Source: Gallionella sp. (GTDB lineage Bacteria > Pseudomonadota > Gammaproteobacteria > Burkholderiales > Gallionellaceae). From it: DNA of 41,623 nt. Below the pieces are notes generated by a model. It was not told the origin of the DNA. It saw nothing but the letters and a program-made list of their open reading frames with translations, and ran no database searches. The stretch is taken from contig JAJDNO010000030.1 of the NCBI GenBank assembly GCA_022340615.1, positions 1 to 41,623 of the forward strand, written 5' to 3'. Shown here one piece after another: positions 1 through 41,623 of this stretch. Within the stretch, counting starts at the first letter, position 1. The number at the start of each line of letters is the position of its first letter. The translations under genes were made by a program, and so were the position numbers.

Positions 1-1269
1 GATGCGCGCTTCGATTTTCGCGCTGATTGCCGCATCGTCCACCCCGTCCGCATTTGCGCCTCCCTGCAGGAATTCGGCCGGATCGCGCTGCAGCAGACCC
101 AGCACGCCGCCCAGTGCTTTGAGCTGTGCGGCCAGTTGCAATGAATTTGATTTATTCACCTCGTTGGCCAGATCGAACAGCACCGCGACCGCTTCCGGCG
201 TGTTGAAATCGTCGTCCATTGCTGCCTTGAAGCTCTGCGCATGGGGTTCGTCCCAGTCGACCCCGTTCTCCGCGTTCAGCGTCACATTCCTGAGTGCGGT
301 ATACAGCCTTGCCAGCGCTCCCTTCGCGTCGTCCAGGTGCACGTCGGAATAATTCAGCGGACTGCGGTAATGCGCGCGCAGGATGAAGAAGCGCACCACT
401 TCGGCATCGTATTTTTTCAGCACTTCGCGGATCGTGAAAAAATTCCCCAGGCTCTTGGACATTTTTTCCTTGTCGACATTGACGAAGCCGTTGTGCATCC
501 AGTAATTCACGAACGTGCAGCGGTGCGCGCCCTCGCTCTGCGCGATCTCGTTCTCGTGGTGCGGGAACTGCAGGTCCGCGCCGCCGCCATGGATGTCGAA
601 ATGATCGCCGAGCAGCCTGGCGCCCATTGCCGAACATTCGATATGCCAGCCGGGCCGGCCCTTGCCCCACGGTGAATCCCATTTGACCTCGTCCGATTCC
701 TGCTCCCTGGCGTGTTTCCACAGCACGAAGTCGAGCGGGTCATGCTTGCTGCCGGCAACCTCGACGCGCTCGCCGGCGCGCAGGTCTTCCAGCGACTTGC
801 CGGACAGCTTGCCGTAGCCGGGAAACTTGCGCACCGCGTAATTCACGTCGCCATCCTCCGCTAGGTAGGCCAGTCCGTTGGCCTCGAGCTTCCCGATCAT
901 GTCCAGCATCTCCGGCACATACCGGGTCGCGCGCGGCTCATGATCGGGACGCAGCACACCCAGCGCATCGGCATCCTCGTGCATCGCTGCGATGAAACGC
1001 GCGGTGAGGTCATGGATGGATTCGCCGTTCTCCGCCGCTCGCTTGATGATCTTGTCGTCGATGTCGGTGATGTTGCGCACGTAATCCACCTGATAATCCG
1101 AAGCCTTGAGCCAGCGGTACACCATGTCGAACACCACCATCACGCGCGCATGGCCGAGATGGCAATAGTCGTACACCGTCATGCCGCACACATACATGCC
1201 GACCCTGCCCGGCACGAGCGGCACGAATTCCTGTTTGTCACGCGCAAGCGTGTTGTAGATTTTCAACAT
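1..1269 (-). CDS. cysS: Cysteinyl-tRNA synthetase (3' end cut by window edge)
   Basis: Class I aminoacyl-tRNA synthetase that charges tRNA-Cys with cysteine in the cytoplasm. The start is the ATG at 1269-1267, giving [15 protein letters not shown]; 423 codons are visible of the roughly 460 usual for the family, so only the C-terminal tail is missing. Seen directly are the zinc-ligand Cys28 in [16 protein letters not shown], the HIGH-type motif as HLGH (residues 37-40), the segment [12 protein letters not shown], and KMSKS near residue 268. The gene diverges from the GIY-YIG gene on the other strand. Its leader holds a perfect 9-bp hairpin, described separately. Identification is secure. Confidence 0.97.
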
Positions 1270-1292
1270 TCAGAGCCCCGGTTAAATCGATT

Positions 1293-1316
1293 TCAGATGC
1301 GCTTACCCGCATCTGA
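1293..1316 (-). other. Perfect 9-bp inverted repeat in the cysS leader
   Basis: TCAGATGCG (1293-1301) and CGCATCTGA (1308-1316) are exact inverse complements around a 6-base loop. The element ends 23 bases upstream of the cysS ATG and lies in the 125-base divergent spacer. It is not followed by a T-run on either strand. It could be a leader hairpin in the cysS mRNA or an operator; no regulator is identifiable from sequence. Confidence 0.5.
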
Positions 1317-1394
1317 GGAATAATCCAGCGAAACATCTTACAATGCAGATGATGGAATAGAGAAATTTATGCGCAATTTTCCAGAGCCTCACCG

Positions 1395-1709
1395 ATGAAT
1401 TCCCGATCAGCCGCGATACAGAATCGCGCCATACGCGCTGCTTCCAACATGCCCGCCGGACACTGGCTATGCTACATATTATGCTGTGCCGACGGTAGCC
1501 TTTATACAGGCATCACCAATGATCTGGTAAAGCGCCTTGCCGCGCATGATGCGGGCACAGCAGCCCGCTACACGCGTGGCCGCGGCCCGGTCAGGCTGAT
1601 GTTTGTCGAGGGCTGCGCCGGCAAATCAGCCGCGCTGAAGCGCGAGATGAACATCAAGCGCCTGCCCCGATCAGGCAAACTCGCGTTGATTGCATCCGCT
1701 GCGGGTTAG
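1395..1709 (+). CDS. GIY-YIG domain protein (UPF0213-like)
   Basis: Small single-domain protein of the GIY-YIG nuclease fold (UPF0213/YhbQ-like group). The core begins with WLCYILCCADGSLYTGITND, where YIL and YTG stand for the GIY and YIG motifs, followed by a conserved Arg in the strand-helix segment (KRLAAHDAG) and ARYTRGRGPVRL. Family members are presumed DNA-binding or nucleolytic, but the role of this group is poorly known. The first ATG (1395) adds about 18 residues before the domain; the ATG at 1449 (MPAGHWLCYIL) gives 86 residues and is an equally good start. Neither has a clear Shine-Dalgarno. It lies between divergent cysS and glyQ. Confidence 0.8.
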   Translation: MNSRSAAIQNRAIRAASNMPAGHWLCYILCCADGSLYTGITNDLVKRLAAHDAGTAARYTRGRGPVRLMFVEGCAGKSAALKREMNIKRLPRSGKLALIASAAG

Positions 1710-1756
1710 CCCTGTAAAATGGCCGCGATGTGCTGACGCCAACTGCCGAAAACCGG

Positions 1757-1762
1757 TAAAAT
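1757..1762 (+). promoter_or_regulatory. Possible -10 element upstream of glyQ
   Basis: TAAAAT occurs 31 bases before the glyQ ATG, inside GGTAAAATG. A second copy in a similar context (TGTAAAATGG) lies 42 bases upstream at 1715-1720. Neither has a convincing -35 hexamer at normal spacing, so this is a weak call. Confidence 0.25.
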
Positions 1763-1792
1763 GCGCACCTTTGCTACTGTCCGAACCGCCAC

Positions 1793-2746
1793 ATGCTCAC
1801 CTTCCAGCAAATCATCCTGACCCTGCAAAACTATTGGGACCAGCAGGGTTGCGCGCTGCTGCAACCCTACGACATGGAGGTTGGCGCGGGCACCTCGCAT
1901 ACTGCAACATTTTTGCGCGCGCTCGGTCCGGAACCCTGGAAAGCAGCCTATGTACAGCCTTCGCGCCGCCCCAAGGACGGCCGCTACGGCGAAAACCCGA
2001 ATCGCGGCCAGCATTACTACCAGTTCCAGGTGGTGCTGAAACCGGCGCCGAAAGACATACTCGACCTGTATCTCGGCTCGCTGCAAGAACTCGGTTTCGA
2101 CCTGAAAAAGAATGACGTGCGTTTCGTCGAGGACGACTGGGAAAACCCGACGCTGGGCGCCTGGGGCCTGGGCTGGGAGGTATGGCTGAACGGCATGGAA
2201 GTCACGCAATTCACCTATTTCCAGCAGGTCGGCGGTATCGACTGCCGGCCGATCACCGGCGAAATAACCTACGGACTGGAACGGCTCGCGATGTACCTGC
2301 AGGGCGTGGAGAATATGTTCGATCTGGTATGGACCGAGGGCGTGACCTATCGCGACGTGTATCACCAGAACGAGGTAGAGCAATCTGCCTACAACTTCGA
2401 ACACAGCGACGTGGAATTCCTGCTCGGGGCATTCGGCAGCCACGAAAAACAGGCCCGATACCTGATGGAAAAGCAACTGGCTCTGCCCGCCTACGAGCAG
2501 GTGCTCAAGGCAGCGCACACCTTCAATCTCCTTGATGCGCGCGGCGCGATCTCGGTGACCGAACGCGCGGCCTATATCGGCCGTATCCGCAATCTTGCGC
2601 GCAGTGTCGCCAGAAGCTACAAGGAGAGCCGCAGGCGCCTTGACCCGCCGTTCCCGATGGCACCACGCGAATGGGCCCTTGATGCGATTGCGCAGATGGA
2701 CGCCGAAAAGCCTCCGGCCGGACACCCGAAGGAGGCCGCACAATGA
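1793..2746 (+). CDS. glyQ: Glycyl-tRNA synthetase alpha subunit
   Basis: Catalytic class II subunit of the bacterial alpha2beta2 glycyl-tRNA synthetase, which activates glycine and transfers it to tRNA-Gly. At 317 residues it is slightly longer than typical members (about 300). The family's signature stretches are intact: [19 protein letters not shown] at the N terminus, then [25 protein letters not shown] and [19 protein letters not shown]. The start at 1793 matches the usual N terminus although no Shine-Dalgarno is visible. The stop overlaps the glyS start by four bases (ATGA, 2743-2746), so the two subunits are translationally coupled. Confidence 0.97.
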
Positions 2747-4890
2747 CGACGACCCGGAACCTGCTCGTCGAACTGCTGGTAGAGGAACTGCCGCCGAAGT
2801 CGCTGAAGATACTCGGCGAGTCTTTTGCCGATGGGATTTTCACGGGACTCCAGTCCAGGGATTTTCTGGAAACGACTTCTGTTTCGACAGCCTTTGCTTC
2901 CCCAAGAAGACTTGCGGTCCATGTTACCGATGTCCGTGAAATCTCCCAGCCACGCCCACAACCCCCAAAGCAGCTTATGCCCGTGGCGGTGGGTCTCGAC
3001 TCCGAAGGCAAACCGACCGCCCCGCTGATCAAGCGATTGCGTGCCATGCACACCGATGAAGTTGATATCCAGTGGCTGATGAACGAGCGCGTTTTTGTAG
3101 ATGAAGAAAGTGGCAAGCAGGTGTTGAAGTATCGTGAGGGTCTTGCCGCTGGGTTGCAGTTGTCTGTCGGTCTCGAAGGCGCGCTTGAAGACGCGCTGGA
3201 AGGATTGCCGATCGCCAGGGTGATGACCTATCCGAATCCGTCGGGAAACGGCTGGAAGACCGTGAACTTCGTGCGTCCGGTGCACGGGCTGGTCGCTCTG
3301 CACGGTAAAGAGACTGTCCCGGTCAGCGCGCTGGGCCTGATTGCCGGGCGCGAGACCCGGGGTCATCGTTTCGAGGCGCACAGCGCGACGATTTCAATCC
3401 GCGATGCCGACAGCTACGAAGCACAGATGGAATTTGAGGGTGCCGTGATTCCGGGATTCGGAAAGCGCCGCAAAGCGATCGCGCTTCAGCTTGCCGATGC
3501 CGCGGCCAAAGCGGGCCTCAGGCCGATCGATGATGGTGCATTGCTGGACGAAGTGACCGCGCTGGTCGAGCGCCCGAATGTGCTGACGGGAACGTTTGAA
3601 AAGGAATTTCTGGAAGTCCCGCAGGAATGCCTGATACTGACGATGAAGGCAAACCAGAAATATTTCCCGCTGCTGGATGCCAGCGGCAAACTCACCAACC
3701 ACTTCCTGATCGTATCCAACATCCGTCCTGAAGATGCCAGCCTGGTGGTAGGCGGCAATGAGCGCGTGGTCCGTCCGCGCCTTGCAGACGCCAAATTCTT
3801 CTACGACAAGGATCGCAAGCAGACTCTCGAATCGCGCGTCGGCAAACTCGCCAGCGTGGTTTATCACAACAAGCTCGGCACCCAGTTGCGGCGCGTCGAA
3901 CGCATTGCGACTTTGTCCGGGACCATTGCTCGCATGCTGGGCGTCGACAAGGCGGATGCTGAACTGGCGGCACGCCTGTGCAAGGCGGATCTGCTGACCG
4001 ACATGGTGGGTGAGTTCCCCGAACTGCAGGGCATCATGGGACGCTATTACGCGCTGCACGATGGAGAAGACAGGGTCGTGGCGGATGCAATCGAGGCGCA
4101 TTACCACCCGCGCTTCGCCGGAGACACTTTGCCTCAGGGTCCCATCGCCTGCGCCGTGGCGCTGTCCGACAAGCTGGAAACGCTGGTTGGCATCTACGGA
4201 ATCGGCCAGGTGCCCACCGGCGACAAGGATCCGTTCGGTTTGCGCCGCCATGCGCTGGGTATATTGCGCATTCTGATCGAAACGCCTATCGATCTGCCGC
4301 TGGAAGCATTGCTCAAGACTGCCGCCGCAAATTTCCCCGCGGGCACACTGGGTGCGTCGGTGACAAATGATGTCCAGGCCTTCATGCTGGACCGCTTGCG
4401 CGGCTATCTGCGCGAGCGCGATTTCGAGGTACAGCACATCGAGGCGGTGCTTTACATGCTGAACGGACACCTGCACGAGGTTCTGCCACGGCTGGAAGGC
4501 GTGCGCGATTTTGCCTCACTTGAGGTTGCCAAAGATCTCGCTGCGGCCAACAAACGGGTGCAGAACATCATGCGCAAGAACCGTGAAGAAATCGGCTCCG
4601 ATCTGGAAGGCGCGGTATTCAAACCCGGGCTGCTGACCGAAGCAGCCGAACAGGATCTGTACCAGGCCATGATAGACATAACCCCGTTCGTGCAGGGTTA
4701 CCTGGACCGCGGCGAATACGGAAAAAACCTGAAGGCACTGGTCACCCTCAAGCCGTTCATCGACGACTTTTTCGAGAAAGTCATGGTAATGTGCGACGAC
4801 AAGCGCCTGCGCATCAACCGCGCGCTGCTGTTGCAGCAGCTTGGCAGGCTGATGAACCAGGTCGCCGACATTTCCAAACTGGCAAGCTGA
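2743..4890 (+). CDS. glyS: Glycyl-tRNA synthetase beta subunit
   Basis: The beta subunit carries the tRNA-recognition modules of tetrameric glycyl-tRNA synthetase. It begins with the typical [15 protein letters not shown]; further in are the conserved [21 protein letters not shown], and an HD-like region containing [20 protein letters not shown]. The C-terminal part (about 570-700) has the helical anticodon-binding-type domain with [10 protein letters not shown] and [22 protein letters not shown]. Its 715 residues are slightly above the E. coli length (689). It overlaps glyQ by four bases and is followed one base later by gmhB, so these probably share a transcript. Confidence 0.97.
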
Positions 4891-4891
4891 T

Positions 4892-5422
4892 ATGAAATTA
4901 ATCATTCTCGACCGCGACGGGGTAATCAACCTGGATTCCGACCAGTTCATCAAGAAGCCTGAGGAATGGAAACCGATTCCCGGCAGCCTGGAGGCGATCG
5001 CTCGCCTGAATCAGGCCGATTACCGGGTAGTGGTCGCAACCAACCAGTCCGGCATCGGGCGCGGACTGTTCGACATGCCCATGCTGAACGCGATCCACGA
5101 CAAAATGCACAAGTCCTGCGCGCTGGCCGGTGCGCGCATCGATGCGGTGTTCTATTGCCCGCATACTGCCGAAAGCCGTTGCAACTGCCGCAAACCGAAG
5201 ACCGGAATGCTGGAAGAAATTGCCGAAAGATATAACGTCAGCCTCGCCGGCGTTCCTGCGGTGGGGGACTCGCTGCGCGACCTGCAGTCTGCCGCATCAA
5301 TGGGTGCGCAGCCCTATCTGGTGCTGACCGGCAAGGGCCTGAAAACACAAGCGGCGGGGGATTTGCCGGAAGGTACCCGTGTGTTTGCGGATCTTGCCAC
5401 CGTGGTCGCCGAACTTTTATAG
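4892..5422 (+). CDS. gmhB: D-glycero-beta-D-manno-heptose 1,7-bisphosphate 7-phosphatase
   Basis: HAD-superfamily phosphatase that removes the C7 phosphate in ADP-heptose synthesis for the lipopolysaccharide inner core. The N terminus IILDRDGVIN supplies the nucleophile and acid/base Asp pair (Asp7 and Asp9). VVVATNQSGIGRG is HAD motif II. The GmhB zinc loop is seen as CPHTAESRCNCRKPKTGM, and AVGDSLRDLQSA is the metal-binding motif IV. Its 176 residues are normal for the family. The gene starts one base after the glyS stop and nine bases before plsC, an arrangement often seen in this class. Confidence 0.93.
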   Translation: MKLIILDRDGVINLDSDQFIKKPEEWKPIPGSLEAIARLNQADYRVVVATNQSGIGRGLFDMPMLNAIHDKMHKSCALAGARIDAVFYCPHTAESRCNCRKPKTGMLEEIAERYNVSLAGVPAVGDSLRDLQSAASMGAQPYLVLTGKGLKTQAAGDLPEGTRVFADLATVVAELL

Positions 5423-5430
5423 TTAGAAAT

Positions 5431-6138
5431 ATGCTGGTCATACGCTCGCTGATTTTCCTGTTGCTGCAAATCGTCATTACGGCCGTATTTTCCGCATTTG
5501 TATTGTTTACTTTCCCCCTCGGCCGTTTGACCCGTTACCGGATCATCTCGCAATGGGCCAGGATGATGCTGCCGATATTGCGGGTGGTATGCGGCATACA
5601 CCACGAAGTGCGCGGCATCGAGAATCTGCCGAAAAAGCCGTGCATCGTGATGTGCAAACACCAGTCCGCGTGGGAGACGCTGGCGCTGCAAGTCGTCTTT
5701 CCCCCGCAGGTATGGGTACTGAAGCGCGAACTGCTGTGGATACCGCTGTTCGGCTGGGCGCTGGCGCTGACCAGCCCGATCGCAATCAAGCGCAGCGATG
5801 GCAAAGGCGCGATGAGGCAATTGCTCAAACAGGGCAAGGAAAGACTGGAACAGGGCTTCTGCGTGGTGGTCTTTCCCGAAGGCACACGCATACCCTACGG
5901 CCAGCGCGGCAAATACAAGATCGGCGGCGCGCTGCTCGCGGCAAGCACCGGCGTCCCGGTGGTTCCGGTGGCGCACAACGCCGGACGCCTGTGGGGACGC
6001 AATGCATTCAGCAAGCACCCCGGCCTGATCACCATGAGTATCGGTGCCCCGATCGATACCAGCGGGCTCAAGGCGGATGAGATCATGCAGCGTGTCGAAA
6101 CATGGATTGAAAACGAGATTGAAAACCTTGCCCACTGA
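5431..6138 (+). CDS. plsC: 1-acyl-sn-glycerol-3-phosphate acyltransferase
   Basis: Membrane-associated acyltransferase that makes phosphatidic acid from lysophosphatidic acid. An N-terminal hydrophobic segment (about residues 6-30) precedes the PlsC domain. The first catalytic motif is CKHQSAWE, that is HX4E where most family descriptions give HX4D. The later VFPEGTRIPYGQRGKYKIGGALLA is the glycerol-phosphate-binding block, followed by GVPVVPVAHNAG. The 235 residues are of normal length. With gmhB it forms an envelope-lipid pair in the glyQ-lptM run. The enzyme family is clear; exact acyl-donor preference cannot be read from sequence. Confidence 0.92.
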   Translation: MLVIRSLIFLLLQIVITAVFSAFVLFTFPLGRLTRYRIISQWARMMLPILRVVCGIHHEVRGIENLPKKPCIVMCKHQSAWETLALQVVFPPQVWVLKRELLWIPLFGWALALTSPIAIKRSDGKGAMRQLLKQGKERLEQGFCVVVFPEGTRIPYGQRGKYKIGGALLAASTGVPVVPVAHNAGRLWGRNAFSKHPGLITMSIGAPIDTSGLKADEIMQRVETWIENEIENLAH

Positions 6139-6162
6139 TGCCTGCAACCTGCCCGGAAAAAG

Positions 6163-6888
6163 TTGCGTAAATTAACCGCCCTGCCCGCCGTAGAACAGCG
6201 CGCCGCCCTCCTCGCCGGCAAGCAGATCACCTATACACTCAAACGCAGCGGCAAACGCCGCAGCATCGGCCTGCGCATCGATGACCGCGGGCTGACGGTC
6301 AGTGTGCCGTTGCGCGCGTCGGAGAAATGGCTGAACAGCGTGCTGCAGGAGAAAGCGCACTGGGTGGTGGAAAAGCTGGACGGATGGCAGATGTGCAGTC
6401 AACCGGAGCTGCGCTGGCAGGACGGCGAGCAGATCGATTTCCTCGGCGAACTGCTGGAGTTGCGCGTGAAGGAAAGTCTGTTTGCCTCCCCTGTGCAGCG
6501 GCGCGGCGGCGAGCTGTGGGTATTCGCGGCAGGCGACCGCGATAATGCGCATGTCGAGCAGGCTGTTGCGAACTGGTACCGGTTCGAAGCCGAACAATTT
6601 TTCGCGGCGCGCGTGGCACATTACGCTCCGCTGCTGAATGCCGTGCCGCGCACCGTCCGGCTGTCGCAGGCGCAGACCCAGTGGGGCAGCTGCACCGAAC
6701 GAGGAGCAGTAAGTCTGAATGTTCAACTTATCAAGCTGCCGCCGCGTCTGATCGACTATGTGGTGGTGCATGAGCTGGCGCACCTGCGCGAACTGAACCA
6801 TTCACCCGCTTTCTGGCGCGTGGTGGAAAGCGTCTGTCCGGATTATGCCAGCCTGCGCAGCGAGCTCAGGGCTGTTGCGATCAGATGA
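6163..6888 (+). CDS. YgjP-like (DUF45) zinc metalloprotease
   Basis: Predicted zinc-dependent peptidase of the YgjP/WLM-like group. The gluzincin motif HELAH is at residues 203-207 in VVVHELAHLRELNHSPAFW, with His213 as likely third ligand. It is preceded by the family block QAQTQWGSCTERGAVSLNVQL, and the N-terminal half has the beta-rich KRRSIGLRIDDRGLTVSVP. No signal peptide or membrane segment is seen, so it is probably cytoplasmic. No ATG is available: the frame opens after a stop at 6136 with CTG 6142 and TTG 6163, and TTG is preferred because it leaves a normal-length protein. Substrate unknown. Confidence 0.85.
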   Translation: MRKLTALPAVEQRAALLAGKQITYTLKRSGKRRSIGLRIDDRGLTVSVPLRASEKWLNSVLQEKAHWVVEKLDGWQMCSQPELRWQDGEQIDFLGELLELRVKESLFASPVQRRGGELWVFAAGDRDNAHVEQAVANWYRFEAEQFFAARVAHYAPLLNAVPRTVRLSQAQTQWGSCTERGAVSLNVQLIKLPPRLIDYVVVHELAHLRELNHSPAFWRVVESVCPDYASLRSELRAVAIR

Positions 6889-6890
6889 CT

Positions 6891-6896
6891 TATAAT
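6891..6896 (+). promoter_or_regulatory. Consensus -10 box for lptM-lysA
   Basis: A perfect TATAAT lies three bases after the stop of the metalloprotease gene and 31 bases before the lptM ATG. No good -35 hexamer sits 16-18 bases upstream, so the promoter call rests on the -10 and its position only. Confidence 0.45.
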
Positions 6897-6926
6897 CCGG
6901 CAAGTTAAATTTTTTCAGGTGCAATC

Positions 6927-7100
6927 ATGCGTTCCAGCTTCATCCTGTTCATCATCGCGATCCCGGCCTTGCTGCTGCAAGGCTGCGGGCACAAAGGCCC
7001 GCTGATGCTGCCCGAGCCTCCGCCCCGTACTGCGCAGGTCCATGAGATCATCGCGCCGGCATCCGGCGTGCCCGCCTCCCAACCCGGCAATCAGCCATGA
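6927..7100 (+). CDS. lptM: LPS translocon maturation chaperone LptM (small lipoprotein)
   Basis: A 57-residue lipoprotein with signal peptide and lipobox LLQGC (Cys20), directly followed by the hallmark GHKGPLMLPEPPP; the CG-x-KGPL-x-x-P pattern defines the LptM (formerly YifL) family. In E. coli the mature lipoprotein assists oxidative maturation of LptD in the outer-membrane LPS translocon. The rest is a short proline-rich tail. Its stop overlaps the lysA start as ATGA (7097-7100). The lptM-lysA order is widely conserved in Proteobacteria, which supports the call. Confidence 0.9.
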   Translation: MRSSFILFIIAIPALLLQGCGHKGPLMLPEPPPRTAQVHEIIAPASGVPASQPGNQP

Positions 7101-8344
7101 ACGAATACTTCCATTATCAGCACGACGCGCTTTATGCCGAGCAGGTCCCGCTGGCTGACATCGCGGCAAAGTTCGGCACGCCCTGCTATGTCTATTCCCG
7201 CGCCGCCCTGACGGACGGCATGCGCCAGTTCAGCGATGCACTGCAGGGTCGTGAACACCTGATTTGCTATGCGGTAAAGGCCAATTCCAACCTGGCTGTG
7301 CTGAATCTGCTGGCGCGTCTCGGCGCGGGATTCGATATCGTATCGGGCGGCGAATTGCAGCGCGTTCTGGCCGCAGGCGGTGACGCGGGCAAGGTGGTGT
7401 TCTCCGGCGTCGGGAAAACCGTTGCCGAGATGCGCATGGCGCTGGATGCGGGCATATTGTCCTTTAACGTCGAGTCCGATGCGGAACTGGATCGCCTGGA
7501 CCGGGTAGCCGGCGACATGGGCAAGATTGCGGCGGTAAGTCTGCGTGTGAATCCCGACGTGGACGCGAAAACCCATCCCTATATTTCCACCGGGCTGAAG
7601 CAGAACAAATTCGGCGTAGCCTATGACGATGCGCTCAGGCTGTACAGCAAGGCGCGCAGACTGCCCAACCTGCGCATTACCGGGATGGACTGCCACATCG
7701 GTTCACAGCTCACCGAAACCAGCCCGTTCATCGCAGCGGCCGAAAAAATTCTGTTGCTGGTGGACTCGCTCGCCAAAGAGGACATCAGGCTCGAACATCT
7801 CGATCTGGGCGGCGGACTGGGCATACGCTACAAGGACGAAACACCACCGGCTATAGCCGACTATGTGGCCGGCCTGCTGGCGGCACTGAAAGGCCGGAGC
7901 GAAAAACTGCTGCTCGAACCGGGCCGGGTTCTGGTAGGCAATGCCGGTATTCTGCTGACCCGGGTCGAATATCTCAAGCATGGCGAAGAAAAGAATTTTG
8001 CGATCGTGGATGCAGCAATGAACGACCTGATGCGTCCATCCCTGTATGACGCCTACCATCACATATTGCCGGTTCAGCATGAAAATGCTCCCGCGCAGAA
8101 TTACGAAGTTGTCGGGCCTATCTGTGAAACGGGGGACTTCATCGGCCATGACCGGGAACTCGCGATTGCCCAGAACTCCTTGCTGGCAGTGCTTTCCGCA
8201 GGTGCATACGGCATGAGCATGAGTTCAAATTACAACACCCGTCCCCGTGCCGCAGAGGTGATCGTTGACGGGACTCACATACACCTGGTTCGCGAACGAG
8301 AGCAACTGTCGCAGTTATATGCAGGGGAATATCCGATTCCATGA
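7097..8344 (+). CDS. lysA: Diaminopimelate decarboxylase
   Basis: PLP-dependent fold-III decarboxylase converting meso-diaminopimelate to lysine, the last step of lysine synthesis. The PLP lysine is in ICYAVKANSNLAVLNLL. Downstream are the substrate and cofactor stretches GFDIVSGGEL, GMDCHIGSQL, LDLGGGLGI and LEPGRVLVGNAG, and the C-terminal GPICETGDF with the catalytic Cys. At 415 residues the length is normal. It is translationally coupled to lptM by a four-base overlap and is the last gene of its run. No lysine riboswitch is visible upstream. Confidence 0.97.
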   Translation: MNEYFHYQHDALYAEQVPLADIAAKFGTPCYVYSRAALTDGMRQFSDALQGREHLICYAVKANSNLAVLNLLARLGAGFDIVSGGELQRVLAAGGDAGKVVFSGVGKTVAEMRMALDAGILSFNVESDAELDRLDRVAGDMGKIAAVSLRVNPDVDAKTHPYISTGLKQNKFGVAYDDALRLYSKARRLPNLRITGMDCHIGSQLTETSPFIAAAEKILLLVDSLAKEDIRLEHLDLGGGLGIRYKDETPPAIADYVAGLLAALKGRSEKLLLEPGRVLVGNAGILLTRVEYLKHGEEKNFAIVDAAMNDLMRPSLYDAYHHILPVQHENAPAQNYEVVGPICETGDFIGHDRELAIAQNSLLAVLSAGAYGMSMSSNYNTRPRAAEVIVDGTHIHLVREREQLSQLYAGEYPIP

Positions 8345-8500
8345 TGTTGCAATTTCTGCGAATGTTTTTCACGATACTTGTTGCACGTTTTTTTAAACGC
8401 CGATACAGTACCGGTGCCGCAACCGTCTCTAGCTGGTAAACAGGGCGTTTGGTTGTGCAGTGAGTCGTGGAAATTATTCTAAATTTTATGGAGAATTAAA

Positions 8501-8749
8501 ATGGCAACATCCAAAGCAAAGAAATCCGCAGCCAAAAAGCCCGCAGCTAAAAAGTCCGTCGCAAAGAAATCCGCAGCCAAAAAGCCCGCAGCTAAAAAGT
8601 CCGTCGCAAAGAAATCCGCAGCCAAAAAGCCCGCAGCTAAAAAGTCTGTCGCAAAGAAATCCGCAGCCAAAAAGCCCGCAGCTAAAAAGTCTGTCGCAAA
8701 GAAATCCGCAGCTAAAAAGCCCAAAGGCAGGGGAATCCTGGGCGCGTAG
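8501..8749 (+). CDS. Histone H1-like Lys/Ala/Pro-rich protein with 45-bp repeats
   Basis: An 82-residue, very basic, low-complexity protein made of the 15-residue unit [15 protein letters not shown] repeated four times (residues 7-66), then a partial copy and the tail [10 protein letters not shown]. This AAKKP/AKKS composition matches bacterial histone H1-like nucleoid proteins, which bind DNA non-specifically. The start at 8501 is supported by GGAGAAT 8-12 bases upstream. It is monocistronic, between lysA and the convergent mgtE. The repeat DNA is nearly identical between copies (see repeat entry). The same region also reads as an open frame on the other strand, an effect of repeat composition. 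Confidence 0.8.
8519..8722 (+). repeat. 45-bp tandem repeat array, four full copies plus a partial
   Basis: Copies run 8519-8563, 8564-8608, 8609-8653 and 8654-8698, with a partial from 8699. The only differences I see are TCC versus TCT in the Ser codon before Val (copies 3 and 4) and GCC versus GCT in the partial unit. The period is a multiple of three, so copy gain or loss would keep the frame. Confidence 0.95.
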
Positions 8750-8938
8750 TACCTGCCTCACAAGGGGCGCGGTCGACCGCCTCGCCCTTTCCAATCGGCT
8801 CAAATCCGCCGCGGTAGTCTGCGCACCTCACTGCACCGGTGTTTCCCGGGCGGGCCACACTTGAACAATTCTGAATTGCGGTATTCCCCGCAATCGGCGG
8901 CCGGCTGACCATTCCAAAGATTTTTCGGCAGAAGAACC

Positions 8939-8956
8939 ACCGGGCTGTTGCCCGGT
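8939..8956 (-). terminator. Hairpin between the H1-like gene and mgtE
   Basis: ACCGGGC (8939-8945) pairs perfectly with GCCCGGT (8950-8956) around a TGTT loop. It lies 23 bases beyond the mgtE stop, in the convergent spacer. On the minus strand it is followed by GGTTCTTCT, only modestly T-rich, so it may be a weak intrinsic terminator. The rest of the 230-base spacer (8750-8979) shows no gene. Confidence 0.45.
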
Positions 8957-8979
8957 TGCGCGTCCGAGTCTGCGAATCA

Positions 8980-10434
8980 TTAAAGCAGGAAGATCGTTGC
9001 CAGACCGAGAAAGATGAAGAAACCGCCGCTGTCGGTAATCGCGGTAATCATCACACTGGAACCGATGGCCGGATCGCGACCGAGCTTTTGCATGACCAGC
9101 GGAATACCCAGGCCGACCGTCGCGGCCACCATCAGGTTCAGCACCATTGCGCCGGTCATCACGATGCCCAATGGTACGTTGTGGTACAGGAAATAGGCGA
9201 ACAGGCCTGCAACCCCGCCCCAGACCAGGCCATTCAATCCGCTGATCGCCAACTCCTTGAAAAACAATCTGCGTGCGTTTTCATGCGAGATTTGTCCAAG
9301 GGCCAGCGCGCGTATGATGATGGTGGTTGTCTGATTGGCCGAATTACCCGCAATACCCGCGACGATAGGCATCAAAGCAGCCAGGGCAACGAATTTTGCG
9401 ATCGTCCCCTCAAATGCACCGATCACCCTTGAGGCAAAAAATGCGGTGCAAAGATTCAACGCCAGCCATGTCCAGCGGTTCTGTGCACTCTTCCACACCG
9501 AAGCGAAAATATCCTCTTCCTCGAGCAGACCGGCAAAATTGAGCAACTCGGTATCGGATTCCTCGCGTATGAAATCCAGCACCACGTTCACCGTTACACG
9601 CCCGAACAGCTTGCCATCCTCATCCACGACCGGCGCGGAAACCAGATCATAGCGCTCGAATGCCTGGGCGGCCATGTCGGCCTTGTCATCGGGATGCAAC
9701 TGGATAATATCGGTCAGCATCAGGTCGCCGACGATATCTTCAGGCTCATTGACGACCACCAGGTTGATCGGCAGCACGCCCTTGAACTTTTCGTTGCGGT
9801 CAACCACGAACACCTGGTCGGTATGGTCGGGCAATTCTTCGAAACGGCGCAGATAGCGCGACACCACTTCGAGCGTGACATCTTCGCGCACATGCACCAT
9901 ATTGAAATCCATCAGCGCGCCGACTGAATCTTCCTCGTAGGACATTGCCGTCCGCAGTTGTTCGCGTTCTCCGATGGGCAGAGACTTGAACACATCGCGA
10001 ATCACGTTCTGCGGCAGGTCGGGCGCAAGGTCGGCGATCTCGTCTGTGTCGAGCTGTTCAGTGGCCTCGCGCAGCTCTTCCCGGCTCATGGCCTCGATCA
10101 GCGACTCGCGGACCGCATCGGACACCTCGATCAGAATTTCGCCGTCGTTCTCCGATTTGACCAGCTCCCATACCAGCAAACGCTGTTCGATCGGCAGAGC
10201 TTCCAGGATGCAGGCGATGTCCGCGGGGTGCATGCCGTCCAGCTTGCGCTGCAATTCGGCAATATGCTGTTTGTGCGCCAGGGTATCGAGCAAGGCGTGG
10301 CGGTCGTCGCGAGGCAGCTGCTGGCGATGGATCACTTCCTCCAGCAGCGCGTGCTTGTGCAACAGCGCTTCCACCTGTTTCAGGTGTTCCTGCACATTCT
10401 CGGTGTAGTGATGTTCCTGGCTGGAGTCGGTCAT
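8980..10434 (-). CDS. mgtE: Magnesium transporter MgtE
   Basis: Homodimeric Mg2+ channel of the inner membrane, gated by cytoplasmic Mg2+ binding. The order of domains is an N-terminal helical MgtE_N domain (about 50-150), two CBS domains (about 155-275; motif EDSVGALMDFNMVHVREDVTL and later SAPVVDEDGKLFGRVTVNVVLDFI), a plug helix, and five membrane segments to the end. The pore signatures PIVAGIAGNSANQT and DPAIGSSVMITAITDSGGF are intact. Its 484 residues are normal. It sits 53 bases downstream of mtgA on the same strand and may be read from that operon or from its own promoter. Confidence 0.95.
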   Translation of the reverse strand: MTDSSQEHHYTENVQEHLKQVEALLHKHALLEEVIHRQQLPRDDRHALLDTLAHKQHIAELQRKLDGMHPADIACILEALPIEQRLLVWELVKSENDGEILIEVSDAVRESLIEAMSREELREATEQLDTDEIADLAPDLPQNVIRDVFKSLPIGEREQLRTAMSYEEDSVGALMDFNMVHVREDVTLEVVSRYLRRFEELPDHTDQVFVVDRNEKFKGVLPINLVVVNEPEDIVGDLMLTDIIQLHPDDKADMAAQAFERYDLVSAPVVDEDGKLFGRVTVNVVLDFIREESDTELLNFAGLLEEEDIFASVWKSAQNRWTWLALNLCTAFFASRVIGAFEGTIAKFVALAALMPIVAGIAGNSANQTTTIIIRALALGQISHENARRLFFKELAISGLNGLVWGGVAGLFAYFLYHNVPLGIVMTGAMVLNLMVAATVGLGIPLVMQKLGRDPAIGSSVMITAITDSGGFFIFLGLATIFLL

Positions 10435-10487
10435 CGCGCATTTCCTGTAAAACGCGCGCTATTGTAAAGAAAACCCTCGCCCGGCGC

Positions 10488-11195
10488 TCAGGGAATTTCC
10501 ACGTAGTTCATGCGTTCCAGGATGATATCGGTCTTGCGCAGCAGGCCGGGAGCCTCGCGGTGATGGTCGTAGTAGCGCGGGTTGGGCACCATCGCGGCAA
10601 GCTTGGCCGCCTGTTCTGCGGTGAGTTGTGATGCATTCTCGTGATAATAATGGCGTGCCGCCGCCTCAACTCCGAACACACCATTTCCCCATTCGATCAC
10701 GTTCAGATAAATCTCGAAGATGCGCTGCTTGTCCATCACCGCCTCAAGCATCAGTGTGATCACGGTCTCCTGGAGTTTGCGCCAGGGGGTGCGTCGGGTG
10801 GAAAGGAACAGATTCTTTGCAAGTTGCTGGCTGATGGTGGACCCGCCCGCGACAATCTTGCCTTTCCTGAGATCCTTTTCGTAGGCCTTCTGTATCCCTT
10901 CCCAATCGAAACCGACATGGTCGACGAAGCGGGCATCTTCGGCAGCGATCAGCGCGCGTTTCATATTGTCGGAAATTTTTGAGTAGCGAACCCACTTTTG
11001 CCGGAGTTCGGCATTGGGATTCCTGTCCTGCATGATTTCCAGACGTGTGTCCATGAACGCGCTGCTCGACGGGTTGAATTTGATCCACCAGCAGACATGC
11101 GCGAACAGCCATATCTGATACAGGAACAGCAAGGCAACAAGCAGCTTCACACTGCGCCAGAACCAGCGCATCAACGGACTTCTGGATTTTCTCAT
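10488..11195 (-). CDS. mtgA: Monofunctional peptidoglycan transglycosylase
   Basis: GT51-family glycosyltransferase that polymerises lipid II into glycan strands. A single N-terminal membrane anchor (SVKLLVALLFLYQIWLFAHV) is followed by the GT51 domain, with the catalytic-Glu motif AAEDARFVDHVGFDW and the second motif GGSTISQQLAKNLFLS. The ATG at 11195 gives 235 residues and overlaps the aroE stop as ATGA (11192-11195); a longer reading from 11252 would extend into aroE and is unlikely. There is no transpeptidase domain, which separates it from class A PBPs. Confidence 0.94.
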   Translation of the reverse strand: MRKSRSPLMRWFWRSVKLLVALLFLYQIWLFAHVCWWIKFNPSSSAFMDTRLEIMQDRNPNAELRQKWVRYSKISDNMKRALIAAEDARFVDHVGFDWEGIQKAYEKDLRKGKIVAGGSTISQQLAKNLFLSTRRTPWRKLQETVITLMLEAVMDKQRIFEIYLNVIEWGNGVFGVEAAARHYYHENASQLTAEQAAKLAAMVPNPRYYDHHREAPGLLRKTDIILERMNYVEIP

Positions 11196-12013
11196 TGAAA
11201 TTTTCGCAGCGCCTCGATTACCGGCGCGGTTTCGGGGCGGATTCCGCGCCAAATGAAGAACGATTCTGCTGCTTGTTCGACCAGCATGCCCAGGCCGTCC
11301 GCAACCCTTGCGGCACCTTGCGCGCGGGAAAATTTCATGAACGGTGTCTCGCGCCCGTACATCATGTCATAAGCCAGTGCGCCGGACGCGAAAACTGTCG
11401 GTGGCAGCGGAATCCGATCGCCGCTCAGTCCGGCGGAAGTCGCGTTGATCACTACGTCGAATTGCCGGTCTGCGATGTCATCCAGACTGCCGCTCGATAC
11501 GACGGGACGCAGCGAAGAGAAGCTGGCTGCCAGCGTGCGTGCTTTATCCGCGGTGCGATTTGCGATGGTCAGTTTTGCCCCCGCCTCCGCCAGCGGCAGG
11601 GCAACCCCGTAAGCGGCACCTCCCGCGCCGATCAGCAGCACACGTTTGTTATGCAGCACGAAACCAAGATTGGAGCGTATGTCCCTGATCAGCCCTGTGC
11701 CGTCGGTGTTGTCGCCCAATATTGCATCGCCATCGGGGCTGAACTGCAGCGTATTGACTGCCTGCGCCGCTTCCGCCTGCGCCGAACGCTGCGTTGCCAG
11801 ATTGAATGCCTCGAACTTGAACGGCACGGTGACGTTGCAGCCCTTGTAGCCTTTCCCGCGTAGCGCCATCACCCTGGCGGCAAAACCGTCCAGCGGCGCC
11901 TCAATCGCTTCATAGCTGATGTCCTCCCGGGTCTGTCTGGCGAACATCGTGTGTATCAGCGGCGACTTGCTGTGGGATATCGGGTTGCCGATAACGGCAT
12001 AACGGTCTGTCAT
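11192..12013 (-). CDS. aroE: Shikimate dehydrogenase (NADP+)
   Basis: Reduces 3-dehydroshikimate to shikimate in the aromatic amino-acid pathway. Seen are the substrate loop NPISHSKSPLIH near the N terminus, the catalytic-Lys motif NVTVPFKFEAF, DNTDGTGLI, the Rossmann glycine loop LIGAGGAAYGVALPL, NRTADKA for NADP preference, and NATSAGLSGD. At 273 residues it is normal. It overlaps mtgA by four bases and lies 96 bases downstream of the TonB-family gene. Confidence 0.96.
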   Translation of the reverse strand: MTDRYAVIGNPISHSKSPLIHTMFARQTREDISYEAIEAPLDGFAARVMALRGKGYKGCNVTVPFKFEAFNLATQRSAQAEAAQAVNTLQFSPDGDAILGDNTDGTGLIRDIRSNLGFVLHNKRVLLIGAGGAAYGVALPLAEAGAKLTIANRTADKARTLAASFSSLRPVVSSGSLDDIADRQFDVVINATSAGLSGDRIPLPPTVFASGALAYDMMYGRETPFMKFSRAQGAARVADGLGMLVEQAAESFFIWRGIRPETAPVIEALRKFQ

Positions 12014-12109
12014 TTTAAATACGCTATAAATTTGCTCTGCGCATTGTAATGAAAATTAGCCGGCTTTTCGTGGATTCCGCAACCATACCGCAACAGCCCC
12101 GGCAAGCGA

Positions 12110-12985
12110 CTATTCACTTTCCATCCGGTCCGAAGAAGTGAACGACCAGGTGCGCGTAATGGTCAGGATGTCGGTATCCCTGGTAATGCTCGGCGGCAGC
12201 GGCGAAAACGGCGCAGCAAGTTTGACGATGCGCACCGCTGCTGCATCAAGTATCGGTTTCCCTGAAGACCGGCTCACTTCGATGCTCTCCACGCTGCCAT
12301 CCGCGCGTATCGAAACGCTGAGCTGCAGTTTGCCGAAGATATGCTGGCGGCGTGCCTGCTCAGGGTAATTCAGGTTGCCGATGCGTTCCACCTTGATTCG
12401 CCAGTCCTCGATGTACTGGGCAAAACGGTATTCCTGCGTCCGCGCGCCGATGAACTTGCGCCGCGGCAGCTTCTGGTAGGCGTCCCAGTTCTTGTTGATT
12501 TGCGCTTCGAGGCGGGCCATTTCCAGCGCCTTCTGCACCAGTGCTTCGCCATTGCTGGATTTGTCGTTCTTGTGCTTCTCCAGTTCTTTCTGTACCGAGC
12601 TGTAGTCGCTCTTCATCACAGTCAGCATGCGCTTCGTCTTCGCCTCGAGCGTTTCAACGCGCTTGGCTTCCTGCTCGGGAGAAAATCTGGGGTCGTCGCT
12701 GATCGACGGCAGCGGGCTCTTGGCCTGCCGGTCTTCCTCGGTATTGCCGCCGCCGTCCAGATTGTGCTGGGCCAGCGCATCGGCATGGAAAGGGGTGGAT
12801 TCCGATTTGCTGTTTACCAGCACCACCTGCAGCGGCCGAAAATAGCCTGCCGCCTTGCTCGGATCGGGCATCACCAACGCGACACCGAACAGCAGGAACG
12901 TGTGCAGCACGATGGAAAAGTACATCGAAAAGGAGAGTCTCGTCCTTAAATGCGACAGGAGCCCGGTTTTCTTCCTGGTTTTCAA
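12110..12985 (-). CDS. TonB-family energy-transducer-like protein
   Basis: A 291-residue protein with a short cytoplasmic N terminus, one membrane anchor (about residues 21-40, MYFSIVLHTFLLFGVALVMP), a periplasmic linker that is charged and coiled-coil-like rather than Pro-rich (about 85-170), and a C-terminal TonB domain (about 205-285) with GNLNYPEQARRQHIFGKLQL, SIRADGSVESIEVSRSSGKPILDAAAVRIV and PFSPLPP. No exbB, exbD or TonB-dependent receptor gene is nearby. The start overlaps the stop of the RNase II gene (12982-12985), so the two are coupled. Real energy transduction to an outer-membrane receptor is not shown; a structural envelope role is equally possible. Confidence 0.82.
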   Translation of the reverse strand: MKTRKKTGLLSHLRTRLSFSMYFSIVLHTFLLFGVALVMPDPSKAAGYFRPLQVVLVNSKSESTPFHADALAQHNLDGGGNTEEDRQAKSPLPSISDDPRFSPEQEAKRVETLEAKTKRMLTVMKSDYSSVQKELEKHKNDKSSNGEALVQKALEMARLEAQINKNWDAYQKLPRRKFIGARTQEYRFAQYIEDWRIKVERIGNLNYPEQARRQHIFGKLQLSVSIRADGSVESIEVSRSSGKPILDAAAVRIVKLAAPFSPLPPSITRDTDILTITRTWSFTSSDRMESE

Positions 12986-14868
12986 ACGTTGTCCTCTGTC
13001 GGCGCGATATAGCGCGATTGCAGATTCAGGTCGAGCAGGTCTATCGCGACGACCGCCAGCCTCACCCGGGTACCGGCCGGCAATTCCGGCAGCGACGGCA
13101 CCTTGAAAACCAGCGGTATGTTGTCGAGCTTCACCAGATTCTCGCGCAGCACGATCGCTTCTACCTGCTCAATGATTTCCTGCTGCAGCCAGCGCAGGCA
13201 CCAGTACCGCTCCATGCTGCGCTGGAAGTCGTTGTAGATACCGTACATGGTATCGAAATCGCGCATCGTCGAGTACAGCGCGGTATCGTTTTTCGGATAG
13301 GCGGGTTCTTCGCCGCGCAGCATCGCGATGATCTGGCGCTGATTCACCATGTCCACGTAGCGGCGGAGCGGTGAACTAGACCACATGTACTGCGCGACGC
13401 CCAGCCCCTGATGCGGTGCGGCGACCGTGCTCATCTTCACCTTGCCGTTCTGCTGGGTGCGATAGATACCGACAAATCCGTGCTCGGCAAGGTGTTTGCC
13501 CCATTCGCTGTTGACCAGGATCATCAGCTCGGAAACCACCTTGTCGATTGGCGAACCGCGCCGTCGCTGGGTGATGCTGACCCGGCTGTTCTCGCTGACT
13601 GCACTGTTGTCGCTGGACGGGTCATTTTCGATATGAAAGTTGTAATCCACCTGCTGGGTGCTGTTGTCGGCCGGCTTGCCGCGACCGGCCTCCAGCTTCT
13701 GCACCAGCTTCCAAAGCAGCGCCAGCTCTTCCGCGTAGGGATAATCCAGCTTTTCCGCCGCCAGCGTGTCCTCGTTGAACAGCGGTTCAAGCGTGTCGTG
13801 GCGCAGGTTCGCCGCGATGCGGATACGCTCGATACGGCTCTCGTGGCCGAGTATCGCCATTGTCTCGCCGTCGATTTCGTTGTACATCGACAGCGCCAGG
13901 CAGACGCGGTCCGCGCAAAGCGTGAAAGTGTCGACCACACTGTCCGGCAGCATGGTGATCTTTGCTCCCGGCATGTACACGGTGGAGAGGCGCTGCGCGG
14001 CAACCCGGTCGCCGTCGGAATCGCGCGGCATACCCAGTACCGGCGCGGCGATGTGCACACCGACCCGCCAGTTTCCGCCGGGCAGCTTCTCCACTGAAAT
14101 CGCATCGTCGATTTCGGTGGTGGCCGCATCGTCGATGCTGAATGCCTGCACCCCGGACAGCGGCAATTCTTCCCATGTGCTCAATTCGACCGGCGGAAAA
14201 CCGGTGCCGTCCGGAAAATGCTCGAACAGGAATTTTCTCAGGTGGTAATCGTGCGTGGACGGCAGCGCACCGCAGCGATGCATCAGGTGGGCTGCCGACA
14301 GATGCGTCGCGGCACAGGCGGCTTCCAGCGCTTTTACCTCGATGGTGTTGCGGTCCGGTTTGTAGAGCAGGTATTCGAGATGGTCGGTGAATTCGGCGGG
14401 CAGCTCGAAGCGCGTGAGCTGCTCGGTATAGCGCGCCTGCAACGCCAGTTGCTGGCGTTTCTTCTCGGCCCCGGCCAGGGCGGCCTTCAGCACGTCGGGC
14501 GGCGCGGCGCGGTATCGGCCTTTGCCTTTCTTGTGGAAATAGATCGGCGCGCCGTGCAAACACATCAGCACCGCGGCCGCTTCCAGCGCGCTCGGCGTAT
14601 GGCCGAAATATTCGGCGGCAATCTGCTCGGCGCCGAACTCTTCGGGCGGACAGCACTCCCACAGGAATTCCACTTCGATGGTTTGCGACAGCGCCTCTGC
14701 CTGCGCCATGAATTCGGCCAACGCGGGCTGGGTGAAACGCAGCATCACGTTGGCGGCCTTGACCTTGCTGCGCTTGCCGGACAGTGCTTCGATCTGGAGC
14801 GAGGTGGTGTTGTCGGCCATGATGCTGCCGACCTTGAAACTGCCGTCTTCTTCGTAAAGGATATTCAT
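12982..14868 (-). CDS. RNase II/VacB-family 3'-5' exoribonuclease
   Basis: A 628-residue member of the RNB family. The catalytic block is present as SIDDAATTEIDDAISVEKLP (about 240-260), supplying the Mg2+-binding aspartates, followed by WRVGVHIAAPV and later YMWSSSPLRRYVDMVNQRQI with the conserved Arg residues. The N-terminal about 90 residues do not clearly read as a standard cold-shock domain and the C-terminal S1-like part is short, so this is an RNase II-like relative rather than a classic Rnb or RNase R. It begins a four-gene run with tonB, aroE and mtgA. A perfect TATAAT lies 28 bases upstream. Confidence 0.9.
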   Translation of the reverse strand: MNILYEEDGSFKVGSIMADNTTSLQIEALSGKRSKVKAANVMLRFTQPALAEFMAQAEALSQTIEVEFLWECCPPEEFGAEQIAAEYFGHTPSALEAAAVLMCLHGAPIYFHKKGKGRYRAAPPDVLKAALAGAEKKRQQLALQARYTEQLTRFELPAEFTDHLEYLLYKPDRNTIEVKALEAACAATHLSAAHLMHRCGALPSTHDYHLRKFLFEHFPDGTGFPPVELSTWEELPLSGVQAFSIDDAATTEIDDAISVEKLPGGNWRVGVHIAAPVLGMPRDSDGDRVAAQRLSTVYMPGAKITMLPDSVVDTFTLCADRVCLALSMYNEIDGETMAILGHESRIERIRIAANLRHDTLEPLFNEDTLAAEKLDYPYAEELALLWKLVQKLEAGRGKPADNSTQQVDYNFHIENDPSSDNSAVSENSRVSITQRRRGSPIDKVVSELMILVNSEWGKHLAEHGFVGIYRTQQNGKVKMSTVAAPHQGLGVAQYMWSSSPLRRYVDMVNQRQIIAMLRGEEPAYPKNDTALYSTMRDFDTMYGIYNDFQRSMERYWCLRWLQQEIIEQVEAIVLRENLVKLDNIPLVFKVPSLPELPAGTRVRLAVVAIDLLDLNLQSRYIAPTEDNV

Positions 14869-14895
14869 CGGGGGTGAGGCGAAAATAGTGGCGCA

Positions 14896-14901
14896 ATTAT
14901 A
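14896..14901 (-). promoter_or_regulatory. Consensus -10 box for the RNase II operon
   Basis: On the minus strand GGTATAATTG carries a perfect TATAAT 28 bases before the ATG at 14868. A matching -35 is weak at 16-18 bases spacing. The position at the head of a four-gene run supports the call. Confidence 0.5.
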
Positions 14902-15019
14902 CCCTGTCGGCGGCCACTGACTTCACCCCGGATCAAGCTTTACCGAGCAAGGCCGGTTGCCGGCCTGCCTGCGGCGCCGGAACCGGATTTTGGCAACATC
15001 GCGAACCTGAGGAGGTAGA

Positions 15020-15136
15020 ATGCCTGCAATGAACAAGACTGTTTGCCCGACCAACTGCAAATCGCGATTCCCCGCGCCGGGCCGCTCCGGCGCATTGCGC
15101 AGATCCGCGGCAGCGATGGCACTGTGCAGGACATGA
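15020..15136 (+). CDS. Possible 38-residue leader peptide coupled to the VanZ-like gene
   Basis: An ATG at 15020 follows a very strong Shine-Dalgarno, AGGAGGT at 15010-15016, better than that of most genes here. The frame encodes 38 residues starting MPAMNKTVCPTNCKSRF and ends in a TGA that overlaps the VanZ-like ATG as ATGA (15133-15136). It is basic, with a CxxxC pair and no membrane segment. It could be a coupling leader peptide, a small protein, or a chance frame. The ribosome site and the exact overlap argue that it is translated; no family is recognised. Confidence 0.35.
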   Translation: MPAMNKTVCPTNCKSRFPAPGRSGALRRSAAAMALCRT

Positions 15137-16203
15137 CGAAAGCCCACATCAGCGAATCGCGATTGCGGCTTAGGGCCTGGCTGACGCTCGGCTATACGCT
15201 GTTCATCATGTACGGCAGCCTGTCGCCATTTACCGGCTGGCACGACCAGGGGCTCGATTTCAGCGATATCCTGCTCACGCCATTCAAGCAGACCTATACC
15301 GCGTTCGATGCGGTGATCAACCTGATGTCATACCTGCCCTTCGGCCTGCTGGTCGGCCTGACCGCCCGCGCGCGTTTCGGTGCACTCGCAAGCGTCGCCT
15401 TCGGCCTGTGCGCCGGCGTGTTGCTGTCCGCGAGCATGGAGTACCTGCAAATGTACCTGCCGATGCGCATCAGCTCCAACATGGACATACTGACCAACAG
15501 CTGCGGTGCGCTGATCGGCGTGATACTGGCGGTCAGCATCACCTCATGGACCTGGTTTTTCTCGCGGATGACGCGCTGGCGCAACGAGCTGTTTCGCCAG
15601 GGCAAGGAGATGGATTTCGGCCTCGCGTTGCTCGCACTGTGGGTGTTCGGGCAGGTCAATCCGTCGCTGCCGATGCTCGGCAACGTGTTCATCAGCGGCA
15701 CTGCCAGCCAGCCCTTTGTGCCGCCGCATCCCGCACCGTTCAACGGGATGGAAAGCAGTGTCGTCACGCTGAACCTGCTGATGCTGGGCACGCTGCTGCT
15801 GACCCTGCTGCGCCGGCCGCGCCACATCTTCACGGCACTGCTGGTCGTGCTGAGCACGGTCGCGCTGATGAAATTCATTACCGCGGCACTACTGCTGAAG
15901 TCGTGGGCGTTGCTCCTGTGGATCAACAGCGAAGCAGTATTCGGCATGCTGCTGGGGATAGTGCTTCTGTTCTCGGCGCAGTGGCTGCCGCACCGCACCG
16001 TGATCGGCCTGGGTGCAGCCGCTGCGCTGTGGGATTTTGCGATGGTGAATTTCGTGTTCGACGACAACTCGCCCTCTGCCGCAATGTCGATCTACCACTG
16101 GCACTATGGACACCTGCTGAACTATAACGGACTCGCGCAGACCATCACGCTGGTGTTCCCGTTGCTGCTGCTGTCACACCTGTGGCACGCCAGAAAAATA
16201 TAA
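15133..16203 (+). CDS. VanZ-like polytopic membrane protein
   Basis: A 356-residue integral membrane protein. The N-terminal half is a VanZ-like domain with FIMYGSLSPFTGW, INLMSYLPFGLLVGL and the conserved SMEYLQMYLPMRISSNMDILTNSCGALIG block. The C-terminal half adds several more membrane segments (about ten in all) ending in a His-rich loop (IYHWHYGHLLNYNG). VanZ-domain proteins are of uncertain function; VanZ itself gives low-level teicoplanin resistance. The ATG at 15133 is preferred over an upstream in-frame start at 15043 because the domain begins after it. It is divergent from the RNase II operon. Confidence 0.82.
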   Translation: MTKAHISESRLRLRAWLTLGYTLFIMYGSLSPFTGWHDQGLDFSDILLTPFKQTYTAFDAVINLMSYLPFGLLVGLTARARFGALASVAFGLCAGVLLSASMEYLQMYLPMRISSNMDILTNSCGALIGVILAVSITSWTWFFSRMTRWRNELFRQGKEMDFGLALLALWVFGQVNPSLPMLGNVFISGTASQPFVPPHPAPFNGMESSVVTLNLLMLGTLLLTLLRRPRHIFTALLVVLSTVALMKFITAALLLKSWALLLWINSEAVFGMLLGIVLLFSAQWLPHRTVIGLGAAAALWDFAMVNFVFDDNSPSAAMSIYHWHYGHLLNYNGLAQTITLVFPLLLLSHLWHARKI

Positions 16204-16213
16204 TTTCGCAAAG

Positions 16214-16219
16214 TATAAT
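16214..16219 (+). promoter_or_regulatory. Consensus -10 box before the ferredoxin-like gene
   Basis: Perfect TATAAT, 11 bases after the VanZ-like stop and 31 bases before the ATG at 16250. No clear -35 is seen. Confidence 0.42.
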
Positions 16220-16249
16220 CCCGGTATCCGCTTCCATCCGTCTGCTGCC

Positions 16250-16561
16250 ATGAGCTATTTCGACAAGCATGTCTTTTTCTGCACCAACCAGCGCGCCGGC
16301 GGCGAAGACTGCTGCAACAACCACGGCGCGCAGAAAGCTCGCGACTACGTGAAGGACAGAGTCAAGGCGCTCGGCATCTCCGGCAGCCTGAACAGGATAC
16401 GCATCAATTCCGCAGGCTGTCTGGATCGCTGCGAAGAAGGCCCGGTGATCGTGGTTTACCCCGAGGGCACCTGGTATACCTATGTTGATGAAAACGATCT
16501 GGACGAAATCATCGAAGAGCACCTGAAGAACGGGCGCATCGTGGACCGGCTAAAGATCTAG
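16250..16561 (+). CDS. Thioredoxin-fold [2Fe-2S] ferredoxin-like protein
   Basis: A 103-residue protein of the thioredoxin-like [2Fe-2S] ferredoxin family. Likely cluster ligands are Cys11 (FFCTNQR), Cys21 or Cys22 (GEDCCNNHG), Cys57 and Cys61 (NSAGCLDRCEEGPVIVVYPEG), which is the usual spacing. It ends in an acidic helix. Such small proteins are thought to carry electrons, but partners are rarely known. It is probably monocistronic: a -10 box lies upstream and an inverted repeat downstream. Confidence 0.88.
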   Translation: MSYFDKHVFFCTNQRAGGEDCCNNHGAQKARDYVKDRVKALGISGSLNRIRINSAGCLDRCEEGPVIVVYPEGTWYTYVDENDLDEIIEEHLKNGRIVDRLKI

Positions 16562-16576
16562 TTTCATTAATTACGG

Positions 16577-16616
16577 CCGCAGGCCGGCTGCGTACCAGCG
16601 CGAAGGCAGCCTGCGG
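16577..16616 (+). terminator. Inverted repeat after the ferredoxin-like gene
   Basis: CCGCAGGC (16577-16584) pairs perfectly with GCCTGCGG (16609-16616); inside it GCTG/CAGC (16587-16590 and 16596-16599) can form a smaller stem. It lies 15 bases after the stop and has no T-run behind it, so it may be a terminator or an mRNA 3'-end structure. Confidence 0.35.
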
Positions 16617-16642
16617 ACATTTCAGGACATAAATTTCGAAAA

Positions 16643-18373
16643 ATGATCAGCCATCTCGGTCGATATGAAGTTAATGAAGAACTGGGGCGGGGCGCAATGG
16701 GCATTGTCTACAAAGCCTATGACCCGCTGATCGAGCGATTCGTCGCAATCAAGACCATCAATCTCCAGACTCTGTCCAAAACGGAAAGGGACGAATACGC
16801 TGCCAGGTTCTATCAGGAAGCCAAGGCGGCGGGACACCTGAGCCATCCAAACATCGTCACCATCTATGACCTGGGGGAAAGCGGCGACGTGGCCTACATC
16901 GCAATGGAACTGATGGAGGGCCGCGAGTTGCAGGAGATGATTTACGGCAAAGGGCGCCTGCTGGTTACCGATGCGCTGAACATTGCAATCCAGGTCGCCG
17001 CAGGATTGTCCTATGCACACCAGCGCGGGGTCGTGCACGGCGATATCAAACCTTCAAACATCATGGTACTGGGCGACAATCTGGTCAAAATCGCCGACTT
17101 TGGCATCGCGAGACTGACTTCCTCCCATGTGAATTCTTCCACTGAAAGCGGGCAGGAAGAGGCGGTTTATGGAACCCCGCCATTCATGTCGCCCGAACAG
17201 ATTCAGGGCAAATCGATTGATGCCCGATCGGACATTTTTTCGCTCGGGGTCGTTCTGTATTACATGCTGACCGACCGGCTGCCCTTTCCCGAGGAAGACA
17301 TCGGTTTGCTCAGGCACCAGATTGCCGGTACTGAACCGGAAAGGCCCAGTTCAATCAATCCCGGGATCCCGGAAGCTCTGGATGCCGTCATTTACAAGTG
17401 CCTGGCAAAATCACCCGATGCCCGCTACAAGAACGCCAATGACGTGGCAAACGATTTGCGTTCATGCCTTTCTGCAATGCTGCATGCCGGTACCGGAACG
17501 GACCTGCCTTTCTCGTCGAACGTCAAATTCAAACGCCTGAAAAATCTGGTCGCACCGCGGCGATTTTCACGCAAGTTCGTCGCGAACGGCAGCTATATTG
17601 CAATGGTTGCACTGGTTGCGATTGCAATCATCGACTTCGTCACGCCGCCCGCGATCCAGATGCACCTGCTCTATATATTCCCGCTGATCATGATCAGTCT
17701 GCATTGCGAGCGCATCAAGCTGATCAGCGGGGCAGTCGTATTGGCCCTGTTTCTCCAGGGCTTCAATCTGGTGCATGATGCGGTTCCGGCATCCTCAAAG
17801 ATTTTTCTCGCCATCATGGTACTGCTGTCCGATATCACCATCGTTTTTCTGTCCAGGATCGCGCGGATCAACTTTATCGAGGTCGAGCAGCTTTCATCCT
17901 TCGACAGCCTGTCCGGGCTGCGCAACCGGCTAAGCTTCGAGGTCATCGCGGACATCGAAATCGACCGTCAGCGGCACAGAAAAGCTGCATTTTCAATTGC
18001 CTATGCCGACATCAACAGGCTCAAGGAGTTGAACGAAACCAGGGGATACGCCGCCGGGGACAGGGCGATCAAGCTGGTCGCCCGTGTGCTTCGGGATAAC
18101 ATACGGCAGCTGGACACGCCCGCGCGGATAGGCGGAGACGAATTCGCGATCCTGATGCCGAATACCAATGCGGCCGATTGCGAGTCGATCTGCAGGCAAC
18201 TGTCCCTGAAGATTGCACAGCAGATGGAAGACGCAGCACTCCCGTTGTCGACCAGCATCGGCTTTGCGACCTTTGAAAAGCCGCCCGCATCGATATCGGA
18301 AGTTTTCGACAGGTCCGAAAATGCGATGCACAGGGCCAAGGCAACCGGCAAACCATTTGCGGTAAGCGCCTAG
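16643..18373 (+). CDS. Ser/Thr protein kinase - four-TM - GGDEF fusion
   Basis: A 576-residue protein with an unusual order. Residues 8-275 are a Hanks-type Ser/Thr kinase: glycine loop GRGAMG (15-20), VAIK Lys37, Glu59 in the C-helix, HGDIKPSN (132-139, a non-RD loop with catalytic Asp134), DFG (152-154) and SPE (183-185). Four hydrophobic segments follow at about 317-333, 337-353, 358-375 and 386-404. Residues 418-576 are a GGDEF domain starting DSLSGLRNR, with Asp456, Asn464 and Asp473, an intact GGDEF (497-501) and an I-site RQLD (488-491) five residues before it. Both catalytic domains therefore look active and cytoplasmic. Inference: kinase state and cyclic-di-GMP synthesis may be linked. 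No cognate phosphatase or EAL protein is adjacent. Confidence 0.92.
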   Translation: MISHLGRYEVNEELGRGAMGIVYKAYDPLIERFVAIKTINLQTLSKTERDEYAARFYQEAKAAGHLSHPNIVTIYDLGESGDVAYIAMELMEGRELQEMIYGKGRLLVTDALNIAIQVAAGLSYAHQRGVVHGDIKPSNIMVLGDNLVKIADFGIARLTSSHVNSSTESGQEEAVYGTPPFMSPEQIQGKSIDARSDIFSLGVVLYYMLTDRLPFPEEDIGLLRHQIAGTEPERPSSINPGIPEALDAVIYKCLAKSPDARYKNANDVANDLRSCLSAMLHAGTGTDLPFSSNVKFKRLKNLVAPRRFSRKFVANGSYIAMVALVAIAIIDFVTPPAIQMHLLYIFPLIMISLHCERIKLISGAVVLALFLQGFNLVHDAVPASSKIFLAIMVLLSDITIVFLSRIARINFIEVEQLSSFDSLSGLRNRLSFEVIADIEIDRQRHRKAAFSIAYADINRLKELNETRGYAAGDRAIKLVARVLRDNIRQLDTPARIGGDEFAILMPNTNAADCESICRQLSLKIAQQMEDAALPLSTSIGFATFEKPPASISEVFDRSENAMHRAKATGKPFAVSA

Positions 18374-18485
18374 CGTATTCGCCGAAGCGAGATAAAAAAC
18401 ATGGAAGCAGTACTGACAGATAATGTTTCGACAAAACCCTTCAACTTTTGCGCCGTTACGCCGCATTTCGGATATACATAGATAA

Positions 18486-19130
18486 ATGCCCGCCCTGAAA
18501 AAATTTTCCGTCGCCGGCCCGGCCGGCAAACTCGAAGGTGTTGCGCACCTCCCCGACGGGGAGCCGCGCGCGATCGCGGTGGTCGCGCACCCGCTTCCAA
18601 CCATGGGCGGCACAATGGACAACAAGGTGGTCACGACGCTGGCGAAAACATTTGTCGAACTCGGATTCATTGCGCTGCGCTTCAACTTTCGCGGCGTGGG
18701 CACCAGTGACGGAAATTTCGACAGCGGAAACGGCGAGGTCGAGGACGTGCTGGCAGTCGTGCGCGATGCGCAACGGGTATATGGTGATCTGCCACTGATC
18801 CTGTCCGGCTTCTCGTTCGGCGGCTATGTGCAGGCGCGCGCCGCGCAGCATCTGCACCCGCATCCGCACCGGCTGGTGCTGATCGCGCCTGCGGTGGGTC
18901 GCTCCGTTCCTTCGTTTGAGAATAGTACAGGCATGCCACCTGTGCGGCACGACACGCTGCTGGTACATGGCGAACTCGATGAAGTCGTCGCGCTGGCCGA
19001 CGTGCTGCACTGGGCGCGTCCGCTGCACCTTCCTATCGTGGTATTGCCGGAGGCGGGACATTTTTTCCACGGTCGGCTGAACCAGCTCAAACAGATCGTG
19101 CTGCGCGCCTTCAACGGACAGCCCGTATGA
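18486..19130 (+). CDS. Alpha/beta hydrolase
   Basis: A 214-residue serine hydrolase-fold protein. The likely triad is Ser110 in the nucleophile elbow SGFSFGG, Asp165 in VHGELDEVV and His192 in PEAGHFFHG. The N-terminal [18 protein letters not shown] and [13 protein letters not shown] are typical of a group of small hydrolases close to dienelactone-hydrolase and peptidase S15-like proteins. No signal peptide is seen. Its stop overlaps the ABC ATPase start (ATGA, 19127-19130), making it the first gene of a coupled four-gene unit. Only a weak TATACA lies just upstream and no Shine-Dalgarno. The substrate is unknown. Confidence 0.85.
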
Positions 19131-20041
19131 ACGCAATAATCAGCGCGCGCAAGCTGCGCAAAAGCTACGGCACACAAGTGGTGGTGGACGGCATCGACCT
19201 GTCCGTCCAGCGCGGCGAATGTTTCGGCCTGCTCGGGCCGAACGGCGCAGGAAAGACCACCACGCTGCGCCTGATGCTCGGCCTGATCGCGCCCGATTCG
19301 GGCGAATTGCAGCTGCTGGATCGTCCTGTGCCGCAGCAGGCGCGCGAGGCCCGGGTGCGTATCGGCGTGGTGCCGCAGATCGACAATCTCGACCCCGATT
19401 TCACCGTCGCGGAAAACCTGCTGGTGTACGGGCGCTACTTCGGCATCAGCGACGCTGCGATCAATGCGCGCATGCAGGAGTTGCTGGAATTCGCCAACCT
19501 GAGCAGCAAGCGCGACGCGAAGGTGCCGACGCTGTCAGGCGGGATGAAGCGTCGGCTGACCCTGGCCCGCGCGCTGGTCAACGATCCCGACGTGATTTTC
19601 CTCGACGAACCGACCACCGGACTCGACCCTCAGGCGCGACACCTGATCTGGCAACGCCTGCGCGAGCTGACCGCGCGCGGCAAGACCCTGCTGCTCACCA
19701 CGCACTTCATGGACGAGGCGGAGAGGCTGTGCCATCGTCTCGCGGTGATGGACAACGGACGCATCATCAGCGAAGGGTCGCCGCGCGAACTGATCAGGAA
19801 CAACATCGAGGCTGAAGTGGTGGAAGTGTATGGCGAGCCGGCGGCACAATGGGCAACTGAACACGCGGCAAAGTTTGCCGCGCGTTTCGAGGTGAGCGGC
19901 GAGACGGCATTCTGCTATGTTAACGACGCACAACATCTGATTGCGCATCTGCAATCGCAAAGCGGATTGCGCTACCTGCACCGCCCGGCCAACCTGGAGG
20001 ACGTGTTCCTGAAGCTGACCGGACGGGAGATGCGCGAATGA
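19127..20041 (+). CDS. ABC transporter ATP-binding protein (NodI/DrrA-like)
   Basis: A 304-residue cytoplasmic ATPase of the ABC-2 exporter type. Seen are Walker [10 protein letters not shown] (37-45), Q-loop PQIDNLD, signature LSGGMKRRL (136-144), Walker [13 protein letters not shown] (156-167) and H-loop [15 protein letters not shown]. The C-terminal extension ending [20 protein letters not shown] is typical of the NodI/DrrA group. It is coupled to the hydrolase upstream and to the thioesterase downstream (ATGA at 20038-20041). Its permease partner is the second gene downstream. The exported substrate cannot be deduced. Confidence 0.92.
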
Positions 20042-20505
20042 ACCTCATTTTCAGGATGCTTTATGTTTTCGTTCTGTCGAAATTCCGCGAGCCGCTTGGC
20101 ACCGGAAGGTCGGTAAGCAGGTTGAGCTTGCGGGTATTGCCGAATGACCTGGATATCAACTTGCACATGAACAACGGACGCTACCTGACCATCTGCGACC
20201 TTAACCGCGTGGACCTGTTCATCCGCACCGGCCTGCTGAAAGCCATGTTCAGGCGCAGATGGATACCGGTCATAGCCGAACACACGATGACCTACAAAAA
20301 GCCGCTGGGACTGTTCGACCGGTACGATGTGCTTCTGGAAGTAACCCATAGTGACGAAAAGTATTTCTACATGACGCACACATTCATCAAGGACGAATGC
20401 ATCATGGCGGAAGGCACTTCGAAAGGATGTGTCTATGCCCGCGGAGTCGGGGTAATCAGCCCCGCCGTTGCAAGGGATGCGGTGGAAGAGGACCAGGCGA
20501 ATTGA
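20038..20505 (+). CDS. Hotdog-fold acyl-CoA thioesterase-like protein
   Basis: A 155-residue protein of the 4HBT/THEM6-like hotdog family. The diagnostic stretch is [20 protein letters not shown], followed by [19 protein letters not shown] short hydrophobic N terminus ([16 protein letters not shown]) may be a membrane-associating helix. It is inserted between an ABC ATPase and its permease, sharing four-base overlaps on both sides (ATGA 20038-20041, TTGA 20502-20505). Codon choice looks somewhat less GC-rich than in the flanking ABC genes, a visual impression only. Family assignment is good; the substrate is unknown. Confidence 0.83.
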
Positions 20506-21287
20506 ACGCTCATCATTATTCACTTCCGCGCCTGAGCATCCGTTTCTTCCCGATCTGGCGGCGCCATTTCCTGGTGTGGCGCAAGATCGCGACCACCTCC
20601 GTCATAGGCCACATCGCCGACCCGATGATCTATCTGCTCGGCCTCGGCTACGGGCTCGGCAGCCTGCTGCCGCAGATGAACGGCACCTCCTACATGGTGT
20701 TCCTCGCTGCCGGTACGGTGTGCTACAGCACGATGAACAGTGCCAGCTTCGAGGCGCTGTATTCCGGCTTTTCGCGCATGCACGAGCAACGCACCTGGGA
20801 GGCAATCATGAACACGCCGGTGACGCTGGACGACATCGTCGTTGCGGAGATTCTGTGGGCGGCGAGCAAGAGCCTGATGTCCGGCGCGACGGTGGTGCTG
20901 GTGATCTGGCTGCTCGGCCTGTCACATTCGCCGCTGTCGCTGGGACTCCTGCCTCTCGCGCTTCTGGTCGGGCTGTGCTTCGCCTCTATCGGAATGATCA
21001 TGACTGCGCTCGCCCCGGCCTATGATTTCTTCATGTACTACTTCACGCTGGTGGTCACGCCCATGATGCTATTATGCGGCGTGTTCTTCCCGGTCGCGCA
21101 GTTGCCGCCCTTCTGGCAGGGGGTTGCGCAGGCGCTGCCGCTGACCCACGCGGTGAACATTGCGAGGCCGCTGATCATCGGCCATGTTCCGGAAGGACTG
21201 ATGCTGCATATTGCAGTATTGCTGTGCTATACATTGTTCGGGTTTTATCTGTCGCTGGTTCTGTTCCGGCGCAGGCTTGCCCGGTAA
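20502..21287 (+). CDS. ABC-2 type transporter permease (NodJ-like)
   Basis: A 261-residue ABC-2 membrane subunit with about six membrane segments. The N-terminal RFFPIWRRHFLVWRKIATTSVIGHIADPMIYLLGLGYGLG and the later MMLLCGVFFPVAQLPPFWQGVAQALPLTHAVNIARPL are typical of NodJ-like permeases. The start is taken as TTG 20502, which overlaps the thioesterase stop (TTGA); an in-frame ATG at 20397 would put about 35 unrelated residues in front and overlap the thioesterase heavily. It pairs with the ATPase at 19127. Confidence 0.9.
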   Translation: MNAHHYSLPRLSIRFFPIWRRHFLVWRKIATTSVIGHIADPMIYLLGLGYGLGSLLPQMNGTSYMVFLAAGTVCYSTMNSASFEALYSGFSRMHEQRTWEAIMNTPVTLDDIVVAEILWAASKSLMSGATVVLVIWLLGLSHSPLSLGLLPLALLVGLCFASIGMIMTALAPAYDFFMYYFTLVVTPMMLLCGVFFPVAQLPPFWQGVAQALPLTHAVNIARPLIIGHVPEGLMLHIAVLLCYTLFGFYLSLVLFRRRLAR

Positions 21288-21355
21288 GGGTGCTTACAAT
21301 GAACGAGGCGAACGGCAGCCTTGATCCGGGAGCCAATTCAAATATCATCAATATC

Positions 21356-21383
21356 ACCTGTGCAGGACCGGCCCTGCACAGGT
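21356..21383 (+). other. Perfect 11-bp hairpin before the rhodanese gene
   Basis: ACCTGTGCAGG (21356-21366) and CCTGCACAGGT (21373-21383) pair completely around a six-base loop. The hairpin lies 69 bases after the permease stop and 35 bases before the rhodanese ATG. There is no T-run, so it may be a Rho-independent-like end for the ABC operon, a leader structure, or a binding site. Confidence 0.55.
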
Positions 21384-21418
21384 CAAATCCTTACAAAACA
21401 AATACAGGAGAATGACGG

Positions 21419-21841
21419 ATGTACAACACATTCAAACCCGAACAACCCATGAGCTTGATGGACTTTGTCCGCGCCGCCAAGTCCTGCATCACGGAAGTCA
21501 CCCCGCAGGAGCTGGTCGACAAACTCAACAACAAGGATGATCTGCTGTTGATCGATGTGCGCGAGCATGGCGAATATGAAAATGGCCACATCAACGGAGC
21601 ACACCTGGTCCCGCGCGGCATCATCGAGGCCGCCGCCGACCCGGCCTATCCCAAACACGTGCCGGAACTGACTGCCGCCCGCGAACGCCAGGTCATTGTC
21701 TACTGCGCAACCGGCGGCCGCTCCGCAATGGCCTGCGCGGTTATGCAGATGATGGGCTTCAGGAACGTGCTCAACCTGAACGGCGGTTATGCCCGCTGGG
21801 TGGACGAGGGCATGCCGCAAATACACGAAGCAACATACTGA
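21419..21841 (+). CDS. Rhodanese-like sulfurtransferase
   Basis: A single-domain 140-residue rhodanese homologue. The domain runs from about 25 to 135, with LLLIDVREHGEYENGHINGAH, and the active-site loop YCATGGRSA whose Cys96 would carry the persulfide. No signal peptide is seen, so it is probably cytoplasmic. The start has AGGAG at 21406-21410. It is followed 40 bases later by hemJ. The sulfur donor and acceptor are unknown. Confidence 0.9.
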   Translation: MYNTFKPEQPMSLMDFVRAAKSCITEVTPQELVDKLNNKDDLLLIDVREHGEYENGHINGAHLVPRGIIEAAADPAYPKHVPELTAARERQVIVYCATGGRSAMACAVMQMMGFRNVLNLNGGYARWVDEGMPQIHEATY

Positions 21842-21881
21842 ACGGTGATCGTTAATGGAAGCATGCTAAAGGAACTTCGTA

Positions 21882-22292
21882 ATGCTGTGGATTAAAGCGT
21901 TTCATATCATTTTTGTTGTGAGCTGGTTTGCCGGGCTTTTCTACCTGCCGCGGATCTTCGTGAACCACGCAATGGCGACCGAACCCGCCGAAATAGCGCG
22001 ACTGCAACTGATGGAAGGCAAGCTGTACCGCTTCGTCACGCCAATCGCCCTGCTGGCGCTGGGATTCGGGCTATGGTTGTGGCTGGGCTACGGCTTCAGC
22101 GGCGGCTGGCTGCATGCCAAGCTTTTTCTGGTGGTGCTGCTGATCGTCTATCACTATTACTGCGGCAAACTGGTCAAAAAGTTTGCCGCAGGCCAGAATA
22201 CCCGCAGCCATGTGTTCTACCGCTGGTTCAACGAAATCCCGGTGCTGATCCTGACCGCAATCGTGATACTGGTCACCGTCAAGCCATTCTGA
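21882..22292 (+). CDS. hemJ: Protoporphyrinogen IX oxidase, HemJ type
   Basis: A 136-residue membrane protein with four predicted membrane helices, matching HemJ (UPF0093). Conserved blocks are LWIKAFHIIFVVSWFAGLFYLPRIFV with His8, LHAKLFLVVLLIVYHYYCG and FYRWFNEIPVLILTAIVILVTVKPF at the very end. HemJ oxidises protoporphyrinogen IX to protoporphyrin IX in haem synthesis and replaces HemG or HemY in many Proteobacteria. The start has AAAGGAA upstream. The RlmL-like gene follows three bases later, suggesting cotranscription. Confidence 0.92.
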   Translation: MLWIKAFHIIFVVSWFAGLFYLPRIFVNHAMATEPAEIARLQLMEGKLYRFVTPIALLALGFGLWLWLGYGFSGGWLHAKLFLVVLLIVYHYYCGKLVKKFAAGQNTRSHVFYRWFNEIPVLILTAIVILVTVKPF

Positions 22293-22295
22293 CTC

Positions 22296-23468
22296 ATGCC
22301 TGAATTTTTCGCCCCCTGCCCGCGCGGTCTGGAAAAACTGCTCGCCGATGAACTGACCGCACTCGGTGCAGCCGAAGTACGCGCCACCGACGGTGGCGTG
22401 GCGTTCTCCGGCGACTGGCCGCTGTGCTACCGCACCAATCTTGAGAGCCGCCTTGCCAGCCGTATCCTGTGGCGCATCAAGGAGACACGCTACCGCAGCG
22501 AGCAGGACATCTACAAGGCGGTATTCGAGCTGCAATGGCAGCGCTGGTTCGATGTCGGACATACACTGCGCGTGAACACCACCGCGATACGTTGTCCGCT
22601 GAAAAGCCTGGAGTACATCACGCTGCTGGTCAAGGACGCAGTGTGCGACCGCTTCCGCGCGCACTGCAACGAACGGCCCAGCGTGGACACCGTGGAACCT
22701 GACGTGCGCATTCACGTATTCATCGAGGACGACCGACTGATGCTGTATCTGGACACGTCCGGCGATGCGCTGTTCAAGCGCGGCGTGCGCTCGCACACCA
22801 ACATCGCGCCGCTGCGCGAGAATCTGGCGGCCGGAATTCTGCGTCTGGCGGGCTGGCAGCCGGGCACACCGCTGCTAGACCCGATGTGCGGCAGCGGCAC
22901 GTTCCTGATCGAGGCGGCGCAGATGTCGCTGAACATACAGCCGGGCATTGCGCGCGGTTTCGCGTTCGAAAAGCTGAAGAATTTTGATGGGCCGCTGTGG
23001 GGCAGGATGCGCGAACAGGCGATCGCCGCACAGCTTCCGGCCCGGCCGCTGGCGCTTTACGGCAGCGACCTGTACGGCGATGCCCTGAAGGCTGCTTCGC
23101 GCAATCTGGAAGAGGCGGGATTGTCGGAATGCGTGGAACTGAAACAGGCCAACGTGCTGGAAATCTCCCCCCCTGCGGAACACGGCATACTGGTCGCGAA
23201 CCTGCCCTATGGTGAGCGCATGGGTGAGCTGGATGAACTGGCCGAGCTTTATCCGAAGCTGGGCGATGCCCTGAAAAAGAAATTCGGCGGCTGGACGGCT
23301 TATCTGTTCACCGCCGACAAGGCGATCCTGAAACTGATGCGGCTGTCTCCGTCGAAGCGCACCCCGCTGTTCAACGGTGCGATCGAATGCCGCTTGCTGG
23401 AATACAGGATCGTGGCCGGAAGCAACCGGCCGAACTCGGCCGGCAAGCATAATCAGGCTAATACCTGA
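22296..23468 (+). CDS. rlmL: THUMP-domain 23S rRNA methyltransferase, RlmL-like
   Basis: A 390-residue protein equivalent to the N-terminal (RlmL) half of E. coli RlmKL, which makes m2G2445 in 23S rRNA. The N-terminal FFAPCPRGLEKLLADEL and the THUMP region (about 45-155) lead to the SAM-binding motif LLDPMCGSGTFLIEAA and the catalytic motif as NLPYGERMG, where the family more often has NPPYGER. No RlmK-like domain follows. The end is only 12 bases from the convergent pilU stop. Family assignment is firm; the exact target base is by homology. Confidence 0.88.
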   Translation: MPEFFAPCPRGLEKLLADELTALGAAEVRATDGGVAFSGDWPLCYRTNLESRLASRILWRIKETRYRSEQDIYKAVFELQWQRWFDVGHTLRVNTTAIRCPLKSLEYITLLVKDAVCDRFRAHCNERPSVDTVEPDVRIHVFIEDDRLMLYLDTSGDALFKRGVRSHTNIAPLRENLAAGILRLAGWQPGTPLLDPMCGSGTFLIEAAQMSLNIQPGIARGFAFEKLKNFDGPLWGRMREQAIAAQLPARPLALYGSDLYGDALKAASRNLEEAGLSECVELKQANVLEISPPAEHGILVANLPYGERMGELDELAELYPKLGDALKKKFGGWTAYLFTADKAILKLMRLSPSKRTPLFNGAIECRLLEYRIVAGSNRPNSAGKHNQANT

Positions 23469-23480
23469 CCGAGCGACGCA

Positions 23481-24617
23481 TCAGTCCAGCTGCATGTTCT
23501 CGGTACCGCTCATCAGGTTGCGGTCCGTCGGGAGCTTGCTTTCCAGCTTGATGCGCAGGCGCAGGTCATTCACCGAATCCGCGCTCTTCAGTGCTTCCTC
23601 GTAGGATATCTTGCCCGCTTCATACAGCGTGAACAGTGCACCGTCGAAGGTCTCCATCCCCAGTTCTCGCGACTGCGCCATAATGCCCTTGATCTCGTTC
23701 ACTTCGCCCTTGAAGATCATGTCAGCAATCAGCGGCGAGTTGAGCATGATTTCAAACGCGGCAACACGCCCCTCCCCGTTCTTGATCGGGATCAGGCGCT
23801 GCGAAATGAACGCCCTGACGTTCAGCGACAAATCCATCAGCAGCTGCGCGCGCCGTTCTTCCGGAAAAAAGTTGATGATGCGATCCAGCGCCTGGTTGGA
23901 ACTGTTCGCGTGCAGTGTGGCCAGGCACAGGTGGCCTGTTTCAGCAAAAGCCACGGCATATTCCATGGTTTCCTGATCGCGGATTTCCCCGATCAATATC
24001 ACATCGGGTGCCTGGCGCAGCGTGTTCTTCAGCGCGTTATGCCAGGACTCGGTATCCACGCCGACTTCCCTGTGCGTGATGATGCAATTGGCATGATCAT
24101 GCACATACTCCACCGGATCTTCGATGGTGATGATGTGGCCGTAACTGTTCTTGTTGCGATGCCCGATCATGCCGGCCAGCGTGGTGGACTTGCCGGAACC
24201 CGTCCCGCCGACCACGATCACCAGGCCGCGTTTGGCCATCACGATGTCCTTGAGCACCGGCGGCATGCCCATCTGGTCGAGATCGGGAATCTTGGTCGTG
24301 ATGGTCCGCAACACCATGCCGACGCGCTGCTGTTGCAGGAACACATTGACGCGGAAGCGGCCTATGCCGTGGGGGCTGATCGCGAAGTTGCATTCGTGGG
24401 TGGTTTCGAATTCGGCTGCCTGGCGGTCATTCATGATGCTGCGCGCCAGTTCCTGGGTGTGCTGCATCGAAAGCGCCTGGCTGGATACCGGGGTCATCCT
24501 GCCGTCGATCTTGAAGGCCGGCGGGAAGCCGGTTGTGATGAACAGATCGGACGCCTTTTTGCCAACCATCCCGCGCAGCAGGTTGTGTATAAGTTCGGTG
24601 GCCTGGTCTCTTTCCAT
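23481..24617 (-). CDS. pilU: Type IV pilus retraction ATPase PilU
   Basis: Hexameric secretion-type ATPase that supports PilT in pilus retraction. At 378 residues it has the N-terminal PAS-like half (KKASDLFITTGFPPAFKIDGRMTP), Walker A GGTGSGKST, Asp box IITIEDPVEYVHDH, Walker B DVILIGEIRDQETMEYA and His box GHLCLATLHANSS. The C-terminal tail continues past the PilT length, as is usual for PilU. It lies 27 bases downstream of pilT and is probably cotranscribed. Confidence 0.94.
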   Translation of the reverse strand: MERDQATELIHNLLRGMVGKKASDLFITTGFPPAFKIDGRMTPVSSQALSMQHTQELARSIMNDRQAAEFETTHECNFAISPHGIGRFRVNVFLQQQRVGMVLRTITTKIPDLDQMGMPPVLKDIVMAKRGLVIVVGGTGSGKSTTLAGMIGHRNKNSYGHIITIEDPVEYVHDHANCIITHREVGVDTESWHNALKNTLRQAPDVILIGEIRDQETMEYAVAFAETGHLCLATLHANSSNQALDRIINFFPEERRAQLLMDLSLNVRAFISQRLIPIKNGEGRVAAFEIMLNSPLIADMIFKGEVNEIKGIMAQSRELGMETFDGALFTLYEAGKISYEEALKSADSVNDLRLRIKLESKLPTDRNLMSGTENMQLD

Positions 24618-24644
24618 TGGATGCTCCTGATTTTCTGAAGCTGG

Positions 24645-25688
24645 TTAGCCGGGGAACGAGTCCTTGTTTGCCGCCTTGGAACGCGCTTCCGCAGGGGTAA
24701 TCCGGTTTTCCCTGATCAACGTTGCCAGACACTGGTCCAGCGTCTGCATGCCCACCGCCTGGCCGGTCTGTATTGCCGAATACATCTGCGGCACCTTGGC
24801 TTCGCGGATCAGGTTGCGAATCGCAGGAGTGCAGATCATGATCTCGTGCGCCGCTACCCGCCCTGCACCGTCCTTGGTCTTCAGCAGGGCCTGCGAGATC
24901 ACCGCGCGCAGCGACTCGGACAGCATCGCGCGCACCATTTCCTTCTCGTCGGCCGGGAACACGTCGATGATACGGTCTATGGTCTTGGCCGCCGAGCTGG
25001 TGTGCAGGGTACCGAACACCAGGTGGCCGGTTTCAGCCGCTGACATCGCCAGGCGTATGGTTTCCAGATCGCGCATTTCGCCGACCAGGATGACGTCCGG
25101 GTCTTCACGCAGCGCGCTGCGCAGCGCATTCTGGAAAGACAGGGTGTGCGGTCCGACTTCGCGCTGGTTGATCAGGCTCTTCTTGCTTTCGTGAACGAAT
25201 TCGATCGGATCCTCTACGGTCAGGATATGGCCCAGCTCAGTCTCGTTGCGATGATTGACCATTGCGGCCAGTGTGGTCGATTTGCCCGAACCGGTCGGCC
25301 CCGTGACCAGCACCAGGCCGCGCGGATATTCGGATATGGCTTCGAAACTCTTGGGGGCTTTCAGATCTTCCAGAGACAATATCTTGGAAGGAATGGTCCG
25401 CATCACCGCGCCCGCGCCGCGGTTGTGCACGAAAGCATTTACACGAAAACGTGCCAGACCGGGAACTTCGAACGAAAAGTCGATTTCCTTGTTTTCCTCG
25501 TAGGCCTTGCGCTGTCCATCGTTCATGATGTCATACACCAGCGCGTGCACTTCCTTGTGCTCCATCGCCGGCAGATTGATCCTGCGGATATCACCATTCA
25601 CGCGAATCATCGGCGGCAGGCCGGCTGAAAGGTGCAGGTCGGAAGCCTTGTTTTTGACGCTGAAGGCAAGCAATTCGGTGATATCCAT
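24645..25688 (-). CDS. pilT: Type IV pilus twitching motility ATPase PilT
   Basis: Retraction motor for type IV pili. The 347 residues begin MDITELLAFSVKNKASDLHLSAGLPP, the standard PilT N terminus, with ATG at 25688; an upstream in-frame start is not needed. Motifs are Walker A GPTGSGKST, Asp box ILTVEDPIEFVHESKK, Walker B DVILVGEMRDLETIRLA, His box GHLVFGTLHTSSA and the C-terminal AIRNLIREAK retraction motif. It is divergent from yggS; a good promoter lies 74-101 bases upstream of the ATG and overlaps the yggS start. Confidence 0.96.
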   Translation of the reverse strand: MDITELLAFSVKNKASDLHLSAGLPPMIRVNGDIRRINLPAMEHKEVHALVYDIMNDGQRKAYEENKEIDFSFEVPGLARFRVNAFVHNRGAGAVMRTIPSKILSLEDLKAPKSFEAISEYPRGLVLVTGPTGSGKSTTLAAMVNHRNETELGHILTVEDPIEFVHESKKSLINQREVGPHTLSFQNALRSALREDPDVILVGEMRDLETIRLAMSAAETGHLVFGTLHTSSAAKTIDRIIDVFPADEKEMVRAMLSESLRAVISQALLKTKDGAGRVAAHEIMICTPAIRNLIREAKVPQMYSAIQTGQAVGMQTLDQCLATLIRENRITPAEARSKAANKDSFPG

Positions 25689-25761
25689 TATAATTGTCCC
25701 GGTTTGGTGTGGCGGGCCCGGCCTGAAGGCGCGTAGCCGCACGCATTTGAATGTTATGCGA

Positions 25762-25789
25762 AATATATTTGCGTACCGGATTATGACAA
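25762..25789 (-). promoter_or_regulatory. Sigma70-type promoter for pilT-pilU
   Basis: On the minus strand TTGTCA (25789-25784) is 16 bases from TATATT (25767-25762), each one mismatch from consensus. Expected transcription start is near 25755, leaving a leader of about 67 bases. The -35 lies within the first codons of yggS. Confidence 0.5.
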
Positions 25790-26481
25790 CAATCGCTTCC
25801 AACTTGCAAGCAGTGCGCAACATGGTTACCGCGGCCGCAATCGAAGCGGGCCGTAACCCCGGCGAAGTCATGCTGCTCGCGGTCAGCAAGACTTTTGCCG
25901 CCGGCATGGTGCGCGAGGCATACCATGCCGGGCAGACCTGCTTTGCGGAAAGCTACGTGCAGGAGGCGCTGGGCAAAATTGCCGCACTGCAGGACCTGGA
26001 AATTGAGTGGCACTATATCGGGCCGGTGCAGAGCAACAAGACCCGCGCGATCGCGGAAAACTTCGCCTGGGTGCACAGCGTGGACAGGTTGAAGGTTGCG
26101 GAACGCTTGTCCGAGCAGCGTCCGGCACATTTGCCCCCGCTGCAGGTTTGCCTGCAGGTAAATATCAGCCGAGAGAAAACAAAAAGCGGGGTGCTCCCGA
26201 ATGAGGCTAGCGCGCTGGCGCATGCCACCGCAAAACTGCCCGGTTTGACACTGCGCGGCCTGATGGCGGTTCCCGCACCCAGCAACGATCCCGTTGCGCA
26301 GCGCCGGCCATTCGCGCAGTTGCGCAAGCTGCGCGACGACCTGAACCGGCAGGGACTGGAACTTGATACCCTCTCGATGGGCATGTCGCATGATTCTCCC
26401 GCGGCGATCGCGGAAGGTGCGACCATAGTACGCATCGGCACCGCAATTTTCGGTGCACGGAATTATGGAGCCGAAAAATAA
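25783..26481 (+). CDS. yggS: YggS/PLPBP-family pyridoxal phosphate homeostasis protein
   Basis: A 232-residue TIM-barrel protein that binds PLP without known catalysis and helps keep B6 vitamers balanced. The PLP lysine is in LLAVSKTFAAG, with FAESYVQEALGKI, WHYIGPVQSNK, VCLQVNISREKTKSG and the C-terminal MGMSHDSPAAIAEGATIVRIGTAIFG. ATG 25783 matches usual N termini; ATG 25756 in the same frame is possible. It begins the yggS-proC-yggT-yggU run common in Proteobacteria. Confidence 0.94.
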   Translation: MTTIASNLQAVRNMVTAAAIEAGRNPGEVMLLAVSKTFAAGMVREAYHAGQTCFAESYVQEALGKIAALQDLEIEWHYIGPVQSNKTRAIAENFAWVHSVDRLKVAERLSEQRPAHLPPLQVCLQVNISREKTKSGVLPNEASALAHATAKLPGLTLRGLMAVPAPSNDPVAQRRPFAQLRKLRDDLNRQGLELDTLSMGMSHDSPAAIAEGATIVRIGTAIFGARNYGAEK

Positions 26482-26494
26482 TGGAGAATGCCAA

Positions 26495-27304
26495 ATGAAC
26501 ATCTGTTTTATCGGCGGCGGCAACATGGCAAGTGCCCTGATCGGCGGTCTGCTCGGCAGGGGATTTCCCGCCTCACAGATCGGCGTGGTGGAAATCAGCG
26601 CCGACAATCGCGTGCGGCTGCAGCGCGATTACGCGGTGCATGTACATGAAAGCCTTGAACAGGGCGTGGCCGGCAGCCAGATCATCGTGTTTGCGGTCAA
26701 GCCCCAGCAGCTGGGCGCGGTGGCGCGGCAGCTTGCCCCGCAGCTGTCCGGGCAGCTGCTGATCTCGATCGCGGCGGGCATCCTTGCAACCGACCTTGCG
26801 CGCTGGTCAAACAGCCAGTCCGTCGTACGCGCGATGCCCAACACACCGGCACTGATCCACAGCGGCATGACCGGCGTGTACGCGCTGCCGGCAGTCAGCG
26901 CGGCGCAGCGCGAACAGGCGCAAAGTATACTGGCGGCTGTGGGGGAAACCCTGTGGCTGGAGGATGAAGCGATGATGGATGGAGTTACGGCAATTTCCGG
27001 CAGCGGTCCGGCCTATGTATTCTATTTCATCGAGGCATTGCAGCAAGCCGCGCAGCAGCTCGGGTTCAATGCCGAAGATGCGCGCCGCCTGAGCCTGGCG
27101 ACTTTTCTGGGTGCGAGCAAGCTGGCCGCTTCCGGCAGCGAGGAAGTCAGCGTGCTGCGAGAGCGCGTCACTTCCAAAAACGGCACGACGGAGCGCGCGT
27201 TGATGAGCCTTGCTGCCAGCCATGTTTCCGAACACATCGTTCAGGCCGCTCAGGCCGCTGCGACACGCTCGCGCGAAATGGGCGATGAACTGGGGAAAGC
27301 GTGA
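26495..27304 (+). CDS. proC: Pyrroline-5-carboxylate reductase
   Basis: Reduces pyrroline-5-carboxylate to proline. The 269 residues start MNICFIGGGNMASALIGGL, the Rossmann NAD(P) site, with GGAG before the ATG at 26495. Further motifs are FAVKPQQLG, VVRAMPNTPALIHSGMTG and the C-terminal GVTAISGSGPAYVFYFIEAL, VTSKNGTTERAL. A longer frame from 26453 would overlap yggS and is unlikely. Confidence 0.96.
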   Translation: MNICFIGGGNMASALIGGLLGRGFPASQIGVVEISADNRVRLQRDYAVHVHESLEQGVAGSQIIVFAVKPQQLGAVARQLAPQLSGQLLISIAAGILATDLARWSNSQSVVRAMPNTPALIHSGMTGVYALPAVSAAQREQAQSILAAVGETLWLEDEAMMDGVTAISGSGPAYVFYFIEALQQAAQQLGFNAEDARRLSLATFLGASKLAASGSEEVSVLRERVTSKNGTTERALMSLAASHVSEHIVQAAQAAATRSREMGDELGKA

Positions 27305-27870
27305 TGCTCCGACAGACACTACAACTGCTGCTCGATATATTCCTGCAAGGCTTCGCCGGCGTGCTGCTGTTCCGTTTTCTTCTGCAATGGCTGCGCGCCC
27401 CGATGCGCAATCCGCTCGGCGAATTCATCATGGGCATCAGCAATTTTATGGTATTGCCCGCGCGCCGCTTCATTCCGCCGGCATGGAAACTGGACAGTGC
27501 AAGCCTGCTGCTGGCGCTTGCCGTTGAATTCATCTATCTGGGCCTGACACTTTCGCTGGACGGCTATCCGTTTGTGCACTTCCCGCTGCTCGGGCTGCTG
27601 GCATTGAGTGCGGTAAAGTTGTTCAAGATCAGCGTCTATCTGTTGATGAGCGCGCTGGTTGCGCAGGCGATCCTGTCCTGGGTCAATCCGTTTACGCCGC
27701 TGGCCCCTCTGCTTGCTGCAATCACCCACCGCTTCCTGCGCCCGTTGCAACGCGTGTTGCCGCTGGTCGGCAACATCGATTTGTCTCCGCTGCTGCTGCT
27801 GGTGATTTGCCAGATCATACTGCTGGTGCCGATCGCAATGCTGGAAAGCCTGGCGGTAAGATTGCTGTAA
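27304..27870 (+). CDS. yggT: YggT-family membrane protein
   Basis: An integral membrane protein of about 188 residues with two YGGT domains, each of two membrane helices: the first includes GVLLFRFLLQWLRAPMRNPLGEFIM and the second ALVAQAILSWVNPFTPLAPLLAAITHRFLRPLQRVLP. The motif of Arg-Pro at the membrane boundary is typical. The family is linked to membrane protein or osmotic functions, but its job is not settled. ATG 27304 overlaps the proC stop by one base; GTG 27301 is the alternative. yggU follows directly. Confidence 0.9.
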   Translation: MLRQTLQLLLDIFLQGFAGVLLFRFLLQWLRAPMRNPLGEFIMGISNFMVLPARRFIPPAWKLDSASLLLALAVEFIYLGLTLSLDGYPFVHFPLLGLLALSAVKLFKISVYLLMSALVAQAILSWVNPFTPLAPLLAAITHRFLRPLQRVLPLVGNIDLSPLLLLVICQIILLVPIAMLESLAVRLL

Positions 27871-28176
27871 ATGGTCCCGGCGCATCAGGCTGGGTGGTAT
27901 CGCCGCAGCGGCGATACGCTCTCGCTTACGCTGCATGTGCAGCCTGGCGCAAAGCGCAGCGAAATCGCCGGTTTGCACGGCGGAGCGCTCAAAATCAGAC
28001 TGGCTGCTCCGCCCGTCGAGGGTCGCGCCAACGAAGCGCTGTTGAAGTTCATCGCCGGCCTGTTTGCCGTTTCTCTGCGCGACACCGAGCTCAAACTGGG
28101 AGGGCAATCACGACACAAAGTGGTGGCGGTTACCGGCAGCAAAATCGAACCGGAAAGCCTGTTGCCGGACAACTGA
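27871..28176 (+). CDS. yggU: DUF167/YggU-family protein
   Basis: A 101-residue small cytoplasmic protein of the DUF167 family. The diagnostic stretches are LTLHVQPGAKRSEIAGLHGGALKIRLAAPPVEGRANEALLKF, split here by a normal loop, and the C-terminal GQSRHKVVAVTG. Structures exist for the family but no function. It begins with ATG immediately after the yggT stop. Confidence 0.9.
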   Translation: MVPAHQAGWYRRSGDTLSLTLHVQPGAKRSEIAGLHGGALKIRLAAPPVEGRANEALLKFIAGLFAVSLRDTELKLGGQSRHKVVAVTGSKIEPESLLPDN

Positions 28177-28203
28177 CCCGTCAGGACATATCGGAGGTGG
28201 GAA

Positions 28204-28629
28204 ATGAAGGATACATTGCAGACAGGCATCAGCTACAAACACAAGTTCGTGATACCCGAATCGAAAACCGTCCCGGCACTCTATCCGGAAGCAGAAGAAT
28301 TTGCTGTGATGCCGGAGGTTCTGGCAACCGGCTTCATGGTGGGCCTGCTCGAATGGGCCTGCATCAAAGCCATCAATCCTCACCTTGACTGGCCGCAGGA
28401 GCAGACGCTCGGCACCCACATCGATGTCAGCCACGAAGCCGCGACACCTCCCGGCCTGGAGGTAACGGTATCCGTCGAGCTGGTCGCGATCGATGGACGC
28501 AGGCTGGTATTTGCAGTGGAAGCCCATGACGGCGTGGACCTGATCTCGAGGGGACGCCATGAACGGTACATCGTCAATAAAGCGAAATTCGATGCCAAGG
28601 TCGGCGAAAAAATGCTCCGCCGCGCATGA
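28204..28629 (+). CDS. FlK-like hotdog thioesterase
   Basis: A 141-residue protein closely resembling fluoroacetyl-CoA thioesterase FlK in layout. Candidate catalytic residues are Thr42 (VLATGFMVGLLE), Glu50 (LLEWAC) and His77 (DVSHEAATPPG), which correspond to the Thr/Glu/His set described for FlK. The segment HERYIVNKAKF near the end is also family-typical. It has a strong Shine-Dalgarno, GGAGGTG at 28192-28198. There are no fluorinated-metabolite genes nearby, so a general acyl-CoA housekeeping substrate is more likely. Confidence 0.85.
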   Translation: MKDTLQTGISYKHKFVIPESKTVPALYPEAEEFAVMPEVLATGFMVGLLEWACIKAINPHLDWPQEQTLGTHIDVSHEAATPPGLEVTVSVELVAIDGRRLVFAVEAHDGVDLISRGRHERYIVNKAKFDAKVGEKMLRRA

Positions 28630-28762
28630 GCGCCTCTCACCGACCACCGTGCCTGCCATCCAGGACGGAACGCCGCGCTGCATCGGTGTATGATCGGCCT
28701 GACGGATATTTGCGGTGAACTTAATCGCGCGAACTTCGTCCTGTACTGGCAGACGGACTGCA

Positions 28763-29119
28763 ATGCAGTTTTCAGGCAACGACATCATCGACACGGAACT
28801 TGAACAGATGAAACAACTCCCGCATAACTCTGCAAACTTTCCCGATGCGCTGCGCAATCTGGCCGCCGCGGTCGCAACAGCAGCCGTTCTCGGCCTGGCC
28901 TTGATGTTCTCGGCGGTGCTGGTCGCGGTGATTGTAGTCGCCGCCATGCTCGGCTGGGCCTATCTTTGGTGGAAAACCCGCGAACTGCGCAAAATGATGC
29001 GCAACTATCCGCCCGGCAGCGTAACGATGGAACGGGAAGTTGCCGGCGACGATACGATCAGGGGTGAAGTGATCGAGGGCGAGGCAGTACACGTGGTCGA
29101 CATCCGCGACGAAAAGTGA
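28763..29119 (+). CDS. Small membrane protein of unknown function
   Basis: About 118 residues if begun at ATG 28763 (MQFSGNDIIDTELEQMKQ). A short polar N terminus is followed by one long, or two adjacent, hydrophobic stretches (about residues 32-68, rich in Ala, Val and Leu), then a basic segment WWKTRELRKMMRNYPPGS and an acidic tail ending GEAVHVVDIRDEK. The charge pattern suggests the tail stays in the cytoplasm. I do not recognise the family. It is in the same direction as the FlK-like gene (133-base gap) and the cNMP/DUF1003 gene (106-base gap). Confidence 0.6.
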   Translation: MQFSGNDIIDTELEQMKQLPHNSANFPDALRNLAAAVATAAVLGLALMFSAVLVAVIVVAAMLGWAYLWWKTRELRKMMRNYPPGSVTMEREVAGDDTIRGEVIEGEAVHVVDIRDEK

Positions 29120-29225
29120 ACGCCTGAAAATGCAGGCCCGGCATGTTCTAGAATTGCAGCTGTGAACAACCGGCCCGGACCGGCGCCGGCAATTGCAAGC
29201 AAACCAGGAAGGAGTACGGTGAACT

Positions 29226-30056
29226 ATGCCCTGTAGTCCGGATGTCCTCCAGGATGCCTCTCTGTTCTCCCTGCTCGACAAGGAGGAACTGGCTGTTCTC
29301 GCCAGCCAGGTCGAACTGCGCCGGTTTGCGCCGCGCCAGCGCATCTACAAGATAGGCGACCCGAGCAACCGCGCCTATATCCTGATGTCCGGTTCGGTCC
29401 AGGTCTCGACCATCGATGAGGATAACCAGATCGTGCTGCTGGACGAACCGATCAAGGGCGACATGTTCGGTTTTGCGTCGATGCTGGCCCAGACACCCCA
29501 CCAGACCGAAGCAACGGCGGTGCAGGAGTCCCAGTGCATCGAACTGGATCTCAATGACATCGCCGTGCTGCTGCGCAACAAGCCTGACGCCGGCCTGGAT
29601 ATCATGAAAGTCATGGGCAAGCAGTTTCATGCCGCCGAGAAGCTGGTCCGGTTGCGCTCCGCGCGCAACCCGAACGAGGTATTTGAAGAATCCCAGACGC
29701 TGGGAGAACGGGTTGCCGATGTCGTTGCGTCATTCGGCGGTTCCTGGAACTTCATCATCATTTTCGGTTTTGTGCTGCTTACGTATGCGCTGATCAACAT
29801 CGAACTGAAGGGCGATGCATGGGATCCCTATCCGTTCATTCTGCTCAATCTGTTTCTGTCGATGCTGGCGGCAATACAGGCCCCCATCATCATGATGAGC
29901 CAGAACCGCCAGGACAAGAAAGACCGGCTCCGGAACGAACTCGATTTCGATGTGAACCGGCGTGCACATACTGAAATCCAGGGTCTGGCCCGGAGAATCA
30001 ACCTGCTCTACGACAAGATCGAGGATCTGGAAGAGACATTGCGCGAGAAAACGTGA
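29226..30056 (+). CDS. Cyclic-nucleotide-binding-like domain + DUF1003 membrane protein
   Basis: A 276-residue two-domain protein. Residues about 13-125 form a CRP/cNMP-binding-type beta-roll (LFSLLDKEELAVLASQVE, YILMSGSVQV). The phosphate-binding cassette reads MFGFASMLAQTPHQTEATA, lacking the FGE Glu and the Arg of the usual RTA, so canonical cAMP binding is doubtful. Residues about 157-270 are DUF1003: two membrane helices (174-190, 204-222) around DAWDPYPFILLNL, then IIMMSQNRQDKKDR and a cytoplasmic coiled-coil-like tail. GGAAGGAG lies 10-17 bases before the ATG. Function unknown; sensing of another ligand is an inference. Confidence 0.87.
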   Translation: MPCSPDVLQDASLFSLLDKEELAVLASQVELRRFAPRQRIYKIGDPSNRAYILMSGSVQVSTIDEDNQIVLLDEPIKGDMFGFASMLAQTPHQTEATAVQESQCIELDLNDIAVLLRNKPDAGLDIMKVMGKQFHAAEKLVRLRSARNPNEVFEESQTLGERVADVVASFGGSWNFIIIFGFVLLTYALINIELKGDAWDPYPFILLNLFLSMLAAIQAPIIMMSQNRQDKKDRLRNELDFDVNRRAHTEIQGLARRINLLYDKIEDLEETLREKT

Positions 30057-30232
30057 TCCTCTCCCGACTCCCGTTCAAACTCCCGTCCCCGAAAATATCG
30101 TCTCATTTGCCGGTCCCGGCTTCGATTTCCGCCGGGCAATTGAACGAAATTTCCCCACGTGCCTCGAACTGGAGGAACCTAATACCAGCGGAGACCAGTT
30201 TCCATCACATCAACCAGACAAGGAGCGGCGAA

Positions 30233-30412
30233 ATGAACAAGGATGCAACAAGAAAGATCGTGTCGGACGACATCGATAATCTGCGGCAGAAGGCCAAATA
30301 CTACGAATCGCTTCATCTGTTCGAGGCGGCGAAATATGCCCGCAACCTTGCCGCGAACCTGGAGCTGGCGCTCACGACAATGCCCTCGGACGAGGACCAG
30401 CCGATTTCCTGA
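30233..30412 (+). CDS. 59-residue hypothetical protein
   Basis: A short soluble protein, MNKDATRKIVSDDIDNLRQ and on, mostly helical, ending in the acidic SDEDQPIS. AAGGAG at 30220-30225 gives a good ribosome site for the ATG at 30233. A longer reading from 30053 would add 60 residues of atypical Pro/Ser-rich sequence and is not favoured. It follows the DUF1003 gene after 176 bases in which I see no other gene, and converges on the lipoprotein gene. Family not recognised. Confidence 0.55.
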   Translation: MNKDATRKIVSDDIDNLRQKAKYYESLHLFEAAKYARNLAANLELALTTMPSDEDQPIS

Positions 30413-30453
30413 GACGGTATCGCAACTCCCCGCAACTGCTGTGCAGAAGCGTG

Positions 30454-30792
30454 TTAATGAAGCGGGCAGGTTGCCAGCGGTTTGTCGCTTCGATACGGGG
30501 AATAGACCTGCAACATCCATTGCGCCGGCAGACGGGCAGCCTGCTGCGCGATCCTGTTTACCACCTCGGCGCAAACATTCCTGGCCACCTCGTCATCGTC
30601 ATTGGCGATCATCACGTGTACCGCGCTGTCGAAGCCGCTGACTGCACATTGCTTCGTTAACCCGGTGTGCTGGATAGCCGGACACAATCCGGACATGTCC
30701 TCCTGCCGGGGTGCGCCCTGCTGCGAACGCCCGCATCCTGCGATCGCCACGGACAGGGCGAGCATCGTCAGCAGCAGGGTCTTCCTCGTCAT
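30454..30792 (-). CDS. Small lipoprotein of unknown function
   Basis: A 112-residue protein beginning MTRKTLLLTMLALSVAIAGCG, a signal peptide with lipobox IAGC (Cys20). The mature part has three more Cys residues visible in SGLCPAIQ, TKQCAVSG and ARNVCAEV and one near the end (ATCPLH), enough for two disulfides in the periplasm. It lies 29 bases after rng on the same strand. I do not recognise a named family. A start at 30825 would overlap rng and add residues before the signal peptide. Confidence 0.7.
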   Translation of the reverse strand: MTRKTLLLTMLALSVAIAGCGRSQQGAPRQEDMSGLCPAIQHTGLTKQCAVSGFDSAVHVMIANDDDEVARNVCAEVVNRIAQQAARLPAQWMLQVYSPYRSDKPLATCPLH

Positions 30793-30821
30793 CGGCCAAT
30801 ATTCCGGGATAGCACGGCGCC

Positions 30822-32276
30822 TCACATCAGGATCACGTCGTATTGTTCCTGGGTATAAATCGTCTCGACTTGCATCGAGATCGGCTTCGCAATGAAATCG
30901 GAAAGCATCGCGAGCGCCTGTGACTCTTCTTCCAGAAACTGGTCGATCACCTGCTGCGACGCGAGTATCCGGTATTCGCGCGCATTGAACTGCCGCGCTT
31001 CCCGGAGGATTTCACGCAGGATCTCGTAGCATACGGTCTGCGCGGTCTTCACCTCGCCCCGCCCCTGACAGGTCGGGCAAGGTTCGCACATCACATGTGC
31101 AAGGCTCTCGCGGGTGCGCTTGCGTGTCATCTCGACCAGTCCAAGCGTGGAGAAGCCGCTCACGGTGATGCGCGTATGGTCGCGCGCAAGGGACTTATTC
31201 AGTTCTTCCAGCACCGCGTCGCGGTGTTCCTGGCTATCCATGTCGATGAAATCGCAGATGATGATGCCGCCCAGATTGCGCAGGCGCAATTGCCGCGCAA
31301 TGACCTGCGTCGCTTCCAGATTGGTCTTGAAAATGGTGTCGTCAAAACTGCGCAGCCCGACAAAGCCTCCGGTATTCACGTCTATGGTGGTCAACGCTTC
31401 GGTCTGGTCGATGATCAGATAACCGCCGGACTTCAGGTCGACGCGCTTGGACAGGGCGCGCTCGATCTCTTCTTCCACGCCGTGCAGGTCGAACAGCGGC
31501 CGCGAGCCGGGGTAGTGCTCGAGCTTGTCGCTCGCATTCGCATTATAGGCCTGTGCGAATTCCAGCATCCGCTGGAAGGTGCTGCGCGAATCGACCAGGA
31601 TGCGCCCGGTTTCCTGGCCGACGAAGTCGCGCAGCACGCGCAGGCTGATATCCAGTTCCTGATACAGCAGCTGCGGCGCGCTGGCGGTTTCCGAAATGGT
31701 CCGCAGATTCCCCCACAACTTGTCCAAGTAGGCGATATCGGCGACAAAATCCGGCTCTGCGGCCGCTTCCGCGACGGTGCGTATGATATAGCCGCCCTGA
31801 TGTTCGGGCGGCAACGCGGCCTGCAGTCTTGCGCGCAGCGCATCTCGCTGTTCCACGCTCTCGATGCGCTGCGAAACACCGATATGGGTCTCCTGCGGAA
31901 GGTAGACCAGCAATCGGCCGGCGATGCTGAGCTGGGTGGACAGCCTGGCACCCTTGCTGCCGATCGGTTCCTTGATCACCTGCACCAGCAGCGTCTGCCC
32001 CTCGGACAACACTTTTTCTATCGGCCGGGGTGTCTCAATGTTGTGGCTGTTCTCCCATATATCCGCGACGTGCAGAAACGCCGATCGTTCCAGCCCGATA
32101 TCGATGAACGCCGATTGCATCCCGGGCAGCACGCGCTTGACCTTGCCGAGATATACGTTGCTGACGATGCCGCGGCTGCTGCCCCGCTCGATGTGCAGGT
32201 CCTGCACCACACCGAGCTGCATCACCGCGACGCGGGTCTCTTGCGGTGTGACGTTGATCAGTATCTCTTCACTCAT
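30822..32276 (-). CDS. rng: Ribonuclease G
   Basis: Endoribonuclease of the RNase E/G family that matures the 5' end of 16S rRNA. Its 484 residues match RNase G, without the long C-terminal scaffold of RNase E. It begins SEEILINVTPQETRVAVMQ, followed by an S1 domain (about 38-125) with GIVSNVYLGKVKRVLPGMQSAFIDIG. The catalytic Mg2+ aspartates are in TTIDVNTGGFVG and GGIIICDFIDMD, and the zinc-link motif is CEPCPTCQGRGEVKT. It is 20 bases downstream of maf. Confidence 0.95.
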   Translation of the reverse strand: MSEEILINVTPQETRVAVMQLGVVQDLHIERGSSRGIVSNVYLGKVKRVLPGMQSAFIDIGLERSAFLHVADIWENSHNIETPRPIEKVLSEGQTLLVQVIKEPIGSKGARLSTQLSIAGRLLVYLPQETHIGVSQRIESVEQRDALRARLQAALPPEHQGGYIIRTVAEAAAEPDFVADIAYLDKLWGNLRTISETASAPQLLYQELDISLRVLRDFVGQETGRILVDSRSTFQRMLEFAQAYNANASDKLEHYPGSRPLFDLHGVEEEIERALSKRVDLKSGGYLIIDQTEALTTIDVNTGGFVGLRSFDDTIFKTNLEATQVIARQLRLRNLGGIIICDFIDMDSQEHRDAVLEELNKSLARDHTRITVSGFSTLGLVEMTRKRTRESLAHVMCEPCPTCQGRGEVKTAQTVCYEILREILREARQFNAREYRILASQQVIDQFLEEESQALAMLSDFIAKPISMQVETIYTQEQYDVILM

Positions 32277-32296
32277 GATTTTTGGATCTGCGGGAA

Positions 32297-32914
32297 TTAT
32301 GGCGTCGGGTAACCAAAGTGCTGCAGCAGCTGCACCGTTTCGAACAACGGCAAGCCCATCACGCCGGAATAGCTGCCGGAAAGATGTTCGACGAATGCGG
32401 CGGCCTGTCCCTGTATCGCATAGCCGCCCGCCTTGTCGGTATATTCCCGGGTGTGCAGGTAGCGGTTGATACGCGCTTCGCTGAGTTCGACGAAACGCAC
32501 CTCCGAAGTCGACAGTGCGACTTCAACATGTTCCCCCAGGGAGACCGCGACGGCGCTCAGCACCCGGTGCTGTTTCCCGGATAACTGGCGCAGCATGTCG
32601 GCCGCATGTTCCGCGTTTTCCGGCTTGCCGAAAATCCTGCCGTCCAGCGTTACCGTGGTATCGGCAGCCAGTACCGGGAAAGATGGAAGATTGCGGAACC
32701 GGAGCGCGGCGTAACCCGCTTCAGCCTTGGCCAGGGTTATCCTTTTGACGTAGCTTTCCGGCGACTCGCCGTCGTGTGGCGTCTCGTCCACTTCAATGTT
32801 GCGGCGCGGGTCGGAGCGCAGCAGCAGCATTTCGAAGTTGACGCCGATCTGCTTGAGCAATTCCCGGCGGCGCGGGCTTTGCGAGGCAAGGTAGATGCGT
32901 GGCTGGGTAATCAT
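32297..32914 (-). CDS. maf: Maf-family nucleotide pyrophosphatase (YhdE-like)
   Basis: A 205-residue Maf protein, a house-cleaning hydrolase of non-canonical or excess nucleoside triphosphates; YhdE-type members act on dTTP/UTP. Motifs are IYLASQSPRRRELL at the N terminus, ESYVKRITLAKAEA, LAADTTVTLDGRIFGKP and DKAGGYAIQGQAAAFVEHLSGSYSGVMGLP. The ATG at 32914 fits the family start; the frame opens farther upstream without homology. It is followed by rng after 20 bases, the usual order. Confidence 0.93.
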   Translation of the reverse strand: MITQPRIYLASQSPRRRELLKQIGVNFEMLLLRSDPRRNIEVDETPHDGESPESYVKRITLAKAEAGYAALRFRNLPSFPVLAADTTVTLDGRIFGKPENAEHAADMLRQLSGKQHRVLSAVAVSLGEHVEVALSTSEVRFVELSEARINRYLHTREYTDKAGGYAIQGQAAAFVEHLSGSYSGVMGLPLFETVQLLQHFGYPTP

Positions 32915-32960
32915 GGCATTAAGGATAACCGAAAAAGTCCGGAATCTGCCCAATTACCGG

Positions 32961-33014
32961 GTCGCAATCGCAACCATCGCCAAGTTGGCCAGCCATGGTT
33001 GCGTTCTCTGCGAC
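32961..33014. other. Two-part hairpin in the rlmH-maf spacer
   Basis: CGCAACCAT (32969-32977) pairs with ATGGTTGCG (32995-33003), and an outer GTCGCA (32961-32966) pairs with TGCGAC (33009-33014), giving 15 base pairs with a small internal loop. It lies in the 116-base gap between rlmH and maf. There is no T-run after it on the minus strand, so an mRNA-processing or stabilising structure is as likely as a terminator. Confidence 0.5.
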
Positions 33015-33030
33015 TGCCGGGAAGGGCATG

Positions 33031-33501
33031 TTACTCGCGGTGATAGGGGTGGTTGTGCAGCATGCTGTACGCACGATACAACTGCTCCGCAAGCAACACC
33101 CTGACATGCGCATGCGGCAGGGTCAACGCCGACAACGCGAGCAGTTGGTGTGCAGCCTGCTTGACCGAGGCATGCAGACCATCGGCGCCGCCGATGATGA
33201 ACGCGACATCGCCGCCTTCGCGCATCCATTCCTGCATCTGCGCGGCCAGCTGTCCGGTGGTTGGCTGGTCGCCATGTTCATCCAGCGCAATACGCCGGGA
33301 ATTCCGCGGCAGTGCGGCAAGGATGCGCCGTGCTTCGGCCTCCATGATCTGCTCGGTGGTCTTGCCGGTGGTGCGCGGCTCGGGCTTGATTTCCTGGAGC
33401 ACAATCTGCGCCTCGCGCGGCATGCGCTTTGTATATTCGTTGAAGCCCGCCGTGATCCAGTCCGGCATTTTGTGACCGACGGACAACACGATCAGCTTCA
33501 C
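33031..33501 (-). CDS. rlmH: 23S rRNA (pseudouridine1915-N3)-methyltransferase
   Basis: SPOUT-class methyltransferase acting on pseudouridine 1915 of 70S ribosomes. The GTG at 33501 yields VKLIVLSVGHKMPDWITAGF, the family N terminus, and 156 residues (E. coli RlmH has 155). Diagnostic are IALDEHGDQPTTGQLA, VAFIIGGADGLHASV and the C-terminal SALTLPHAHVRVLLAEQLYRA with NHPYHRE at the end. A TTG three codons upstream is possible. rsfS lies 109 bases upstream, across a spacer with a strong inverted repeat. Confidence 0.95.
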   Translation of the reverse strand: MKLIVLSVGHKMPDWITAGFNEYTKRMPREAQIVLQEIKPEPRTTGKTTEQIMEAEARRILAALPRNSRRIALDEHGDQPTTGQLAAQMQEWMREGGDVAFIIGGADGLHASVKQAAHQLLALSALTLPHAHVRVLLAEQLYRAYSMLHNHPYHRE

Positions 33502-33529
33502 AAGGCTCAAATCCCCTGTTCAGTCCATG

Positions 33530-33572
33530 GAGTACACAGGGAAAAGACAAACGGATATTTCCCTGTGTACTC
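33530..33572. repeat. Perfect 15-bp inverted repeat in the rsfS-rlmH spacer
   Basis: GAGTACACAGGGAAA (33530-33544) and TTTCCCTGTGTACTC (33558-33572) are exact inverse complements around a 13-base loop. An 8-base direct repeat GTCCATGG occurs at 33523-33530 and 33603-33610 around it. It breaks an otherwise compact operon. It has no following T-run on the minus strand and is more like an extragenic palindromic or miniature element than a terminator. Confidence 0.75.
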
Positions 33573-33610
33573 GGTAATTTCTGTGACAAACACGGTTTCC
33601 GGGTCCATGG

Positions 33611-33973
33611 CTATTCCGGCGCCTTGGCGAGTTTCGGACGTCCCTCTTGTGCCTTGTTCCACAGTTCTTCCAGATTGTAATAGTCGCGTATCGCAGGCTG
33701 CATGACATGCACCAGCACCTCGCCCAGGTCCACCAGTATCCACTCGCCGCTTTTTTCTCCCTCGCGCCCGTAGACTTTTTCGCCGAGCTCCTTGAGCTTG
33801 ACCACGACGTTGTCGGCAAGCGCCTTGGTCTGCCGGGTCGAATTGGCACTGGCAATGACCATGCGCTCGAACATCGCGCTGCGTTTGCTGGTGTCGATCA
33901 CGGTAATGTTCTGTGCCTTGACGTCCTCGAGTGCGGCGACGATGGCTCTGGTTTTTTCTTCAGTATTTAGCAT
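33611..33973 (-). CDS. rsfS: Ribosomal silencing factor RsfS
   Basis: A 120-residue protein of the RsfS/Iojap family, which binds uL14 on the 50S subunit and blocks subunit joining in starvation. Seen are ALEDVKAQNITVIDTSKRS, MVIASANSTRQTKALADNV and SGEWILVDLGEVLVHVMQPAIRDYYNLEELW. Its start lies inside the end of nadD (14-base overlap), the common arrangement. Confidence 0.95.
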   Translation of the reverse strand: MLNTEEKTRAIVAALEDVKAQNITVIDTSKRSAMFERMVIASANSTRQTKALADNVVVKLKELGEKVYGREGEKSGEWILVDLGEVLVHVMQPAIRDYYNLEELWNKAQEGRPKLAKAPE

Positions 33974-34646
33974 GCTCGTATAGATGATGTTGATGAATAT
34001 AATCGGCCACCTGGTTGGGCAGCAGATACCTGATGCTGCGATTTTCCGCTACGCGGCTGCGTATCAGCGTGGCGGAGATCTCCAGCTTGGGAATGGCCAG
34101 TTCGGCGATTCCTCCGGCCGGTTGTCCTGACAGAGCATCCGCAGCGCACAGGCGCTGCCGGTATTGCCGGCGCAATGCCGGCGCAGCGCTGTGTATGCGT
34201 TCGTCCAGCGTAAAACCGGGGCGGTAACCGACCACGATATGCGCCAGTTCGAACAATTGCTCCCATTCGTGCCAGGTGTCCAGCTGCAGGAATGCATCGC
34301 CGCCCATCAGCAGACACAGCGGCTGTGCCGCGCCCTGTTCCGCGCGCAATTCGCGCAGTGTGTCCACGGTATAGCATGGCGAGGTGCGTGCAATTTCGCG
34401 CTCGTCGAGCTCGAAGGCCGGCTGGTCCGTGATTGCCAGTCGAACCATCGCGTTCCGATGCTGCGCGGATACCTGCGGTGCATCCCGGTGCGGCGGCGTG
34501 CCAGCCGGTATGAACAGGATTTTCCGGAGGTTCGCCAGCTCCAGCATCTCCTCGGCCAGACGCAGATGCCCGTAATGTATCGGGTCGAACGTCCCCCCCA
34601 GAATGCCGACAGGATTGCCGATTGATGTCTTGTTCACCGATTGCAA
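33960..34646 (-). CDS. nadD: Nicotinate-nucleotide adenylyltransferase
   Basis: Adds AMP to nicotinate mononucleotide in NAD synthesis. The nucleotidyltransferase motif is VGILGGTFDPIHYGHLRLAEE; later come FIPAGTPPHR, TVDTLRELR, LLMGGDAFLQLDTWHEW and the ISATLIRSR motif (ISSTxxR). The start is uncertain: TTG 34646 (228 residues) or GTG 34637, and no ATG is available. It lies 23 bases after aceF and overlaps rsfS by 14 bases. Confidence 0.94.
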   Translation of the reverse strand: MQSVNKTSIGNPVGILGGTFDPIHYGHLRLAEEMLELANLRKILFIPAGTPPHRDAPQVSAQHRNAMVRLAITDQPAFELDEREIARTSPCYTVDTLRELRAEQGAAQPLCLLMGGDAFLQLDTWHEWEQLFELAHIVVGYRPGFTLDERIHSAAPALRRQYRQRLCAADALSGQPAGGIAELAIPKLEISATLIRSRVAENRSIRYLLPNQVADYIHQHHLYEHAKY

Positions 34647-34669
34647 CGTCGGGATCGCGGCGCCAATGA

Positions 34670-35983
34670 CTACAATGCAAGCCGGCGGGTATCCGCCAGC
34701 ACCTGGGAGAGGAACACGATGAACCGCGCGGCCGCCGCACCGTCGATCACGCGATGGTCATAAGACAGCGACAACGGCAACATCAGGCGCGCGACAAAGG
34801 TTTCATCCTGATGCATCGGCTTGATGATGGCCTTTGACACCCCGAGAATCGCAACTTCAGGCGCGTTGATGATCGGGGTGAATGCCGTCCCGCCTATTCC
34901 GCCCAGGCTGGAAATCGAGAAACAGCCGCCCTGCATTTCGGCGGCGGTGATTTTTTTCTCGCGTGCACGCGCGCTGATCTCGCCGAGTTCCCTGGCAATC
35001 TGCACGATGCCTTTCTTGTCCGCATCGCGCAGCACCGGCACCATCAGTCCATCCGGCGTGTCCACCGCGACGCCGATATGAAAATATTTTTTCAGCACCA
35101 GATTCTCGCCGCCGGCATCCAGCGATGCATTGAATTCCGGAAACTGCTGCAGCGCGACGACAACCGCCTTCACCAGGAACGCCAGCGGCGTGATCTTGAT
35201 GTTCTGCTTTGCGTATTCCGCGCCCAGTTCCTTGCGGAACGCATCCATGTCGGTGATGTCGGCTTCGTCGAATTGCGTGATGTGCGGGATAGTCACCCAG
35301 TTGCGGTGCAGGTTCGCGCCGGAAATTTTCTTGATGCGCGACAGCGGCTTGGTCTCGACCTCGCCGAACTTGGCGAAATCCACCACCGGCGCCGCCAGCA
35401 CCTGCAGGCCATTGCCGCCCGCAGCACTGCGCGGTTGCGCGAGCGCTGTCTTGACGTATTGCTGCACGTCGTCCCGGGTGACGCGACCCTTCTCGCCGCT
35501 GCCTTTTACCTGCGCGATCTGCACCCCCAGTTCACGGGCGAAGCGCCGTATCCCCGGGCTTGCGTGCGCTTTGCCTGCGGCAGGGTCGCTGTGTAACAGC
35601 GGGGCATCCGCCGGCGTGCCCCTTGCGGGTGCTGCAGGCATTTCCGGAACGGATGCCTGGGAAACAGTAGCAGGCGCAGCGGCAACCGCTGGTGCGGGAG
35701 CCGGTTGCGCTGACGTTTGATCCTTTTGCGGGGCTGCCGCATCGCTGGTCTCCACCAGCAGGATCAGCGATCCCTGCGACACCTTGTCGCCGACCTTGAC
35801 CTTCATTTCCTTGATCACACCGGCGTAGGGAGACGGCACATCCATTGCCGCCTTGTCGGTTTCCAGTGTCACCAGATTGTCTTCGGCACTGATCGTATCG
35901 CCTGCCTTGACCATCACCTCGATGATGTCCACATCCTTGTAGTCGCCGATGTCCGGAACCAGTACTTGCTTGATTTCTGCCAC
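34670..35983 (-). CDS. aceF: Pyruvate dehydrogenase E2, dihydrolipoyl acetyltransferase
   Basis: Core of the pyruvate dehydrogenase complex, transferring acetyl from lipoamide to CoA. It has one lipoyl domain (about 1-75, lipoyl Lys44 in ETDKAAMDVPSP), an Ala/Pro-rich linker (about 85-125), a peripheral subunit-binding domain (about 138-178, GIRRFARELGVQIAQVKGSG) and a catalytic domain from about 205 with the C-terminal LSYDHRVIDGAAAARF active site. E. coli AceF has three lipoyl domains, but single-lipoyl forms are known. It is 18 bases downstream of aceE. No lpd follows; nadD comes next. Confidence 0.95.
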   Translation of the reverse strand: MAEIKQVLVPDIGDYKDVDIIEVMVKAGDTISAEDNLVTLETDKAAMDVPSPYAGVIKEMKVKVGDKVSQGSLILLVETSDAAAPQKDQTSAQPAPAPAVAAAPATVSQASVPEMPAAPARGTPADAPLLHSDPAAGKAHASPGIRRFARELGVQIAQVKGSGEKGRVTRDDVQQYVKTALAQPRSAAGGNGLQVLAAPVVDFAKFGEVETKPLSRIKKISGANLHRNWVTIPHITQFDEADITDMDAFRKELGAEYAKQNIKITPLAFLVKAVVVALQQFPEFNASLDAGGENLVLKKYFHIGVAVDTPDGLMVPVLRDADKKGIVQIARELGEISARAREKKITAAEMQGGCFSISSLGGIGGTAFTPIINAPEVAILGVSKAIIKPMHQDETFVARLMLPLSLSYDHRVIDGAAAARFIVFLSQVLADTRRLAL

Positions 35984-36001
35984 GTATATCTCCTCCCAAC
36001 C

Positions 36002-38671
36002 CTAAACTGTCGTAGGGTTCGGTTTGTCTGGATTGATGTTGTAAAGCTTGATCGCCTTGCTGACTTCTGTGGCCTTGATCGTGCCCTCGTCGGCCAGCGC
36101 CTTGAGCGCCGCAACCGCGACGTAATGACGGTCAACCTCGAAAAACTTGCGCAGCTTTTTGCGCGTGTCGGACCGCCCGAAGCCGTCCGTGCCCAGCACC
36201 TTGAAATGCCCGGGCAGGAAGGCGCGGATCTGGTCCGCAAACGCGCGCATGTAATCGGTAGAAGCAATCACCGGACCGTTGCGCCCGGACATGCACTGTT
36301 CGACATGGCTGACACGGGGTTTGCTTTCCGGGTGCAGCATGTTCCAGCGCTCGCAATCCATCCCGTCGCGGCGCAATTCGGTGAAACTGGTCACACTCCA
36401 GATATCCGATTCGACGCCAAAATCCTTCTCCAGCAATTCTGCCGCGGCGATCACCTCGCGCAAAATCGTCCCGCTGCCCATCAACTGCACAGTCGGCCTC
36501 TTACCTTGCTTATCGCCCTTTGTGTCTTTCCCCTTGAAGAGATACATGCCCTTGATGATGCCTTCTTCAGCGCCCTTCGGCATCGCCGGATGGGCATAGT
36601 TTTCGTTCATCACCGTGAGGTAATAGAACACATCCTGCTGCTCGACATACATGCGGCGCATGCCATCGTGGATGATTACCGCAAGCTCGTACGCGAAGGT
36701 CGGGTCGTAGGATATGCAATTCGGAATGGTGGCCGACATCAGGTGGCTATGGCCGTCCTCGTGCTGAAGGCCCTCGCCGTTCAGCGTGGTGCGCCCCGCC
36801 GTGCCGCCGAGCAGGAAGCCGCGCGCGCGCAGGTCTCCGGAAGCCCAGGCCAGATCGCCGACGCGCTGGAAACCGAACATCGAATAATAGATATAGAAAG
36901 GCAGCATCGCCTTGCCATGGTTGGCATACGAGGTGGCGGCCGCAATCCACGACGACATCGCGCCGGCTTCGTTGATGCCCTCCTGCAGGATCTGGCCGGA
37001 CTTGTCTTCCTTGTAGAACATAAGCTGATCGGCATCCTGCGGGGTGTAGAGCTGCCCCTGCTGTGAAAAAATGCCCAACTGGCGGAACATGCCTTCCATG
37101 CCGAAGGTGCGGGATTCATCCGGCACGATGGGCACGACCTGTTTGCCGATGTTCTTGTCCTTGACCAGAATACCGAGCATGCGCACGAATGCCATCGTGG
37201 TGGAGATTTCGCGATCTTCGGTGCCTTTCAGCAATGCGTCGAAAGCATCCAGCCCGGGTATCTGCAGCGGTTCGCTGACCGGCCTGCGCTGCGGGACCAC
37301 GCCCATCGCCTTGCTGCGCTCCTTCAGATATTTCATTTCCAGGCTGTCCTCGGGCGGGCGGTAGAAATTCAGGCTGGCGACCTGTTCGTCGGTCAGCGGA
37401 ATATTGAAACGGTCGCGGAATTTGAGCAGCACCTCACCGGCCATTTTCTTTTGCTGGTGAGTGATATTCTGTCCTTCTCCCGCCACTCCCATACCGTATC
37501 CTTTTACCGTCTTGGCCAGAATCACGGTCGGCTGGCCGGTATGTCTGGAAGCGGCCGCATAAGCCGCATAAACCTTACGTGTATCATGACCGCCGCGGTT
37601 CAAATGCCAGATTTCCTCATCGGTCATGTCGGCGACCATCTCCAGCAATTCCGGATACTTTCCGAAAAAATGCTCGCGCACATATGCGCCGTCCTTGGAT
37701 TTGTAAGTCTGGTAATCGCCGTCCACCGCCTCCTGCATGCGTTTCTGCAACAGGCCGTTCTTGTCCTTGGCGAGCAGCCGATCCCACTTGTCGCCCCATA
37801 CCACCTTGATGACATTCCAGCCGGCGCCACGAAATACGCCTTCCAGTTCCTGGATGATCTTGCCATTGCCGCGTACCGGGCCGTCGAGGCGCTGCAGATT
37901 GCAGTTGATGACGAATATCAGGTTGTCGAGTTTCTCGCGCCCCGCCATGGAGACCGCACCCAGCGATTCCGGTTCGTCTGTCTCGCCGTCTCCCAGAAAT
38001 GCCCACACCTTGCGCCCGGCAGTCTGTACCATCCCGCGATGTTCCAGATAACGCATGAAGCGCGCCTGGTAGATCGCCATCAGCGGCCCCAGACCCATGG
38101 ACACGGTGGGGAACTGCCAGAAATCGGGCATCAGCCAGGGGTGCGGGTAGGAGGACAACCCGTCGCCTTCGGATTCCTGGCGAAATTTGTACATCTGCTC
38201 CTCGCTGATGCGCCCCTCGAGGAAAGCGCGTGCATACATGCCGGGCGATGAATGACCCTGAAAATACACCAGATCACCACCGTGATTTTCGGTCTTGCCG
38301 TGAAAAAAGTGATTGAAACCCACATCGTACAGGGTGGCTGCCGAAGCAAAGCTGGCGATATGGCCGCCCAGTTCGGACGAGTCGCGGTTCGCGTTCAGCA
38401 CCAGCACCATCGCGTTCCAGCGCATCCACGCGCGAATGCGGTGCTCCAGATCCTGGTTTCCGGTGGAGCGCTGCTCATCGCTGACCGGAATGGTGTTGCA
38501 GTACGGGGTAACAGGGCTGAACGGCATGCTTGCGCCGGAACTGTGCGCCTTGTCCATCAATTGCTCGAGCAGGAAATGGGCGCGGTCCGCGCCTTCGTTT
38601 TCCAGCACTGATTCCAGCGCGTCCAGCCATTCCTGGGTTTCCTGCGGATCGTAATCGGGTAATGAAGCCAT
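36002..38671 (-). CDS. aceE: Pyruvate dehydrogenase E1 component (homodimeric)
   Basis: Thiamine diphosphate-dependent E1 of the AceE type, 889 residues, which decarboxylates pyruvate and acetylates E2. The ThDP motif GDGETDEPESLG is followed by NLIFVINCNLQRLDGPVRG. Other conserved parts are DVGFNHFFHGK, QGHSSPGMYARAFLEGR, the loop GAMSSWIAAATSYANHG and LGTDGFGRSDTRKKLRKFFEVD at the C terminus. It lies 35 bases downstream of the cyclo-ligase gene and could be read from the ilvA promoter or one within that gene. Confidence 0.97.
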   Translation of the reverse strand: MASLPDYDPQETQEWLDALESVLENEGADRAHFLLEQLMDKAHSSGASMPFSPVTPYCNTIPVSDEQRSTGNQDLEHRIRAWMRWNAMVLVLNANRDSSELGGHIASFASAATLYDVGFNHFFHGKTENHGGDLVYFQGHSSPGMYARAFLEGRISEEQMYKFRQESEGDGLSSYPHPWLMPDFWQFPTVSMGLGPLMAIYQARFMRYLEHRGMVQTAGRKVWAFLGDGETDEPESLGAVSMAGREKLDNLIFVINCNLQRLDGPVRGNGKIIQELEGVFRGAGWNVIKVVWGDKWDRLLAKDKNGLLQKRMQEAVDGDYQTYKSKDGAYVREHFFGKYPELLEMVADMTDEEIWHLNRGGHDTRKVYAAYAAASRHTGQPTVILAKTVKGYGMGVAGEGQNITHQQKKMAGEVLLKFRDRFNIPLTDEQVASLNFYRPPEDSLEMKYLKERSKAMGVVPQRRPVSEPLQIPGLDAFDALLKGTEDREISTTMAFVRMLGILVKDKNIGKQVVPIVPDESRTFGMEGMFRQLGIFSQQGQLYTPQDADQLMFYKEDKSGQILQEGINEAGAMSSWIAAATSYANHGKAMLPFYIYYSMFGFQRVGDLAWASGDLRARGFLLGGTAGRTTLNGEGLQHEDGHSHLMSATIPNCISYDPTFAYELAVIIHDGMRRMYVEQQDVFYYLTVMNENYAHPAMPKGAEEGIIKGMYLFKGKDTKGDKQGKRPTVQLMGSGTILREVIAAAELLEKDFGVESDIWSVTSFTELRRDGMDCERWNMLHPESKPRVSHVEQCMSGRNGPVIASTDYMRAFADQIRAFLPGHFKVLGTDGFGRSDTRKKLRKFFEVDRHYVAVAALKALADEGTIKATEVSKAIKLYNINPDKPNPTTV

Positions 38672-38706
38672 CGTTCCGTTCTCTCTAAATTAACTCAACA
38701 TAAATT

Positions 38707-39297
38707 TCAGGGTATTCCCTGTTCCGGGCAAGCGATTGTTTCCTGCTCGGTGACTATCCACTGGACTTTTACATCCGTCGGTTCCTGCGGGATTTGTGCG
38801 ACGATTTGCAGCCCGAAAGCTGCCGCCGCCAACGCGGGCCGGGTTGCGATGCGCGCCAGAAGCTTGTCGTAATAGCCTCCCCCATAGCCCAGCCGCGCGC
38901 CACTCCGGGTAAAAGCGACCCCGGGCAGCAGGGCGAATTCTACCTCATTTAGCCCGGCAAGCCGCTCACAGCGTTCGACGACTGGCTCGCGTATTCCCCA
39001 CAATCCGGCCGCCAGCTGGTTCTCCGGATCTTCCACCCAGTACAGGTCGAGCTGGTTGGTATGGTGATTTACCCGGGGCAGCGCCAATCTCCTGCCCTCG
39101 GCCAATACCTGCCGGACCCAGATTTCACTGGCAAACTCCGCGCCGAAATTCATGTAGCCCAGCACTACCCCGGCTTGCCGGTATTCGTGCAGCTGAAGCA
39201 AGCGCTCGCTGATAGCCGTGTTGCAGGCGGCGCGCTCGGCGGCGGGAAGTAGTTCCCGCTGCGCGAGGATCTGCTTGCGGATGCCGGCTTTGTCCAT
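38707..39297 (-). CDS. ygfA: 5-formyltetrahydrofolate cyclo-ligase
   Basis: Converts 5-formyl-THF to 5,10-methenyl-THF with ATP. A 196-residue protein with the N-terminal KAGIRKQILAQRELL, a central YMNFGAEFASEIW, the metal and substrate block FALLPGVAFTRSGARLGYGGGYYDKLL, and the C-terminal VQWIVTEQETIAC. It sits 24 bases after ilvA. In many Proteobacteria 6S RNA is next to this gene, but there is no room for it here. Confidence 0.93.
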   Translation of the reverse strand: MDKAGIRKQILAQRELLPAAERAACNTAISERLLQLHEYRQAGVVLGYMNFGAEFASEIWVRQVLAEGRRLALPRVNHHTNQLDLYWVEDPENQLAAGLWGIREPVVERCERLAGLNEVEFALLPGVAFTRSGARLGYGGGYYDKLLARIATRPALAAAAFGLQIVAQIPQEPTDVKVQWIVTEQETIACPEQGIP

Positions 39298-39321
39298 GTG
39301 CGGAAGAGCCTCCCGGATTGA

Positions 39322-40830
39322 TTAACCCAGAAAAAGGCGATATGCCGGATTGGCGCTCTCGTCCCAGTATCGGTAGCCGAGCGTGTCCAGAAAGGTCTTG
39401 AGCGCTTTTTTGTCGTGGTGCGGCACCTGCATGCCGACCAGCACGCGGCCGTAATCCGCACCGTGGTTGCGGTAGTGGAACAGGCTGATGTTCCAGTTGT
39501 GGCTCATGCTGTTGAGAAACAGCATCAGCGCGCCGGGGCGCTCGGGAAACTCGAAGCGGAACAGGATCTCGTCTTTGGCTTCCGGCGCATGCCCGCCTAC
39601 CAGATGGCGCAAATGCAGCTTGGCCATTTCGTTGTCGCTCAGGTCCAGTGTGGCCAGACCGTTGCGTTGCAGCTTGTCGACCAGATCCGCCGTCTCCGAC
39701 TGGTCGCGCACCTGAATGCCGGCAAACACATGCGCGACGCTGGCGTCAGCATAGCGATAGTTGAATTCGGTGATGTTGCGCTTGCCGAGCAGCGTGCAGA
39801 ATTTGCGGAAACTGCCGGGCGTTTCGGGGATCGTTACCGCAAGTATCGCCTCGCGCCGCTCGCCGATTTCGGAACGCTCGGCGATAAAGCGCAGCCGGTC
39901 GAAATTCATGTTCGCACCGCTGGCAATCGCGATCAGCGTTTCACCTTTGAGCTGTTCGCGCGCGGCGTACAGTTTGGCGGCGGCGACGGATAGCGCACCC
40001 GCCGGCTCGAGGATCGAGCGGGTATCCTCGAACACATCCTTGAGCGCAGCACAGGCGGTATCGGTGTCCACCAGGATGATCTCATCGACCAGTTTGCGGC
40101 ACAGCCGGAAGGTTTCTGTGCCGACCTGCTTGACCGCGACACCGTCGGCAAACAGGCCGACATGATCGAGTGTGACGCGGCGCTTGGCCTTCACCGAACG
40201 GTACATTGCATCCGAATCCACCGGCTGTACGCCGATGATCCTGATCTCGGGGCGCAATTGCTTGACGTAGGCCGCTACTCCGGAAATCAGTCCGCCGCCA
40301 CCGATCGGAACGAAGATTGCGTGGATCGGCTGGGTATGCTGCCTCAGGATTTCCATTGCGATGGTGCCCTGTCCCGCGATCACGTCCGGGTCGTCGTAGG
40401 GATGCACGAAAGTCATGCTTCCTTGCTGCTCCAGTTGCAGCGCATGCTGGTAAGCATCGGAATACGAATCGCCGTGCAGCACCACTTTTGCGCCCCGCAC
40501 TTTTACCGCATCGACCTTGATCTGCGGCGTGGTGGTTGGCATCACGATGACCGCCTTGCAGCCAAGCTTTTGCGCCGAAAGCGCCACACCCTGAGCGTGG
40601 TTGCCTGCCGAAGAGGCAATCACCCCACGACCCAGCTGCTCCGGCGTAAGCTGCGCCATTTTGTTGTATGCGCCTCGCAGCTTGAACGAGAATACCGGCT
40701 GCATGTCTTCGCGTTTGAGCAGGACCGTATTGCCGGTACGCGCCGACAGATTGGGCGCTAGCTCCAGCGGGGATTCAATCGCCACGTCGTAGACGCGCGC
40801 GTTAAGGATGCGTTTCAAATAGCCATTCAT
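39322..40830 (-). CDS. ilvA: Threonine ammonia-lyase, biosynthetic
   Basis: PLP enzyme that makes 2-oxobutanoate from threonine, the first step to isoleucine. The PLP lysine is in VFSFKLRGAYNKM; ASSAGNHAQGVALSA binds substrate and IGGGGLISGVAAY binds the phosphate. The C-terminal 170 residues contain two ACT-like regulatory domains (LAVTIPETPGSFRKFCTLLG and FRFEFPERPGALMLFLNSM), typical of the isoleucine-inhibited biosynthetic form. At 502 residues the length is normal. It heads the minus-strand run toward aceE and diverges from apaG. Confidence 0.96.
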   Translation of the reverse strand: MNGYLKRILNARVYDVAIESPLELAPNLSARTGNTVLLKREDMQPVFSFKLRGAYNKMAQLTPEQLGRGVIASSAGNHAQGVALSAQKLGCKAVIVMPTTTPQIKVDAVKVRGAKVVLHGDSYSDAYQHALQLEQQGSMTFVHPYDDPDVIAGQGTIAMEILRQHTQPIHAIFVPIGGGGLISGVAAYVKQLRPEIRIIGVQPVDSDAMYRSVKAKRRVTLDHVGLFADGVAVKQVGTETFRLCRKLVDEIILVDTDTACAALKDVFEDTRSILEPAGALSVAAAKLYAAREQLKGETLIAIASGANMNFDRLRFIAERSEIGERREAILAVTIPETPGSFRKFCTLLGKRNITEFNYRYADASVAHVFAGIQVRDQSETADLVDKLQRNGLATLDLSDNEMAKLHLRHLVGGHAPEAKDEILFRFEFPERPGALMLFLNSMSHNWNISLFHYRNHGADYGRVLVGMQVPHHDKKALKTFLDTLGYRYWDESANPAYRLFLG

Positions 40831-40914
40831 GATTTGATTTCAGTGAAAAATTCACGACAAGGTTAGCATAAAAACACCGCGAAGCCCTTGCGACATAAGC
40901 GAAAATCGGGTCAA

Positions 40915-41307
40915 ATGCTGCGCATGGAAGATATCAATCAGCATGGCGTGGTGATACAGACGCAGGTGAATTACCTGCCGGATCAATCCGATGAATCGGG
41001 CAACCGCTTCGTGTTTTCCTACACCATCACCATTACCAATCTCGGCCAGTCTTCAGCCAAACTCATCAGCCGCCACTGGATCATCACCGATGCCAACAAC
41101 CATGTGCAGGAGGTGCGCGGGCAGGGCGTGGTTGGCGAGCAGCCCCTGCTCAAGCCGAACCAGAGCTTCGAATATACCAGCGGCACGGTGCTGACCACAC
41201 AGGTAGGAACGATGCGCGGCAGCTACCAGATGCAGGCCGATGACGGCAAACAGTTCGACGTCGAGATACCGCAATTCGTATTGAGTGTGCCGCGTGTCCT
41301 GCATTGA
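40915..41307 (+). CDS. apaG: ApaG protein (Co2+/Mg2+ efflux-associated)
   Basis: A single-domain beta-sandwich protein of about 130 residues. The family stretches are FVFSYTITITNLGQSSAKLISRHWIIT, QEVRGQGVVGEQPLLKPNQSFEYTSGTVL and GTMRGSYQMQADDGKQFDVEIPQF, followed by the closing VPRVLH. E. coli ApaG is linked to Co2+ resistance and Mg2+ efflux by genetics; its molecular role is not settled. ATG 40915 is chosen; 40924 and an earlier in-frame start at 40888 are possible. No clear promoter is seen in the 84-base divergent spacer. Confidence 0.93.
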   Translation: MLRMEDINQHGVVIQTQVNYLPDQSDESGNRFVFSYTITITNLGQSSAKLISRHWIITDANNHVQEVRGQGVVGEQPLLKPNQSFEYTSGTVLTTQVGTMRGSYQMQADDGKQFDVEIPQFVLSVPRVLH

Positions 41308-41401
41308 TTCCGACGCTGTTGTGGTAGACCGTTTTCTGAAACAGCCCGCTGCAAACACCGGGAAGATCGATCCCGATATCCCCAAAAATCCGGTCAATTG
41401 T

Positions 41402-41623
41402 TTGCCGCGTTGGGCACTGCTCAAGGCCGCGCTGATACCGCTGATTTTTCTTGCTGCCTGCACCACGTCCCGTCCTCCCGCCCAGCCTTACCCGCCGTTT
41501 GCGGTAAGCAAGTGGGAGATGCTGCCGGACTGGCAGACGATCGATCTGCAACCCGCCTGGGCCGCGTTCTGGCAAAGCTGCACTGCGCTGAAGAACAAAC
41601 CGGGCTGGCAAACCGTATGTACC
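41402..41623 (+). CDS. mltA: Membrane-bound lytic murein transglycosylase A (5' part)
   Basis: The frame runs off the end of the window. The visible protein has a lipoprotein signal peptide, PRWALLKAALIPLIFLAAC (lipobox LAAC, Cys codon 41459-41461), then KWEMLPDWQTIDLQPAWAAF and WQSCTALKNKPGWQTVC, which match the start of mature MltA. MltA cleaves glycan strands to anhydromuropeptides on the outer-membrane inner face. No ATG occurs in this frame before the signal peptide; TTG 41402 fits the signal best, and GTG codons at 41285, 41294 and 41321 are alternatives. Confidence 0.8.
   Translation, partial: MPRWALLKAALIPLIFLAACTTSRPPAQPYPPFAVSKWEMLPDWQTIDLQPAWAAFWQSCTALKNKPGWQTVCT

Follow-up and report, generated by a model that had tools for sequence, protein, structure and literature searches.

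Ser/Thr kinases and cyclic-di-GMP enzymes are usually separate proteins, and their mutual regulation is hard to study in that state. The question raised by the locus described here is whether these two signalling systems are wired together in one membrane protein, and in which direction control would run. The gene is located in a 41,623-nt stretch of Gallionella sp. DNA (GenBank assembly GCA_022340615.1, contig JAJDNO010000030.1), hereafter the window; the genome (G000) has a length of 2.27 Mb and is estimated to be 99.5% complete. The terms fusion gene and fusion protein refer to positions 16643-18373 of the forward strand of the window, and residue numbers are those of the 576-aa product. 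The frame is uninterrupted, with an ATG at 16643 and a stop codon at 18371-18373, and has the following parts:

16643..18373, + strand: whole gene, Ser/Thr kinase, four-helix membrane part and GGDEF domain; 576 aa, stop codon included
16664..17431, + strand: Hanks-type kinase domain, residues 8-263 (Pfam Pkinase, 7.4e-55)
within 16664..17431, + strand: kinase motifs K37, E59, HGD 132-134 (non-RD) and DFG 152-154
17105..17197, + strand: activation segment, residues 155-185, after DFG 152-154 to PE 184-185
17459..17569, + strand: variable linker, about residues 273-309, the least conserved part of the protein
17570..17887, + strand: four predicted membrane helices (hydropathy; AlphaFold2, low confidence; homology to the stand-alone protein L178)
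17897..18352, + strand: GGDEF domain, residues 419-570 (Pfam GGDEF, 1.1e-30)
within 17897..18352, + strand: GGDEF residues kept, D456, K461, N464, D473, GGDEF 497-501 and K566
18104..18115, + strand: RxxD site of the product-inhibition type, residues 488-491 (R and D kept in all nine fusions)

An earlier note on this DNA had described one open frame joining a kinase to a GGDEF domain, and both domains indeed score far above the curated Pfam cut-offs: 186.6 bits against 31.7 for Pkinase, as in Hanks-type Ser/Thr kinases, and 107 bits against 23.8 for GGDEF, as in GGDEF diguanylate cyclases. The positions given there for K37, E59, D134, DFG 152-154, RxxD 488-491 and GGDEF 497-501 are all correct in the sequence, and the GGDEF variants N458 and Y469 are present in the alignment. 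The NCBIfam results are consistent with those of Pfam, with a GGDEF domain model above its cut-off; no equivalog cut-off was reached among the best 25 of 45 families. The kinase shares its fold and catalytic residues with PknB/Stk1-type kinases. Its nearest solved structure is M. tuberculosis PknB (E about 2e-54 by sequence, TMt 0.92 by fold), and the fold search with the structure model revealed only kinases among the best 50 rows. However, the score with the NCBIfam Stk1/PASTA model falls short of its cut-off (309.7 of 450 bits), PASTA repeats have no match in the fusion protein (Pfam, E <= 1), and HGD stands in place of HRD. The GGDEF domain matches 30 solved sequences at E <= 1e-12, cyclases including PleD among them.

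Four hydrophobic stretches lie between the two domains according to hydropathy. Their N-terminal side is rich in Lys and Arg (seven K/R and no D/E at 296-316), and the presumed outside loops 334-340 and 375-385 contain no K/R. This charge distribution places both the kinase and the GGDEF domain inside the cell, so that the predicted topology, a four-helix membrane part with two cytoplasmic enzyme domains, agrees with the one proposed earlier. AlphaFold2 puts helices at 310-333, 339-354, 359-378 and 383-415 with low confidence (block means 33-63), and the last of them extends, at the same low confidence, toward the GGDEF domain; the linker has low predicted order. The structure model built from seven fusions has a mean pLDDT of 51.3. 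With 15 further kinase rows the mean pLDDT is 72.1 and the pTM 0.51, a value at which the arrangement of the two domains in the model is unusable; activation-segment residues 155-174 have a pLDDT below 50. MASE-type modules also comprise a multi-helix membrane part ahead of a GGDEF domain, and the fusion resembles them in this respect. It differs from them in that a scan of the membrane part alone (window 17540-17896) gave no Pfam match, MASE families included, at E <= 10; in such a scan HMMER filters remove most matches above about 0.1. Of the domains named in the earlier note, Pkinase and GGDEF were recovered by Pfam and a MASE module was not. A comparison of the membrane part with the cyclases L008/L009 of the same genome using hhalign gave no match, with an alignment of two rows only. 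The membrane part might act as a sensor.

Full-length homologues, the window copy included, were detected in 9 of the 158 family genomes and 5 of the 76 genus genomes, which makes the architecture rare in the genomes sampled. The eight further fusions are 48-80% identical to the window protein, and by genus label the nine are distributed as five in g1, two in g12, one in g6 and one in g13. They are well separated by score: the fusions reach at least 989 bits, and the next match, a kinase-only protein, 500 bits. The match in G081 is likewise kinase-only and is excluded from the nine. Eight fusions start with ATG, and the G119 copy, as cut here, with TTG. Among 399 genomes sampled from the order, only the fusion gene itself reached E <= 1e-110. 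In 398 genomes sampled from the phylum, 63 had a match at E <= 1e-85, and besides the fusion gene no match listed extends past profile position 336 of 569; the searches at family, order and phylum level are blind to kinase and GGDEF proteins of unrelated make-up. Matches were found in 4,117 of 72,556 plasmid records, none of which had a place covering 80% of the fusion protein.

The combination of the two domains is nevertheless not new. Clostridium thermocellum, which belongs to another phylum than Gallionella, encodes a protein of this kind. It is a 1826-aa chain with a kinase, six TPRs and a GGDEF domain, for which a link of the kinase to cyclic-di-GMP production was proposed in the relevant passage of a 2005 survey (Krupa and Srinivasan 2005, PMC1262709); the novelty implied by the earlier note was thus too high. 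As described in that passage, the protein is similar to the fusion in having an N-terminal Ser/Thr kinase and a C-terminal GGDEF domain in one chain, but it is about three times longer, contains TPRs and is set apart by a description that mentions no membrane part. TPRs were not found in the fusion protein (Pfam, E <= 1), which distinguishes it from the C. thermocellum type. A 2005 census names, in the places concerned, histidine-kinase hybrids with a Ser/Thr kinase and with GGDEF, and a Ser/Thr kinase with GGDEF is absent from the best 12 of 24 places in it (PMC1183210). The terms "protein kinase", "STPK" and "eukaryotic-like" are absent from the available text of a review from 2022 on the sensory inputs of cyclic-di-GMP signalling (PMC8846402), as is "threonine" from the available main text of a Gallionellaceae pangenome paper (PMC10734462). 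Beyond the 2005 survey, no study of a kinase and GGDEF protein was found in the literature searched, whose coverage lies outside most subscription journals. For the specific form described here, the earlier reservation that the architecture might be common and already characterised applies in neither part to the genomes sampled and the literature searched, although a kinase and GGDEF protein of different build has been on record since 2005. Within that literature, novelty seems to lie in the form with a membrane cyclase, in its parents and in the HRD Arg having been lost repeatedly.

Both parents can be recognised in the same bacterial family. L178, a 314-aa frame in genome G119, is a stand-alone protein of four helices and a GGDEF domain with 40% identity over fusion residues 319-575, helices included; L175 and L176 are more distant (30-32%). 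In all three, the four-helix part and the GGDEF domain are homologous to those of the fusion end to end, but unlike the fusion they have no kinase, and L178 retains (by eye) the usual His at the H340 position, which the fusions do not. Kinase-only proteins match the N-terminal half at identities of up to 63%. The 337-aa L078 shows 62-63% identity to the fusion kinase, and the range for L078/L056, L057, L058 and L002 is 58-63%; these relatives have HRD and, by eye, a C-terminal hydrophobic stretch, and no GGDEF domain. Since both halves are homologous to separate proteins, the most plausible reading is that a PknB-like kinase gene was grafted onto a whole diguanylate cyclase gene, one encoding four helices and a GGDEF domain.

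On the kinase tree of 61 rows, from which 11 of the 72 unique kinases were dropped as distant or long-branched, the nine fusions form one branch (87/79; 85% of 200 bootstrap trees). On the tree of 58 rows (14 of 72 dropped), the fusion needs two changes, one change being sufficient in 14% of bootstrap trees, and the AU test does not reject a single fusion clade (p 0.44). The 72 do not include the 132-residue partial kinase of L065. The common membrane and GGDEF half argues for one origin of the fusion, although the kinase tree alone does not settle this.

In the window, a ferredoxin-like gene (16250-16561) precedes the fusion gene and a hydrolase gene (18486-19130) follows it, with a gap of 1924 nt between these two neighbours (16562-18485). 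In 21 of 28 Gallionella loci this spacing is only 2-59 nt, and in the other seven it is 187-1355 nt with differing content; the 28 are those of the best 30 loci in which both neighbours were found, and the hydrolase is present in 57 of 76 genomes. The GC content of the fusion gene is 0.55, compared with 0.56-0.63 for 12 window genes. The variable junction and the lower GC content make it probable that the gene arrived by insertion at a variable site. The neighbourhoods yielded no lead to an operon partner. When the ORFs of the nine loci, which differ in length (4.7-18 kb), were compared, no gene proved common to all of them, and Pfam analysis of ten neighbour proteins indicated no common theme. 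Shared neighbours were found between the near-identical pair G037/G001, and a VanZ/ferredoxin/hydrolase group is common to the window and L054. L050 and L055 both have a radical-SAM gene 2-4 kb downstream of the fusion (71% over 405 aa), L053 and L054 each contain an S4-domain gene (44%), and the window is connected with L055 by a match between ABC ATPases (33%). Elsewhere in the window, the gene at 29226-30053 encodes a cyclic-nucleotide-binding domain and DUF1003.

The catalytic Lys, Glu, Asp and DFG of Hanks-type kinases are present in all nine fusions in the alignment. The conserved Arg of HRD is absent in six of them, replaced by HGD in the five Gallionella copies and HHD in G120, and is present in all 63 non-fusion kinases examined. 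These six copies are not independent, as five form one close group, and on the kinase tree the loss corresponds to two changes. The designation "non-RD kinase", given earlier, is thus correct for the window protein but is not a fixed trait, the remaining three homologues having an ordinary HRD. The activation loop differs as well. Of the 49 kinase-only rows from the family, 42 have a TQ[TS]G motif in this segment; among the fusions, the RD copy G121 alone has it, and it is missing in the RD fusions G089 and G119 and in all six non-RD fusions. None of the 14 rows that belong to other families contains it. Other Ser/Thr residues are still present in the fusion loop. Some non-RD kinases are not governed by activation-loop autophosphorylation, as stated in a passage of PMC5682000. 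The loss of the HRD Arg only in fused kinases, among those examined, suggests that the control of the kinase was altered once it was fused.

For the GGDEF domain, we take the PleD numbering of D327, K332, N335, D344, GG[DE]EF, K442, H340 and R446 to apply to the fusions. The window protein has the metal- and GTP-binding residues of a GGDEF diguanylate cyclase. Among the nine fusions, the metal Asp D327 is kept in eight, K332 (461) in seven, the guanine-site Asn N335 in nine, the guanine-site Asp D344 in eight, GGDEF in eight, K442 (566) in seven and RxxD in nine. RxxD is likewise kept in all 15 controls (one from L057, one from L065 and 13 of the 22 other GGDEF matches in genome G000) and is therefore no distinguishing mark of the fusion. 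The core of metal Asp, guanine-site Asn and Asp and GGDEF is intact in the window and damaged in two of nine fusions: G120 has lost the metal Asp (D456G), and G119 has DGDEF together with D473N. G121 lacks both Lys 461 and Lys 566, G120 the former and G089 the latter; all six features (D456, K461, N464, D473, GGDEF and K566) are kept only in the five Gallionella copies. With the metal Asp missing in G120 and two changes in G119, the cyclase may be weak or dead in genus g12.

Two variants of the domain had been pointed out earlier. The change at the H340 position (Y469 in the window) is common to all nine fusions, with His in 15/15 controls. In turn, N458 at the second Asp position is no signature, since Asp occurs there in five fusions, Asn in two and His in two. 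The R446 position is not Arg in any of the nine (Lys in five, window included), and Arg is found in 9 of 15 controls; as the stand-alone L178 also has Lys there, this position was dropped as a sign of a dying cyclase.

Across ten pairs of the five Gallionella copies, dN/dS is 0.090-0.144 in the kinase and 0.113-0.281 in GGDEF; the membrane part spans 0.069-0.438 and the linker (residues 273-312) 0.253-0.822. The low values of the kinase and GGDEF indicate that selection keeps both domains, and free decay of either half is not the pattern, although selection on a folded but inactive domain would be compatible with the same values.

Quite possibly, although we hold this tentatively, the fusion is a membrane-anchored bifunctional protein in which a kinase of unusual regulation sets the output of the cyclase. 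Two copies would be held together by the four-helix part and the outgoing helix, as a GGDEF domain requires for making cyclic-di-GMP. The kinase, on the cytoplasmic N-terminal side and lacking the HRD Arg and the usual loop motif, would not be switched by the usual activation-loop phosphorylation. It might phosphorylate its own linker or GGDEF domain, or a partner, and thereby set or modulate the cyclase, and cyclic-di-GMP bound at RxxD would limit the cyclase. We infer the enzyme activity of both domains, dimerisation and the kinase-to-cyclase direction from these features, and the coupling of Ser/Thr phosphorylation to cyclic-di-GMP output, as put forward in the earlier note, would follow the same reasoning. 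In its favour are the catalytic residues present in the window protein, the purifying selection on both domains, the two recognisable parents, and the loss of the HRD Arg and of the TQTG-type motif in most fusions. Against it speak the damaged GGDEF residues outside the five Gallionella copies, the replaced His at the H340 position, the equal conservation of RxxD in the controls, the missing TQTG-type motif in the RD fusions G089 and G119, the close kinship of five of the six non-RD copies, the lack of a neighbour gene shared by all loci and the missing PilZ match in genome G000.

A less likely explanation, but one to be taken seriously, is that the kinase and the cyclase are two independent outputs which share a membrane anchor and expression level and do not regulate each other. 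The linker is what could be expected of a mere tether, being the fastest-evolving part (dN/dS 0.25-0.82) and of low predicted order, and each half exists alone in the same family. However, the fused state has been maintained at 48-80% identity in nine genomes with four genus labels, and among the kinases examined the HRD Arg was lost in fused ones alone (6/9 against 0/63), both of which count against this explanation.

The opposite direction appears rather unlikely: GTP or cyclic-di-GMP at the GGDEF domain, in its active site or at RxxD, would alter dimerisation and gate the kinase, which would then be the real output. Since the catalytic residues of GGDEF are damaged in some fusions, cyclase output may be dispensable, above all in genus g12, and this fits the reverse direction better than control of the cyclase by the kinase. 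The kinase residues are kept in 9/9, the GGDEF core is damaged in 2/9 (G119 and G120) with RxxD retained in both, and 3/9 (G121, G089 and G120) lack at least one nucleotide-site Lys. The kinase is also the more conserved half in comparison with the window (84% against 79% in G012, 54% against 48% in G119). Nevertheless, the metal Asp, the guanine-site Asn and Asp and GGDEF are intact in 7/9 fusions including the window, selection on the GGDEF part is strong beyond the needs of a receptor alone, and the RxxD offered as the receptor site is a general property of the GGDEF controls examined.

We also give a low probability to a single-chain switch with mutual control in cis between Ser/Thr phosphorylation and cyclic-di-GMP. 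The membrane cyclase would be driven by a kinase free of activation-loop control, and cyclic-di-GMP at the GGDEF domain would act back on that kinase; the cyclase of genus g12 would have decayed to a receptor, giving a cyclic-di-GMP-gated Ser/Thr kinase. Finally, the artefact considered in the earlier note, a sequencing or assembly error near 17530-17600 joining two genes, is rejected as practically inconceivable, since the same full-length frame without a stop is present in eight other genomes and purifying selection spans both domains.

Control of the cyclase by the kinase, like its alternatives, is open to direct testing of its direction, because the fusion is compact (576 aa) and conserved and both of its stand-alone parents exist in one family. 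In the same bacterial family, RD and non-RD versions and those with intact and damaged GGDEF domains coexist.

Several other signalling genes can be noted. In genome G120, L065:3806-5929 encodes HAMP, PAS and a GGDEF domain with a degenerate motif, followed in this reversed order by a kinase of the same family that ends at the contig end. It could be a real reversed fusion or a chimeric contig; among the matches listed (58 of 158 family genomes, E <= 1e-120), no other extends past query residue 600 of 708, and L065 is therefore given no weight as support for the fusion. Besides the fusion, genome G000 contains 22 GGDEF-region matches, and a PilZ receptor has no match in it (E <= 0.001; 99.5% complete by estimate). 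Two PP2C matches are located elsewhere in this genome, one of which adjoins another kinase (L004/L104, contig C36) with a long N-terminal part, membrane- or sensor-like by eye. L006 and L007 (contigs C13 and C18), two further Ser/Thr kinases of genome G000, have a C-terminal cNMP_binding domain (Pfam, 3.7e-15 and 2.7e-16).
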